From: Bartonella melophagi K-2C
Lineage (GTDB): Bacteria; Pseudomonadota; Alphaproteobacteria; Rhizobiales; Rhizobiaceae
Assembly (NCBI RefSeq): GCF_000278255.1
Contig: NZ_JH725081.1
Coordinates: forward strand, 224,484-288,483
DNA: 64,000 bases
Direction: 5' to 3'
The notes below the pieces were generated by a model. That model did not search any database. It saw nothing but the letters and a program-made list of their open reading frames with translations, and was not told where the DNA came from. Position 1 is the stretch's first letter. The number at the start of each line of letters is the position of its first letter. Of this stretch, positions 1 through 64,000 are shown piece after piece. The position numbers and the translations under genes were made by a program.

Positions 1-49
1 TATTTAATCTATCTCTTGTTTTCTATTCTTCTCTTCTTATCTATCGTTT

Positions 50-769
50 ATGATTTTTACCGCTACTTATTTGGCTCTAAAACGCCTTTCTACCCCGCAA
101 TATTGCATCATGATGTTAAAAATTTTGGGGCTTACTTGTATTGTTTTCATCATTATATGGCTACTCATACACAAGCTTTTTATGCCTTATCTTTGGCTTT
201 GGATTACGCATTTTTTTCCCATATTAACAGATTGGATAGGATTATTAAAACTTAGCACATTAATCATTCTTAACTTTGCCCTAGCTTTTTTGGCGCCTTT
301 TCTGATTGCTCCAACTACCGCTATAATTGGTAGCTTTTTCGTTGATGCCGCCGCTGAAATTATTGAAAAAGAAGATTATCCCAATGAACCTGTTGGGCAA
401 ACTATGTCGTTTACGTCTTCGCTTATTCTCTCTTTAAAATTTGCTGTCATAAGCTTTTTAGGTAACGCAATTGCCTTTATTTTATTTTTCATACCAGGTG
501 TTAATTTGATCGCTTTTTACGTTATTAATGGCTATATGTTAGGTCGTGAATATTTTTTGCTCTCTGCTTATCGTTTTCAATCCCAGAAAGAAGCCCATAG
601 TTTCTTACGCATCCATCATATGACAGTATTTTGGGCTGGTTTAGTGATTGCGTTTTTCGTTTCTATTCCCATTGTTAATTTAGTAACACCACTTTTTGCA
701 GCTGCCTTCATGACATATTTATATAAAATGCTTCCCCATAATCACTCTACACTTATTACATTAAAATAA
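50..769 (+). CDS. EI24-domain (CysZ-like) integral membrane protein
   Basis: A 239-residue, very hydrophobic protein with about five or six membrane segments (around residues 22-42, 70-95, 125-150, 150-170 and 190-230). Its length, the early MIFTATYLAL start and the hydrophobic pattern fit the EI24/CysZ-like family found in Rhizobiales; the biochemical role there is not settled (CysZ itself is a sulfate transporter). The ATG at 50 is chosen because it gives the family-like N-terminus; no strong ribosome site is visible. The next + strand feature is a trpA fossil, so it is not clearly part of an operon. Family assignment is reasonable, substrate unknown. Confidence 0.7.
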   Translation: MIFTATYLALKRLSTPQYCIMMLKILGLTCIVFIIIWLLIHKLFMPYLWLWITHFFPILTDWIGLLKLSTLIILNFALAFLAPFLIAPTTAIIGSFFVDAAAEIIEKEDYPNEPVGQTMSFTSSLILSLKFAVISFLGNAIAFILFFIPGVNLIAFYVINGYMLGREYFLLSAYRFQSQKEAHSFLRIHHMTVFWAGLVIAFFVSIPIVNLVTPLFAAAFMTYLYKMLPHNHSTLITLK

Positions 770-779
770 CTCACATCCA

Positions 780-1625
780 AAAAATAATTTATACTCAATC
801 AAGTCAAATAGTCGACCTACGAAAGAGGCATTTCATTCCGGAATTAATTTTATATTTAATGTAATCTGACGATACTAAAAAATACAAAATTACATATTTT
901 AAACATGATAATCTATTGAAATAATTAATTTTATTAATAAAATGTGTTTATTTTATTGGTTTTATTTTTCTCATAAAAGTACAGCTTAAGCTGGTAATAC
1001 TTGTAATTGAGATTATCATGCCGCTTTTAAAGCCATATACTTATAAATTAATGATTCAAAGCACTACATCATGTATTCATAAATTGAAGCATATTTTTAA
1101 AAAATTCATTTTTATGAACAGCATTTTCCCATATAAATTTTTGCTCTCATTATTTCATAAGTTATTATAATGCTATAGTATTAAAGTTCTTTTGGCTGAA
1201 AATTTACATTATTCGGTTGATAATTTAATCTTTGTTGACTTATCACAAAAAACAGATGAAAAATTTTCCTGCTAAAATGAATAATGAAATTTTATTTTAT
1301 CTATCAATATCTCAACAGTCAGTAACAAACAGATATCAAAAATTTTGCAAAATAGTTCAAATTTTAGCTATTATGTTTTTGCAGTAAATGTCATTAATCA
1401 AATATTAAAGGAAATATCTTTGATTAACCAGAGTAACTCTACAATTAAAGTGACCAAACAATACATCCTTACCTGCCGCAATAGGATTTAATATTCAAAT
1501 AAACAAGCAAACTATATTGCTAAAATTGTTAACAGATTTATTAAAGGAAATACTCTCAACTCATGCCATTGTTGCTCTATTAATAAACAAGGGAAGCTAA
1601 AATGATATATTGAAAGCTAACACTG
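780..1625 (+). pseudogene. trpA: Decayed tryptophan synthase alpha subunit (trpA fossil)
   Basis: The 970-base stretch before accD is not empty. In one forward frame (codons starting at 1021, 1051, 1201, 1330) a TrpA outline survives despite stops. VIEIIMPLLKP then MIQS (about 1000-1062) stand where TrpA has IELGxPFSDP and xIQ. NLIFVDLSQKTDEKF (about 1219-1263) stands for the GLIxVDLPPEEDEEL motif. ILQNSSNFSYYVF (about 1339-1377) stands for the xNTSGFVYYVS motif, and QANYIAKI (from 1504) for the QAxxIAKIAD stretch. Stops occur near 859, 1168 and 1273, and there are later frame shifts. trpA directly before accD is the usual rhizobial order (trpF-trpB-trpA-accD-folC), which supports the call. 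It cannot encode an active enzyme. Confidence 0.7.
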
Positions 1626-1736
1626 GTAAAAAAATAAAACAAATAGTTGATTAATCAGTCAAAAGAATCCGACTATTCAATCCCAATATGCCCTTAAGCC
1701 ATATAAAGTGTATAACATCTAAAGGGAGGTTACCAA

Positions 1737-2657
1737 ATGAATTGGATTACAAATTATGTTCGTCCTAAAATTAATTCTATATTAGGTCGCCGCGAAATTC
1801 CAGACAATCTATGGATCAAAGATCCTATTAATGGTGAAATGGTATTTCATAAAGATTTAGAAGCTAATCAATATGTGAGTCCTTCTTCTGGTCATCACAT
1901 GCGCATTAGTGCTAAAAATCGTCTCATGCATTTTTTTGATGATGGTGTTTATACATTACTTGAAAATCCAAAAGTTGTCACAGACCCATTAAAATTTCGC
2001 GATACAAAACGCTATACTGATCGGTTAAAAGAATATCGCTCTAAACTTGGTGTTGATGATAATATCTTAAATGCACGAGGAACTATTGAAGGCTTACCAA
2101 TTATTGCCACCGTTCAAGACTTTGCCTTTATGGGTGGATCGCTTGGCATGGCCTCAGGGGAAGCTATTATCAAAGCTTTTCACACTGCCATTGAAGATAA
2201 ATGTCCCTTGGTTCTTTTTGCTGCTTCTGGTGGAGCACGAATGCAAGAAGGAATATTATCACTAATGCAAATGCCCCGTACAACAGTAGCAATTGAAATG
2301 ATGAAAGAAACAAAACTTCCCTATATTGTGGTTCTAACCAACCCTACCACCGGTGGTGTAACTGCTTCTTATGCGATGTTAGGAGATATCCACATTGCTG
2401 AACCTGGAGCCATGATTGGTTTTGCGGGGCCACGTGTTATTCAACAAACCATTCGTGAAACTTTACCAGAAGGCTTCCAAAGTAGTGAATACCTGCTTAA
2501 TCATGGTATGATTGATATGGTTGTATCACGCTTGGAAATGAAAGCCACTATTGCACGGCTTTTACGCTTGATGATGAAACATTCTGCACCCCAAAAACCT
2601 TCTTACCCATCATCTCAAAATTCTCAAACAGTATTTTCTGAAACAAATGCTGCTTAA
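1737..2657 (+). CDS. accD: Acetyl-CoA carboxylase carboxyltransferase subunit beta
   Basis: AccD pairs with AccA to move the carboxyl group from carboxybiotin to acetyl-CoA, giving malonyl-CoA for fatty-acid synthesis in the cytosol. The 306-residue protein carries the crotonase-fold signatures GGARMQEG (about 165-172) and [12 protein letters not shown] (about 202-213). The ATG at 1737 follows a clear GGGAGG ribosome site at about 1723. The four cysteines of the E. coli N-terminal zinc ribbon are all absent: WIKDPINGE and YVSPSSGHH occupy their positions, probably a lineage trait. folC follows after 3 bases, so the two are surely co-transcribed. Identification is firm. Confidence 0.97.
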
Positions 2658-2660
2658 ATT

Positions 2661-3968
2661 ATGAAAAAAAGCCGCACACAAAAAGTGATTGATGATTTAC
2701 TGGAAAGCTATCCCAAAAAATTTGCTCCTTCTTTAGAACGTATTTCTCGTCTTTTAGAGTGTCTTGGCAGCCCACATTTAAAACTTGCACCCATTATTCA
2801 CATTGCTGGAACAAATGGTAAAGGATCTGCTTCAGCCATTTGTCGGGCTTTGTTGGAAAGTGCAGGCTACCGCGTTCATGTATACAGCTCTCCTCATTTG
2901 GTGCGTTGGAATGAACGCTGGCGACTAAGCGGTCAATTTGTCACAGATAGCCAACTGATCAAAACAATTCACCAAATTATAGAAATAAACCGTAACGAAC
3001 CAATCGCTGTTTTTGAAATTCTCACAGCAGTCGCTTTTATGTTGTTTAGCACAAATCCAGCTGATGCAACAATTGTAGAAGTTGGATTAGGAGGGCGTTT
3101 TGACGCTACCAATGTAATTAACAAGCCAGCTGTATCCCTTATTATGCCTATTGACTATGATCATGAAACCTTTCTTGGCAACACTATTGAACAAATTGCT
3201 TTTGAAAAGGGGGGAATTATCAAACAGACTGTTCCTGTGGTCATTGGCAAGCAAAATTATGATATAACTCATTCTGTTTTAAGCACTCTTGCTGATAAAA
3301 ATAAAGCACCTTATTTTATTTTTAACCAGGATTATCAAAGTTATGAAGAATATGGACGTATGGTATTCCAAAACAATCAAGGTTTAATGGATTTACCACT
3401 TCCTAATCTTATCGGCGCTCATCAAATTGCCAATGCTGGTGCTTCTATCGAAGCAATCTATCAGGCAGGATTTCAACTTTCACAACAAACAATAAGCAAA
3501 GCTTTGCGCAATCTTTACTGGCCAGCACGAATGCAGCACCTCACCCATGGACGACTGGTTGATCAACTTCCTCCAAGTACTGATTTATGGCTAGATGGCG
3601 GACATAATCCCGCTGCTGGAAAAGTTGTTGCAACGGAATTTACACAATGGAAAAAAAAATCAAACCGTCCTATTATTATGATTGCTAGTATGCTTAAAAC
3701 TAAAGACGCTATTGGTTATTTTCGTCCCTTGGCCAATCTCGTAGATAAAGTTTACACGATCCCATTAAATTCCAATGATGCGAATGTATGCCCAACAATC
3801 TTAGCTCAATCAGCTCAAAAAGTAGGACTTATTGCTAGCCCACAAGTTAATCTACAAACTGTTTTTCATAAAATTAGTTTAGAACATAAAGATGCAATCA
3901 TCTTTATTGGTGGCTCTCTTTACTTTGCAGGTGATATTTTACGTGACAATGAAACACCACCATGCTAA
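2661..3968 (+). CDS. folC: Dihydrofolate synthase / folylpolyglutamate synthase
   Basis: FolC adds glutamate to dihydropteroate and to reduced folates using ATP. The 435-residue protein is of normal family length, with the P-loop GTNGKGS at 50-56, the Mur-ligase central domain (EVGLGGRFDATN, about 140-151) and a C-terminal domain containing LDGGHNPAA (about 312-320). It starts 3 bases after accD, with no ribosome site of its own beyond the end of accD, which suggests translational coupling. The accD-folC pair is conserved across Rhizobiales. Confidence 0.96.
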   Translation: MKKSRTQKVIDDLLESYPKKFAPSLERISRLLECLGSPHLKLAPIIHIAGTNGKGSASAICRALLESAGYRVHVYSSPHLVRWNERWRLSGQFVTDSQLIKTIHQIIEINRNEPIAVFEILTAVAFMLFSTNPADATIVEVGLGGRFDATNVINKPAVSLIMPIDYDHETFLGNTIEQIAFEKGGIIKQTVPVVIGKQNYDITHSVLSTLADKNKAPYFIFNQDYQSYEEYGRMVFQNNQGLMDLPLPNLIGAHQIANAGASIEAIYQAGFQLSQQTISKALRNLYWPARMQHLTHGRLVDQLPPSTDLWLDGGHNPAAGKVVATEFTQWKKKSNRPIIMIASMLKTKDAIGYFRPLANLVDKVYTIPLNSNDANVCPTILAQSAQKVGLIASPQVNLQTVFHKISLEHKDAIIFIGGSLYFAGDILRDNETPPC

Positions 3969-4011
3969 AAAATTTTCTTTCATAGAGCTTTAATAAATAG
4001 AATTTTTTACC

Positions 4012-5013
4012 ATGAAACTTGATTGTACTCTTTATCAACATCCTAAACTTATCACTGTTTTCGGTGGATCAGGTTTTGTAGGACGACATATCGTTGAAAC
4101 TTTAACCAAACAGGGTTATCGCGTTCGCGTTGCTGTTCGCTATCCGCAAAAAGCTTACTACATGTTACAAGTAGGTGAAGTGGGCCAAACCCAAATGCTT
4201 GCAACTGATATTAAGAACCGTGCTTGTGTTGCCCGTGCATTGCTTGGAGCAGACGGTGCAATCTTTCTTCCTGGAAGCTTAACACAAGCAAGCCAGTCGA
4301 ATTTTCAAAATGCACAAATTGATGGCGCAAAAAACGTTGCAGAATTATCAGCTCAAGCGAATATTCCGCTCATTCACATGTCTACACTCATCGCCAATGA
4401 TGAAAATACCTCGTGCTCTTATGCTCATGTCAAATTTACAAGTGAGCAAATTGTGCGTCACAGTCATCCTCAAGCAATTATTATGCGCCCATCGGTTATT
4501 TTTGGGCCGGAAGATTGCTTTTTTAATACCTTGGCAAACCTATCTCGTTTTTCGCCTATTATACCACTTTTTGGTGGTGGGCAAAGCAAATTGCAACCTG
4601 TTTATGTTGGTGATATCGCTGAATTTGTTGCACGCGCTTTGGAAGGAAAAGTTGCTTTTGGAAAAAGTTATGATCTTGGTGGGCCTGTAGTTATGACATT
4701 TCAGAATACCGTTGAAAATGTACTAAAAATCATTCACCGCAAGAAAATAGTTTTATCTATGCCTCTTTCTATTGGTCTCTTCATTGGAAATATTTTAGGC
4801 AATATCGGTAAAATACCCTTATTGCCGGAACTTATGACAGCTGATCAAATACGCTTCCTACAAATAGATAATATTGTCTCTCAAGAAGCTATTAAAAATG
4901 GACGAATTTTAGAAGGGGTCGGGATTACTCCTAAAACAATGAGCGCTATTTTACCCAGTTATCTATGGCGGTTTCGTCCTCAAGGGCAGTTTTCTAAAAG
5001 TTTATCAGCTTAA
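4012..5013 (+). CDS. NDUFA9-like NAD(P)-binding epimerase/dehydrogenase
   Basis: A 333-residue atypical short-chain dehydrogenase with the nucleotide-binding motif GGSGFVGR at 18-25 and a YAHVK (YxxxK) motif near 142. The sequence matches the type annotated in Rhizobiales as the complex I NDUFA9 subunit family, proteins related to the mitochondrial complex I accessory subunit; their bacterial role is not established. The C-terminal third (about 245-280) is more hydrophobic. It lies 43 bases after folC on the same strand and may be read with it. The gene after it in the ancestor is gone, replaced by low-information DNA and an ahcY fossil. Confidence 0.8.
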   Translation: MKLDCTLYQHPKLITVFGGSGFVGRHIVETLTKQGYRVRVAVRYPQKAYYMLQVGEVGQTQMLATDIKNRACVARALLGADGAIFLPGSLTQASQSNFQNAQIDGAKNVAELSAQANIPLIHMSTLIANDENTSCSYAHVKFTSEQIVRHSHPQAIIMRPSVIFGPEDCFFNTLANLSRFSPIIPLFGGGQSKLQPVYVGDIAEFVARALEGKVAFGKSYDLGGPVVMTFQNTVENVLKIIHRKKIVLSMPLSIGLFIGNILGNIGKIPLLPELMTADQIRFLQIDNIVSQEAIKNGRILEGVGITPKTMSAILPSYLWRFRPQGQFSKSLSA

Positions 5014-5489
5014 CACATTTTTTGTGATTAAATTGATAATATCTACACTTTTAAAATCTAAAAGAAAAAGAACAGATGTACTGACGCTCAAATTTTATTC
5101 ATGTGTTATTTTTCAGACAATATAACTTCATAAATAAATTCTTGGGCTTCCTTTTTGCAATGTCAAAATCACTGCAAACTATTAGTGTTTTGCTTTATCA
5201 ACAGAATTTATGATATTCTTTATTACCTGAGGGTATAATCATTCACTATATCGGTATATTATATCAATATATTGTCGCATAAGCTCATGAAAATCTAAAA
5301 TCATATAAACATATAAAGAAATCTTTATATGTGGGTGCATTTTTTAATCTTCTTTAATCACTTTGAACAAAGTAATTTTAAAGGAATAAAAATAATAGCT
5401 TAAATATTACGTTATCAAGGATACCGAACTTGCTGTTTTAGCAAGAAATCTGGTATTCCTTGCCAAAAATGGAAATATTCAATCTGATG
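5014..5489. other. Gene-free AT-rich stretch with one inverted repeat
   Basis: About 475 bases without a convincing gene. The one structure I see is a stem-loop from 5417 to about 5460, with AAGGATACC pairing GGTATTCCTT and an inner TTGCT/AGCAA stem. A 26-codon open stretch (5413-5493) overlaps it, reads as plausible protein and is cut by a stop; I could not assign it. It may be debris of whatever preceded the ahcY fossil. Confidence 0.4.
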
Positions 5490-5720
5490 ATTTGTCGTAA
5501 AGAATTTTCTTCTAATCAACCTTTAAGTGAAACATATATTTTTTGTACAGAAAACTACAAAAATAAAGTAATCGTTTTGCCCAAATATTCTAATGAAAAA
5601 GTTGCATACCTTTATCTTGATCGGTTAGAAATAAAATCAAACGTCCTATTGGAAGATATAAGCCATCTATATTGGAGTTACCTACAAAAACCTTATAAGC
5701 CAAATCATAACCGTTATTAA
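5490..5720 (+). pseudogene. ahcY: 3' fossil of adenosylhomocysteinase (ahcY)
   Basis: The reading frame open from 5460 to 5720 ends in a diverged but clear AhcY C-terminus. NQPLSETYIF, then NKVIVLPKYSNEKVAYLYLD, and finally YKPNHNRY stand where AhcY has the FTNQxLAQIELW, VYVLPKHLDEKVARLHLD and FKPDHYRY signatures. Only about 75 of some 465 codons can be recognised, so the catalytic and NAD-binding domains are lost. AhcY normally hydrolyses S-adenosylhomocysteine. Its gene usually lies just upstream of the divL-tsaE cluster in Rhizobiales, which is exactly where this remnant lies. A short expressed peptide is formally possible but cannot be a working enzyme. Confidence 0.75.
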
Positions 5721-5751
5721 AACGTTTCCCTGGTAAAAAAGGAGATGCATC

Positions 5752-8217
5752 GTGCACAACTTTGGTGACTATACCTCCAAAGAAAAAACTCAAAAAATCA
5801 TTCAAATTTATACCAGTATTTTTTGCTTCTTATTCTTTTTTTCTCCATTGCCAGCTGTTGCTCAATCGTTAGCATTTCCCTCTCTTTCTAACTTCACTTG
5901 GCCAGATGGTTCATGGCTTATTTTAGCACTCTTTGGGGGAATTTCTTGTGCCTCACTGCTCGTATGTATAACGGTTATTATGGCTATAAAAAAAGCTTCA
6001 TGGAAACCGTTAAAAATGCTTCAAGCAGATTTTTTTGAACAGCTTAAATATTATGAATGGCTTTTTGAAGAAACAGAGCAGTGCCTTCTTATTTGGAAAA
6101 ATCCAACAGCCTTACCGCATATAGTTGGTAATATTTCCGCATTACAAAAAATGGAAATTAACCAGAAAAATTTTCAATGTTTTGGGCGTTGGTTAGAAGA
6201 ATTATCTCTAAGACAACTTGATCAGGCACTGATTCAATTGCGTTGCAATGGTTGTCCTTTTGAGCTTTCTATTACTACAACAAATAAAATATTGTTGCAA
6301 GTTACAGGCGTCATTGCAGGAACAGCGGCCATTGCGCGTTTTCAAGATATTTCAACGCAGCAAAGTGAAAATATTCGTTTACAGAAAAATATCGCCGAGT
6401 TACTTAAGGAACTGAACCTACAACGTAACCTTCTTGATCATATTCAAGAACCTGTGTGGGTCCAAGACTGTAAAGGGAAAATCTGCTTTATTAATCGCGC
6501 TTTTCGAGAAATAACAGGCTTTAAAGAAGGCAGCAATCATATAACTGATCTTTTCAATGAAGCCACACAGTGCAAAACAGGTGAAGCAGAAACAGTTTTT
6601 CAAGAACATGTGCATACAGTTATTGATGGAGAACGGCGCCACTTTCACCTCACCCGTGTCACAACAGCAGAAGGGATGGCAGCTTTCGCCCGTGATGATA
6701 GTGCACATGAAAATCTTACCAAAGAAATGAGACGAATTCTTCAAAATCATTGTGAGACACTCGACCAAATTTCAACAGCTGTGGCAATTTTTGATACTCA
6801 TCAAAAGTTAAAATTCTGCAATCATGCCTTTAAGGTTTTATGGCCACTGGAAAATTCTTTTTTAGAAAGTGAACCAAGTCATTCATTGCTTTTGGAACAA
6901 TTGCGTGAAAAAGGATTGCTTGGTGAACATCCTGATTGGCGTGCATGGAAAGAAGAGCTTTTTAAAGCTTACCAGAAAATAGAATCGGACCAACAAATTT
7001 GGAATCTTCCCGATGGACGTACAGTGCGTGTTATTGCCAGCCCTCATCCGCAAGGGGGTGTTACTTGGTTTTACGAAAATCTTACTGAAAAAATTGATCT
7101 TGAGCGACGTTATAATACATTAATCAGAATACAAGGAGAAACACTTGATAAACTTTCCGAAGGTGTAGTGGTTTTTGGGACTGATGGTCGCCTTCGTTTA
7201 TCAAATCCTGCCTTATCAAAATTGTGGTCTTTACCTTATAATTTATTAGTAGAAGGGACCCATATTACACAATTACAAACCCATTGTTCAACTTTAACAG
7301 TGGGGCAAGAATGGGAACAATTTACCAAATTTATCACTGGTTTTGCTGATAAACGTGATGCATATTCAGGTCGCATAGACTTAAAAAATGGAACGATTAT
7401 TGATTATACATTGGTACCATTGCCCAACGGACAAACAATGCTAACGTTTGTTAATGTCACCGATAGTGTTCATATTGCGCGCGCACTACAAGAAAGGAAT
7501 GAAGCTCTAGAAAGTGCTGATCGTTTACGCAACGAATTTGTCCAACATGTTTCTTATGAATTACGTACACCTCTTACCAATATTATTGGATTTTCTGACA
7601 TTTTACGCGACCAAATTTTTGGCTCTATCAATGAACGCCAACGTGAATATCTTGGCCATATCCAATCAGAGTCAAATGCTCTTTTGAATATTGTTAATGA
7701 TATCCTTGACCTTGCAACTCTTGATGCAGGTATTATGGAATTAGACATTAAACCAGTTAACATTGCCGATGCTATGGCACAAGCAGTTGCCCGAGTAGAA
7801 GAACATCTTAACGGGCGCTATATTACATTTTCACAACAGATTTCTCCTTCTTTAAATTTTATTTTGGCTGATGCGACACGTTTGCATCAAATTTTTGTTA
7901 ATATACTTAGTAATGCTGTCAATTTTGCAACGGAAGAAAGCACGATTGAATTTTGTGCAAATAAACAAGGAGACAACATTGTTTTCAGCGTCCATAATGA
8001 AGGATTTGATATTCCAACTGATATTCTGGATCGTATCTTTAAACGTTTTTCTTCTCGTCCGCACCATGGTGGACGTGCAGGAGCGGGTCTTGGCCTCTCT
8101 CTTGTCAAAAGCTTCGTTGAACTCCATGGTGGACATGTTAAAATTTTAACTGATACGGGCCAAGGGACAACAGTTAAATGCTTTTTTCCAGTGCAAAAAG
8201 GGGATATAATTTCTTAA
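5752..8217 (+). CDS. divL: DivL-like PAS-domain kinase-fold protein (His replaced by Tyr)
   Basis: An 821-residue protein with an N-terminal hydrophobic segment (about 15-35), a second membrane helix (about 55-77), several PAS-like regions (about 220-300, 330-430, 460-570), a dimerisation helix and an ATPase domain. The H-box reads VSYELRTPL, so Tyr602 stands where kinases have the phospho-accepting His, the hallmark of Caulobacter DivL. The G1 motif reads HNEGFDIP, with Asn749 for the usual ATP-site Asp; G2 (GAGLGLSLVK) is intact. DivL regulates the CckA-CtrA cell-cycle relay at the membrane. The start is GTG at 5752 with AAAAAGGAG 7 bases upstream. The tsaE-addB-addA neighbourhood supports orthology. 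Confidence 0.85.
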   Translation: MHNFGDYTSKEKTQKIIQIYTSIFCFLFFFSPLPAVAQSLAFPSLSNFTWPDGSWLILALFGGISCASLLVCITVIMAIKKASWKPLKMLQADFFEQLKYYEWLFEETEQCLLIWKNPTALPHIVGNISALQKMEINQKNFQCFGRWLEELSLRQLDQALIQLRCNGCPFELSITTTNKILLQVTGVIAGTAAIARFQDISTQQSENIRLQKNIAELLKELNLQRNLLDHIQEPVWVQDCKGKICFINRAFREITGFKEGSNHITDLFNEATQCKTGEAETVFQEHVHTVIDGERRHFHLTRVTTAEGMAAFARDDSAHENLTKEMRRILQNHCETLDQISTAVAIFDTHQKLKFCNHAFKVLWPLENSFLESEPSHSLLLEQLREKGLLGEHPDWRAWKEELFKAYQKIESDQQIWNLPDGRTVRVIASPHPQGGVTWFYENLTEKIDLERRYNTLIRIQGETLDKLSEGVVVFGTDGRLRLSNPALSKLWSLPYNLLVEGTHITQLQTHCSTLTVGQEWEQFTKFITGFADKRDAYSGRIDLKNGTIIDYTLVPLPNGQTMLTFVNVTDSVHIARALQERNEALESADRLRNEFVQHVSYELRTPLTNIIGFSDILRDQIFGSINERQREYLGHIQSESNALLNIVNDILDLATLDAGIMELDIKPVNIADAMAQAVARVEEHLNGRYITFSQQISPSLNFILADATRLHQIFVNILSNAVNFATEESTIEFCANKQGDNIVFSVHNEGFDIPTDILDRIFKRFSSRPHHGGRAGAGLGLSLVKSFVELHGGHVKILTDTGQGTTVKCFFPVQKGDIIS

Positions 8218-8259
8218 TCTTACTTTTAGTTATTATAACAATTTTTTTCTATAAATTTC

Positions 8260-9765
8260 ATGGAATTCTTTATGAATTTTAGTTTTTTTCTCGAAAATGA
8301 AGAGGCAACTAAACTTTTTGCGCAAGATTTAGCCCTTGCCTTAAAACCAGGCGACCTTGTAACACTCAAAGGCAATCTTGGGGCAGGAAAATCAACACTT
8401 GCCCGTGCACTTATCCGTGCACTTGCTAACGATAACACATTGGATGTTCCTAGTCCTACTTTTACTCTTGTTCAAAATTATCAGCTTCCACAATTTGAAG
8501 TTATCCATGCCGATTTTTACCGCCTTTCTATGGTAGAAGAAATTGATGAATTAGGGCTTCATGAAGCACGTGAACAAAGTGTTTTATTGATAGAATGGCC
8601 AGAAAAAGGAGCAGATCTCTTAGGGCCTGCTACCTTTGCCATCACCTTACAACATGAAAACCGTGGACGCTACATTAGCGTAATATCAGCAGCACATTCT
8701 GCCCAGCGCTTGCAACGGTCCTTTTCCATTCGCTCCTTCTTAACAACTCATGGCCGTGGTCATGTTCACCGTTATTTTTTGGCAAGTGATGCTTCAGCAC
8801 GTTCCTATGAACTTTTAGATGATGGTCACCATCAAGAAATTCTCATGGATGCAGCAATTATGCAAACAACACATGATGCCAATTCGTCTTATTCAGAAAT
8901 AACACATCTTGCAAAAGATATCCGTCAATTTGTAGGGATAAGTCGGCTTATTTTGAATAATGGATTTTCTGCTCCTCGTATTTTTGTTGAAGATTTTGAA
9001 AAAGGCCTTTTAATTTTAGAAGATCTAGGGCGTGAAGGACTTTTAGATCAAACAGGCAATCCTATAGAAGAGCGTTATCTTGCTTGTAGTGAACTATTAG
9101 CGACTTTCCATCAAAAATCATGGCCTTTAGAAAAACAATTTGCAACATTTTTACTTCAAATTCCCTGTTATGATTACCAAGCTATGCAAGCAGAACTTTC
9201 CTTACTGCTGGACTGGTATATACCCTTTCAAAAACAAAAACCTTTAGATGAAAAACAACGTAAAGCTTTTTTTACCTGTTGGCACCCTTATCTTGACATG
9301 TTAATCCAAGGAGAAAATACCTTTGTTATGCGTGATTATCATTCGCCTAACATTCTTTGGCGCGCTCATAAAAAAGGTATCGATCGTATTGGTCTTATTG
9401 ATTTTCAAGATGGTTTGAAAGGTCCAACAGTTTATGACCTTGTTTCTTTAGCGCAAGATGCACGTTGCTATATTTCACCAACATTGGAAGCAAAAATTTT
9501 CGATGCTTATTGCAATGCACGCCGTCAAGCATCACAATCTTTTGATGAAAACGAATTGCGTAAACTTTATGTACTTGCGGGTGCTCAACGGATTTCAAAA
9601 ATTTTAGGAATTTTTATACGTCTTCATCAACAAGATGGAAAATCATCTTACCTTAAACATTTACCCCATCTGCAAGATTATCTTGCCCGTAATCTTTCAC
9701 ACCCAATTCTTGCTGATTTACAAAGCTTTTATCAAGAAATGGGTATACTTGCAGACACATCATAG
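8260..9765 (+). CDS. tsaE: TsaE fused to an AmgK-like sugar/aminoglycoside phosphotransferase
   Basis: A two-domain protein of 501 residues. Residues 1-150 are TsaE, the ATPase that works with TsaD/TsaB to make the t6A37 modification of tRNA (Walker A GNLGAGKS at 38-45). Residues about 165-500 are an APH-fold kinase with catalytic Asp359 in RDYHSPN and metal-binding Asp381 in IDFQDG, resembling the cell-wall recycling kinase AmgK. The fusion is common in Rhizobiales. The nucleotidyltransferase (MurU-like) that normally follows is missing here: 407 gene-free bases precede addB. The start could also be the ATG at 8272. Kinase substrate is inferred. Confidence 0.88.
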   Translation: MEFFMNFSFFLENEEATKLFAQDLALALKPGDLVTLKGNLGAGKSTLARALIRALANDNTLDVPSPTFTLVQNYQLPQFEVIHADFYRLSMVEEIDELGLHEAREQSVLLIEWPEKGADLLGPATFAITLQHENRGRYISVISAAHSAQRLQRSFSIRSFLTTHGRGHVHRYFLASDASARSYELLDDGHHQEILMDAAIMQTTHDANSSYSEITHLAKDIRQFVGISRLILNNGFSAPRIFVEDFEKGLLILEDLGREGLLDQTGNPIEERYLACSELLATFHQKSWPLEKQFATFLLQIPCYDYQAMQAELSLLLDWYIPFQKQKPLDEKQRKAFFTCWHPYLDMLIQGENTFVMRDYHSPNILWRAHKKGIDRIGLIDFQDGLKGPTVYDLVSLAQDARCYISPTLEAKIFDAYCNARRQASQSFDENELRKLYVLAGAQRISKILGIFIRLHQQDGKSSYLKHLPHLQDYLARNLSHPILADLQSFYQEMGILADTS

Positions 9766-10172
9766 ACATCCAACCATTGAGCGCATTATCATACGCCTTA
9801 TACATATTTCATGAGTAGGAAAACAATTCATGAGACTTAATTTGGTATCATTAAACCACCTTTTTTAAAGAAAAATCGTCTTCTCTTATTCTTAAAGTGC
9901 AGATCTCCTCTTGATTAATCATAATCTTTTTGTTCCATACAAATGGGATATTATTATCTTCAGCCTTTACAAATCTTATTGTTCTAATCGTTACGTACCA
10001 CAAAACTATAAAACAAAGCATAATGGTTGTATTATAGCTGCAACTGCAACACTTCACTCCTCTCACTTCTGTTTTGAAAAAAACACTGTATAAACGCAGT
10101 TTTTCAAGCTTTTGCTAATTGAAAATTAGTATACAATGGAAATTATCAAAAGATAACTAAGATAGAATTTTT
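9766..10172. other. Gene-free gap where a MurU-like gene would be expected
   Basis: About 400 AT-rich bases between the tsaE fusion and addB. In related Rhizobiales a MurU-type nucleotidyltransferase gene usually occupies this place. I compared the frames with the expected motifs and found no convincing trace. Short open frames on both strands here look random. Confidence 0.4.
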
Positions 10173-13100
10173 ATGCTCCAAAAACAAGGCTCAATGACTC
10201 GTAAACCGCGTGTATTTTCTATTTCTCCTGGAACTTCTTTTTTGCCTCATTTTGTTGATGCACTTCTCTCAGGTGCCCTTATTGACGACTTTGCACCAAA
10301 TGGAGATATCCAAGCTGCGCTTGTTGATACTCTTATTTATGTACCAACACGGCGTGCTGCTCGCGCTTTACGTGCAGCCCTTGTTGAAAGAAGTCATACA
10401 CGATCGAGTTTTTTACCCACTATCCGCCCTTTAGGAGATATGCATGAAGAAAGTTCTTTTTTTGTTGAAAATCATGACAGTATTTTGACACTTAATCCCC
10501 CCATCAAAGAGAGTGAACGCCTTCTCCTTCTAGCACGCCTTATTCGTCCTTGGCGTGAAAATTTGCCAGCTCATTTACGTGCTATATTTGGTACAGAAGA
10601 TGTGCACATTCCTACTAATACCGCCGATGCAATTTGGCTGGCACAAGATTTAGCAAGCTTGATGGATGAAGTTGAAACAGAATCTGCAGATTGGTCAAAA
10701 CTCAAAGACATTTGCCCTGATACGGTTGCTGAATGGTGGCAAATCACTTTAGATTTTTTAACTATTATCACACAAAATTGGCCTCAAATTTTAAAGGAAA
10801 AACAACGAAGCAATCCAGCTGAGTGGCGGAATCAAACACTCAAAATACAAGCAGACATTTTATACTACACACAACCTCATAAACCTATTATCGTTGCCGG
10901 TGCAACAGGTTCTATTCCTGCAGTTGCTCATCTTTCAAAAGTGGTTGCCTACCTGCCCAAAGGAGCCGTTGTTCTCCCAGGGCTTGATCTTTATATGGAT
11001 GAAGCGCAATGGGATGCATTAGGCACAATTAATAAAGATACAACAACTCTTGACTGTTTTGATCATGCTCTTGGTGCTTTTAGTCACCCTCAATATCATT
11101 TAAAAAAATTTTTATCTCTTATGAAATGTCAACGCATTCATGTGAGTGAAATTGGCCAAAGAAGTATAATGCAAACAAAACGCGCTATCCTTGTATCAGA
11201 AGCGCTACGACCCGTTTCTACTACAGATCAATGGGCACAAATCGTGCGTGATGACTATGAACGTATTTGTGCAGATTGGTCACTGATTGAAGCTAGTAAT
11301 GAGCGCGAAGAAGCTTTAGCCATTTCTATTGTTTTACGTAATGCCATTGAAGAACCTCAAAAAATTGCAGCTCTTATCACTAATGACCGTAATTTAGCAC
11401 GCCGTGTTGTCGCTGAATTACAGCGATTTGGGATTGAAGCAAATGATTCAGGTGGAATGCCGCTTGCACATACATTACCTGCAACCCTATTACGACTGCT
11501 GTTAGAGAATGTATTTAAGCCTGGTGATCCTATCGCCTTTCTATCTCTTCTTAAACACCCACTCACAATTCTAGGACAAAATCGTCAACGTTTACGTGAA
11601 ATAGTAGAAAATTTTGAACTATTTGTTCTTCGAGGCAATCCTAATCGCATCAACCTTTGCGAATGTGATCAATTTCTTGAAACATGGGTGCAAACATATT
11701 CCTATAACATGCCTGATAACTGCCCCCTTGATCCACAAAAAACTGAAGAAGCACGCTTGCTTTGTCAGCTTTTGGTTAAAGCAGTTGAGCCATTAGCGTC
11801 TTTGATAAAACAGGATAAAGAATGTACCATCAATGAAGTTGCAAGAGCAACTGTTGAGGCATTTGAAAATTTTGGGCGAGACGATAATAATTCTTTTATG
11901 CATCTTTATCAAAATGAAGCAGGAAAAGCTTTATCAATTTTTTTGCATGAATTGGTGAGTGATCAATCAGGATTAAAGTTTCATCTTTATGAATGGCCCG
12001 CTATGTTTTCAGCTCTTATAGCAACCCGCTGTGTAAGCCCCTCCCCTGGAGGGCATCCGCGTTTATTTATTTGGGGGACCTTAGAATCACGCTTACAAAC
12101 AGTCGATACAGTTGTTCTTGGCAGCCTTAATGAAGGATTTTGGCCCATAACAACTCGCAATGATGCTTTTTTATCGCGGCCAATGAAAATGACACTAACT
12201 CTTGAACCACCTGAAAAGCGTATTGGCCTTGCAGCACATGATTTTCAATGGGCCATGGGAATGAATAAAGTGGTGATGAGCCGAGCTACGCGGGTCAATC
12301 ATATTCCTTCTGTTCCCTCACGCTGGTTGCAACGTTTAGAAACAGTAGTAGGCAAACAAGTTTGGAAACAAATCTGTTCACGGGGAGAAATATTTCTTCA
12401 TTGGGCAAAAATGCTCGACAAAACAGATACGATTGGTTTTACACCACGACCTTGCCCTGTACCGCCACTTGATATGCGCCCACGTCATTTTTCAGTGACT
12501 GAAATAGAAACGTTGCGTTATAATCCTTATGTTATTTACGCTAAAAAAATCTTGCGTCTCAAACCACTTAAAGCACTCATTTATAGTCCCTATGCAGCTG
12601 ACCGTGGAATTTTATATCATGCTATTCTTGCCGCTTTTTGCACACAAATAAAAGACCCAAACGTTGCTCATGCATTAGCGACATTTCTGGCCATTGGGCG
12701 CAAAGAATTTGACAAATTAAATTTGCCTCCTGATATTAAAGCAATTTGGTGGTCAATTTTTGAAAATTTGGCTCCTTTCTTTATCAAATGGGAACAAAAT
12801 CTCGGACCTCGCGAACGATATGTTGAAGTTGCTGCTCAAAAAACGCCTATAGGCACAACAGGTGTCACTCTTTCAGGGCGTGCTGACCGTATTGATATTT
12901 TGCCTGGTAAAATGGTTGAAATTCTTGATTTTAAAACCAATACTCCTCCTTCATCTAAGCAGGTTCGTGCTTTATTACATCCACAATTGGCGTTGGAAGC
13001 AGCTTTGTTAATGCAAGGAGCTTTTACAGACTTCCAAGATCTTACCCCTTTAAACTTATTTTATATCCCCCTTAAAGGAAAAGGTCCAATCCAATCTCAA

Positions 13101-13325
13101 TCGATTATTTCATACCAAAAAAAAGCAAAAGATCAGACAAGTGCAGTTTTACTTGGTCAAGAAGCATGGAAACGCCTTATCGCATTGATTGAGTATTATC
13201 AAAATCCACAACAAGGCTACCTTTCACACGCACTCCCTTCACCTCATCGTTATGAAGGTGATTATGATCACTTGGCTCGATTATCAGAATGGTCTAGTAA
13301 TTTTTATAAAGCAGGTTCATCATGA
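10173..13325 (+). CDS. addB: Double-strand break repair protein AddB
   Basis: AddB is the second subunit of the alphaproteobacterial AddAB helicase-nuclease that resects DNA ends for RecA. The 1050-residue length is usual. The N-terminus PRVFSISPGTSFLPHF matches the family start. PTRRAARALRAAL lies near 65, and the C-terminal RecB-type nuclease motif ILDFKTNTPP lies near 920. The ATG at 10194 (MTRKPRV) is an alternative start and fits the family slightly better; neither has a strong ribosome site. The stop codon overlaps the addA start (ATGA at 13322), showing translational coupling. Confidence 0.95.
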   Translation: MLQKQGSMTRKPRVFSISPGTSFLPHFVDALLSGALIDDFAPNGDIQAALVDTLIYVPTRRAARALRAALVERSHTRSSFLPTIRPLGDMHEESSFFVENHDSILTLNPPIKESERLLLLARLIRPWRENLPAHLRAIFGTEDVHIPTNTADAIWLAQDLASLMDEVETESADWSKLKDICPDTVAEWWQITLDFLTIITQNWPQILKEKQRSNPAEWRNQTLKIQADILYYTQPHKPIIVAGATGSIPAVAHLSKVVAYLPKGAVVLPGLDLYMDEAQWDALGTINKDTTTLDCFDHALGAFSHPQYHLKKFLSLMKCQRIHVSEIGQRSIMQTKRAILVSEALRPVSTTDQWAQIVRDDYERICADWSLIEASNEREEALAISIVLRNAIEEPQKIAALITNDRNLARRVVAELQRFGIEANDSGGMPLAHTLPATLLRLLLENVFKPGDPIAFLSLLKHPLTILGQNRQRLREIVENFELFVLRGNPNRINLCECDQFLETWVQTYSYNMPDNCPLDPQKTEEARLLCQLLVKAVEPLASLIKQDKECTINEVARATVEAFENFGRDDNNSFMHLYQNEAGKALSIFLHELVSDQSGLKFHLYEWPAMFSALIATRCVSPSPGGHPRLFIWGTLESRLQTVDTVVLGSLNEGFWPITTRNDAFLSRPMKMTLTLEPPEKRIGLAAHDFQWAMGMNKVVMSRATRVNHIPSVPSRWLQRLETVVGKQVWKQICSRGEIFLHWAKMLDKTDTIGFTPRPCPVPPLDMRPRHFSVTEIETLRYNPYVIYAKKILRLKPLKALIYSPYAADRGILYHAILAAFCTQIKDPNVAHALATFLAIGRKEFDKLNLPPDIKAIWWSIFENLAPFFIKWEQNLGPRERYVEVAAQKTPIGTTGVTLSGRADRIDILPGKMVEILDFKTNTPPSSKQVRALLHPQLALEAALLMQGAFTDFQDLTPLNLFYIPLKGKGPIQSQSIISYQKKAKDQTSAVLLGQEAWKRLIALIEYYQNPQQGYLSHALPSPHRYEGDYDHLARLSEWSSNFYKAGSS

Positions 13326-16300
13326 CTACTTTTTTTATTCCTGAAGCAGCCCTTGATGCACAAAAAAAAGCGACACATCCAAAAACAAATGTATGGGTTT
13401 CTGCAAATGCAGGATCTGGAAAAACCCACGTTTTAAGTGAACGCGTCATCCGTTTGCTTTTAAACGGCACACCTCCAGCGCGCATTTTATGTCTAACTTA
13501 TACCAACGCAGCCGCTTCTGTGATGCAATCGCGTATTTTTCGCACACTCTCTAGTTGGAATGAACTTAATGATGAGCAACTCCAAACAGTTTTATCACAA
13601 CTTGAAAATAAGCCCACAAGTGCACAAAAACTCGCTCATGCGCGTAAACTCTTTGCTCGTGCCCTTGAAACACCAGGTGGCCTAAAAATTCAAACCATTC
13701 ACGCATTTTGTGAAGCTTTATTGCATCAATTTCCGCTAGAATCTAATATTGCTGGCCATTTTGAACTGCTTGATAATACAAATCGAACACAGTTATTGCA
13801 TCAAGCCCGTTGCCAACTTTTGGCACATAGCCATATACAATCGGCTTTAAAAGAGCTATTTAAAACTATTAGCGAAAGTACATTTGATCAATTGCTACAT
13901 GAAGCTGCTCAAAAACAGCATGAACTTTCTGATTTCTTACCGTTCATTTTATCTGAAAGTGGGGAACAGCAATTACGTGCATTTTTTAATTTAAAACTCA
14001 ATGAAACACATTCACAAATACTTAAAGAAATTCAACAAACTGCTTCATTGTGTTCTTATACCTTCAAATACTTTCAAACCTACAGTAATAAAAAAGCAAC
14101 AGACATTATAGCGAAATTTTCTCAGTTAGCGACTGTCTCAGATGAAGAAGATATTATAGACATTGTATCAAGCATTTACTTTACAACTGATGGTATACCA
14201 CGTAATTTTTCATGTCTTTTTTCCAAAAAATTAGATGAAACTTCGTCTTTTATTCAAAAAGAAATTGAAGAAAAACAAAACAAGGTTTCTACTTTATTAG
14301 ACAAATATCAAGGTATAAAACTTGTCACACTCAATATGGCCGCTTTTCAGATTTGTGCTACTTATCTTAAAATCTACGCGGATTTAAAAAAAGCCAATGG
14401 TTTGTTAGATTTTGATGACCTTATTGAACGCACACTCTATTTATTGCAGTGTAAAGGTGCAAGTCAGTGGGTGCAATATAAACTTGACCGTGGCATTGAT
14501 CATATTCTTATCGATGAAGCACAAGATACCAACCCTGAGCAATGGCAAATTATTCAGCTTTTAGCGCAGGAGTTTTTTGCAGATTATAGTCAAAGCACAA
14601 ATATCCGCACTATTTTTGCTGTTGGTGATGAAAAGCAATCTATCTATTCTTTTCAAGGTGCTGAACCGGAAAATTTTGCTAAAAATGGCCGGATGTTTCA
14701 AAAACAAGTGCAACGTATTAATCAAAAATTTGAAAAAATACAATTAAACTACTCTTTTCGTTCTACAGCTGATATCCTCAAAGGTGTTGATCTTGTATTT
14801 GAAACGCCGGAAAATTATAAAGGACTTTCAGCAGACAATGTAAAAACAGTGCACGAACCTGTTCGCATTAACAGCCCAGGTGAAGTTATTTTATGGGATA
14901 CCATTTCCAAAGAAACAAACGAACTTCCTGATGATTGGCATTTAACTGTTGATCATTTGGATACACCTGAAATACGCTTAGCAAATAAGATTGCCGCAAC
15001 CATTGCTAATTGGTTGCACTCAGGTGAAATGCTTCCAGCAAAGGGACGTCTGCTGCGTGCCAGTGACATTATGGTTTTGGTTCGTAAACGACATGATCAA
15101 TTTGTACCTGCTCTTTCTCGCGCACTTAAATTACACAATGTTCCTGTAGCTGGCGCCGACCGTTTACAGCTAACCAGCCATATTAGCGTGCGCGACTTAA
15201 TGGCGCTTGCACAGTTTGTTTTGCAACCACAAGATGACCTTTCTCTTGCCTGTGTTTTAAAAAGTCCACTTTTTGCGCTTAGCGAAGATGCACTCTATCA
15301 CCTTGCAGTAAAACGCACAGGATCACTTTGGCAAAGTCTTTGTACCCACGCTTCATCACATGCATCTTATAAAGATGCTTTTGAAAAATTAAGCAAATAT
15401 CGTACCTTTGTCGATAAAATGCCCGTTTTTGAATTTTATAGCCATATTCTCAACAATGACAAAGGACGACAAAAAATCCTTGCCCGTTTAGGATCTGAAG
15501 CAAATGAAATTCTTGATGCTTTTATGGATTATACACTCACAATTCAAAAAACCGGTTTGCCAGGACTGCAAGTCTTTTTAGAAACATTGAGTGCCAATAA
15601 ACCAGAAATCAAACGTGAACTTGATCAAAACCATGAAGAAGTTCGCATTATGACCGTCCACGCTGCTAAAGGATTGGAAAGCGCTGTTGTTTTTCTGGTT
15701 GATCCGGGTAGTGCAATTTGGGATTCACGTTATACACCATACTTTTTCTCATTTCCTTTGAATGGAAGACAAGCTCTTATCTGGCGCCCAAATGCACAAT
15801 TTGATACAAAATTTAAAAAAGCACTCTCATCTTTAAAAGAGCGTGCAGAAGAAGAGTATAAGCGCCTCCTTTATGTAGGAATGACGCGTGCTGAAGATCG
15901 ATTAATTGTTTGCGGTTATAGCAGTCAACAAGAAAACCCTAATACATGGCTAAAATTAGTAAAAAAAGCCCTTCAGCCCCACGGCGTTACTATAAAAGGC
16001 CCGACAGAAGATATAGCAGCTTGGCGTTATTCTATTACACCTTCCCCTTCCACCCTAATAAACAAGGAAATACTTGATGAAGATAAACAAACATTTCCAC
16101 CTTTGCCAGCTTTTTTTCATCATAAAATGCCTTCACAACCAGCTTTACCAAAACCCCTAAGACCTTCTGTTGCTACTCCTTTCATTGATGTTGACGTTGA
16201 ATCTTTACCTAATCAAACACACCTTAGCATTTCACCTGTTTTAGGAGAAAAAAATACAAACAAAATTTTTACTATTGAATATGGTAATTTGGTTCACCGC

Positions 16301-16780
16301 TTACTACAATATCTGCCTGAATGCCCTCACCAAAAACGTCTCGATTATGCTCAGCGCTATCTTAATATCAAAGCTTCCCATTGGCCTAAAATTCAAAGAG
16401 AAAAAGTACTCCATCAAGTTTGTGAACTGTTAGAAAATCCAAATCTCAAGTTTCTTTTTTCTGATAATTCCCGCGCTGAAGTTTCGCTCATGGGTACCCT
16501 CAAAATTCATGGTAAAGAACAGATAATTTCCGGCCAAATTGACCGTCTATGTATCACCCAAGACAGCATTCTTTTTGCTGATTTTAAAACAGGGATTTCA
16601 CCAGAAAATGAAACGACTATCGCACCAAATTATTTATTACAAATGGCTCTTTATCGAAAATTGCTGCAAACTATTTACCCAGATAAAAATATTGACGCCT
16701 TTCTTATTTATTGTAAAGAAGCAAAAATTTTTATACTTACTCCTGAAAAACTCGATGCATGTTTAAATGAATTTACCTGA
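13322..16780 (+). CDS. addA: Double-strand break repair helicase AddA
   Basis: AddA is the UvrD-type helicase and nuclease subunit of AddAB. The 1152-residue protein shows Walker [12 protein letters not shown] (28-38), Walker B with [11 protein letters not shown] near 398, the late helicase motif GMTRAEDRL near 855, and a C-terminal RecB-family nuclease motif FADFKTG near 1083. All key motifs are present, so the enzyme should be active. It overlaps addB by 4 bases and is followed by trxA, the usual rhizobial order addB-addA-trxA. Confidence 0.96.
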
Positions 16781-16889
16781 TAAAGAAAAAAAACTTTATA
16801 AAAGGTCTTGTCCTCCTTTAGTTTATCATTACTTGACATTAATCAAAGTCATTCTAATATGTATAAATGAATATATAAAGGTTCAATCA

Positions 16890-17213
16890 ATGACATGTAT
16901 AAAAGCTGATAATAGCAATTTCGAAAACGAAGTTCTTACCTCTTCCACCCCTGTTGTAGTTGATTTTTGGGCAGAATGGTGTGGCCCTTGCAAAATGATT
17001 GCACCAATCCTTGATGAAATTTCAATGGAAATGCAAGGTCAGGTGAAAATTGCCAAAGTTAATATTGATGAAAATCCAGAACTGGCTACACAATATGGAG
17101 TTCGCTCGATCCCCACCCTTTTGATGTTTAAAAATGGAAATATCTCATCTCATATGGTTGGTGCCATTTCTAAAGGACGCCTTTGCGAATGGATTAAAGA
17201 GGGGCTTGGTTAA
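16890..17213 (+). CDS. trxA: Thioredoxin
   Basis: A 107-residue thioredoxin with the WCGPC redox site at residues 30-34 and the cis-proline region RSIPTLLMF near 74. It reduces protein disulfides in the cytosol and is recharged by thioredoxin reductase. The reading frame is open from 16767, but the ATG at 16890 gives the canonical N-terminus and length and has AAAGG about 10 bases upstream. The upstream 40 codons are therefore left out. It lies downstream of addA on the same strand. Confidence 0.95.
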
Positions 17214-17242
17214 ATCTTCTTATAATAAACTTTTATACAAAA

Positions 17243-17285
17243 AGAGAAGTTTTAAAGAGCTTTTTACCTTCTTAAAACGATTTTC
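17243..17285. terminator. Weak stem-loop between converging trxA and prfC
   Basis: GTTTTAA (about 17248) can pair with TTAAAAC (about 17272) across a 17-base loop, with A- and T-rich flanks, between the 3' ends of converging genes. It is consistent with a bidirectional terminator, but the stem is short and AT-only. Confidence 0.3.
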
Positions 17286-17299
17286 TTTGCTGAAACAAA

Positions 17300-18880
17300 T
17301 TATTGTTTAGAACGGATTTGATAATCCTTAAAAAGTGAAAATTTTATTTTTGGAGCTCGTTCTGCTTCATAATTCAATGAAAAATGATTTTCTACTAAAA
17401 AAACCGGATCACCATCCAAATCATGAGCAATAGCAGAACGGTGATTTGTGAGAAAATTTTGAAGTTCATCTTTATCATCTGTAAAAATCCAACGACAAAT
17501 ATTAAAACGCGCCGGTTCAAAGTTTACGGGTAAAGAATACTCCACCTTCAGTCTTTCTATTAAAACATCAATTTGCAAAGCACCAATAACACCAATAAGA
17601 GCAGGTGATCCATCGTCAGGAATAAAGAGTTGAACAACTCCCTCTTCAGCCATTTGCCGCAAAGCTTCTTTAAGCTTTTTTGCTTTCATGGGATCACTTA
17701 AACATACGCGACGCAAAATTTCTGGTGCAAAATTTGGTAAACCTTTAAAGAAAATATCCTCCCCTTCAGTCAAAGTATCACCAATTCGCAAAGTTCCATG
17801 ATTAGGAATCCCGACTACATCACCAGCATAGGCTTGATCAGCAATTTGGCGTGAACGAGCAAAGAAAAATTGCGGTGTCGAAAGCGTCATTGGTTTTCCC
17901 GTCCGAACTAATTTTGTCTTCATACCACGCTTAAGCGTCCCCGAACATACCCGTAAAAATGCAATCCGATCACGATGATTGGGATCCATATTGGCTTGAA
18001 TTTTAAAGACAAATCCTGTCATCTTAGATTCTATAGCCATTACAGTGCGCTGATCAGCCACCTGATCACGAGGACTTGGACCAAAATCAACTAACGCATT
18101 TATCAAATCACGAACACCAAAATTACGTAAAGCTGAACCAAAATAAACAGGTGTCATATGACCTTCACAGAAAGCTTGAAAATCAAAATTTTTGCATGCA
18201 TTACGGGCAAACTCTACTCCTTCAACAAAAGAAGCACGTTGATTTTCAGAAAGTAAATTAGAAACTTCAACAGGCCCAGATACTATTTGTGGAGTTACTT
18301 CATCATCATGTTGACGAAAACGATTATGATGAAGATCAAAAGTACCTTTAAAATCTTTACCTATACCTACAGGCCACGTGATTGGAGCAGTATCAAGAGC
18401 AAGTTTTTCTTCAATTTCATCTAAAATTTCTAGGGGATCACGCGCCTCACGATCCATTTTGTTAACAAAAGTAACAATAGGGATGTCCCTCATTCGGCAA
18501 ACTTCAAATAGCTTTAATGTCCTAGGCTCAATTCCGCGTGCACCATCCAATACCATAATAGCACTATCAACCGCCGTGAGAGTGCGGTATGTATCATCGG
18601 CAAAATCAGCATGGCCTGGAGTATCTAATAAATTAAAAATATGCCCCTCATATTCAAATGTCATCACAGATGTTACAACCGAAATACCGCGGTCACGTTC
18701 AATTTTCATCCAATCGGAACGAGTTTGAATACGGTCTTTTTTTGCTCTCACCTCACCAGCAAGTTGAATAGCTCCACCAAACAGTAAAAATTTCTCTGTT
18801 AACGTCGTCTTTCCTGCATCAGGGTGAGCAATAATCGCAAATGTACGCCGTCGCTTTACCTCTTGTGCTCTATTTTCCAT
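17300..18880 (-). CDS. prfC: Peptide chain release factor 3
   Basis: RF3 is a GTPase that removes RF1/RF2 from the ribosome after termination. The 526-residue protein has the GTPase motifs AHPDAGKTTL (18-27), DTPGHADF (86-93) and NKMD (140-143), followed by the EF-G-like domain II and the RF3 C-terminal domain. All are intact. Its start overlaps the lysK stop by one base, so the two are probably co-transcribed from the right. Length and motifs are those of normal RF3. Confidence 0.96.
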   Translation of the reverse strand: MENRAQEVKRRRTFAIIAHPDAGKTTLTEKFLLFGGAIQLAGEVRAKKDRIQTRSDWMKIERDRGISVVTSVMTFEYEGHIFNLLDTPGHADFADDTYRTLTAVDSAIMVLDGARGIEPRTLKLFEVCRMRDIPIVTFVNKMDREARDPLEILDEIEEKLALDTAPITWPVGIGKDFKGTFDLHHNRFRQHDDEVTPQIVSGPVEVSNLLSENQRASFVEGVEFARNACKNFDFQAFCEGHMTPVYFGSALRNFGVRDLINALVDFGPSPRDQVADQRTVMAIESKMTGFVFKIQANMDPNHRDRIAFLRVCSGTLKRGMKTKLVRTGKPMTLSTPQFFFARSRQIADQAYAGDVVGIPNHGTLRIGDTLTEGEDIFFKGLPNFAPEILRRVCLSDPMKAKKLKEALRQMAEEGVVQLFIPDDGSPALIGVIGALQIDVLIERLKVEYSLPVNFEPARFNICRWIFTDDKDELQNFLTNHRSAIAHDLDGDPVFLVENHFSLNYEAERAPKIKFSLFKDYQIRSKQ

Positions 18881-20538
18881 TATTCCCCCACAGGCCGTGC
18901 AAGCACTTCAACAATGAGAGCACGCATTTTATCAATTCCATAAAGTGCAATAAACGATCCAAACCTTGGCCCCCGTTCTTGCCCTAAAAGGACTTCATAG
19001 AGCATTTGAAAAAAAACATTCGAAACACCAGGACCCCCTTCAGGACTTTTTTTGTTATGATCTTGATAACGCTCGGTTAAACGTGCAACATCAAGAAGTG
19101 CATTTTGAATTGTATTTTCATCAACAGTTTCTGGAAGGCTGGCTAATTTTTCATCAATTTTAGCCAATGTTAAACGTTCATCTTCATCAGGTATGCGAAA
19201 TTTTTTGTTTGGTTTTACAAAAATACCAAAATATTTAATGGCAAATTCCACTAACTGGTCAAGTATTGGGTATGTTTGCGGATTTGCTCCTTTAGCATAG
19301 CGAGAAATAAATCCCCAAAGAACTTCTTTATTTTCAGCATTTGAAGCACTTACTAAATTCAATAACATAGCAAAAGATACAGGCAAGCTAATCTGTGGAG
19401 GGCAACCATTATGGATATGCCATACGGGGTTATTTAGCCGTTCTTTCCACAACTGACGATTATAAGCTGAAAGATGTGCATAATATTCATCAACAGCTTT
19501 TGGAATGACATCAAAATAAAGTCGTTTTGCCGTTTTAGGCTTTAAAAACATATAAAGTGCTAGGCTTTCTGTTGGTGCATAAGTTAACCATTCATCAATA
19601 GTCAGACCATTCCCTTTAGATTTGGAAATTTTTTGCCCCTTATCATCTAAAAAAAGCTCATAATTGAACCCTTCAGGCGGATTACCATCAAGTACTTTGC
19701 AAATTTTAGAAGAAAGAGTGACAGAATCGATAAGATCTTTTCCTGCCATTTCATAATCAACCCCAAGCGCTTTCCAGCGCATTGCCCAATCCACCTTCCA
19801 CTGGCATTTAACCTTTCCACGTGTGATTTCTGTTTCAATTGTTTCACCTGTTTCAGGTTCTATATAAGTGACAGTGCCTTTCTCAACATTACGGTCAATC
19901 ATTGGTACCTGTAAGACTTTTCCAGAAACAGGAGAGATAGGTAAAAAGAGTGAATATGTTGCACGCCGCTCTTCACCCAATTTTGGTAGAATAATGTCCA
20001 TAATCTGGTCATAACAGGCGAGTATTTTTAAAAGTGCTTCATCAAAACGACCAGAGTTATAATAATCGGTAGAACTGACAAATTCATAATCAAAACCAAA
20101 GCGATCAAGAAAAGTGCACAAACGCGCATTATTAGCTGCTCCAAAAGAAGGATAAACATCCCCAAAAGGATCTGGCACACGACTAAGTGGCTGACCAAGA
20201 TAACGTTCCATCTTTTCACGGTTAGGTATATTATCAGGAACTTTGCGCAAACCATCCATATCATCAGAAAAACACAAAAGTTTTGTTTTAACTTGATTCT
20301 CAGTTAAAATGTGAAACGCATGGCGTACCATGGTCGTGCGTGCCACTTCTCCAAAAGTACCAATATGCGGCAAACCAGAAGGTCCATAACCTGTTTCAAA
20401 TAAAACGCTCTCTGGATAACCTGTTTTTTCATAACGCTTGATAATTTTGCGTGCTTCTTCAAACGGCCAAGCTTTCGACTGAGCAGCTGCATCAACTAAT
20501 TTGGGTGTAAGACTAAGGGCAGCACATTGATCACGCAT
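18880..20538 (-). CDS. lysK: Class I lysyl-tRNA synthetase
   Basis: A 552-residue class I LysRS, the archaeal-type enzyme used by Rhizobiales in place of class II LysS. The HIGH-type motif is SGLPHIGTF (55-63), and the KMSKS-type loop is KISKSKGNG near 300. It charges tRNA-Lys in the cytosol. The start [10 protein letters not shown] at 20538 lies in an AT-rich region. prfC follows with a one-base overlap. No editing domain or truncation is seen. Confidence 0.95.
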
Positions 20539-20880
20539 TTATAATTTTTATCCTTAAATTAAATTGTTTAATACCATGGTGCATGGTTATTGAATTTATT
20601 CGTCAATAATAGCAAAGTTAAAAAGTAGCAAAATTCTTTTATCTCATTTTATTACTTTACAATAAGCCTTGCTTTTATACTTTAATTGGCTTTTTTAAGT
20701 GTCGTCATTTTAAACTTCACCCTACTACACTTACTCCAAAAGAAAACAAACCCTTTCACATTGAAAACAACATAGACAAATAACGTATCTGTTGTTGGTA
20801 AAAATGAGTAATAAAAAACTCTGTTAAATATTTTAGCTAAAAGTTATGTTTCCAGAAAAAATATTAAAGTAGTTTTTTAT
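20539..20880. other. Gene-free stretch upstream of lysK
   Basis: About 340 AT-rich bases between lysK and the argG wreck. I find no gene, RNA or clear hairpin; it probably holds the lysK-prfC promoter, but no box stands out. Confidence 0.35.
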
Positions 20881-21405
20881 TATTTTCATCTATAATTTTG
20901 ATGAACGCATTGCTAATGTACCCAAGCGTAAAGCATTTAATTTAATAAAGCCAGCAACATCTTTAACTTTAATATCGGGGTTAAGAGCATAGGCAGAAAG
21001 TTCAAAACGTACTTGATTATTCCCTTTTCTTGTTGCGCCATGAGCAATTGCATCTGCACCTGTTTCTTTAGCAATTTCAATAAGATGTTTTGAAATAAGT
21101 GAGCGAGCAATTGATGTTCCCAAAAGATAAACCCCTTCATAAACTGCATTTGTTCGAAACATTAGAAACACAAAATCACGTACAAATTGTTCACGCAAAT
21201 CTTCAATATAGATTTCCTTAAACCAAGATTTTGGCTTTAAACGGCAGGCTTTAATTCTTCCCTTTACCCCAAATCAACTGTAAAAGTTACAACTTTAACA
21301 CCGAGTTCGCTTTGTAACCATTTAAGAATGATTGACGTATCTAATCCTCCTGAATAAGCTAAAACAACTTTCTTAATATCTTGCCATTTTTCACTTTAAA
21401 GCTCT
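20881..21405 (-). pseudogene. argG: argininosuccinate synthase (argG) with nonsense, frameshift and internal deletion
   Basis: Read on the - strand, [20 protein letters not shown] and VVTFTVDLG give the ArgG N-terminus with its ATP-binding SGGLDTS (about 21400-21270). A TAA then replaces the Gln codon of DLGQGEE and a frameshift follows. A second open piece (20890-21198 and its upstream part) runs [16 protein letters not shown] through DQVRF-like sequence to YALNPDIK, the middle of the first half. It then jumps straight to [11 protein letters not shown], the extreme C-terminus of ArgG. Some 250 codons are therefore deleted internally. ArgG normally joins citrulline and aspartate in arginine synthesis; this copy is dead. 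The retained pieces are still very similar to the family, so loss is fairly recent. Confidence 0.9.
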
Positions 21406-21576
21406 ACATGATTTTCCTTCTTTTCTTTTATTCAGAAATCAAACCCATGCAAGCAATCAAAATAAATTCCCTTTAAACAGTATTAAAAGGATGCAAAAAA
21501 GAATGAAAAAGCTTAAAAAAAATGTGTATGTGAAAAATTTACGTTATAGCAATCTCTTTATATAAAGGAAGTTTAA

Positions 21577-22221
21577 ATGTCATTTTTCCCTGAATGGCCC
21601 ATTTTTGTACAATTCGCTCTAACATCTTTGATTTTAGCGCTTATCCCAGGACCTGATATGATGCTTTCAGTGGGACGGACTATTGCACAAAATAAAAAAG
21701 CTGGGATTATGTGTGCCTTTGGTAGTGCAACGGGTTTTGCTATTCAAGTTACTGCCGTGGTTATTGGTTTATCAGCACTTATTGTCACCTCACCGAGGGC
21801 TTTTTTTCTTCTGAAAATTGTTGGTGCTTTCTTTCTTCTATGGTTTGCTTTTCAAACATTGTTAAAAAACTCAACATTTTCCCTACAACAGACATCCCCA
21901 CCAAAACATCAAAGCCTCAAACGTAATTATCTTGCAGGAGTTGGAATTAATCTTTTAAATCCCAAAGTTATTCTTTTTAATATGACTTTCTTACCTCAAT
22001 TTATCGATGTTAATGACCCTATGGTCAAACAAAAATTGTTTATTTTGGGACTTTCCTATATCCCTATATCTTTACCCATTACAATTTTATTGGTTCTTAT
22101 GGCCAACAAATTTTCCACGAGTTTAAAGGAAAACCCTTTTTACATTCGCATGCTCAATTGGCTTATTGCCGCTATCTTCATTATTTTTGCTTTACGCCTA
22201 CTTATTATCAAAGCGTACTAA
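21577..22221 (+). CDS. LysE-family amino-acid exporter
   Basis: A 214-residue inner-membrane protein with about six hydrophobic helices and the family signature near residue 20-35 (LIPGPDMMLSVGRTIAQ). LysE/RhtB proteins export amino acids or their analogues; the substrate cannot be read from sequence. The ATG at 21577 has AAAGGAAG about 8 bases upstream. The gene is alone on the + strand between the argG wreck and rlmN, which converges on it with 7 bases between the stops. Confidence 0.88.
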   Translation: MSFFPEWPIFVQFALTSLILALIPGPDMMLSVGRTIAQNKKAGIMCAFGSATGFAIQVTAVVIGLSALIVTSPRAFFLLKIVGAFFLLWFAFQTLLKNSTFSLQQTSPPKHQSLKRNYLAGVGINLLNPKVILFNMTFLPQFIDVNDPMVKQKLFILGLSYIPISLPITILLVLMANKFSTSLKENPFYIRMLNWLIAAIFIIFALRLLIIKAY

Positions 22222-22228
22222 ATTAAGC

Positions 22229-23416
22229 TTATTCATCCCTAGTTGTATTTTTACATTGTAATCGCTCAGATTTACGTAAGCGTTCTGAAGCTGATTTTAG
22301 CTGTCCACAGGCAGCTAAAATATCGCGACCACGTGGCATCCGAATGGGTGAAGCATAACCTGCTCGATTAATGACATCAGCAAAGCGTTCAATTTGTTCC
22401 CAATCAGAACATTGATAATGACTTCCCGGCCATGAATTGAAAGGAATCAAATTAATCTTAGCAGGAATACCTTTAAGCAATTGTACTAATTGTTTAGCAT
22501 CATCCAAACTATCATTTACGTCTTTCAGCATAACATATTCAAATGTAATTCGTTTTGCATTAGAAAGACCAGGATAATTACGACAAGCGTCCATTAACAG
22601 AGCAAGCTGATATTTTTTATTGATTGGTACCAATATATCTCGTAATGTATCATGTACAGCATGGAGGGAGATCGCTAACATAACTCCAATTTCTTTTCCG
22701 GCTCGTATAATTTCAGGAACTACTCCACTTGTTGAAAGTGTGATTCGCCGTTTCGATAAAGAGAGTCCATCACCATCGGATGCAATCAATAAAGCTTTTT
22801 TGACCGCTTCAAAATTATAAAGCGGTTCACCCATACCCATCATAACAATATTGGTGACTTTGCGCCCTTCGATTGAAACGGCTGCACCATTAGGTGTATT
22901 TTTCTCAGGAAAATCACCCAAACGATCACGTGCAACTAACAATTGCGCCAAAATTTCTTCAGCTGTCAAATTACGAACAAGTGTCTGTGTTCCCGTATGA
23001 CAAAAAGAACAGGTTAATGTACACCCTACTTGAGATGAAATACATAAAGTACCGCGCCCTTCTTCAGGAATATAAACTGTCTCAATTTCAACAGGCTTTC
23101 CAGCACCACGCGCTGGGAAACGCAAAAGCCATTTACATGTACCATCGTTTGATGTTTGTTCTTCAACAATTTCCGGACGCGCAATAGAAAAATGATCTTG
23201 AAGCATTCTGCGCATTGGCTTAGCAATATTTAACATTTCATCAAAATGTGAAACACCACGCACATAAAGCCAATGCCAAAGTTGACGTACGCGCATACGC
23301 GTTTGATGTTTTGGTACATCAATTTCCTCCAAAGCTTGCACCATTTCATCACGTGATAAGCCAATTAAGGATAGTTTAGACCTCTCCTTTATCTCAATAT
23401 CATTTACTTTGAGCAC
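22229..23416 (-). CDS. rlmN: Dual-specificity 23S rRNA / tRNA adenine-C2 methyltransferase
   Basis: RlmN methylates A2503 of 23S rRNA and A37 of some tRNAs by radical SAM chemistry. The 395-residue protein has the cluster-binding CxxxCxxC (Cys132, Cys136, Cys139 in [11 protein letters not shown]), the N-terminal helical domain, the SAM motif MGMGEP, and the C-terminal methyl-carrying Cys in DILAACGQL. Everything needed is present. The coding region ends next to the converging lysE-family gene. In relatives the upstream neighbour is an IalB-type gene, as here. Confidence 0.96.
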
Positions 23417-23501
23417 TTGACATGCACCATTTAGTTGAAAAATTATATAAAATAGCCATTAATTTCCAGTTTATATAGCTATTTTTAAAATTATAAGCGC
23501 T

Positions 23502-24011
23502 TTAATGACATTTTTGTGCCATATTTAACGCAGCCGTCACCCCTTTTAAGGAATAAGTATAAGTAGTATGCGTTCCCCGTTTTGAGGTCGCTTTTACCAC
23601 CATATCTTTACCCGAACGCATAACAGAAACAAGCTGTTTTTCCATCTCCGATGATGCTAACCAAGCTGATGAATCCTTTGTAAAAAAGTCAAAATCTTTA
23701 TCTCCAACAGTTACAGTAACTTTTGACCCTTCCTTAAGTGTATAACCAGCCATAAATTGCGGTTCAAATGTAATAGGTGAATCAGAACGTTTAGTGATCA
23801 AAAAGAAATTATCACCATGATTAACAGTTGTTGGAAGCGCACTTAAAGGTACTGATAACACGTAACAAACTGTATTTTCTGATGATTTATAAGAATAAGC
23901 TCCCCAAGCTTCAAATTGATTTAGGCGATTTGGCGTTTGTGCCCATGTTATCCCAGCAGCAGCTAGAATCATCACAGACGTAGTGATAAAAGTCTTTTTT
24001 AACATCTTCAT
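23502..24011 (-). CDS. IalB-family periplasmic protein (invasion-associated locus B type)
   Basis: A 169-residue secreted protein. A signal peptide covers residues 1-24 (KK, hydrophobic core, cleavage after TWA before QTP). The mature part has the IalB fold signature WGAYSYKSSENTVCYVLS and a C-terminal Cys two residues from the end that could pair with Cys near 49. IalB in Bartonella bacilliformis is linked to red-cell invasion, but rhizobia carry several paralogues; this one, next to rlmN, is a general family member and not necessarily IalB itself. Molecular function is unknown. Confidence 0.85.
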   Translation of the reverse strand: MKMLKKTFITTSVMILAAAGITWAQTPNRLNQFEAWGAYSYKSSENTVCYVLSVPLSALPTTVNHGDNFFLITKRSDSPITFEPQFMAGYTLKEGSKVTVTVGDKDFDFFTKDSSAWLASSEMEKQLVSVMRSGKDMVVKATSKRGTHTTYTYSLKGVTAALNMAQKCH

Positions 24012-24781
24012 TTAGCTCACTTCTTTATTCTCTTTAACAAAATTCTTTTATTAATGAAGCCTAACAAAGGCTGGCTAAACATTTAGCATTATTGTTGTTA
24101 ATTATTTAACAATAAAATAAGGCCCCCAATTAAAATAAGCCTTTCATTCTAGTGTAATCTTTTGGCTTTTATAGAATATAAATTTTTTTATTTATAACCA
24201 GATAAAAAGACAACACTCTGATTTCATTTCGTCAAATTTATTTTTGCATAAAACACTTATGTTTTCGTAAACGAGTATATTTCTGCCGTTTAAAATAAAA
24301 ATACACCTTGCTCTGCTTGATAATTTGATTACAAAATAGAACAAAAAATAAACACATTGTCAAATCGTTAAGCAACAAATTGTAAGAATTATACTGTATA
24401 CAAATGAATTATTACACAACTTTGAAAAACGTATTTTGTGTGGGAAATTCTGAATTTTAAAATCTTGTTGTTATCATTAATCGATATCAAAAATTGGATC
24501 TACATGCATAAAAATACAAGAGTAGTTTTGTCTCTATATTGATCACTGCTTTACTTATACACAAATACGAAACTTTATGTTCACTTACTATAGTGTGCTT
24601 AAAGCTCAAGCAATTAACAAACTTCACATTCCTTATCAGTTAAAGCCAACTTTTAGATTTATGTGTGATGCTATTTTATGCCTTTTCCTTTTTTGCTTGT
24701 TCAAAATAAATATCGCAAAATTATCAGATATTATGCGCCTTCCAACTTTTAAATATTTACAAAAAAGACTAGATTGCCTTT
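24012..24781. other. 770-base stretch without a gene
   Basis: AT-rich DNA between ptsN and the IalB-type gene. A + strand open frame at 24577-24864 runs into antisense ptsN and has no coding character. I see no tRNA, repeat or strong hairpin. It presumably contains the promoter of the IalB-type gene at its left end. Confidence 0.35.
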
Positions 24782-25246
24782 TCAGGCTGCATTTAATGTT
24801 AAATGTTGAAGTAATAAAGCATCAAGTGCATCAACATCATGTGTATTGCGTAATTTATCAATAACGTCAGAATAATGCAAAATACGCATAATTTGTGACA
24901 AAGCTTTCAAATTATCCGTGCCAGCATGCTCTGGTGCTAAGAGTAGAAAAACAAGGTCAACAGGTTCATCATCAAAAGTTTCAAAATCAACTGGATGTTC
25001 AAGACGAGCAAAGATACAGATATTTCGATCAATATTAGGAAATTTCCCATGAGGGATCGCGATGCCATTTCCCACACCAGTTGATCCCAATTTTTCACGC
25101 TGCAAAATAACATCAAAAACCATACGCTCATTAAGGCCTGTTAACTCATTAGCTTTCTCAGCTAAAATTTTCAGGACTTGTTTTTTCGAATTTGCTTTAA
25201 GCACTGGAATAATTGCTTCTGGTGCAATTAACTCACTCAAATTCAT
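24782..25246 (-). CDS. ptsN: PTS nitrogen-regulatory EIIA protein
   Basis: A 154-residue EIIA-Ntr. The phosphorylatable His66 lies in GIAIPHGKFP. In rhizobia the PTS-Ntr chain (EI-Ntr, NPr, EIIA-Ntr) is regulatory, acting on potassium, carbon and stress control, not sugar uptake. The gene normally ends the lptC-lptA-lptB-rpoN-hpf-ptsN row. Here hpf is a wreck and rpoN is absent, so ptsN has lost its usual co-transcribed partners and must have its own promoter. Length and active site are normal. Confidence 0.95.
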   Translation of the reverse strand: MNLSELIAPEAIIPVLKANSKKQVLKILAEKANELTGLNERMVFDVILQREKLGSTGVGNGIAIPHGKFPNIDRNICIFARLEHPVDFETFDDEPVDLVFLLLAPEHAGTDNLKALSQIMRILHYSDVIDKLRNTHDVDALDALLLQHLTLNAA

Positions 25247-25354
25247 AACTTATTTCCTTTTTTACGCCTGAATACTTATTTACAAATCCCAAAATAGTAT
25301 TAATTTTTAAGAATTTTTGTCGATTTCTGTCAATATCTTATGTATATTATTTTT

Positions 25355-25921
25355 TCACAGTAACTATGAATTAATCTTTCTAATATCACTATTAGTTTGA
25401 TGATAAACACGCTCAGCCTGTTCTCAACAACATTGGGAAAACAAAAATAAGACTACCTTGTCAATCAAAATTTAATTCCCGCTCGAGTAATAGCTGTCAT
25501 CATTTTTATTAACTTTTCAATTGTTATAGTTGATTTGTAATCCTTAGAAGTTCGTTCTCTTTCTTACAATAAGCTCCATAATACCACATACATATTAAGC
25601 TAAAATGGTATTTTCATTTGGAGTATCAGTGTATGGCTTAAAACAACTAATGATAACAACAAAGCTGTATAAAATACATTCAACCACTCTATTAAAAGCT
25701 ATGCGCACATTTTGTAATTGGTTTGACGTACGTAAAAATGTGCCGATTTTTAAATCGTGCAATATAATCAACAAAATAGCACAAACTTGATGTGACAACC
25801 GCACTATAACCGTAACACTACCATTAAAATATTTGGAAATAAAATCACTGATACATTGTTTGAGTTGATTGTGAAAAATCTTATTGCCATCCCCATTTTT
25901 TCTAGAAATGCACAGATTCAT
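25355..25921 (-). pseudogene. hpf: Decayed long-form ribosome hibernation factor (hpf/raiA)
   Basis: On the - strand from the ATG at 25921, a diverged HPF outline reads MNLCISRKN, QLKQCISDFISKYFNGSV, GTFLRTSNQLQNVRIAFN and CFKPYTD; intact HPF has ISGKxMDIG, a KYFDG motif, and a KRRLK helix. A conserved strand is missing after NGSVT. Further on, in a shifted frame with stops, VVLFLF, then ERVYHQTNSDI (about 25430-25380) match the C-terminal domain motif LLFRNAxxxRLNVVYxRxDxxIGWI. The position just upstream of ptsN is the ancestral one. HPF would dimerise and store ribosomes in starvation; this copy cannot do so. The first 110 codons are still open, so a degenerate peptide is conceivable. Confidence 0.72.
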
Positions 25922-25940
25922 GACAACCCCATTTATCATT

Positions 25941-26416
25941 CAATATAAGATTAATTTAGCAGTATCTTTCTTTAAGATACAATCAAAAGCACGTTAAAAA
26001 TCAATAAAACCGTTTCATCTTTTAAGGTATTCGTCTAACCATATCAGCAAAAAATTCAATTAAATTGCAATTATAAAAATTCATACAAACAAGAATCTAT
26101 GCACTAAAACAATGAATATTATCAATATAAAAGCGATTCTTACAGAGTGGAGAAATAAGAAGAAAACAAATTTTATTGTTTCGTTCTGAGCTTAAAAATC
26201 ACTCAAATCACTAGATCTTTTATTTTATTAAAACGGCATCATAATAGCTCATTAATAGAGGATTTTTATAGCTGTGTAATGGAAATACGTAAAATGGCTG
26301 TCTAGTAAAAAACCTCATCAGCATTATTAAGATGCAATTGATAGAAAACAGCATCTTACCCCTTATAGTTATGATCTTTTAAATTTAATTTGATCTTCTA
26401 TAACACATTAAAATAA
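25941..26416. other. Gene-free gap at the ancestral place of rpoN
   Basis: In other Rhizobiales the sigma-54 gene lies between lptB and hpf. Only 475 AT-rich bases remain here. Read on the - strand near 26054-26015, a short ADMVRRIPxKMKR string loosely recalls the DIARRTVAKYRE box that ends RpoN, but spacing is wrong and a stop intervenes, so I do not call a fossil. No other feature is visible. Confidence 0.4.
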
Positions 26417-27211
26417 TCAAAGAGAAAACTGATTGCCCAAATAAATTCTGCGGACATCAGCATTATTGATAATATCGTTCGGACAACCATCAATTAACAC
26501 CTGTCCTTCATGAATAATATAAGCACGATCAACAAGATTTAATGTTTCACGCACATTATGATCGGTTATCAAAACACCGATACCACGTCGAGTTAAATGA
26601 TGAACGAGTCGTTGGATATCAGAAATAGCAATAGGGTCAATTCCTGCAAATGGCTCATCAAGCAACATAAAATTGGGGCGTGAAGCTAAAGCACGTGCGA
26701 TTTCAAGTCGCCGTCGTTCACCACCAGATAAAGAAATAGCTGGTGTTTTGCGTAAATGATCAATTTTGAATTCACATAAAAGCGCATCCAATTCTTCACG
26801 ACGTTTAAAGCGATCTTTTTCGATCACTTCCAAAACAGCTTTAATATTATTTTCTACTGAAAGACCGCGAAAAATAGATGCTTCTTGTGGTAAATATCCA
26901 ATACCCAAACGCGCACGTTGATACATCGGCATATGGGTGACATTAAACCCATTAATTTCAATTGTCCCCCCATCGGCTTCAACTAAACCTGTAACCATAT
27001 AAAAACAAGTAGTTTTACCAGCACCATTAGGGCCTAAAATACCTACAGCTTCACCGGTGCAGACATTAAAAGAAACATCCTTAACAACCTGCCTTCCTCG
27101 ATAAGCTTTAACTAAATGACGCGCAACTAAAGTTCCTTTTAAAGGTTGTTTTAAAGCTTCACTTGCAAGACCACATCTAGTTGTTTGTTTTGTTTTTTTG
27201 ATTTTAAGCAT
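26417..27211 (-). CDS. lptB: Lipopolysaccharide transport ATP-binding protein LptB
   Basis: The cytosolic ATPase of the LptB2FGC extractor that pulls lipopolysaccharide from the inner membrane. The 264-residue protein has Walker A GPNGAGKTT (60-68), Q-loop GYLPQEAS near 106, signature LSGGERRRLE (161-170), Walker B LLDEPFAGIDP and the switch His in ITDHN. It carries about 20 extra N-terminal residues compared with E. coli LptB, usual in rhizobia. The start is 6 bases after lptA ends, so the two are co-transcribed. Confidence 0.96.
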   Translation of the reverse strand: MLKIKKTKQTTRCGLASEALKQPLKGTLVARHLVKAYRGRQVVKDVSFNVCTGEAVGILGPNGAGKTTCFYMVTGLVEADGGTIEINGFNVTHMPMYQRARLGIGYLPQEASIFRGLSVENNIKAVLEVIEKDRFKRREELDALLCEFKIDHLRKTPAISLSGGERRRLEIARALASRPNFMLLDEPFAGIDPIAISDIQRLVHHLTRRGIGVLITDHNVRETLNLVDRAYIIHEGQVLIDGCPNDIINNADVRRIYLGNQFSL

Positions 27212-27217
27212 AAAATC

Positions 27218-27823
27218 TTAATAGCTATTTTGACTTGATTTTAAAATGATTGAAGCACGATTCTTTTTCTCAAACGCCTGACAACCTTCGAGAAAAGCTT
27301 TTCCACTTTCCATATGTACTGTCAACTTGCACCCTGTCGCAATATTATTATTATCTTTCAAGACAACTTTATTACCTGTCAAGACCATCCTATTTGATTG
27401 TCTATCAAAAATACCTTTATCACCGGTAGCAATTTGCGTGGCTATTTTAATATAAACCTTTCCCAACGCTTCCATTTTTTTAATACCCGTTACATCAAAG
27501 CCAACAGGCGATGTTGACTCTATGTTTTTCTTATTTTCATCAATTGCTTTATGTGTTCTATCATAATAAACAATTAATTGTGATGTTTGCATCAGCCGCT
27601 CACCTTGAACAATTGAAACATTGCCACTAAAAACAGCAACCTCTTCTTTATCGTGTATTTCTAAGGAATCTGCATGCAATTCTATGGACTCTTTACTATT
27701 TGATAAATTAATCCCGAAATGAGCCTCCTCAGCATGTCCCAAAACCACTGTCAATCCTAATGTTCCCACGATTAAAGCCAAATATAAACCCATTTGTTTT
27801 TTATATGATGTTCTTAGCTGCAC
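27218..27823 (-). CDS. lptA: Lipopolysaccharide transport periplasmic protein LptA
   Basis: LptA forms the periplasmic bridge that carries lipopolysaccharide to the outer-membrane LptDE. The 201-residue protein has a signal peptide (about residues 1-31, ending GHA) and a beta-jellyroll OstA domain with motifs IELHADSLEIHDKE and AVFSGNVSIVQGE (about 46-75). It lies between lptC and lptB in the conserved order. Length is in the usual range. Confidence 0.92.
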   Translation of the reverse strand: MQLRTSYKKQMGLYLALIVGTLGLTVVLGHAEEAHFGINLSNSKESIELHADSLEIHDKEEVAVFSGNVSIVQGERLMQTSQLIVYYDRTHKAIDENKKNIESTSPVGFDVTGIKKMEALGKVYIKIATQIATGDKGIFDRQSNRMVLTGNKVVLKDNNNIATGCKLTVHMESGKAFLEGCQAFEKKNRASIILKSSQNSY

Positions 27824-27906
27824 TTAATTATCCTCAATTTTCCCATTTGTTTATGTACAGATTTATCTTCCATAAACATCATTTAAAGATTCGTGTTGGT
27901 TTTAAT

Positions 27907-28587
27907 TTATTGTTTGTCGATCACTAAATGCACATCACCCTGAAAATATATTTTTTGCCCTTTTTCATGAATTTGCAAAGTATTTGCTTTAAGAGATAAG
28001 CCTGCACGTTTAATATGTACACATTGATCGGTTTTCAATTGGCCTTCAGATAAATTGATATCGGCAGCTATAAACTGTGCGACCATATTGTCCTGTGTTT
28101 TGATTGTAAATGGCTTATCTAATTTCAAATGATTATTAATATGATTATAAGTCCCACTTTGTGCCTGGAGAAAAGCTGTTCCCAATTTGCCTGAAGGTAT
28201 TTCAGCTGCAATACCTTGTAATCTAACCACCTCAGAATGTAGAGAATCTTGAAAAGCTTCTTGCGCTTCAAGCCAATAAAGCTTGTGAGAATTTGTATAA
28301 CTTTCTAATTTTGGATTAACCATTATCAATTTTACTATCTCATCATCTTCACTCTTTAAAATCACACTACCAGAGGAAACAGAAAGAGAAAAAAATATAA
28401 ACCAAGAAAAAACCAGCGCTATAATCAATGCCACGAGAGGTAAAAAGATTTTTAACAAACGGATTCGACACGAATGATGATATGCTTTCTTAAAAATATC
28501 ATCAGAAGATGATTTCATTGAAAAATCTTCATGGTAATTGTGCATAGTCATATTTGTTTCATCTCTCAAATACTCTACTTTTTTCAA
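27907..28587 (-). CDS. lptC: LPS export ABC transporter periplasmic protein LptC
   Basis: LptC is a single-pass inner-membrane protein that hands lipopolysaccharide from LptBFG to LptA. The 226-residue sequence has one membrane helix at about 45-68 after a basic cytosolic tail, then a periplasmic beta-rich OstA-like domain (PKLESYTNSHKLYWLEAQEA near 95). An alternative start at MTMHNYHED, 12 codons inside, is possible. It lies 83 bases upstream of lptA, as in other Rhizobiales, and diverges from ihfB. Confidence 0.88.
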   Translation of the reverse strand: MKKVEYLRDETNMTMHNYHEDFSMKSSSDDIFKKAYHHSCRIRLLKIFLPLVALIIALVFSWFIFFSLSVSSGSVILKSEDDEIVKLIMVNPKLESYTNSHKLYWLEAQEAFQDSLHSEVVRLQGIAAEIPSGKLGTAFLQAQSGTYNHINNHLKLDKPFTIKTQDNMVAQFIAADINLSEGQLKTDQCVHIKRAGLSLKANTLQIHEKGQKIYFQGDVHLVIDKQ

Positions 28588-28745
28588 TCTGTAGCATCTC
28601 TTAATATGTATTTTTAAATTTTGCTTCTTGCAATCTGACTGCTCTTGGTTTTATTCTGTTTTTATTAATCTATATGCGTAACGTGCGCATATGGAATGCA
28701 TAATTGGTAAAATATAATCTTTTTTGTGTAAATAGAGAGGCTATT

Positions 28746-29024
28746 TTGATCAAATCAGAGCTCATACAAATTATTGCTCATTATAACCCACATCTTCTTC
28801 AGCGTGATGTAGAAAATATTGTAAATGCTGTTTTTGAAGAAATTTCAACAGCGCTCATTAATGGCGACCGTATTGAACTTCGTGGTTTTGGAGCTTTTGC
28901 CGTCAAAAGTCGTTCAGCGCGCAATGGTCGTAATCCACGAACAGGTGAAACCGTTGTCGTTGAAAAAAAATGGGTCCCTTTCTTCAAGACAGGTAAAGAC
29001 TTGCGGGATCGACTGAATAAATGA
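28746..29024 (+). CDS. ihfB: Integration host factor subunit beta
   Basis: IHF-beta pairs with IHF-alpha to bend DNA sharply at replication origins, promoters and recombination sites. From the TTG at 28746 the product is 92 residues, beginning [10 protein letters not shown] as in other rhizobial IhfB, with AGAGAGG about 6 bases upstream. A longer in-frame start at 28704 adds 14 unconserved residues and is rejected. The signature GRNPRTGE and [11 protein letters not shown] end are intact. It overlaps lapA by 4 bases (ATGA). Confidence 0.94.
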
Positions 29025-29344
29025 GTAAACTAATGACAACCAAACGTATTCTTTTGGCAATTATTTTAGTGCCTCTTACAATTTTTTTGATTGCTTTTAC
29101 TGTAGCTAATCGTCAAATTGTTACTTTAACGCTTGATCCTTTTCGAACTAATTCTGAAAATTTTACTTACCAAGCTCCCTTTTTTGTTTGGCTTTTTATT
29201 TTTCTTGCTCTTGGTATTTTGTTGAGTAGTACAGTGCATTGGCTTATACAACGTCAATATCGTAAAGCTCTTAAAAAGAGTAAAGCAGAGCTTGAGAAAT
29301 TAAAGACGTCGATTGCTGAAAACCTTAATATAATGACGCCTTAA
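29021..29344 (+). CDS. lapA: LapA-domain (DUF1049) membrane protein
   Basis: A 107-residue protein with two membrane helices (about 8-28 and 50-70) separated by a short loop, and a basic, charged C-terminal coil ([14 protein letters not shown]). This is the LapA domain, linked in E. coli to lipopolysaccharide assembly control; its rhizobial role is inferred. It follows ihfB with a 4-base overlap. In relatives trpF-trpB-trpA-accD follow lapA; here they do not, and a methyltransferase gene comes next instead. Confidence 0.85.
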
Positions 29345-29498
29345 TGAATTTCATCCTTATTGTGTTTGACAATGAATCTTAAAGGTATTCTTGCTTTTTT
29401 TATAATTTTTAATTAACTTCAAACTTTCACATTATTCTAGAAATTCAATAGTCTTTCATAATAAACCTTCTTGCAAAGAAAGTACTATAATACCAAAT

Positions 29499-30431
29499 AT
29501 GTCTGCAAAATGCTTTCAAACACATTTCAATGGTGTGTACCCGCAAGAAAAAATACCTCTTATTTTAGAAACAAGTCCCAGTGCAGATTATGCCTTAATT
29601 GACTCTGGTAATGGACGAAAATTAGAACGTTACGGTTCTTACCGCATTATCCGACCGGAAGGTCAAGCACTATGGAAACCCGTTCTACCACAAAAAAATT
29701 GGACAAATGTTGATGCTATTTTCAAAGAGAATCGAGATGAGGAAGGTATTGGTCGCTGGCATTTTCCAAAAAAACAACTTGATGAAACATGGCCTCTTTT
29801 TTGGAATGGTTTGCCTTTTTGGGGACGTTTTACTTCTTTTCGTCACGTAGGTGTTTTTCCCGAACAAGATGCTCACTGGCGTTTGATGGAAGAACAAATT
29901 ATTCAAGCCAAGCACCCTATCAAATTGCTCAATCTTTTTGGTTACACAGGTGTTGCTTCTTTGATTGGTGCACGTGCAGGTGCAGCTGTCACCCATGTTG
30001 ATGCTTCTAAAAAAGCTATCACTTGGGCAAAAGCTAATCAGGAAAAAGCAGGATTATCAGATCGTTCTATTCGTTGGATCTGTGACGATGCTGTAAAATT
30101 CGTTGAACGCGAATTACGTCGTAAAAAAACCTATGATATAATTCTTCTTGATCCTCCTGCTTATGGACGTGGACCTCATGGTGAGGTTTGGCAATTATTT
30201 GATCATTTACCAGAAATGATTAAAAATTGTCGCAACCTTTTATCTGATAAACCATTATCCATCGTGCTTACAGCCTATACTATTCGTGCTTCTTTTTATG
30301 CACTTCATACTTTAATGCGTGACGAATTCATAAATCTTGGTGGTATAATTGAATCAGGAGAACTAATTTTGCGTGAAGAAACTGCTGGACGTGCTCTTTC
30401 TACTTCTCTCTTTAGCCGTTGGATTGCTTGA
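29499..30431 (+). CDS. Class I SAM-dependent methyltransferase (RlmI/RlmK-like)
   Basis: A 310-residue predicted RNA methyltransferase. The SAM-binding motif is LNLFGYTGVAS (about 147-157) with HVDASKKAI following, and the catalytic-type motif IV is DPPAYGRG starting at Asp218. This places it in the m5C/m2G rRNA methyltransferase group near RlmI/RlmK; the exact target is not deducible. It overlaps the next RNA methyltransferase by 13 bases, indicating co-expression of two RNA-modifying enzymes. Confidence 0.85.
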   Translation: MSAKCFQTHFNGVYPQEKIPLILETSPSADYALIDSGNGRKLERYGSYRIIRPEGQALWKPVLPQKNWTNVDAIFKENRDEEGIGRWHFPKKQLDETWPLFWNGLPFWGRFTSFRHVGVFPEQDAHWRLMEEQIIQAKHPIKLLNLFGYTGVASLIGARAGAAVTHVDASKKAITWAKANQEKAGLSDRSIRWICDDAVKFVERELRRKKTYDIILLDPPAYGRGPHGEVWQLFDHLPEMIKNCRNLLSDKPLSIVLTAYTIRASFYALHTLMRDEFINLGGIIESGELILREETAGRALSTSLFSRWIA

Positions 30432-31270
30432 ACATGGATACACAAAAAACAGGTCAAGTTAAAGAAATCACCTCTCTTAGCAACCCTATTATTAAAAGCC
30501 TTAAAGCACTCAATCAAAAGAAGAACCGTAATCGAGATAGAGTCTTCATGGCAGAAGGACTTAAACTGGTGATTGATGCTTTAAACCTTGGCTGGATAAT
30601 TCAAACACTTATTTTATCTAAAAATAAAGTTGGTAACACTGTTATTGAAAATATAGCTGCACGTACTGTAGCTCATGGTGGTTTTGTCATTAAAGCTTCA
30701 CAAAAAGTTATGGAATCTATTACCCGGCGTGATAATTCGCAAACAGTTGTTGGCATTTTCAAACAACAGTGGCACCCTATTGAAATGATAAAAGGACTAA
30801 CTCAAGATGTTTATATTGCACTTGATCGTGTACGTGATCCTGGAAATCTTGGTACCATTATCCGCACTGCAGATGCAGTGGGAGCAAAAGGGGTTATGTT
30901 GATTGGCAAAACGACAGATCCTTTTTCACCCGAAACAGTACGTGCAACAATGGGATCAATTTTTTCCGTACCACTCTACCGTTTTAGTGAAAGCGCCTTT
31001 TTGAATTGGTCTACACACTTTAAAGGCATCATTATTGGAACACATCTCAAAACATCTGTTGATTATCGTACCGTTGATTTCAAAAAAGGTCCTATTATAC
31101 TTTTAATGGGAAATGAGCAACAAGGTTTACCCGATGTCCTTGCTGATCGCTGCGATCAACTGGTGCGCATTCCGCAAAATGGACGTGCCGATTCGCTTAA
31201 TTTGGCTATAGCTACAGCTATTATGCTTTATGAAATTCGCCGTCCTTATTTAACACTTGAACCTATGTGA
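30419..31270 (+). CDS. TrmH-family (SpoU) RNA 2'-O-methyltransferase
   Basis: A 283-residue SPOUT enzyme. An N-terminal SpoU substrate-binding domain (to about 110) is followed by the knotted methyltransferase domain with DRVRDPGNLGTIIRTADAVG near 137, LMGNEQQGLP near 232 and RIPQNGRADSLNLAIATAI near 250. The three SPOUT motifs are intact. It probably methylates 23S rRNA or tRNA ribose. The start may be the ATG at 30434 (MDTQKTGQ), which would remove most of the overlap with the preceding gene. lspA follows after 9 bases. Confidence 0.9.
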   Translation: MDCLNMDTQKTGQVKEITSLSNPIIKSLKALNQKKNRNRDRVFMAEGLKLVIDALNLGWIIQTLILSKNKVGNTVIENIAARTVAHGGFVIKASQKVMESITRRDNSQTVVGIFKQQWHPIEMIKGLTQDVYIALDRVRDPGNLGTIIRTADAVGAKGVMLIGKTTDPFSPETVRATMGSIFSVPLYRFSESAFLNWSTHFKGIIIGTHLKTSVDYRTVDFKKGPIILLMGNEQQGLPDVLADRCDQLVRIPQNGRADSLNLAIATAIMLYEIRRPYLTLEPM

Positions 31271-31279
31271 GGTCAAAAT

Positions 31280-31768
31280 ATGACACACAAATCATTATCC
31301 TTCCTTTTTTCTGGTTTGTTTATTACAGTTTTACTTGATCAAGCGATAAAATTTTGGGTTATACAGACTATACCTTTAGAAACAAAAATTCCGCTTCTTC
31401 CTTTTATTTCGCTTTACCACGTACGTAACTCTGGTATTGCATTTTCATTTCTTTCTTCTTTTTCCCATTGGGGACTCATTGCTTTTACGCTCATCATTAT
31501 TGTTTTCCTTTTATGGTTTTGGAAAAATATCGAGCATAATAAAATTTTAACACATTTTGGTATTGTCTTGATTATTGGTGGAGCAATCGGAAATCTTATT
31601 GATCGTGTTCGTTTCCATTATGTTACTGATTATATATCATTCCACATTGATGGTATCTTTTCTTTTGCTATTTTCAATCTCGCTGATACTTTCATAACAC
31701 TTGGATCCATTGCCGTGTTAATTGATGAATTTCGTATTCTTGCTTCGAAAAAAACGCTATCTCAATAA
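31280..31768 (+). CDS. lspA: Lipoprotein signal peptidase
   Basis: LspA cleaves the signal peptide of diacylated prolipoproteins, such as the Omp19-like lipoprotein encoded in this window. The 162-residue protein has four membrane helices, and its two catalytic aspartates are Asp117 (in VTDYISF) and Asp136 (in FNLADTF). The NSGIAFS box lies at 50-56. All key residues are present. It is the last gene of a three-gene run with the two RNA methyltransferases. Confidence 0.95.
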   Translation: MTHKSLSFLFSGLFITVLLDQAIKFWVIQTIPLETKIPLLPFISLYHVRNSGIAFSFLSSFSHWGLIAFTLIIIVFLLWFWKNIEHNKILTHFGIVLIIGGAIGNLIDRVRFHYVTDYISFHIDGIFSFAIFNLADTFITLGSIAVLIDEFRILASKKTLSQ

Positions 31769-32759
31769 ATAATACTTCCGCGAAATAATTTACCCCATTA
31801 GCCATATTTATGAAGTTATTTCTGCTATAAATATAACCTCTTATTTTATCTACTGATAAGGTTAACCCACAACGTATTTATATTCTATATTCTATCTGCT
31901 ACTGTTTTTTCTTTACAGAGCTTAGTGAAACTGTAATCCTAATTTACAATAGAAAAATTCAATATTCACTCTTTAGTTGCGATATTATTAAAGCTTTTTC
32001 CAGCTTTGTGTAGTATTTTTAATGTATAATTATGTATAATGAAGCCGTATCGTTAGAAAACTAACACTGGATTGATATTATGGATTTAAGCTAATAGAAA
32101 AAAATGCTTTTAGATTAAAATCTAACATCTCATAGACTATTTTAACGTTCTTTACTGCCGTCAAGTAAATGGTACAATATTGGAGATATTAGTAAAGCAG
32201 GTTTTATTACTGTTTTAGATTATTCTGATTTGTTTTTATAAAATTGACGATATAAAAATAGTGCCTGTTTTGACCATTGAAGTACTGACAACTAAAATTT
32301 GGCCTAGATAGTACTTCAGTTATGAATTATTGACCCAAAATAGAAAAATTTTTAGTATTCATTAAAAAATAAAGTGCTTAACTAAATTTTTGAAATTATG
32401 CACATTAATAAATATTACTGAATATAGCTAATTCTTTTCAGATTTATTCAAACAAAATTGTTTATTCTTGCTACTGATAAAATAGATTACCTAATCTTTT
32501 AAAATTATTCTTGAAACAATTAAATATTTCCAGTTAAAATGCGCTCTTTCATTACGACTTTGTAAGTTTTCCTTTCAATAAAAGTCTCTTGTAATTTTTA
32601 AATAAATCTCCATAATAGAGAAGCGTATGCTGGAATTTTACCAGCAGCGTTTAGGGTTGTTTATATGAGCTTAATAATAGCTTATATAACGTTATTAAAA
32701 GGAATTTTTACCTTTTAATCCTAACTCGTGACGGAACATATGCTAAAGGACTTTTTATT
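31769..32759. other. 990-base stretch without a gene, with two inverted repeats
   Basis: A long AT-rich region with no convincing gene. Two perfect inverted repeats stand out: TGAAGTACT/AGTACTTCA at 32278-32286 and 32310-32318 (23-base spacer), and TTAAAAGG/CCTTTTAA at 32695-32718, about 40 bases before the Bax-inhibitor start and so probably in its leader. The first resembles a regulator-binding palindrome; nothing identifies the protein. Confidence 0.4.
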
Positions 32760-33533
32760 ATGGCTGATTTCAAAAATTTACGTTCGGCGTCTGTTTCTCA
32801 TGCCGATGCATCAATCGATCAAGGATTGCGCAGTTATATGCTGGGCGTCTATAACACAATGGCCATTGGTTTACTTATTACAGCTTCCGCTGCTTATATA
32901 ATTGCATCATTGGCCACAACAGCAGATATAAATCAAGCAGCTGCACAAATTAATGGTAGCGTTTACTTAACATCATTTGGAGTGACATTTTATACGTCGC
33001 CTTTATCTTATGTCATTATGTTTTCGCCGCTTGTTGCTGTATTGTTTCTCAGTTTTAAAATCAATACGCTTAGTACCAATGCTGCTCGTAGTCTCTTTTT
33101 TGGTTATGCAGCGCTCGTTGGCCTTTCATTGTCATCAATTATTTTGCGTTACACACCTGAAAGCATTGTGCAGACTTTTGTTATCACTTCTGCAGCTTTT
33201 GGCTCTCTTTCGCTTTACGGCTACACTACAAAACGTGATCTTACAGCGATGGGATCGTTCTTGTTTATGGGGTTGATCGGCTTGCTACTTGTTATGGTCG
33301 TTAATATTTTTCTGGGATCAAGCGCCTTGCAATTTGCTATTTCAGTAATTGGCGTTCTCGTTTTTGCGGGTTTAACAGCTTATAATACACAGACTATCAA
33401 ATTAATGTATTATGAAGGTGATGCAGATGACACTCGTGGTCGTAAAATTATTATGGGTGCGTTAAATCTCTATCTTGATTTCATTAATATGTTTGTTTTC
33501 TTGTTGCAATTTTTGGGTTCAAATCGCAATTAA
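32760..33533 (+). CDS. Bax inhibitor-1 / YccA-family membrane protein
   Basis: A 257-residue protein with seven predicted membrane helices and the BI-1 (TMBIM) family pattern: N-terminal soluble tail with LRSYMLGVYNTMAIGLLITA near 23, and the C-terminal LNLYLDFINMFVFLLQFLG. Family members act in membrane-stress responses (YccA interacts with FtsH) or as pH-sensitive calcium leak channels. The gene has its own leader hairpin and a strong terminator, so it appears monocistronic. Confidence 0.92.
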   Translation: MADFKNLRSASVSHADASIDQGLRSYMLGVYNTMAIGLLITASAAYIIASLATTADINQAAAQINGSVYLTSFGVTFYTSPLSYVIMFSPLVAVLFLSFKINTLSTNAARSLFFGYAALVGLSLSSIILRYTPESIVQTFVITSAAFGSLSLYGYTTKRDLTAMGSFLFMGLIGLLLVMVVNIFLGSSALQFAISVIGVLVFAGLTAYNTQTIKLMYYEGDADDTRGRKIIMGALNLYLDFINMFVFLLQFLGSNRN

Positions 33534-33554
33534 CTATACAGTTATTGTTTTATT

Positions 33555-33596
33555 AAAAAGCCTTGTTTCATTCAAGAAACAGGGCTTTTTTGTTTT
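33555..33596 (+). terminator. Rho-independent terminator after the Bax-inhibitor gene
   Basis: AAAAAGCCTTGTTTC pairs with GAAACAGGGCTTTTTT around a 6-base loop, followed by TGTTTTT. One mismatch in the stem. It lies 22 bases after the stop, and is the clearest terminator in the window. Confidence 0.88.
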
Positions 33597-33668
33597 TAAT
33601 ATAAGCTCGTATTCTCTAATCTTTTAGCATTATATTTATGTGTACTGAACAACTAACTCAAACATAAA

Positions 33669-34547
33669 ATGATAAAGAAGCCTCACAAACCAAAATTTCG
33701 CTGGCCCACTGCATTTATCCAGCAAAAGCTTCATAAACCTCTCTTAAGTGTTATTCGTAATCGTTCTGGTTACCGACCAAATATTGTCAATTGCGACAAC
33801 GATTATGATCTTATTGTTGCTTCTTATAATGTTCATAAATGCGTAGGTGTTGATAAAGTTTTTAACCCTACTCGCATTGTACGTGTTATTGCAGAATTAC
33901 AAGCTGACATTCTCGCACTCCAAGAAGCGGATAAACGTTTTGGTGAACGCATTGGTTTGATTGATCTTAAATTGTTAAAAGCTGAAACAAATCTGATTCC
34001 TGTACCTTTGAATACCATGTCACCCAATGGACATGGTTGGCATGGTAATGCTCTTTTTGTGCGTCAAGGACGGGTGCATGATATTTTACAAATCTCCCTA
34101 CCTGGTATTGAACCACGAGGTGCTATAATGGCGGAATTAGAAATGGAGACAGGTTTTATTCGCATTATCGCAGCTCATTTTGGCTTGTTACGCCATTCTC
34201 GTAATCAGCAAGTAAAAATGCTTCTTACACTTTTGCAAAAACGTTCTTTTATGCCCACACTACTTATTGGTGATTTTAATGAATGGCGAGTAGGGAAAAA
34301 ATCGTCATTAAATCATTTTCTTCCTTACTTTGATATCACACTAGGGATTGTACCAAGTTTTCCCTCTCGTTTCCCTTTTCTAGCCCTTGATAGAATTTTT
34401 GCTTTTCCTCCCCATTTGGTAACAAAAATTGAAAGTCATTATTCACCATTAGCACGCGTTGCATCAGATCACTTACCAATTAAAGCCCACCTTAATCTTG
34501 CCAACGTAATGACTCCGTTTAAAGACCAAATAAGTGAGAAAAACTAA
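33669..34547 (+). CDS. Endonuclease/exonuclease/phosphatase (EEP) family protein
   Basis: A 292-residue metal-dependent hydrolase of the EEP fold. Visible motifs are SYNVHKCVG near 54, ILALQEADKR near 80, the catalytic LIGDFNEWR near 199 and SDHLPIKAHL near 268. These proteins cut DNA, RNA or phospholipid head groups; the substrate here is not predictable. There is no signal peptide, so it is likely cytosolic. It converges with polA, sharing a 4-base overlap of 3' ends. Confidence 0.85.
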   Translation: MIKKPHKPKFRWPTAFIQQKLHKPLLSVIRNRSGYRPNIVNCDNDYDLIVASYNVHKCVGVDKVFNPTRIVRVIAELQADILALQEADKRFGERIGLIDLKLLKAETNLIPVPLNTMSPNGHGWHGNALFVRQGRVHDILQISLPGIEPRGAIMAELEMETGFIRIIAAHFGLLRHSRNQQVKMLLTLLQKRSFMPTLLIGDFNEWRVGKKSSLNHFLPYFDITLGIVPSFPSRFPFLALDRIFAFPPHLVTKIESHYSPLARVASDHLPIKAHLNLANVMTPFKDQISEKN

Positions 34548-37450
34548 TGTGCCTCATTCCAGTTTTGAGCAGCTACGACTTTTACTTTAAGAGGGACAGA
34601 CAAAGATAATGCGGGCATTGTAGCATTTTCCATTACCTTTTTAACAAGGACCTTTGTTTTTTCACTCTCAGTTTCTAGTACTTCAAAAATTAGTTCGTCG
34701 TGAACCTGTAGTAGCATTTTTGCTGACAGTTTTTCTTTTTTCAAAGCACCTTCCATTTGGATCATAGCACGGCGAATGATATCTGCAGCTGATCCTTGAA
34801 TTGTTGCGTTGATAGCAGCTCTTTCATTGAAAGTGCGGATTTGTGAATTAGTCGCTTTTATTTCAGGGTAATGAATACGACGTCCAAAAATTGTTTCTAC
34901 ATAACCATGTTGGCGCGCAAATGATTTAGTCGTTTCTATATAACCTTTAATTCCTGGAAACCTTTCAAAATAAATATCAATATAGTGACTTGCCTCGTTT
35001 CGTGAAATATTTAATTGATTTGCCAATCCAAAAGCTGAAATACCGTAAATAATACCAAAATTAATCGCCTTTGCACGTCGGCGTATATCTGAGGGCATCC
35101 CTTCTACTGCAACTCCAAATACTTGCGATGCGGTTATAGCATGAATATCTTGATCCTGTGCAAATGCCTCTTTCAATGCAGTGATATTGGCGATATGTGC
35201 AAGAATGCGCAATTCAATCTGACTATAGTCGGCCGATAATAGTACACATCCCTTTGGAGCAATAAAAGCTGTTCGAATTTTGCGCCCTTCTGGCGTCCGT
35301 ATTGGAATATTTTGTAGATTGGGCTCTGATGAAGATAACCGCCCTGTTGATGTCGTTGCTAAAGAATAATTAGTGTGAACACGCCCTGTCTCAGGCAAAA
35401 TGTAATAAGGTAAAGCATCTGTATAAGTGGATTTTAATTTTGTAAGTTGGCGCCAATCAACGATTTTACGCGGTAAAGTATGATTTTCAGCAGCTAATTC
35501 TTCTAAAATTTGCGCAGAAGTTGACCACTGACCATTTTTGGTTTTAACACCCCCAGGTAAACCCATTTTACCAAAAAGAATATCACTTAATTGTTTTGGT
35601 GAGGCAATATTAAATCGTTCACCAGCTAGCTTATAAATTTCCTCTTCCAGAGAAAGTGCAGCCTGCGCTAACTCACATGAGAGACGCGAAAGAATTTGCC
35701 TATCAACCAGAATCCCTCGTTCTTCCATTTTTGCAAGAACTTCTATTAGTGGTCGATCAAGACGTTCATAAATTTTCGTCACTCTTTGTGCAACAAGTTG
35801 TGGCTTTAAAACTTGCCATAACCGTAGCGTTATATTGGCACTTTCTGCTGCATAAAAGGTTGCCTGTTTTAAATCTACTTGTGCAAAAGAAGTAACTTTC
35901 TTTCCGTTATGCGTTAAATTTTTGTAAGCAATTGGTTTATGCTTAAGCCATCGTTCAGACAAAATACTCCTATCATGAGTCGAAGTTCCAGTATTTAGAG
36001 CATATGATATAAGCATTATGTCATCAAAAGGTTGTATCACAATGTTGTATCGTTTCATAATCAACCAATTATATTTCATATTATAGCCAATTTTTAATAT
36101 AGCTTGATCTTCTAATATTGGTTTTAAAAGCGTTAAAACCTTCTGTGTTTCAATTTGTGTGACTACATGCCCACCTCCTAAAAGGTCACATCCTTCTTCA
36201 GTGTGTTCTAGTGGTATATAAGCTGCTTTTTCTGGTTGTAATGCTAACGAAAAACCAATAATTTTCGCTTGTATAGGATTCAATGAGGTTGTTTCTATAT
36301 TAAAAGCAAAATAACCTTGCTCTTGTACTTCCAATAACCATTCTCTTAAGATTTTCTCATCAAGGATGATCTTATAAGAATCTCCTATATTTTTTTGTAC
36401 AAGAACCTGATCTTTACGTTTTTGTGCCAAAGTTTGTGGTGAATCTTTACAGAAATCATGGGTTAATAATGGACCAACTTTCTCACTATCCAAGTCAGGC
36501 CCATGAATAGTTTGGGTCCACTCAGTATCTACATCAAGTGCATCAATAACCTCTGCATCACATTCTGTTGCTTCTGCTACACGACGGGTTAACGTTGTAA
36601 ATTCCATAGCTTTTAAAAAAGCAATTAAACGCGGGCCATCTTGTGGTTCTAAAATGAAATTATCTAAATTATTGTCTATAGGTACATCTGTTTTAAGCTT
36701 TACTAATTCACGAGAAACCTTTGTTTGCTCTTTATAAGCTTGAATATTTTCACGCCGTTTCACTTGTTTGATTTCTGCTGCGTGTTGCAATAAGAGATCG
36801 AGAGTACCAAATTGATTCAGTAATTGTGCTGCAATCTTTGGACCAATACCTGGAACACCTGGAATATTGTCTGTGGGATCTCCAACTAAAGCTTGCAAAT
36901 CAATCATTTTTTCAGGCGTTACACCCCATTTTTCTATGACTTCAGAAACACCGATATGTTTATCTTTCATTCCATCATATAAAGATACATGCGTATTTAC
37001 CAATTGCATTAAATCTTTATCTGAGGAGATAATTGTTGTTTTTGCTCCCGCTTGAGTTGCTAGTCGTGCATAGGTCGCAATTAAGTCATCTGCTTCAAAT
37101 CCTTTTTTTTCGATGCAAGGCAAATTAAAAGCTTTTGTAGCTTGTCGTATCAGTGCAAATTGAGGAACAAGATCTTCAGGAGGAGCTGCACGATTGGATT
37201 TATATTGAGGGTAAATTTGTTTACGAAATGTATCAGACGAATAATCAAAAATAACAGCAAAATGGGTTGGCACAATACCAACAGCCGTATTGCGAGTATC
37301 ACAAAGTAATTTCCATAACATGTTGCAAAAACCGGCTACAGCCCCTACAGGAAGCCCATCCTTTTTGCGTTTTAAGGGTGGTAAAGCGTGATAAGCGCGA
37401 AAAATGTAACCTGATCCATCAACTAAAAATAAGTGATCTTTTGTTTCCAT
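34544..37450 (-). CDS. polA: DNA polymerase I with altered proofreading site
   Basis: A 968-residue Pol I that fills gaps and removes RNA primers. The N-terminal 5' nuclease (about 1-290, EADDLIATYA and SSDKDLMQL) and the C-terminal polymerase (about 590-968, with DYSQIELR, RRAKAINFGIIYG and VHDE) look intact. In the central 3'-5' exonuclease domain the E. coli carboxylates Asp355, Asp424 and Asp501 align with Asn384 (FNIETTS), Asn461 (MKYNWL) and Asn539 (ESANITL). Glu386 and Tyr533 are kept. Proofreading is thus probably abolished while the fold persists. Start ATG at 37450. Confidence 0.96.
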   Translation of the reverse strand: METKDHLFLVDGSGYIFRAYHALPPLKRKKDGLPVGAVAGFCNMLWKLLCDTRNTAVGIVPTHFAVIFDYSSDTFRKQIYPQYKSNRAAPPEDLVPQFALIRQATKAFNLPCIEKKGFEADDLIATYARLATQAGAKTTIISSDKDLMQLVNTHVSLYDGMKDKHIGVSEVIEKWGVTPEKMIDLQALVGDPTDNIPGVPGIGPKIAAQLLNQFGTLDLLLQHAAEIKQVKRRENIQAYKEQTKVSRELVKLKTDVPIDNNLDNFILEPQDGPRLIAFLKAMEFTTLTRRVAEATECDAEVIDALDVDTEWTQTIHGPDLDSEKVGPLLTHDFCKDSPQTLAQKRKDQVLVQKNIGDSYKIILDEKILREWLLEVQEQGYFAFNIETTSLNPIQAKIIGFSLALQPEKAAYIPLEHTEEGCDLLGGGHVVTQIETQKVLTLLKPILEDQAILKIGYNMKYNWLIMKRYNIVIQPFDDIMLISYALNTGTSTHDRSILSERWLKHKPIAYKNLTHNGKKVTSFAQVDLKQATFYAAESANITLRLWQVLKPQLVAQRVTKIYERLDRPLIEVLAKMEERGILVDRQILSRLSCELAQAALSLEEEIYKLAGERFNIASPKQLSDILFGKMGLPGGVKTKNGQWSTSAQILEELAAENHTLPRKIVDWRQLTKLKSTYTDALPYYILPETGRVHTNYSLATTSTGRLSSSEPNLQNIPIRTPEGRKIRTAFIAPKGCVLLSADYSQIELRILAHIANITALKEAFAQDQDIHAITASQVFGVAVEGMPSDIRRRAKAINFGIIYGISAFGLANQLNISRNEASHYIDIYFERFPGIKGYIETTKSFARQHGYVETIFGRRIHYPEIKATNSQIRTFNERAAINATIQGSAADIIRRAMIQMEGALKKEKLSAKMLLQVHDELIFEVLETESEKTKVLVKKVMENATMPALSLSVPLKVKVVAAQNWNEAH

Positions 37451-37680
37451 GATAATTTCATTTCTTCGTTTTAGCGCAAAACAAATTTATTTTTATATTT
37501 TTTTCGATCTCATTTCAAAATTTATAGAGTTGCCTCTGAAAAGCCATTTTTTTGTTTTTATAAGGTATAAAGCCGTTGCGTTTTATAGTTGGTACCGAGA
37601 GCTTTTCTTTGTTATTATAGGATATGATAGCTTTCATTTTACTCCTTCTATGATAGCTGAGGTACAACGTAGCGGTAAGG

Positions 37681-37709
37681 CCGTTGTGGTGTTCCCCTCC
37701 CCACAACGG
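37681..37709. other. Strong hairpin between dnaQ and polA
   Basis: CCGTTGTGG (37681-37689) and CCACAACGG (37701-37709) form a perfect 9-bp, GC-rich stem in an otherwise AT-rich gap; the 11-base loop contains CCCCTCC on the + strand. No T-run follows on either strand. It may be the 3' processing structure of the dnaQ transcript or part of a small RNA; pyrimidine-rich CCUCC loops occur in rhizobial trans-acting RNAs. Confidence 0.45.
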
Positions 37710-37779
37710 TCGTATCTTTAAGAATTATATTACCTAATCCAAATTTTTAATAATTTTTTCAAAGAAACTTAAATTCTTA

Positions 37780-38484
37780 TTAAAAAATTTTGAAGTTATT
37801 CCACAAAGCTTTATCGCCTATTTTTTTAACTAAATCAGCGTGCATATTTTTTTCTTGTGCGCTTAACCTTGAAGGTAAAGCGTGGGGACGAACTTTAATT
37901 GTATGGGGAATATTCTTGCTATTTTGAACATTTTCATCAAGGTCACTATTGTTATCAAAACTAAGTACACCCTGTTTTCCACCAATTAACTCAATATAAA
38001 TATCAGCAAGAATCTCCGCATCAAGTAGAGCACCATGAAGAACACGATTGCTATTATCAATTCCAAGACGTTTACATAAAACATCAAGAGAATTAGGTCC
38101 CATAGGGAATTTTTGCCGTGCTATCGCCAGTGTATCAATGACATTGTCAACACTGATAAGCGGTTTATTGATCCGCCCTAATTCCGCATTAAGAAAGCTT
38201 ATGTCAAAACTTGCATTATGAGCAACCATTGTTGCACCATCGATAAATTCTAAAAACTCATCAGCAATATCTTCGAATTTCTTTTCATTTTTTAAACGTT
38301 CATTGGTCAATCCATGAATCGCTACAACTTCATCAGGGATAATGACTCCTTGCGGATTTAAATAAACATGGAATTGACGTCTCGTAAGATAACGATCAAC
38401 CATCTCTACACAACCAATTTCAATAATACGATCGCTGTCTTTATCTAAACCCGTTGTCTCGGTATCAAAAATAATTTCACGCAT
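37780..38484 (-). CDS. dnaQ: DNA polymerase III epsilon subunit (proofreading exonuclease)
   Basis: A 234-residue DnaQ, the 3'-5' proofreader of the replicative polymerase. The DEDDh residues are present: Asp7 and Glu9 in FDTETTG, Asp in HNASFDISFL near 96, and His/Asp in LHGALLDAEILADIY near 150-160. In contrast to polA next door, this exonuclease site is intact. It is 4 bases downstream of coaE in the conserved - strand row aroE-coaE-dnaQ, probably one operon. Confidence 0.95.
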   Translation of the reverse strand: MREIIFDTETTGLDKDSDRIIEIGCVEMVDRYLTRRQFHVYLNPQGVIIPDEVVAIHGLTNERLKNEKKFEDIADEFLEFIDGATMVAHNASFDISFLNAELGRINKPLISVDNVIDTLAIARQKFPMGPNSLDVLCKRLGIDNSNRVLHGALLDAEILADIYIELIGGKQGVLSFDNNSDLDENVQNSKNIPHTIKVRPHALPSRLSAQEKNMHADLVKKIGDKALWNNFKIF

Positions 38485-38488
38485 TTCT

Positions 38489-39091
38489 TTAATTCTTTAA
38501 AGATACATCCTTTAATAAACTCTTTATTATATGAAAAACTTGTTGACGTGTATTATCTAAACTTTTTCCCGTATTAATGACAAAATCCGCACGTTCTTTC
38601 TTTTTTTCATCGGATATTTGTTTGGCACTGATCACTGCAAATTTTTCCTCACTCATATTCGGACGATTCATTACACGCTTCTTTTGTATTGCTGATGGTG
38701 CAGACACAACAATTACACTATCTACTCGATTTTCACTGTTTGTTTCAAAAAGAAGCGGAATATCAAGGACTATTAGTTTTTTTCCCTGTTGGCGTGCTTT
38801 ATTAACAAATTCTTTCTCTTTTTTCCAAACTAAGGGATGAATTATTTTTTCTAAAGTTTGTAATTTTTCGTCATTATTTATCAAAACTTTAGAAAGTTTT
38901 AAACGATTAACTTGACCATTTTCAACAACACCTGGAAAAGTACGTATAATAAGTGACAAAACCGGCTCACTACAATAAAGTTGGTGCACTACTTCATCAG
39001 CACTAAAAACAGGAACACCTGCTTGTTCAAAAAAACGAGCAATTGTTGATTTGCCCATGGCAATTGATCCGGTCAATCCTATAATTTTCAT
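38489..39091 (-). CDS. coaE: Dephospho-CoA kinase
   Basis: CoaE phosphorylates the ribose 3'-OH of dephospho-CoA, the last step of coenzyme A synthesis. The 200-residue protein has the P-loop GSIAMGKST (8-16), DEVVHQLY near 33, and the lid region [12 protein letters not shown]. The usual glycine-rich GSIGSGKS is slightly changed to GSIAMGKS, as in relatives. Its start overlaps the end of aroE by 4 bases. Confidence 0.95.
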
Positions 39092-39963
39092 ATTTTATTT
39101 TCACTCATATCCTCTACAATTGCTGTTCGCAATGCCTTTGTTACAAGCGGTCTTGTTCCAAACCACCGTTCAAAACCAGGTACAGCCTGATGTAAAAGCA
39201 TACCAAGCCCATCGACTGTTTTCAAACCATGAGCTTTTGCTTGTTGTAAAAAAGGAGTTGTCAATGGAGTGTAAACAACATCTGTTACCAATGCTGTTGG
39301 TTTAACTTTATGAAAATCAAAAAAAACACCCTTTTGTTTGCTATAAAGATTTGTCATACCTACAGAAGTTGCATTAACAATGAAATCAACTTGATAAAGT
39401 ATTTTGTAAATATTATGCCAGTCATAAACCTCGACAGGTTTTCCAAAATACTCAGCCAAATCGTCTGCATGTTGTTTTGTACGATTAAGCAAGAAAATAC
39501 GTTCAAATCCACGTTTTTTCAAGATATATAAAACAGCGCGTGCAGCACCTCCTGCACCAAAAACAAGTGCTGTTTCTTTAACCCAATCAGGAGTAAATTC
39601 ATCAAGATTAGCACTAAAACCATACGCGTCAGTGTTTGTAGCACAAAGTTTTTGTCCTTCAAACCATAACGTATTAACAGCACTAATAGCCGTTGCTACC
39701 TCATCCTTATAAGTTGCTAAATGAAAAGCTTCCTGTTTATGGGGTAAGGTAACGTTGCCTCCACAAAAACCCCTTTTTTGTGAAGATATAAGAAAACTTT
39801 TAAACTCTTCGGTTTTTACCTCTTTTGCAAGATATTCACCTTGTAAACCATATTGTTTGAGCCAAAAATTGTGAATTTTTGATGATTTTGAATGATGAAT
39901 AGGATAACCAGCAATAAAAGCACACGGATATTTTTTTTTGTAATTTATTGCAAAATTAACCAT
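39088..39963 (-). CDS. aroE: Shikimate dehydrogenase
   Basis: AroE reduces 3-dehydroshikimate to shikimate with NADPH in the aromatic amino-acid pathway. Motifs: substrate site GYPIHHSKS near 19, catalytic Lys in NVTLPHKQ near 72, NADP-binding GAGGAARA near 133, NATSVGM near 203. The frame is open from 40017, but ATG 39963 ([10 protein letters not shown]) gives a usual length of 291 and leaves only an 8-base overlap with the maf stop. The earlier start would overlap maf by about 60 bases. Confidence 0.93.
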
Positions 39964-40564
39964 CAATAACTCCCAAATGACGCAATTTAGCCAATAAAGG
40001 TAATAATGGTAAACCAATAATAGTAAAAAAATCTCCTTCTATTTTTTCAAAAAGATGGATTCCTTCTTTTTCAATTTGATATACCCCTACACTTTTTAAA
40101 ACATCCGCCCCTACACGCGTTAGATAACGTTCAATGAATTCTGATGAGAGAGAACGTACCGTCATATGAGCACTAAAAGCTTCAACCCAAATTTCTTGAC
40201 CATTTTTGACTAAAGCTATTGCACTATGAAGAGAATGTATTTTTCCTGATAAAGCACGTAATCGTTGATGTGCTTCTTTAATATTTGAAACTTTATGAAA
40301 AATCTTACCCTCCAGATCAAGTATTTGGTCACAACCAATAACTAATGCATGAGGAAAACGCTTAGAAACATTTTTTGCTTTTGCACTTGCAAGGAAACAA
40401 CTCGTTTCTTTAGGAGTTTTAGTCTTTATTTTCTCTTCCACTTTTCGTTCATCAAAAGAGGCAGCTTCAATGGAGAATTTTAAACCAGCTTTGTCTAACA
40501 ATTGTGCGCGATAGGAGCTAAGAGATGCTAATATTAACATATTTTCATCCATAATTTTTTTCAT
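39956..40564 (-). CDS. Maf-family nucleotide pyrophosphatase
   Basis: A 202-residue Maf/HAM1-superfamily protein that hydrolyses non-canonical or modified nucleoside triphosphates. The N-terminal [12 protein letters not shown] matches the SxSxxR box, FDERKVEE follows near 40, and [14 protein letters not shown] near 75 carries the catalytic Asp. The first four codons (MKKI) before MDEN may not be translated. It overlaps the upstream DUF299 gene by 4 bases and aroE by 8, so ppsR-maf-aroE-coaE-dnaQ form one coupled run. Confidence 0.9.
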
Positions 40565-41385
40565 CTTCTCTCACGAAATTGTGATAAAAGTTTAAATACC
40601 GCTGCTGCAGTTTCTTCAATAGAGCGTCTTGTTACATCAATGATAGGCCAACCAAAACGTTCATAAATACGTTTTGCATAAATCAACTCTCTAGCTATGC
40701 TGGTGCGATCAGTATAATTTTCAATAGCAAAATCTTCTCCCAAATCTCGATTTTGGCGAATATGTGAAATTCTTTCAGCCGAAGCAATTAAACCAACAAC
40801 TAAGATATTTTTTTCTTCTAAAAGAGTTTGTGGTAAATCAATTCCTGGAATAAGAGGTATGTTAGCAGTTTTTATTCCACGATTTGCTAAATAAATGCTT
40901 GTTGGTGTTTTAGAAGTTCTTGAAATTCCTACGAGAATTACATCTGCATCTAATACACTATCAGGAGATTGTCCATCGTCGTGCTCTATTGTAAAATTCA
41001 ACGCTTCAATACGGCGAAAATAATCTGCATTAAGACCGTGTTGCGCACTAGCACGTAAATTTGTTGGTGTTCCAAGATAAGACTGAAAAGCATTTAAAAC
41101 AGGATTTAAAATGGCAACACAAGGAATGCCTATTTTGGCACATACTTTACTGAGAAGTTGCTTCATTTCTTCATCAATAATTGTGTAAAGAACAATACCC
41201 GGCTCTTCTTGAATTTCATCAAGAATTTTTTGCAACTGTGTTTTATTACGAATCATCGGGTAAAGATGTTCTACTGCCTGATACATCGTGTATTGCGATG
41301 CAACAGCTCTTGCAGCAGAGATTAATGTTTCCCCCGTTGCGTCAGAAATCATATACAAATGAAAGCTTTTTTTTTCTTTTTGCAT
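40561..41385 (-). CDS. DUF299 regulatory kinase/phosphorylase of pyruvate phosphate dikinase (full copy)
   Basis: A 274-residue DUF299 protein (PpsR/PDRP type), the bifunctional enzyme that phosphorylates and dephosphorylates the dikinase PpdK or PpsA on a threonine. The P-loop-like box [10 protein letters not shown] lies near 151-160 and ERISHIRQNRD near 210. This is the first annotated gene (RP001) beside the origin in Rickettsia and is next to hemE and the origin in Caulobacter. Residues 1 to about 172 lie inside a tandem duplication; the intact gene is the left copy. A CtrA-type box begins 8 bases before its ATG. Confidence 0.93.
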   Translation of the reverse strand: MQKEKKSFHLYMISDATGETLISAARAVASQYTMYQAVEHLYPMIRNKTQLQKILDEIQEEPGIVLYTIIDEEMKQLLSKVCAKIGIPCVAILNPVLNAFQSYLGTPTNLRASAQHGLNADYFRRIEALNFTIEHDDGQSPDSVLDADVILVGISRTSKTPTSIYLANRGIKTANIPLIPGIDLPQTLLEEKNILVVGLIASAERISHIRQNRDLGEDFAIENYTDRTSIARELIYAKRIYERFGWPIIDVTRRSIEETAAAVFKLLSQFRERR

Positions 41386-41392
41386 AGAAATT

Positions 41393-41407
41393 TTAACTTC
41401 TTGTTAA
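41393..41407. promoter_or_regulatory. CtrA-type box (TTAA-N7-TTAA), left copy
   Basis: TTAACTTCTTGTTAA is a full match to the CtrA recognition pattern, placed directly before the DUF299 start and at the edge of the DnaA-box cluster. CtrA represses replication from the Caulobacter origin. A second identical copy lies at 42282-42296. Confidence 0.6.
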
Positions 41408-41755
41408 GAAATGTGCATAGAATTTCACAATTTATTTATAAAATAAAAACTTTTAAAAAATATTTTGTTATTATGCACAAACTAGACGACTGTGATAAAT
41501 AAATTTCTCTTCTAAAAAAGAATGGGGATAATATTTCTAAAGTATTTTTATTATTTACTTTTTTTTTCTCTTCTTTGTGGATAAAACTGAGGACGAAACA
41601 GTATAACTAATGATCCACATTAAACACAGGTTTTAATAAGAAGAATCCTTTTTTAAAACTATATTTTAATTTAGATTTTTTTAAAATTATAGTGATTAAT
41701 ATTCCAATTACAATAAAATAAAGTATAAATCTCTATTGTTATTATATAGATAATA
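41393..41755. other. Predicted chromosomal replication origin (oriC), left copy
   Basis: Upstream of DUF299 lies an AT-rich block with five DnaA-box-like 9-mers in 210 bases: TGTGCATAG at 41412 (one mismatch), TTATGCACA at 41471 (exact to TTATNCACA), TGGGGATAA at 41523 (one mismatch), TGTGGATAA at 41576 (exact) and TGATCCACA at 41611 (one mismatch). A CtrA box TTAA-N7-TTAA is at 41393-41407. To the left the genes run on the - strand, to the right on the +, and T/G-rich coding begins to the right. The DUF299 position matches Caulobacter and Rickettsia origins. Confidence 0.75.
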
Positions 41756-42274
41756 AGTTTTTATTCCACGATTTGCTAAATAAATGCTTGTTGGTGTTTT
41801 AGAAGTTCTTGAAATTCCTACGAGAATTACATCTGCATCTAATACACTATCAGGAGATTGTCCATCGTCGTGCTCTATTGTAAAATTCAACGCTTCAATA
41901 CGGCGAAAATAATCTGCATTAAGACCGTGTTGCGCACTAGCACGTAAATTTGTTGGTGTTCCAAGATAAGACTGAAAAGCATTTAAAACAGGATTTAAAA
42001 TGGCAACACAAGGAATGCCTATTTTGGCACATACTTTACTGAGAAGTTGCTTCATTTCTTCATCAATAATTGTGTAAAGAACAATACCCGGCTCTTCTTG
42101 AATTTCATCAAGAATTTTTTGCAACTGTGTTTTATTACGAATCATCGGGTAAAGATGTTCTACTGCCTGATACATCGTGTATTGCGATGCAACAGCTCTT
42201 GCAGCAGAGATTAATGTTTCCCCCGTTGCGTCAGAAATCATATACAAATGAAAGCTTTTTTTTTCTTTTTGCAT
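41708..42274 (-). pseudogene. C-terminally truncated duplicate of the DUF299 gene
   Basis: The right copy made by the tandem repeat. The first ~172 residues are identical to the full gene at 40561-41385, including the P-loop [10 protein letters not shown]; the frame then runs into origin DNA for about 16 unrelated residues ([15 protein letters not shown] end) and stops. The C-terminal third is missing, so normal regulatory kinase activity is unlikely. It keeps its own upstream region and ATG at 42274, so it may be transcribed and translated, perhaps as a dominant-negative partner, since family members dimerise. Confidence 0.9.
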
Positions 42275-42645
42275 AGAAATTTTAACTTCTTGTTAAGAAA
42301 TGTGCATAGAATTTCACAATTTATTTATAAAATAAAAACTTTTAAAAAATATTTTGTTATTATGCACAAACTAGACGACTGTGATAAATAAATTTCTCTT
42401 CTAAAAAAGAATGGGGATAATATTTCTAAAGTATTTTTATTATTTACTTTTTTTTTCTCTTCTTTGTGGATAAAACTGAGGACGAAACAGTATAACTAAT
42501 GATCCACATTAAACACAGGTTTTAATAAGAAGAATCCTTTTTTAAAACTATATTTTAATTTAGATTTTTTTAAAATTATAGTGATTAATATTCCAATTAC
42601 AATAAAATAAAGTATAAATCTCTATTGTTATTATATAGATAATAA
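41757..42645. repeat. 889-bp direct tandem repeat, unit 2
   Basis: Second unit of the duplication described at 40868-41756. After 42645 the sequence continues into unique AT-rich DNA toward rho. Because the intact DUF299 gene belongs to unit 1, unit 2 retains the original junction with the rho-side flank. Confidence 0.95.
42282..42644. other. Predicted oriC, right copy
   Basis: Repeats the five DnaA-box-like sites of the left copy at 42301, 42360, 42412, 42465 and 42500, with the CtrA box at 42282-42296. Unlike the left copy it is followed by about 310 further AT-rich bases (42646-42954), so if duplex unwinding needs that flank, this is the complete origin and the left copy the incomplete one. 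Confidence 0.7.
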
Positions 42646-42954
42646 TTATTAAATTAAAATTTAAAATATATGCATAATAATAAAAAAATAAAATTTAAGA
42701 TTATTCATTTAAGCAAGATAAGTTATTTTTATAGTATTTATTTAATTTCCAAACTTAATCATAATTATTACTTTTATTATTATTATTTTATTAAACACAA
42801 ATCCAAGCTAACAGAGTAACACTTGCAGTTTAAAAGAGTTAAGTGTATAATATTTATTTCTTAAATAAGAATATTTTATTCTTCAAATTTCTCATAAATT
42901 CATTGAATTTTTTATTCAAAAACAATTCCCCATTTTAATTAAAGAGAATATTTC
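42646..42954. other. Very AT-rich flank between the origin repeat and rho
   Basis: Long runs of A and T with no gene; includes ATTATTACTTTTATTATTAT-type tracts near 42765-42790. It could be the unwinding element of the origin and must also hold the rho promoter. hemE and hemJ, usual here in relatives, are absent with no trace. Confidence 0.5.
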
Positions 42955-44220
42955 ATGCAAGAAATGAAACTACAAGAGCTCAAAAGTAAAAACCCCGTTG
43001 AACTTGTTACTTTTGCTGAAACATTAGAGGTTGAGAATGCTTCATTAATGCGTAAACAAGAATTAATGTTTGCTATTTTGAAAAAACTCGCTTTACAAGA
43101 CGTAGAGATTATTGGGGAAGGTGTTGTTGAAGTTTTACAAGATGGGTTTGGATTTTTGCGATCTGCTGATGCTAATTATCTTCCAGGGCCTGACGATATT
43201 TATCTTTCTCCTGCACAAATTCAGTCTTTTTCTTTAAAAACAGGAGATACGGTTGAAGGTCCTATTCGTGGGCCAAAGGAGGGAGAGCGTTACTTTGCTC
43301 TTCTTAAGATTAATACAATTAATTTTGAAGATCCTGAGAAAATCCGCTATAAAATTCATTTTGATAATTTGACACCTCTTTATTCAAATGAACGTTTTCA
43401 AATGGAAATGCAAGATTCTACAAATAAGGATATGTCATCACGAGTTGTTGATTTAATATCTCCGTTAGGAAAAGGCCAAAGAGGATTAATTGTAGCACCT
43501 CCTCGAACAGGAAAAACGGTTTTACTACAAAATATTGCTCACTCTATTACAACTAATCACCCTGAATGTTATCTTATCGTTCTTTTGATTGATGAGCGTC
43601 CAGAAGAAGTAACAGATATGCAACGTTCTGTAACAGGGGAGGTAATTTCTTCTACCTTTGATGAACCAGCAATACGTCATGTACAAGTAGCTGAAATGGT
43701 TATTGAAAAAGCTAAACGCTTAGTTGAATATGGACGTGATGTTGTTATCCTCCTTGATTCTATTACACGTCTTGGACGTGCATATAATACGGTTGTTCCC
43801 TCATCAGGTAAGGTTTTAACAGGTGGTGTTGATGCAAACGCTTTACAACGTCCTAAACGTTTTTTTGGTGCAGCACGCAATATTGAAGAAGGTGGATCTT
43901 TAACTATTATCGCAACGGCTTTGATTGATACAGGTAGTCGTATGGATGAAGTTATTTTTGAAGAATTTAAAGGAACAGGTAATTCAGAAATCGTTCTTGA
44001 TCGTAAAGTTGCTGATAAGCGTATTTTCCCAGCTATGGATGTTTTAAAGTCAGGAACACGCAAAGAGGATCTTTTAGTAGCTCGTCAAGATTTACATAAG
44101 ATCTTTGTACTTCGTCGTATTTTGGCACCTATGAATGTAACAGATGCAATTGAATTTTTAATTGATAAATTGAAACAGACAAAAAATAATAGTGAATTTT
44201 TTGATTCAATGAACACTTAG
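42955..44220 (+). CDS. rho: Transcription termination factor Rho
   Basis: A 421-residue hexameric RNA helicase that ends transcription of untranslated RNA. The N-terminal Rho domain (about 1-45) and cold-shock RNA-binding domain ([15 protein letters not shown] near 56) precede the ATPase core with the P-loop APPRTGKT near 181, [12 protein letters not shown] near 211 and [11 protein letters not shown] near 267. ATG 42955 follows AAAGAGAA about 10 bases upstream. First gene of the rightward origin-proximal block. Confidence 0.97.
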
Positions 44221-44252
44221 AAGTATCATGGTTTTAAAATAGGATTAGTCCT

Positions 44253-45560
44253 GTGGATACAATCTTTGCACTTTCAAGTGGATTGTTGCCTTCAGGGGTT
44301 GCGGTTGTTCGACTTTCTGGTCCTGATGTTGTGAATATTGTTAAAACGCTTTGTGGTTGTTTACCTAAAGCGCGATTTATGCATTATGGTAATCTTATTG
44401 CACGTGACGGTAGCTTTTTAGATTCTGCTCTAACTGTTTTTTTTCCTGGTCCTCATAGTTTTACAGGTGAAGATTGTGCAGAATTCCATTTACATGGAGG
44501 TAAGGCAGTTGTTAATCGTTTTTTAGATGAATTATCTGGATTTCCTGAGTGCCGTATTGCTGAAGCGGGTGAATTTTCTCGTCGAGCATTTACTGAAGGA
44601 AAAATAGATTTAATTCAAGCAGAAGCTCTTGTTGATTTAATAGAAGCAGAAACAGAAAGTCAAAGACGTTTAGCTGTTATAGGTACAAGTGGACATTTAA
44701 CAAAACTTTATCGTAGTTGGCGTGATGAGCTTATAACAGCACGTGCTTTAATAGAAGCAGAAATTGATTTTTCTGATGAAGACGATATTCCAGATTCTAT
44801 ATCTGATAAAATTTGGAAAAATATGAAAAAACTTAGCTGTTCTCTTTGTGAACATATTGCTGCAGGAGAACGTGCAAATATTTTACGTGATGGATTGCGA
44901 GTTGTTATTGTAGGTGCTCCAAATTCTGGAAAATCAAGTATTATTAATCGTTTGGCTGGAAGACCTGTTGCTATTGTGACAGAAGAAGCAGGAACAACTC
45001 GTGATGCTTTAGAAATTAGATTAATACTTGGCGGTTTACCAGTTTTTTTAACAGATACTGCTGGTTTTAGAAAAACAGAAAGTAAAGTTGAACAATTAGG
45101 TATAGAAACTGCAAAACAACATATTATAGATGCTGATTTAGTTATTTTGGTTGATGATATGAATAATCCTCAAGAAATTCATTTACCAAAAACATCAGCT
45201 GAAATATGGCGTGTTGGTAATAAACTTGATCTTTATAAAGGAGATAAAACACGTTGGTTTATACAGTTTTCAGCATTAAGTGGCTTAAATTTTGATTATT
45301 TTGTAAAGGAAATAGAATCATTTTGTCTGCATCGTGTTGCTGAAATTGGTAATGTTGTTTCAGCACAAAAAAGACAACTCCAATTATTAAAAGAAGCTGT
45401 TAAAGAAATTGATGCTTCAATAAATCATATTTCTCTTGATTTAAGTTTACGTGCAGAACATCTTCGTCGTGCAAGTGATGCACTTGGACGAGTCACTGGT
45501 GATATTAATGTTGAAGATTTACTTGATGTTATTTTTTCACAATTTTGTGTTGGTAAATAA
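44253..45560 (+). CDS. mnmE: tRNA modification GTPase MnmE
   Basis: MnmE works with MnmG to put the (carboxymethyl)aminomethyl group on U34 of certain tRNAs. The 435-residue protein has the N-terminal folate-binding domain, the G domain with GAPNSGKSS near 222, DTAGFRKTE near 268 and NKLD near 327, and the C-terminal catalytic Cys in FCVGK. The start is GTG at 44253 (MDTIFALSSG) with AGGA about 10 bases upstream. MnmE and MnmG lie together as in nearly all origin-proximal alphaproteobacterial clusters. Confidence 0.96.
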   Translation: MDTIFALSSGLLPSGVAVVRLSGPDVVNIVKTLCGCLPKARFMHYGNLIARDGSFLDSALTVFFPGPHSFTGEDCAEFHLHGGKAVVNRFLDELSGFPECRIAEAGEFSRRAFTEGKIDLIQAEALVDLIEAETESQRRLAVIGTSGHLTKLYRSWRDELITARALIEAEIDFSDEDDIPDSISDKIWKNMKKLSCSLCEHIAAGERANILRDGLRVVIVGAPNSGKSSIINRLAGRPVAIVTEEAGTTRDALEIRLILGGLPVFLTDTAGFRKTESKVEQLGIETAKQHIIDADLVILVDDMNNPQEIHLPKTSAEIWRVGNKLDLYKGDKTRWFIQFSALSGLNFDYFVKEIESFCLHRVAEIGNVVSAQKRQLQLLKEAVKEIDASINHISLDLSLRAEHLRRASDALGRVTGDINVEDLLDVIFSQFCVGK

Positions 45561-45561
45561 A

Positions 45562-45577
45562 TGATTCACGTGAAACT
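45562..45577. promoter_or_regulatory. parS-like ParB-binding palindrome, copy 1
   Basis: TGATTCACGTGAAACT in the gap between mnmE and mnmG; one mismatch to the 14-base parS core GTTTCACGTGAAAC. It lies about 3.4 kb from parB and 3-4 kb from the predicted origin, as expected for chromosomal parS. Confidence 0.75.
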
Positions 45578-45605
45578 TTAGATAGTTTGATATGGAATAA
45601 AACAA

Positions 45606-47474
45606 ATGCAGTTGTATGATGTTATTGTTGTTGGAGGGGGTCATGCCGGTTGTGAGGCTGCTTCAGCTTCAGCACGTGTTGGAGCAAAAACAGCACTTGT
45701 TACTTATCAAATATTAGAACTTGGCACAATGTCATGCAACCCTGCTATTGGCGGACTTGGAAAAGGACATCTCGTTCGTGAAATAGATTCTTTGGGCGGT
45801 TTAATGGGGCAGGCTGCGGATGCTGCTGGAATACAATTTCGACTTCTTAATCGACGTAAAGGACCAGCAGTCAGAGGACCACGCACACAAGCTGATCGAC
45901 AATTATATAAAAAAGCAATTCAAGGTTTTCTACAAAAGCAAGAAAATTTAAAGCTCATTGAAGATGAAGTTATTAATCTAATTGTTGAGAATGGTCATGT
46001 TTCAGGTGTTTGTTTAAAAAAACAAGGGAATATTTTTTCTAAAGCTGTGGTTTTAACAACAGGTACATTTCTACGTGGTCTTATTCATATTGGTGATAAA
46101 ACGTGGCATGCCGGTCGTATGGGTGAACAATCAAGTATGCAACTTGCTGAGTGCTTGAAAGAATATGATATAAAGCTTGGACGATTAAAAACAGGAACTC
46201 CCCCTCGTCTTAGTAAAAAGACAATTCGTTGGGAGATACTTCCCAAACAACAAGCTGATGAATATCCAGTACCTTTTTCTTTTTTAACAGAAAAAATAAA
46301 GCAACCTCAGATTGAATGTGCAATCACACGTACAAATGCGCAAACACATCAAATTATTAATGAAAATATACATCGGTCTGCCTTATATTCAGGAGCTATT
46401 GAAGGGCTTGGACCACGTTATTGTCCTTCAATTGAGGATAAAATTATTAAATTTGGTGAAAGAGATGGACATCAGATTTTTTTAGAACCAGAAGGATTAG
46501 ATAGTAATGTTATCTATCCAAATGGTGTTTCTACCTCTCTTCCTGAGGATATACAGATTTCTTTTTTAAAAACTATTGAAGGGTTGGAAAATGTAACAAT
46601 TTTACAGCCGGGCTATGCTATTGAATACGATTTTGTTGATCCAAAACAACTTACCAGAGCTTTAGAATTAAAATCTTTACCAGGATTATTTTTAGCAGGT
46701 CAGATTAATGGTACAACAGGATATGAAGAAGCTGCAGCACAAGGACTTTTGGCAGGGCTTAATGCTGCCCGTCAAGTAGCTGGTTTAAAGGAAATTATTT
46801 TAAGCCGTTCAATAGCTTATATTGGTGTTATGATCGATGATTTAGTTTCACGCGGGGTTTGCGAACCTTATCGAATGTTTACATCACGGGCAGAATTTCG
46901 TTTATCTCTACGCGCTGATAATGCTGATACTCGTTTAACTCCTTTAGCACAACAATGGGGTATTATTAGTAATACTCGATGGAACTTCTATCAGCATAAA
47001 CAAAAATGTCTTGATCAAGCACGATCACTTTGCCAAAAACTCTTTTTGACTCCTAACGAAGCATCTACTCATGGGTTACATATAAATCATGATGGAATTC
47101 GACGATCGGCTTATGATCTTTTAGCTCATCCTGGTATGAGTATAGCACGTCTTTCGTCTTTTTGGCCACAATTGCAATCAATCGATACTAAAACCGTTGA
47201 AGCCCTAGAAATTGAAGCGCAATATGCAGTTTATTTAGAAAGACAGGCACAAGATATTGCTGCTCTTCAACGAGATGAATGTTTAGAAATTCCTACTTCT
47301 CTTGATATTCAAGCAATTTCTGGTCTTTCAAATGAATTAAAAACAAAAATTCAACAAGTATCGCCACGTTCAATTGCTGATGCACAAAAAATTGACGGTA
47401 TGACACCAGCAGCATTATCATTAATTATTACATCTATTCAGCGTCAAAAACGTGAAAAGGCAAAATCAGCTTAA
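45606..47474 (+). CDS. mnmG: tRNA uridine-5-carboxymethylaminomethylation enzyme MnmG
   Basis: A 622-residue FAD protein, MnmE's partner in U34 modification. The FAD motif [10 protein letters not shown] lies at 10-19, [15 protein letters not shown] near 43, [10 protein letters not shown] near 198, and the C-terminal helical domain ends with [16 protein letters not shown]. Full length and all signatures are present. Its stop overlaps the rsmG start (TAATG at 47472-47476). Confidence 0.97.
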
Positions 47475-48121
47475 TGACTTTCTTGATAGAACAAAAATAT
47501 CAGGATCTCTTAAATCTAGTTCCTTCTGTTTCACGTGAAACGATAGAAAATTTAATGAGATTCGAATCTCTTGTAATTCAATGGAATAAACGCATTAATT
47601 TAATATCTACTGCGACAGTACCAGTTTTATGGACGCGTCATATTTTAGATTCTGCTCAGATTTATCCTTTACATAATCAGTGTTTGCATTGGTGTGATTT
47701 TGGATCAGGAGGGGGTTTTCCCGCAATTGTTATTGCTATTCTTCTCAAAAATAAGGAAGGAGGACATATTGATTTGATTGAAAGCAATGGAAAAAAAGTA
47801 GCTTTTTTACGAACAGTCATTGCTCATCTGGATCTTCCAGCAACAGTTCATCATTGTAGAATTGAAGATGTATATCAGAAAATAAAAAAGCCAGAAGTTA
47901 TAACTGCGAGAGGTTTGGCTTCGTTGGATGTTCTTTTACAACTTTTATCTCCTTTGTTAACGCAAAAAACAATTGCTCTTTTTCAAAAAGGTCGGGATTA
48001 TATGACAGAAATAAAAAATGCCTCTGCCAATTGGCATTTTGATCTGCTAAAACATAAAAGTAAAATTGATACAAGCTCTGTTATCTTAGAAATTTCTCAT
48101 GTTCGATCATGTAAAGGGTAA
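47474..48121 (+). CDS. rsmG: 16S rRNA (guanine527-N7)-methyltransferase
   Basis: RsmG (GidB) methylates G527 of 16S rRNA using SAM. The 215-residue protein has NLISTATVPVLWTRHILDS near 39, the SAM motif DFGSGGGFPAIVIA near 74, and the conserved TARGLASLDVLL near 141. The gene contains a parS site at 47528-47543, so part of its sequence is under selection for ParB binding; the encoded residues there are SVSRET, usual in the family. parA follows after 6 bases. Confidence 0.95.
   Translation: MTFLIEQKYQDLLNLVPSVSRETIENLMRFESLVIQWNKRINLISTATVPVLWTRHILDSAQIYPLHNQCLHWCDFGSGGGFPAIVIAILLKNKEGGHIDLIESNGKKVAFLRTVIAHLDLPATVHHCRIEDVYQKIKKPEVITARGLASLDVLLQLLSPLLTQKTIALFQKGRDYMTEIKNASANWHFDLLKHKSKIDTSSVILEISHVRSCKG
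47528..47543. promoter_or_regulatory. parS site, copy 2 (perfect core)
   Basis: TGTTTCACGTGAAACG within rsmG contains the exact 14-base palindrome GTTTCACGTGAAAC recognised by chromosomal ParB. It lies 1.4 kb upstream of parB and 5 kb from the predicted origin, and should be a loading site for the ParB-CTP clamp that ParA segregates. Confidence 0.9.
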
Positions 48122-48127
48122 AGCAAA

Positions 48128-48925
48128 ATGAGCGAAACACGAATTATCGCTATTGCAAACCAAAAAGGTGGGGTGGGTAAGACAACGACAGCTATTAACC
48201 TTGCAACAGCTTTGGCAGCTATAGGTGAAAATATTCTTATTATGGATATTGATCCACAAGGTAATGCAAGTACAGGACTTGGAATTGATCGTAATAGTCG
48301 TCCTTTATCTTCTTACGATGTTTTAATTTCTGGAATCTCTGTGGTAGATGCTGCTTTAAAAACAGTTGTACCTAATTTGTATATTGTACCTTCTACACTC
48401 GATCTTTTAGGTGTTGAAATGGAAATTGCTTCATCGCAAGATCGTATTCAGCGGTTACGCAAAGCTCTGTGTGATGATCAGATGGTGTCTCAAAAATTCA
48501 GTTATATTTTAATTGATTGTCCTCCTTCACTTAATCTTTTAACATTAAATGCTATGGGGGCGGCAGATTCTGTTTTGGTGCCAATGCAATGCGAATTTTT
48601 AGCACTTGAAGGTTTAAGCCAATTGCTTGAAACAGTAAAACAAGTACGGTATGCTCTAAATCCATCTCTAGAAATTCAAGGTATTGTTTTAACGATGTAC
48701 GATGGACGTAATAACCTTTCAAATCAAGTTGCTGAAGATGTACGCTCTTTTATGGGAGAAAAGGTTTACCGTACTGTTATTCCACGTAATGTACGTGTTT
48801 CTGAAGCTCCTTCTTTTGGTAAACCGGTATTACTTTATGATCTTAAATGTGCTGGTAGTCAGGCCTATTTACGACTGGCAACAGAGGTTATTCAACGCGA
48901 AAAACAAGCAAAAACTGCTGCTTAA
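48128..48925 (+). CDS. parA: Chromosome-partitioning ATPase ParA
   Basis: A 265-residue Walker-type ATPase that moves the ParB-parS complex to the new cell pole. The deviant Walker A KGGVGKTT lies at 13-20, DIDPQGNAST near 41, and DCPPSLNLLTLNAM near 132. It is the short chromosomal ParA, without the N-terminal DNA-binding domain of plasmid types. It is co-directional with parB (50 bases to the parB ATG) and rsmG. Confidence 0.96.
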   Translation: MSETRIIAIANQKGGVGKTTTAINLATALAAIGENILIMDIDPQGNASTGLGIDRNSRPLSSYDVLISGISVVDAALKTVVPNLYIVPSTLDLLGVEMEIASSQDRIQRLRKALCDDQMVSQKFSYILIDCPPSLNLLTLNAMGAADSVLVPMQCEFLALEGLSQLLETVKQVRYALNPSLEIQGIVLTMYDGRNNLSNQVAEDVRSFMGEKVYRTVIPRNVRVSEAPSFGKPVLLYDLKCAGSQAYLRLATEVIQREKQAKTAA

Positions 48926-48975
48926 AAAGCGTGAGAAAAGTAATTTATTGTGAAGTTAGTTCAAAGAGTAAAATC

Positions 48976-49884
48976 ATGAATGATGATCAATCAAAAAAAA
49001 GACTAGGTCGTGGATTGGCAGCATTAATCGGAGATGTCAGTTTAAATAATGATCCTGCACATCTATTAAATTCTGCAAGATTCACAATGAAGTCAAATAT
49101 GGATTCTATCGTTTCTGAACGATTGGTATCTATTGAACTTATTTCACGTAATCCCAATAATCCACGACGTCACTTTACGGATTTAGAACTTGAAAATTTA
49201 GCTCAATCAATTCGTCAACATGGTGTTGTTCAACCTGTTCTTGTAAGGCCTTCACCTCATCATCCCGGTCGGTTTGAATTAATCGCTGGTGAGCGACGGT
49301 GGCGTGCTGCACAACGAGCCAATTTAAATCAATTACCCGTTATTATTCGCGATGTAGATGATAAGACAGCTTTAGAATTAGCTATTATTGAGAATATTCA
49401 ACGTGCTGACCTTAATCCTATTGAAGAAGCAATGGGATATGAAATGTTGCTTAATGAACATGGTTATACTCAGGCAGATTTGGCACAAGTTATTGGAAAA
49501 AGCCGAAGTTATGTTACAAATATTCTTCGTTTGTTAAAACTTCCACCAGAAGTACAGAAATTTTTGATTGATGGCCAACTTTCAGCTAGTCATGCACGTT
49601 GCCTCATTACCGTCAACAATCCACAAGATTTAGCTGAAAAGATTATTCATGAAGGACTCTCTGTTCGTCAGGCAGAAGTGCTTACACATGAACAGGCAAG
49701 TCCTAAATTTAAAAAACGAACTTTAGTGGAAAAAGATACGGAAACAAAATCTTTAGAAAAATTATTGACTGATATGATCGGAATGAAAGTAGCCATTCGA
49801 CACGGTAAAGATGGTGGTGATTTAAAAATACATTATTCTTCACTAGAAGAATTAGATGATATTTGTCGGCGTTTACAAAGCTAA
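48976..49884 (+). CDS. parB: Chromosome-partitioning protein ParB
   Basis: A 302-residue ParB. The N-terminal ParA-contact peptide is KKRLGRGLAALIG (7-19); the CTP-binding ParB/Srx region includes NPNNPRRHFTD and GERRWRAA near 100, and ENIQRADLNPIEEA; the helix-turn-helix for parS contains YTQADLAQVIGKSRSYV; a C-terminal dimer domain follows. The frame is open from a GTG at 48931, but ATG 48976 gives the canonical MNDD-type N-terminus and is preceded by AAAGAG. Two parS sites lie nearby. Confidence 0.96.
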   Translation: MNDDQSKKRLGRGLAALIGDVSLNNDPAHLLNSARFTMKSNMDSIVSERLVSIELISRNPNNPRRHFTDLELENLAQSIRQHGVVQPVLVRPSPHHPGRFELIAGERRWRAAQRANLNQLPVIIRDVDDKTALELAIIENIQRADLNPIEEAMGYEMLLNEHGYTQADLAQVIGKSRSYVTNILRLLKLPPEVQKFLIDGQLSASHARCLITVNNPQDLAEKIIHEGLSVRQAEVLTHEQASPKFKKRTLVEKDTETKSLEKLLTDMIGMKVAIRHGKDGGDLKIHYSSLEELDDICRRLQS

Positions 49885-50367
49885 TCAGTAAATAGTCCAC
49901 AAAAGAGCACGAATTCGATTGATATGTTTTTGACCAAATTCTAGATTACTTTGAGATAAAGTAATTTTTTCATCAAAATTATCGTTGTCGTCAAGTGCTG
50001 ATACTGCAGCTAATGTTGCTTGAAGTGCCATAAAACCAATAACATACTCTCTTGGTGTAATATTATGTTTTTCTAAAACGCCAACAAATTTTGGTCGACC
50101 AGATACAGAAGCGACAAGCCCTTCGATACTATTATCATTTCCAGTACCAGGTGCATCTGGTTCTGCGGGTAAATCCGCAACTTCTATTTTAATTTGTTCC
50201 ATTTTTACAAGAAAATCTTCTGTTAAAGGATAATTAGCAACGATATTTAAGGGAAGAGTAGATGTTATAATAGAATGATAATCTGTTTCATTTGTTATTG
50301 TTTTTTGAGCATATGTTGCAAAAGGAGAGAGTAAAATAAAAAACGCATACAATGCAAATTTCAACAT
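49885..50367 (-). CDS. Secreted protein of unknown function
   Basis: A 160-residue protein I do not recognise. A signal peptide is clear (MLKFALYAFFILLSPFATYA, cleavage before QKT), so it is periplasmic or surface-exposed. The mature part is acidic, has a Pro/Asp-rich stretch near 75-85 and a helical C-terminus, and has no cysteines. The codon pattern is like the neighbours. It ends at the parB stop, converging with parB and leaving no gap. No functional inference is possible beyond export. Confidence 0.7.
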   Translation of the reverse strand: MLKFALYAFFILLSPFATYAQKTITNETDYHSIITSTLPLNIVANYPLTEDFLVKMEQIKIEVADLPAEPDAPGTGNDNSIEGLVASVSGRPKFVGVLEKHNITPREYVIGFMALQATLAAVSALDDNDNFDEKITLSQSNLEFGQKHINRIRALLWTIY

Positions 50368-50894
50368 GGTTAGAACTATTCCCTTCTTTTACAGTTTTCA
50401 GCAAAAACTTTTTTTTATTTGCTTTTTTTGTTGGTAAAATTTTTCTCCAAAATATTATTCATTCCAGTAATGAAAGGAATTTATAATTTTTCTTGTTCTA
50501 AAATCGCTAGTAGGATTATAGCATTGTTGCATTGTGACAAAAAAGATTTTTCCATTCTTTAGATAATAAGTATGGATCAGTAATTAATGCAAAAAGGGCA
50601 TTAATTTTAATATCTTTATGACTATAATAAAAAAATGTTTCAGCAAAGAAGCTGCCGAATCTTTCTTAGATTCTAATATTTATAACGCCTTTTTGAAAGA
50701 ATATATACCAATGATAAGTTGGTATTGTGGATTTCTTTGTCTTCAGAAAATCAAGTTAAATTATATTTTTATGAATGAATAAGCTTATCAAAAATTTTTC
50801 CTATAAATAAATTGCTCGATTAACATAAACTTTCTTTATAAATAATACTGGGCAAGAATTTATAAAATCATTCAATGATAATAGGTATTTCTGC
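50368..50894. other. 527-base stretch without a clear gene
   Basis: AT-rich. It contains a perfect inverted repeat ATTAATGC/GCATTAAT (50583-50605, 7-base loop) and, after it, a 54-codon + strand frame at 50618-50782 starting MTIIKKCFSKEAAESF with no ribosome site; I do not count it as a gene. The promoter of the secreted unknown probably lies at the left edge. Confidence 0.35.
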
Positions 50895-51578
50895 TTAAGA
50901 ATTAGATTTATCCTTTTTTATCAAAGGGGCTGTTGAATGTTTCATAATGATAGTTATTTGTGATAGCATAAATATGAGAGTTATGGACATAACACCAAAT
51001 ACTTTAAAACTAGCCCAAAAATTATCACTGAAATTACGCCAAATTATTTCATTTAGAACAGCAAGAAAAACGAAAAAAAATGCCCACCGATAGGTCAATT
51101 TTTGCCATCCTGTATCGTTCATTTTAAGAGTAGAATCAAAAACATAACGCAATAGTGGTTTTTTGAACAATAGGCCACCAAAGAGAATAAGCGCAAATAA
51201 GCTATTGATGATTGTGGGTTTCATTTTGATAAAAGTGTCATTATGAAGCCAAAGAGTTAAAAATCCAAAGACCAAAACGAATATCCCTGAAATAAGTGGC
51301 ACTATGGGAATTTTGCGCATAATGAACCATGATAAGCTTAAAGCAATAATAATCGCTATCATAAAAACAGCAGTTGCAGGAAAAATAGGTTTGTTAAAGT
51401 TTTTAAAGAGTCCAATATTATTAATCAGCCATTGCCCTTTATAATTGGCAAGAAAAAAAACAACTAATGGACCCATTTCTAAGAGAAGTTTAAGTGTTGG
51501 TGAACAGGATATTTCTCGACTGTTTTTGATATTCTTCAGATCGGGGTTATTGGATGAATTAGATTTAGAGTGTTTCAT
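50895..51578 (-). CDS. yciB: Inner-membrane-spanning septation protein YciB/IspZ
   Basis: A 227-residue protein with about six membrane helices and the IspZ family pattern: [17 protein letters not shown] near 30, PVPL-like [15 protein letters not shown] near 110, and [21 protein letters not shown] near 178. It is thought to help cell-envelope growth and septation; E. coli YciB interacts with elongation and division proteins. It overlaps the ftsY end by 4 bases and is the last gene of the dapF-mtaB-ftsY-yciB run, a conserved rhizobial order. Confidence 0.93.
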
Positions 51579-52795
51579 GAAGATTTTCCTACAATAGCTT
51601 TAGCAAAATCAGAGGCAGAAAAAGGTTCAAGATCCTCAATCTTTTCTCCTATACCGATAAAATAAACGGGTAATTTATATTTATTTGCAATGGCGACTAG
51701 AATTCCTCCTCGTGCAGTACCATCAAGTTTTGTCATAACTAAACCATTAACATTAGCAACATTATGGAAAATATCTACTTGATTGAGTGCATTTTGCCCG
51801 GTTGTTGCATCAAGTGTTTGAAGGACTGTGTGGGGTGCTTGAGGATTATGTTTCTTTAAAACACGAATAATTTTTGCTAATTCATCCATTAATTCACTTT
51901 TATTTTGTAAGCGTCCAGCTGTGTCGATAATTAAAATATCACTTTCTTCCTTTTTTGCTTTTTCATAAGCATCAAAAGCTAAACTAGCAGCATCTGCACC
52001 AAGTTTAGTTGAAATAACATTAGCTCCTGTACGTTCACCCCAAATATGTAATTGTTCAATGGCTGCAGCACGAAATGTATCACCAGCAGCCAACGTAATT
52101 TTCAGCCCGCCTTCTGCTAATTTAGCAGCTAATTTTCCAATAGTTGTTGTTTTTCCTGTTCCATTGACACCTACCAGCAAAATAACATGAGGTTTATGAC
52201 TAAGATCAAGTTCCAGCGGGATAGCAACAGGTTCAAGAACTTTTTTGATTTCATCAGCCATGATAGTATAAAGATCATTTAGAGATAAATCTTTCTCGTA
52301 ACGACTGGATGCTAAGATGTCGGTAATGTGTGTGGCTGTTTCTACACCAAGATCTGCTTGGATAAGAATATTTTCTAATTCTTGCAATGTGTCTTCATCA
52401 AGTTTTTTTTTAACAAAAAATGCACCAAGGGAATCACTTAATTGCTGAGAAGAAAGAGATAATCCTTTTTTAAGACGCTCAAACCATGCTTCTTTTTTTT
52501 CAATAGGTAAGGGAGGTAAGTGTTCTTCAATTGTCTTTTCTTTAATTGTATCAGTGACAATTACTTTTCCAGAAAGAGATTCAAAAGATGAAAATTTTTC
52601 ACTGTTCTGTGTTGGTGTTTCCTTTTCTTTTTCAATATGGGTATTTTCAGATGTAAAAGCGTGATTATTTTTTGTGGTTTGTTCAGCTGTATCAGCTGTA
52701 TAAATTTCATGAAGGGCAGGAGCTTGTTTTTGTTTGGTAGTTTGCTCTCTAGGTTTACGGAAAGAGAATATTTTTTTGATAAAAGACTGTGTCAT
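51575..52795 (-). CDS. ftsY: Signal recognition particle receptor FtsY
   Basis: FtsY docks SRP-ribosome complexes at the membrane. From ATG 52795 it has 406 residues: a Lys/Glu/Thr-rich A domain (to about 105), the N helical domain, and the SRP GTPase with [13 protein letters not shown] near 207, DTAGRLQNK near 292 and [10 protein letters not shown] near 355. The frame is open to 52828, but that start overlaps mtaB, while ATG 52795 has AGGAAAG upstream and the usual [10 protein letters not shown]-like N-terminus. Confidence 0.95.
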
Positions 52796-52809
52796 AAGAG
52801 CTTTCCTAT

Positions 52810-54096
52810 TTAATAAGCTGCATTCCATTTAGTATGTTCAGCGATTAATTTATTGCCATCATGGCCAATAATAAGGGCTTTAATGATTGTTCCAGCTTTA
52901 GTACCTTTGATGTGTGTGAGTGTGTAATCTTCAATTCGTCCAATCTCGTTTTTTTCAACAAGGATTATTTGTTGACTGTTTTTTAAATGAGCAAGATGTT
53001 TTTGATAGGCTTTTTTTCCTGCATTACGGAGCTTTTCTGCACGAATCTTTATTATTTCGCGGTTAACTTGAGGCATACGGGCAGCAGGTGTTCCTTTTCT
53101 TGGGCTAAAGGGAAAGACATGAAGATGCGTTAAATTACACTCATCGATCAAAGCTAAACTGTTTTGAAACATTTCTTCTGTTTCGGTTGGAAAACCAGCA
53201 ATTAGATCGGCACCATAAACCATTGTAGGGCGTTTAGCACGTAAGTCTTGACAAAACTGGATTGCGTTTTCACGCAAATGTCGCCGTTTCATTCGTTTTA
53301 GAATCATATTACTGCCAGCTTGTAAAGATAAATGCAGGTAGGGCATTATTCTTTTTTCATAAGCTAGGAGATCGATTAATTCTTGATCTATTTCAATAGA
53401 ATCGATTGATGAAAGACGTAGTCGTGGTAAATCAGGTACATGATGCAAGATGGCTGAAACTAATTTTCCTAACGAGGCTTTTCCTGGCAAATCGGCACCA
53501 TAACTTGTAAGGTCAACACCTGTGAGAACTACTTCTTGAACACCATTGCCTATAAACTTTTTAATTTGTTCAATGATAGTACCCATAGGAACTGAGCGTG
53601 ATGGTCCACGGCTATAAGGAATAATGCAAAATGTACAGCGATGATCGCATCCATTTTGCACTTGTACAAAAACACGCGTACGTCCTTCTATTGCACCAAC
53701 CATGTGTGGGGCAATGTTGCGCACCTCCATAATGTCATTAACACGCAATTTTTCATCGTGATTTATGCCAAAATCAGGAAATTGACGATAGGAATGGGTA
53801 TGGAGTTTTTCTTCATTCCCTAAAACAAAATCCACTTCTGTCATAAGAGCAAAATTTTCTGCTTCTGTTTGAGCTGCACATCCTGTTACAACAATACGGG
53901 CATAAGGATTTTCACGTTTAGCTTTACGGATAGCCTGTTTAGCTTGTCGCACCGCTTCAGCAGTGACAGCACAAGTGTTAAAGATAATGGCATCACCTTT
54001 GAGCTTATCAAGACCAGCAGAAGCGCTTTTTTCACGAATGACTTCTGATTCATAACTATTAAGTCGACAACCAAATGTTACAATTTTTATAGCCAT
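52810..54096 (-). CDS. mtaB: tRNA t6A37 methylthiotransferase MtaB
   Basis: A radical SAM enzyme that adds a methylthio group to t6A37, acting after the TsaE-dependent pathway whose tsaE is also in this window. The 428-residue protein has the N-terminal cluster cysteines (FGCRLNSYE, FNTCAV, VTGCAA at about 9, 43 and 74), the radical SAM motif CDHRCTFC near 151, and a C-terminal TRAM domain. Everything needed is present. It is directly adjacent to dapF, with a one-base overlap. Confidence 0.95.
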   Translation of the reverse strand: MAIKIVTFGCRLNSYESEVIREKSASAGLDKLKGDAIIFNTCAVTAEAVRQAKQAIRKAKRENPYARIVVTGCAAQTEAENFALMTEVDFVLGNEEKLHTHSYRQFPDFGINHDEKLRVNDIMEVRNIAPHMVGAIEGRTRVFVQVQNGCDHRCTFCIIPYSRGPSRSVPMGTIIEQIKKFIGNGVQEVVLTGVDLTSYGADLPGKASLGKLVSAILHHVPDLPRLRLSSIDSIEIDQELIDLLAYEKRIMPYLHLSLQAGSNMILKRMKRRHLRENAIQFCQDLRAKRPTMVYGADLIAGFPTETEEMFQNSLALIDECNLTHLHVFPFSPRKGTPAARMPQVNREIIKIRAEKLRNAGKKAYQKHLAHLKNSQQIILVEKNEIGRIEDYTLTHIKGTKAGTIIKALIIGHDGNKLIAEHTKWNAAY

Positions 54097-54947
54097 CAGG
54101 AATAATCCTTTTCATAAGCTCCTGTTAAAGGATCAAAAAGACCGTTGAATTCATATTCTGCTTGACCTGTCATGACAATATGGTTATCTTCTCGATAATG
54201 AATAGCAAGTGTTCCTCCTGGTAGATTTACATCAATATGGCGTTCAGTTAATCCACGTCGGTAAGCGGCTACAGCACTAGCACAAGCAGCACTCCCACAT
54301 GCTTTTGTTAATCCAGCTCCCCGCTCCCATGTGCGTAAGGTTAGACTTTTTTGTGATGTTACAAAAGCAGTAGAAATATTACACCGTTCTGGAAAAAGTG
54401 GGTCATGTTCAAGCTTTGGTCCATATTTTTCTAATGGAATAGATTGAATATTGTGATCAACGAAAAAAATAGCATGCAGATTTCCGACAGATACAAGGCA
54501 GGCATCTTGTAGGGGGCCGGCAGTTATTTTTACATGATTAGTATCGGCTATTTCGCGTGAAACAGGCATATCTTTTGCATTAAGATGTGGACACCCCATA
54601 TCAACGCAAATAAGACCATTACTTTGGCGTTCACCTTCAACAATTCCGGCAGGTGTTTCTAATCGAAAGCTTTTATTAAGGGTGTGATTTGAGAGCCATT
54701 CGATAACACAACGTGTACCATTACCGCAGGCTTTTGCTATTGAACCATCAGCATTCCATATTTCGATGCGAAAGTCTGTATCATTTTGAATTGGTGGATG
54801 AATAGCCATAATTTGATCAAAATGTGTTTGGGGATCTACAGCTAAGGTAAAAATTGCTTGTGGTGTTATGTTATGTGCGCTTTCACGCATATCAGCAACA
54901 ATGATTTGATTTCCAAGACCATTCATTTTGCTGAAAGGTATCTTCAT
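54096..54947 (-). CDS. dapF: Diaminopimelate epimerase
   Basis: DapF interconverts LL- and meso-diaminopimelate for peptidoglycan and lysine. The 283-residue protein carries both catalytic cysteines, Cys74 in ACGNGTRC and Cys217 in ACGSAACA. MNGLGNQIIVADM forms the N-terminal signature. The epimerase is presumably essential, so it is kept in a genome that has lost amino-acid biosynthesis genes such as argG and trpA. It begins the dapF-mtaB-ftsY-yciB run. Confidence 0.96.
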   Translation of the reverse strand: MKIPFSKMNGLGNQIIVADMRESAHNITPQAIFTLAVDPQTHFDQIMAIHPPIQNDTDFRIEIWNADGSIAKACGNGTRCVIEWLSNHTLNKSFRLETPAGIVEGERQSNGLICVDMGCPHLNAKDMPVSREIADTNHVKITAGPLQDACLVSVGNLHAIFFVDHNIQSIPLEKYGPKLEHDPLFPERCNISTAFVTSQKSLTLRTWERGAGLTKACGSAACASAVAAYRRGLTERHIDVNLPGGTLAIHYREDNHIVMTGQAEYEFNGLFDPLTGAYEKDYS

Positions 54948-55255
54948 AAGGTTTCTCTATTTTAAGTGGTAAATGATAAGCACAATAAGGCAATATATGA
55001 CTGAAAATCTTTCAGATTACTAGTATTTGTTCAAGATAAAACTAAATAAGAAGAGGCATTATTATTAGAGATTGATGATTTTCATCGCACTTCCATGTTT
55101 TTTGCCTTTATTTCACGAGTTTTTTTTATTTATTAATTTATCTTAATATAATGGTACATATAAATGGTAGTACATATAAGAGTGCTTTCACGTCTTTTGA
55201 GTACGTCCATTTATTATTACTTATGGGAGGTTATTATTATGGGAAGGAGTAAAAT
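54948..55255. other. Divergent promoter region between dapF and the Omp19-like gene
   Basis: About 308 AT-rich bases between two divergently read genes, so it holds both promoters. A TTGTTCAAG... stretch near 55028 and TATAATGG near 55145 could be part of them, but spacing is not diagnostic. GGAGTAAAAT directly before 55256 is the ribosome site of the lipoprotein gene. Confidence 0.4.
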
Positions 55256-55783
55256 ATGATCTTTTCAAGAATTTCAGCTTTCATTGCATTATCAGCTATA
55301 ACTATTTTAAGTGGTTGTTCAACATCCCGATTTGGGAATAATGGTAACGCACGAGAAGTTGTTTATCCTGTTCAGCAGATGTCGGAATCTGTAATAGAAT
55401 CTGATCTCCCAGAAATTGAAACGCCTGTTTCTTCAATAAGTGAGAGTGAATATCCTAGTAGTGAAATACAAGAAGCGAATATTGAGCTACCAGGTAATAC
55501 TGTTGATTTGTTTCCTGCCAGTATTGCTGGTGTGTGGAACTTGTCTGTAAACGGTAAGGTTTGCCGAATTGCAACCCCACAGACGAAATTTGGTCAAGGG
55601 TACCGTGCTGGTCCTTTACTTTGTCCAAAAATATTTTCCGGAGTTAAATCATGGGCTGTCAAGGGAAAGAGATTGTATTTCTATGATGACTCAGGGCACG
55701 CTGTAGCTGCTTTTTATTCCACCAATGAGAATTATTTTGAGGGGCGTACATTTGATAACCAGCCAGTTTTTTTAAGCCGTTGA
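55256..55783 (+). CDS. omp19: Omp19-like outer-membrane lipoprotein (AprI/Inh protease-inhibitor fold)
   Basis: A 175-residue lipoprotein: signal peptide 1-20 with lipobox LSGC (lipidated Cys21), a Ser/Glu-rich spacer (about 30-85), then a C-terminal domain with AGVWNLSVNGKVCRIATPQT and GYRAGPLLCP (about 96-126). This matches Brucella Omp19, which has an Inh-like fold, inhibits host proteases and is immunogenic. The two domain cysteines (about 108 and 125) could form the family disulfide. It has a GGAG ribosome site and stands alone before zapE. Role in Bartonella is inferred. Confidence 0.87.
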   Translation: MIFSRISAFIALSAITILSGCSTSRFGNNGNAREVVYPVQQMSESVIESDLPEIETPVSSISESEYPSSEIQEANIELPGNTVDLFPASIAGVWNLSVNGKVCRIATPQTKFGQGYRAGPLLCPKIFSGVKSWAVKGKRLYFYDDSGHAVAAFYSTNENYFEGRTFDNQPVFLSR

Positions 55784-55859
55784 TAAAAAAGAAAAATTAT
55801 TCATAAATATGTGTGTGAATTTTTCTTTTACTGAAAATGATTTCAAAGGAGATGCTTGG

Positions 55860-57038
55860 ATGGTTTTAGTTTCGACGCGCTATGAAAGTTTAGTTTCCAA
55901 AGGAGAAATTAATTCGGATCCAGCTCAATTAGCTTTAATAAAATATTTTGATTGTTTGCTGCAAGAAATTTCGGCGCAAAATACTTTTCAGTTCTGGACA
56001 TTCTGGCGTTACTTTAAAAGCAAAAAACAACCCCGTTTGTGTATTTCAGAACAAGATGGTAATCATGGTCGCATTCAAGGGTTATATATTTATGGTGAAG
56101 TAGGGCGTGGCAAAACCATGTTGATGGATTTGTTTTTCTCTTGTTTACCGCAAGGCAGTAAAAAGCGCACCCATTTCAATGATTTTATGGCTGATGTCCA
56201 TGAACGTACCAAAATACATCGTCAGATGTTTAAATGTACAAAAACTAAACAAGATGATCCTATTTTAGCTGTTGCAAAAGATCTTGCACAAGAAGCATGC
56301 GTGTTTTGCTTTGATGAATTTAGTGTAACAGATATTGCAGATGCTATGGTACTCTACCGCCTTATTACAGCTTTGTTTGATCATGGGGTTATTTTTGTTG
56401 CCACTTCGAATGTTGCTCCTGATGAGCTTTATCGTAATGGTTTGAATCGAGAGCTTTTTTTGCCTTTTATTCAAATTTTAAAGACCCATGTTAACGTTGT
56501 TAATCTTAATGCAAAAACAGATTATCGTCTTGAAAAGTCAAATCTACACCATGTGTATATAACACCATTAGGGCCTGCGGCAGATGCAAGCATGGATCAA
56601 GCATGGGAGTTTGTGCTGCAAGGTCAAAAAGAAGTGTCTGATACTCTATCTGTAAGGGGGCGCTTTATTCATATTGCACGTTCTGGTGCAGGGTGTGTAC
56701 GCTTTGATTATCAAGATCTGTGTGCAAAACCTTTGGCAGCGGCTGAGTATTTAGCGTTAGGAGAGCGTTATCATACAGTTTTTATTGATAATGTTCCGGT
56801 GATGGATGATACACATCGCAATGAAACAAAACGATTTATTTTACTTATTGATACCCTTTATGAACGCCACATAAGACTGTTTATGTCGATGGCAGCAGAA
56901 CTTGAAGATTTATATCAAGGGTACTGGCAAACAACAGAAACATTTGAGTTTCAAAGAATACAATCACGTCTTTTTGAAATGCAAAGCCAAGACTATCTAG
57001 ATGTTTGGAAAAAACAGTTTTTGGATAAAATAAAATGA
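55860..57038 (+). CDS. zapE: Cell division ATPase ZapE (AFG1 family)
   Basis: A 392-residue AAA-type ATPase; E. coli ZapE destabilises FtsZ rings late in division, and mitochondrial Afg1 assists protein quality control. Walker A is GEVGRGKT (about 79-86), Walker B CFDEFSVTDIADAM near 157, and arginine-containing TSNVAPDELYRNGLNR near 199. The frame is open to 55809, but ATG 55860 has a strong AAAGGAG 8 bases upstream and a family-like start. In relatives it precedes mdh, as here. Confidence 0.93.
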   Translation: MVLVSTRYESLVSKGEINSDPAQLALIKYFDCLLQEISAQNTFQFWTFWRYFKSKKQPRLCISEQDGNHGRIQGLYIYGEVGRGKTMLMDLFFSCLPQGSKKRTHFNDFMADVHERTKIHRQMFKCTKTKQDDPILAVAKDLAQEACVFCFDEFSVTDIADAMVLYRLITALFDHGVIFVATSNVAPDELYRNGLNRELFLPFIQILKTHVNVVNLNAKTDYRLEKSNLHHVYITPLGPAADASMDQAWEFVLQGQKEVSDTLSVRGRFIHIARSGAGCVRFDYQDLCAKPLAAAEYLALGERYHTVFIDNVPVMDDTHRNETKRFILLIDTLYERHIRLFMSMAAELEDLYQGYWQTTETFEFQRIQSRLFEMQSQDYLDVWKKQFLDKIK

Positions 57039-57209
57039 TTATTACCTTGTCTTTAGGTAAACTATAAAAATAATAGTTCTTTGAATTTAAAAGTATTGTA
57101 ATAATCTATTGTATTTTTTTAAGATTCATCTTATCGGTAAAATGCAATAAATTTCTAATTTTTGATTTATAGAGGGATTTTATGTCAATGAAGAGAGAAA
57201 TGTGATTAA

Positions 57210-58277
<1,068 letters not shown>

Positions 58278-58359
58278 AGCTCAATTCTACGCTTAAAATT
58301 AATATGCTTTAAGTGTTTGAGGGTTGATTTAGTAGTCCATAAAAGAAAAGGGAAAACGA

Positions 58360-59556
58360 ATGAATATTCATGAGTATCAAGCCAAACGTATACTTCACGA
58401 ATATGGTGCACCAATTGCAAACGGTGTGGCTGTTTATTCTGTAGAGCAGGCTGAAAAGTGGGCGAAGAAATTACCGGGGCCACTCTATGTGGTAAAAAGT
58501 CAAATTCACGCTGGAGGTCGTGGTAAGGGGAAGTTTAAAGAACTTGGCTCTGACGCAAAGGGTGGTGTTCGGCTTGCACAATCGGTTGAAGAAGTTGTTG
58601 CTAATGTAAAAGAAATGCTTGGTAAGACTTTGGTAACCAAACAAACAGGTGCAGAAGGCAAGCAAGTTAACCGCCTTTATATTGAAGATGGTGCTAACAT
58701 TGAACGAGAACTTTACCTTTCACTTTTGATTGACCGTACAGTTGGTCGAGTTGTTTTTGTTGTGTCAACAGAAGGGGGCATGGACATTGAAACGGTTGCT
58801 GAGGAAACACCAGAAAAGATACTCACTCTTCCCATTGATTATGTAAAGGGTGTTACTTCTGTGGATTGTGCGAAGCTTTGTGATGCATTAGATTTGCATG
58901 ATAGTGCGCGTGAAGATGGCGAAAAACTCTTTCCTATTCTTTATAAAGCTTTTTGTGAAAAGGATATGAGTCTTCTTGAAATCAATCCACTTATTGTCAT
59001 GAAAGATGGTCATTTGCGTGTTCTTGATGCGAAAGTTTCTTTTGATAATAATGCTTTGTTTCGTCATCCAGATATTTTAGAGTTACGTGATATTTCAGAG
59101 GAGGATCCAAAAGAGATCGAAGCATCGAAACATGACCTTGCTTATATCGCTCTTGATGGTACGATTGGCTGCATGGTAAATGGTGCGGGCCTTGCTATGG
59201 CAACGATGGATATCATCAAACTTTATGGAGCTGAGCCAGCCAATTTCCTTGATGTTGGTGGTGGTGCTTCAAAAGAAAAGGTTACTTCTGCTTTTAAAAT
59301 TATTACGGCTGATCCGAATGTTAAAGGCATTTTGGTCAATATTTTTGGTGGAATTATGCGTTGTGATGTTATCGCTGAAGGTGTCGTTGCTGCTGTTAAG
59401 GATGTTGGTTTGAAAGTTCCTTTAGTTGTTCGTCTTGAAGGCACCAATGTTGAGCATGGTAAAGAGATTATCAATAGTAGTGGTTTGAATGTTATTTCTG
59501 CTGATGATTTGGATGATGCTGCTCAGAAGATTGTTACAGCCGTGAAGGAAGCTTAA
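58360..59556 (+). CDS. sucC: Succinyl-CoA synthetase beta subunit
   Basis: SucC, the nucleotide- and CoA-site partner of SucD, makes ATP or GTP from succinyl-CoA. The 398-residue protein begins [12 protein letters not shown], contains the ATP-grasp signature [11 protein letters not shown] near 50, the LLEINPLIV metal site near 207 and the C-terminal flavodoxin-like domain with [15 protein letters not shown] near 328. It follows mdh by 82 bases and precedes sucD by 3. Confidence 0.97.
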
Positions 59557-59559
59557 GTT

Positions 59560-60462
59560 ATGTCGATTCTTGTCAATAAAAATACAAAAGTTTTAGTTCA
59601 AGGGCTTACAGGAAAAACGGGAACGTTTCACACAGAACAGGCGCTTGCTTATCATGGTACACAAATGGTTGGTGGTATTAACCCTAAAAAAGGGGGTGAA
59701 ACATGGGAAGGATCAAAGGGAGAAACTCTCCCTATTTTTGCTAGTGTTGCAGAAGGTAAAGAAAAAACAGGTGCTGACGCTTCTGTTATTTATGTGCCCC
59801 CTACAGGAGCTGCTGCAGCTATTATAGAGGCTATTGAGGCCAAAATCGGTTTAATTGTCTGTGTTACAGAAGGTATACCGGTTATGGATATGGTTAGGGT
59901 TAAGGCTAAATTAGAGCAGTCACAATCTCGCTTAATTGGTCCTAATTGCCCGGGTATTCTCACACCTAATGAATGTAAAATAGGTATTATGCCTGGTTCT
60001 ATTTTTAAGAAGGGTTCTGTTGGTATTGTTTCGCGGTCGGGAACTTTAACCTATGAAGCAGTATTTCAAACAAGTCGTGAAAATCTTGGGCAAACAACTG
60101 CTATTGGTATTGGAGGTGACCCTGTTAAGGGAACTGAATTTATTGATGTATTGGAACTGTTTTTGACTGATGATGAAACCGAGTCTATTGTTATGATCGG
60201 AGAAATTGGTGGTTCCGCTGAAGAAGAGGCGGCACAATTTATCAAAGATGAAGCTAAAAAAGGTCGTAAAAAACCGATGGTTGGTTTTATTGCTGGTCGT
60301 ACAGCTCCTCCTGGTCGTACAATGGGTCATGCTGGTGCAGTAATTTCCGGTGGTAAAGGTGGTGCAGAAGATAAAATTTCTGCAATGGAATCTGCTGGAA
60401 TTCGTGTTTCTCCTTCACCATCACAAATTGGTAAGACTTTGGTTTCAGTTTTGAAGGGATAA
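59560..60462 (+). CDS. sucD: Succinyl-CoA synthetase alpha subunit
   Basis: SucD carries the phosphohistidine of succinyl-CoA synthetase: His257 in [10 protein letters not shown]. CoA-binding residues lie in [12 protein letters not shown] near 14, and [16 protein letters not shown] near 215 is the second ligase motif. Length 300. It is read directly after sucC. A stem-loop follows in the gap before sucA. Confidence 0.97.
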
Positions 60463-60470
60463 AAGAAAGT

Positions 60471-60506
60471 TTTATCTGGGTGAGTCTTCGTATCTATCCA
60501 GATAAA
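60471..60506 (+). terminator. Stem-loop in the sucD-sucA gap
   Basis: TTTATCTGG (60471-60479) pairs exactly with CCAGATAAA (60498-60506). A run of eight T follows only 15 bases later (60521), so it is at best a weak or partial terminator, or a processing/stability element that sets SucCD apart from SucAB. Confidence 0.45.
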
Positions 60507-60578
60507 CCAAAAAGTAAAAAATTTTTTTTACAATATCTCGACTCTTAAGTTAAAAGTAATGTGGATATATTAAGGAGA

Positions 60579-60609
60579 CGGAACGGGATGTTCCGGGAAG
60601 ATATATGAC
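60579..60609 (+). promoter_or_regulatory. sucA translation-initiation region with mini-ORF and hairpin
   Basis: A good ribosome site AAGGAG at 60573-60577 precedes not the sucA ATG but an earlier ATG at 60588, which opens a six-codon frame (Met-Phe-Arg-Glu-Asp-Ile) whose TGA at 60606 overlaps the sucA ATG at 60605. CGGAAC (60579) and GTTCCG (60590) form a hairpin over this start. Together they could couple sucA translation to the mini-frame. Confidence 0.45.
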
Positions 60610-63595
60610 AAGGCAGAATGAGATAAATAGTCTTTTTGCGCAAACGTCGTTTCTGTATGGTGGAAATGCAGATTATATAGATCAGCTTTATGCCGAATAT
60701 GAAAAAAATCCCACTAATGTGGATGAACAATGGCGTACTTTTTTTGAGAGTTTTCAGGACAATAAAGAAGATGTTATTAAAAATGCTGAAGGGGCAACAT
60801 GGCGACGTAGTCATTGGCCGTTAAAGGCAAGTGGGGAGTTGGTTTGTGCTTTAGATGGCGATTGGTCTGCTCTTGAAAAGCATTTAGGTGATAAATTAAA
60901 GCAAAAAGCCGCTGTACAAAAAGGGGCGGCTTCTAGCAAACAAGATATTATTCAGGCGACTCGAGATTCTATTCAGGCGCTTATAATGATCCGTGCTTAT
61001 CGGACACATGGGCATCTTCGTGCACGGCTTGATCCACTCCAACTAGCAGAAAAATCTGAGGATTATAAAGAACTGTCTCCAGAGACTTATGGTTTTAGTT
61101 CTGCAGATTATGAGCGCCCGATTTTTATTGATAATGTGTTAGGGTTAGAGTACGCAACTATTCCCCAGATACTTGAGATTCTCAATCGTGTTTATTGTTC
61201 AACAATTGGTGTGGAATATATGCATATTTCTGATCCTGCTCAGAAAGCGTGGATTCAAGAGCGTATTGAGGGGCAAGATAAACAGAGTGCTTTCACAAAG
61301 GAAGACAAAAAAGCTATTCTTAGCAAGCTCATAGAAGCGGAAGGTTTTGAGCAGTTTTTGGATACAAAATATAAAGGAGCAAAGCGTTTCGGTCTTGATG
61401 GTGGTGAGGCGCTTATTCCTGCTCTTGAGCAAATTATTAAGTGTGGAAATGCTTTAGGTGTGCAGGAAATTCTTATTGGAATGGCTCACCGTGGCCGTTT
61501 AAATGTTCTTTCACAAGTTCTGGCAAAACCGCACCGGGCTATTTTTCATGAATTTAAAGGTGGCTCTTATAAGCCTGATGATGTGGCAGGATCGGGTGAT
61601 GTAAAATATCACCTAGGAGCTTCAGTTGACCGTGAAATTAATGGTCAAAAGGTTCATTTATCGCTTTTATCCAATCCATCTCATCTTGAAATTATTGATC
61701 CGGTTGTTATTGGGAAAGCGCGCGCTAAACAAGATAAACTTATTGGTCCTACACGCACTGATGTTGTTCCATTAAGTGAACGTTCAAAAGTAATGCCTGT
61801 GTTAATTCATGGTGATGCAGCTTTTGCGGGGCAAGGAGTTCTTCAGGAAACTTTTGGTCTTTCAGGTTTAAAAGGTTATAGTGTTGCGGGTTCTGTCCAT
61901 GTAATTGTCAATAATCAGATTGGATTTACAACTAATCCGCGCTTTTCGCGCTCTTCATCTTATTCATCGGATATTGCAAAGATGATTGGTGCACCAATTT
62001 TTCATGTGAATGGTGATGATCCTGAAGCGGTTGTTTTTGCGGCAAAAATAGCAACAGAGTTCCGTCAAACCTTTCATAAGCCGGTGGTGATTGATATGTT
62101 CTGTTATCGCCGTTATGGACATAATGAGGGCGATGAGCCTTCTTTCACGCAACCTCTTATGTATAAAGCAATTCGTAACCACAAGACAACAGTTCAACTT
62201 TATAGTGACCAGTTGGTAGAGCAAGGAGTTGTTGGTTTAGAAGAAATTGAGCAACAAAAGAAAAAATGGCGTGATAAGCTTGAGGTTGAATTTGAAGCAG
62301 GTGCTTCTTATAATCCTGATAAAGCTGATTGGCTTGATGGAAATTGGTCAGGCTTGAAAGCGGCTAGTGATACTGAAGAACAGTGTTGTGGTGCAACAGG
62401 CGTTGAGTTAAAAACTTTAAAGGAAATTGGACAAAAGCTTGTCGAGGTTCCATCAAGTTTTCATGTTCATAAAACTATTCAGCGTTTTTTAAACAATCGT
62501 GCTAAAATGTTTGAGACCGGTGAGGGAATTGATTGGGCAACAGCCGAAGCTTTAGCTTTTGGTTCACTTTGTTTAGAGGGAACACCAATTCGTCTTTCTG
62601 GTGAAGATGTTGAACGTGGGACCTTTTCGCAACGTCATTCAGTTCTTTATGACCAAGAAAATGAAACACGTTATATTCCTTTGAACAATTTACAAAAAGA
62701 GCAAGCACTTTATGAAGTTGTAAATTCCATGCTCTCTGAAGAAGCGGTTCTTGGTTTTGAGTATGGATATTCACTTGCTGAACCACGTGGTTTAACGCTT
62801 TGGGAAGCACAATTTGGTGATTTTGCTAATGGTGCACAGGTCATTTTTGATCAATTTATTTCATCTGCAGAGCATAAATGGCTTCGTATGTCTGGTCTTG
62901 TTTGTTTGTTACCTCATGGTTTTGAGGGTCAAGGACCAGAGCATTCTTCGGCACGTTTGGAGCGTTATCTTCAACTTTGTGCGGAAGATAATATGCAGGT
63001 TGCTAATTGTACAACTCCTGCAAATTATTTTCATATTTTACGGAGACAAATTAAACGCGATTTCCGGAAACCATTGATTTTGATGACGCCTAAATCACTT
63101 TTGCGTCATAAGCGAGCGGTTTCTTCTTTAAGCGAAATAGGGCCAAAGACAAATTTCCACTATTTATTGCTTGATGATGCGCAATGTCTTAAAGATTCTG
63201 CGATTAAATTACAAAAAGATGATAAGATCCACCGTGTTGTTCTTTGTACGGGTAAGGTTTATTATGATCTTTATGAGGAGCGTGAAAAAAGGGGAATTGA
63301 TAATGTTTATTTGCTTCGCGTTGAGCAGCTTTATCCTTTTCCAGCGAAAGCTTTAATGGATGTGCTATCACGCTTTTTACAAGCTGAGATTGTTTGGTGC
63401 CAGGAAGAGCCCAAAAATATGGGAGCGTGGTCATTTATTGAGCCTTACTTAGAACAGGTTTTAACCCATATTAATGCAAAATATTCGCGTGCGCGTTATA
63501 CTGGGCGCCCTGCGAGTGCATCGCCAGCTGCTGGATTAATGTCTAAACATCTTGAACAACTTGCCGCGTTTCTTGAAGACGCGTTGGGTTCTTAA
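60605..63595 (+). CDS. sucA: 2-oxoglutarate dehydrogenase E1 component
   Basis: SucA is the thiamine-diphosphate-dependent E1 of the 2-oxoglutarate dehydrogenase complex. The 996-residue protein begins like other rhizobial SucA (TSFLYGGNADYIDQLY near 16-31). It contains MAHRGRLNVL near 293, the TPP/metal loop GDAAFAGQG near 400 with NNQIGFTTNP near 432, and the C-terminal transketolase domain with GLVCLLPHGFEGQGPEHSSA near 765. It is full-length. sucB follows after 33 bases. Confidence 0.97.
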   Translation: MTRQNEINSLFAQTSFLYGGNADYIDQLYAEYEKNPTNVDEQWRTFFESFQDNKEDVIKNAEGATWRRSHWPLKASGELVCALDGDWSALEKHLGDKLKQKAAVQKGAASSKQDIIQATRDSIQALIMIRAYRTHGHLRARLDPLQLAEKSEDYKELSPETYGFSSADYERPIFIDNVLGLEYATIPQILEILNRVYCSTIGVEYMHISDPAQKAWIQERIEGQDKQSAFTKEDKKAILSKLIEAEGFEQFLDTKYKGAKRFGLDGGEALIPALEQIIKCGNALGVQEILIGMAHRGRLNVLSQVLAKPHRAIFHEFKGGSYKPDDVAGSGDVKYHLGASVDREINGQKVHLSLLSNPSHLEIIDPVVIGKARAKQDKLIGPTRTDVVPLSERSKVMPVLIHGDAAFAGQGVLQETFGLSGLKGYSVAGSVHVIVNNQIGFTTNPRFSRSSSYSSDIAKMIGAPIFHVNGDDPEAVVFAAKIATEFRQTFHKPVVIDMFCYRRYGHNEGDEPSFTQPLMYKAIRNHKTTVQLYSDQLVEQGVVGLEEIEQQKKKWRDKLEVEFEAGASYNPDKADWLDGNWSGLKAASDTEEQCCGATGVELKTLKEIGQKLVEVPSSFHVHKTIQRFLNNRAKMFETGEGIDWATAEALAFGSLCLEGTPIRLSGEDVERGTFSQRHSVLYDQENETRYIPLNNLQKEQALYEVVNSMLSEEAVLGFEYGYSLAEPRGLTLWEAQFGDFANGAQVIFDQFISSAEHKWLRMSGLVCLLPHGFEGQGPEHSSARLERYLQLCAEDNMQVANCTTPANYFHILRRQIKRDFRKPLILMTPKSLLRHKRAVSSLSEIGPKTNFHYLLLDDAQCLKDSAIKLQKDDKIHRVVLCTGKVYYDLYEEREKRGIDNVYLLRVEQLYPFPAKALMDVLSRFLQAEIVWCQEEPKNMGAWSFIEPYLEQVLTHINAKYSRARYTGRPASASPAAGLMSKHLEQLAAFLEDALGS

Positions 63596-63628
63596 CTTAA
63601 TTATTACTCTGACGTATGGAAAAATATT

Positions 63629-64000
63629 ATGGCTAGTGAAATCCGTGTTCCTACTTTGGGCGAATCGGTTACTGAAGCAACAATTGGCAAATGGTTTAAA
63701 CAGTGTGGTGAAGCTGTCGCTGTAGATGAGCCTTTGGTTGAATTAGAAACTGATAAAGTAACGGTTGAAGTTCCTGCACCTGTTACGGGGAAATTATTAG
63801 AAATTCTTGCAAAAGAAGGCGATACAGTTGAAGTGAATGCTCTTTTAGGGTTGATTGAAGCGGGAACTGTTGGTGCTTCGTCATTATCTGCATCTTCTCT
63901 TTCTGCACCAAGCCCGGTTGCAGCGTCTGGACCAGCTTCATCTTCTTTGGGTAGTGCAACGCCTCCTGCTCCTTCGGCAGCAAAATTGATGGCTGAAAAT
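63629..64000 (+). CDS. sucB: 2-oxoglutarate dehydrogenase E2 (dihydrolipoyl succinyltransferase), partial
   Basis: The first 124 codons are in the window and the gene runs off the end. The lipoyl domain starts [19 protein letters not shown] and carries the lipoylated Lys43 in [14 protein letters not shown]. It is followed by a Ser/Ala/Pro-rich swinging linker (about 85-115) and the beginning of the E1/E3-binding domain ([11 protein letters not shown]). Order sucA-sucB and spacing fit the complex. The catalytic domain is outside the window. Confidence 0.95.

Follow-up and report, generated by a model that had tools for sequence, protein, structure and literature searches.

Among natural duplications of a bacterial origin of replication, the closest described case is DU1 of Mycobacterium bovis BCG, which denotes tandem duplications spanning oriC and measures 14,577 bp in BCG Danish (PMC6615170) and 29,668 bp in BCG Pasteur (PMC2448323). 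A clinical isolate carrying a 7-kb oriC region in triplicate has also been reported; the authors describe the region as prone to duplication and take the identity of the copies to suggest that both are functional (PMC6615170). In the alphaproteobacteria, the origins of Caulobacter, which has been mapped, and of Rickettsia adjoin a gene of COG1806, the group that holds DUF299, and are described as containing DnaA boxes and CtrA sites of the form TTAA-N7-TTAA (PMC1914354). The Bartonella origin has been placed by GC skew (PMC5156944, PMC11091102), and one of these studies, on an ant-gut relative, states that its authors could find no DnaA boxes there (PMC5156944). A search for a duplicated origin in Bartonella, covering titles and abstract openings of the open-licence literature, gave no such report among the papers listed. 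Here, we analyze a locus of Bartonella melophagi K-2C at which the predicted origin is written twice in the assembly. It lies within a window of 64,000 nucleotides (the whole stretch that was analyzed; contig NZ_JH725081.1, positions 224,484 to 288,483), and coordinates refer to this window unless stated otherwise.

RESULTS

An exact tandem repeat of 889 bp

A script run over the window showed positions 40867 to 41756 to be the same as positions 41756 to 42645, i.e., 890 bases recur at an offset of 889 with zero mismatches and zero gaps; this is the sole exact direct repeat of at least 30 bases in the window. The left copy (unit 1, 40867 to 41755) comprises the 5' 173 codons of an intact DUF299 gene, an origin core, and an AT-rich segment of 107 bp. 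The identical right copy (unit 2) occupies positions 41756 to 42644, the match extending one base further to 42645. At the joint (41755 to 41757) the breakpoints of the 889-bp units have one base (A) in common and no longer homology, which rules out homologous recombination between flanking repeats. The window contains no N, and the joint is gapless. When the whole genome was searched, the unit was found at 100% identity in exactly two places, and a pattern search located the sequence across the joint a single time. A preceding reading of the sequence alone had proposed an identical tandem of 889 bp at positions 40868 to 42645 with a joint at 41756/41757; the repeat was borne out, and its limits are correct to within the one base that the units have in common there. 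The duplication is read from one draft assembly of 13 contigs, representing one genome of the species.

Genes at the locus

The intact DUF299 gene (COG1806; PF03618, kinase/pyrophosphorylase) lies on the reverse strand at positions 40561 to 41385, encodes 274 amino acids, and has its 5' part inside unit 1; its product is 93% identical to the homologue of Bartonella sp. WD12.1. The portion contained in each unit amounts to 519 bases, or 173 of 274 codons. In the second position this portion forms a truncated gene for 188 amino acids (41708 to 42274, reverse strand), 173 of them identical to the intact protein and 15 derived from origin DNA. Being cut at residue 173 and covering profile positions 1 to 164 of 256 (PF03618), the truncated copy is probably non-functional. 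Terminator-like hairpins are present in the DUF299 coding region at 41037 to 41055 and 41126 to 41141 and in the second copies of these segments (4 versus a shuffle mean of 0.8).

The right flank is formed by rho (transcription termination factor; 42955 to 44220, forward strand), and a conserved block resembling the rho promoter (42822 to 42853, forward strand) is found outside the unit in single copy. A promoter scan of the region yielded 16 promoter-like matches, no excess over the mean of 14.6 in shuffles. To the right of the origin, near gidA/gidB, there are three parS-like sites (45562 to 45577, 47527 to 47542, and 54549 to 54564), a number that none of 100 shuffles gave. A mobile element or phage as the source of the repeat was ruled out, the scanned flanking genes (DUF299, maf, and rho) not being of such a kind; it is also contradicted by the unit itself, which consists of host sequence only and is single copy in relatives.

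The duplicated locus as the predicted chromosomal origin

Along contig C1, which carries the locus, all 12 samples on the left side of the locus had a negative GC skew, and 14 of the 15 on its right side had a positive one, the remaining sample being at -0.014. The main chromosome of the Bartonella genome G037 is a single contig numbered from this DUF299 gene onward; all 10 samples from its first half had a positive skew, and all 10 from its second half had a negative one. For a comparison across the genus, the DUF299-rho spacers of 38 relatives were aligned together with that of the window reduced to a single copy, 39 sequences in all. The columns of the DnaA boxes were 0.89 to 0.98 identical and those of TTAA-N7-TTAA 0.97, compared with 0.77 in the remainder of the core and 0.42 in the right-hand spacer. 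The sign change of the skew and the genus-wide conservation of the boxes make the assignment of the duplicated locus as the predicted origin well supported. The skew switch, both here and at the start of the G037 record, supports this designation by the sequence-only reading, and the repeat, the genome search, the skew, and the conserved boxes agree with identical head-to-tail copies spanning the predicted origin.

The genus-conserved origin core occupies positions 41386 to 41648 in copy 1 and 42275 to 42537 in copy 2, which is identical. Sites within one mismatch of TTATNCACA were counted as DnaA-box-like. Each core contains one CtrA-type site TTAA-N7-TTAA (41393 to 41407; copy 2, 42282 to 42296) and six DnaA-box-like sites: D1 (CTATGCACA, 41412 to 41420, reverse strand; copy 2 at 42301), D2 (TTATGCACA, 41471 to 41479, forward; copy 2 at 42360), D3 (TTATCCCCA, 41523 to 41531, reverse; copy 2 at 42412), D4 (TTATCCACA, 41576 to 41584, reverse; copy 2 at 42465), D5 (TGATCCACA, 41611 to 41619, forward; copy 2 at 42500), and D6 (TTAAACACA, 41620 to 41628, forward; copy 2 at 42509). 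Two of the six, D2 and D4, are perfect TTATNCACA boxes. The CtrA box noted earlier was found in each unit, whereas the accompanying count of five DnaA-box-like sites was one too low. An additional TTAAACACA is located at 42791, outside the unit. The spacer alignment also displays a conserved AATAAGAAGAAT-like block after D6, on which we build no DnaA-trio claim.

Six sites were reached in none of 1,000 dinucleotide shuffles of the 263-base core (mean, 0.40). Elsewhere, five such sites within 230 bp were present in one stretch among 552,608 bases sampled, and a high number of boxes would therefore not by itself be proof of an origin; the TTAA-N7-TTAA motif is frequent in this AT-rich DNA, with 50 occurrences in 945,030 sampled bases.

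When the weakest 100-bp helices of the window were chosen at least 150 bp apart, each origin core was found to be adjoined by one of the two weakest. The candidate unwinding element of copy 1 (41654 to 41753) is the second weakest and that of copy 2 (42603 to 42702) the weakest; the right breakpoint (42644/42645) falls within the latter. Ahead of the joint, the AT-rich DNA of the left copy amounts to 107 bp (11% GC), and the right copy continues into the full spacer. Judged by these features, both units are structurally complete, each having every genus-conserved origin element and a weak-helix segment of its own.

Distribution among relatives and apparent age of the repeat

A DUF299 match was obtained in 70 of 71 genus genomes, this one included; G063 gave no match. 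Of the other 69 genomes with a match, 68 have a single one and G062 has two, which are complementary pieces on two contigs, and a tandem partial copy occurs in none of the 69. The nearest of the 70 other genus genomes searched, G037, is 96% identical over the first 822 query bases. The DUF299-rho spacer measures 493 to 740 bases, with no doubling seen, in the 38 of the 70 relatives for which both spacer ends were available. Order-wide, 166 of 199 genomes have a PF03618 match, and three have two: this genome, G092, and G144. Neither of the latter is a second tandem origin; G092 carries two PF03618 genes, both of full length, on separate contigs (L158 and L160), and G144 has one gene split across two neighboring frames.

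The two units do not differ at any position. By comparison, the unit differs from its counterpart in G037 by 58 mismatches in 887 aligned positions (plus 13 gap columns), and from those in G040 and G012 by 96 and 107 differences, respectively. If half of the 58 mismatches are assigned to this branch, the duplication would be younger than approximately 5% of the branch, barring gene conversion. A recent origin, one of the two options put forward in the initial reading, is probable.

These data also bear on the idea that the doubling was selected, two DnaA/CtrA platforms usefully shifting the timing of initiation. It would fit the fact that all conserved elements are doubled and that the rho promoter-like block is single. 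Yet the doubling is seen in one genome of a species whose relatives are single copy, the units lack any divergence that would be a sign of age, and the DnaA titration envisaged by the sequence-only reading would be small. Specifically, 45 perfect TTATNCACA sites in 945,030 sampled bases correspond to about 75 expected per genome, to which the second unit contributes 2 more; on these numbers, titration was rejected as the principal effect. We consider selection for two platforms very improbable.

A genuine joint versus an assembly error

A perfect tandem at a single place in a single genome is what one assembly fault would look like as well. In that case, only one unit would exist in the isolate, the other being a product of the assembler or of gap filling, perhaps aided by a raised read depth near the origin. 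The absence of differences between the units and of the doubling from every relative searched would both follow. To gauge the assembly, 59 further stretches of this genome were sampled (971,616 bases, including 26,586 N). Six gaps of exactly 100 N were present; at four of them the flanking ends overlap exactly, by 28, 54, 83, and 29 bases, and the other two lack an overlap of at least 10 bases. Exact 95-base repeats were found beside other N runs in three stretches. The unmerged overlaps and the 95-base repeats indicate that this assembly was able to write one sequence twice. In stretches L124, L131, L135, and L152, where contig ends overlap at 100-N gaps and remain unmerged, lengths and genes are doubled.

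The origin repeat differs from these cases. The longest terminal overlap in the 59 stretches is 95 bases, always across N, versus 889 bases without any N at the origin joint, i.e., a repeat ninefold longer. No other gapless exact whole-unit tandem was present in these stretches among the repeats listed (at least 50 bases, up to five per stretch). Two gapless repeats that are not exact whole-unit tandems, one of 731 exact bases at an offset of 1317 in L131 and one of 432 bases at an offset of 804 in L135, are probably repetitive genes. Overlap joining alone would also leave unexplained why the unit so neatly spans the conserved origin. The 95-base contig edges point to an assembler of the de Bruijn type run at K = 96; the default K of ALLPATHS-LG is 96. 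An assembler of this type would need reads carrying the joint in order to write it, which favors a real joint, albeit not necessarily exactly two units. Taken together, we regard a purely artifactual second unit as possible but rather unlikely.

A related alternative is that the culture is mixed or unstable: some of the cells would have the joint, whether in chromosomes with one, two, or more units or in an 889-bp circle, and the assembler wrote two. A circle and a tandem repeat would yield an identical joint sequence, and the oriC duplications of BCG vary among substrains of one vaccine, one isolate having the triplication described above (PMC6615170). Such a mixed or unstable state could not be demonstrated from a single assembly, and we judge it improbable.

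DISCUSSION

We think it likely that the repeat is genuine, that the entire core origin of the Bartonella chromosome was duplicated in tandem very recently through an illegitimate join, and that the second copy is probably redundant. The join would have linked the AT-rich unwinding segment of one copy of the origin to the DUF299 gene of a sister copy at an origin that had just fired, when both sister arms were present; a join with one end in the predicted unwinding segment fits an accident in this setting. DnaA and CtrA should be able to bind both units. Whichever unit fires, the other, 889 bp away, would be copied passively and almost at once, so that the chromosome would still behave as one with a single origin, and initiation timing would change modestly at most. 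The intact DUF299 gene would retain the first 370 bp of its upstream DNA, and the truncated copy would be junk. Without selection, one unit is expected to be lost by recombination between the repeats.

If the duplication is real, it represents a gene-free natural doubling of a minimal origin in an alphaproteobacterium and would support the idea that tandem duplication readily affects origins. A stronger version, in which cells use both of the complete, minimal oriC cores, 0.9 kb apart, and the unit number varies in the population, appears unlikely to us; if it held, no smaller natural oriC duplication would be known, and the locus would offer a ready test of the way in which a CtrA-type cell cycle deals with a pair of origins. 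Should the second unit be an assembly fault, the public record of the species has a wrong origin, which matters to anyone mapping or cloning it.

Comparison with known origins

As in the bipartite oriC of Helicobacter pylori, DnaA boxes at the locus form more than one cluster; the parts of the H. pylori origin, however, are described as different and cooperating (PMC8235120), whereas the Bartonella copies are identical and would by design be independent of each other. The resemblance to Caulobacter Cori extends to the DUF299/COG1806 flank (PF03618), the DnaA-box cluster, the TTAA-N7-TTAA CtrA site, and the AT-rich segment, and the change in GC skew expected of a Caulobacter-type oriC was found here too. 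In contrast to Cori, the right-hand neighbor is rho rather than hemE, each unit has one CtrA site as opposed to five, and the origin is present twice (PMC1914354).

The closest parallel is DU1 of M. bovis BCG, a recent natural tandem across the origin whose copies show no sequence difference and which varies between substrains (PMC6615170). The two differ in extent and content. DU1 spans 7 to approximately 30 kb and includes dnaA, dnaN, and other genes, whereas the Bartonella unit is 0.89 kb long and holds no complete gene, being made up of part of DUF299 and the origin core. The dnaA-dnaN genes are outside the unit, dnaA being located about 137 kb from the duplicated origin (C1:128127-128612). 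A real duplication at this locus would allow origin number to be told apart from dnaA dosage; the BCG duplications do not permit this, since in them dnaA and dnaN are doubled as well.
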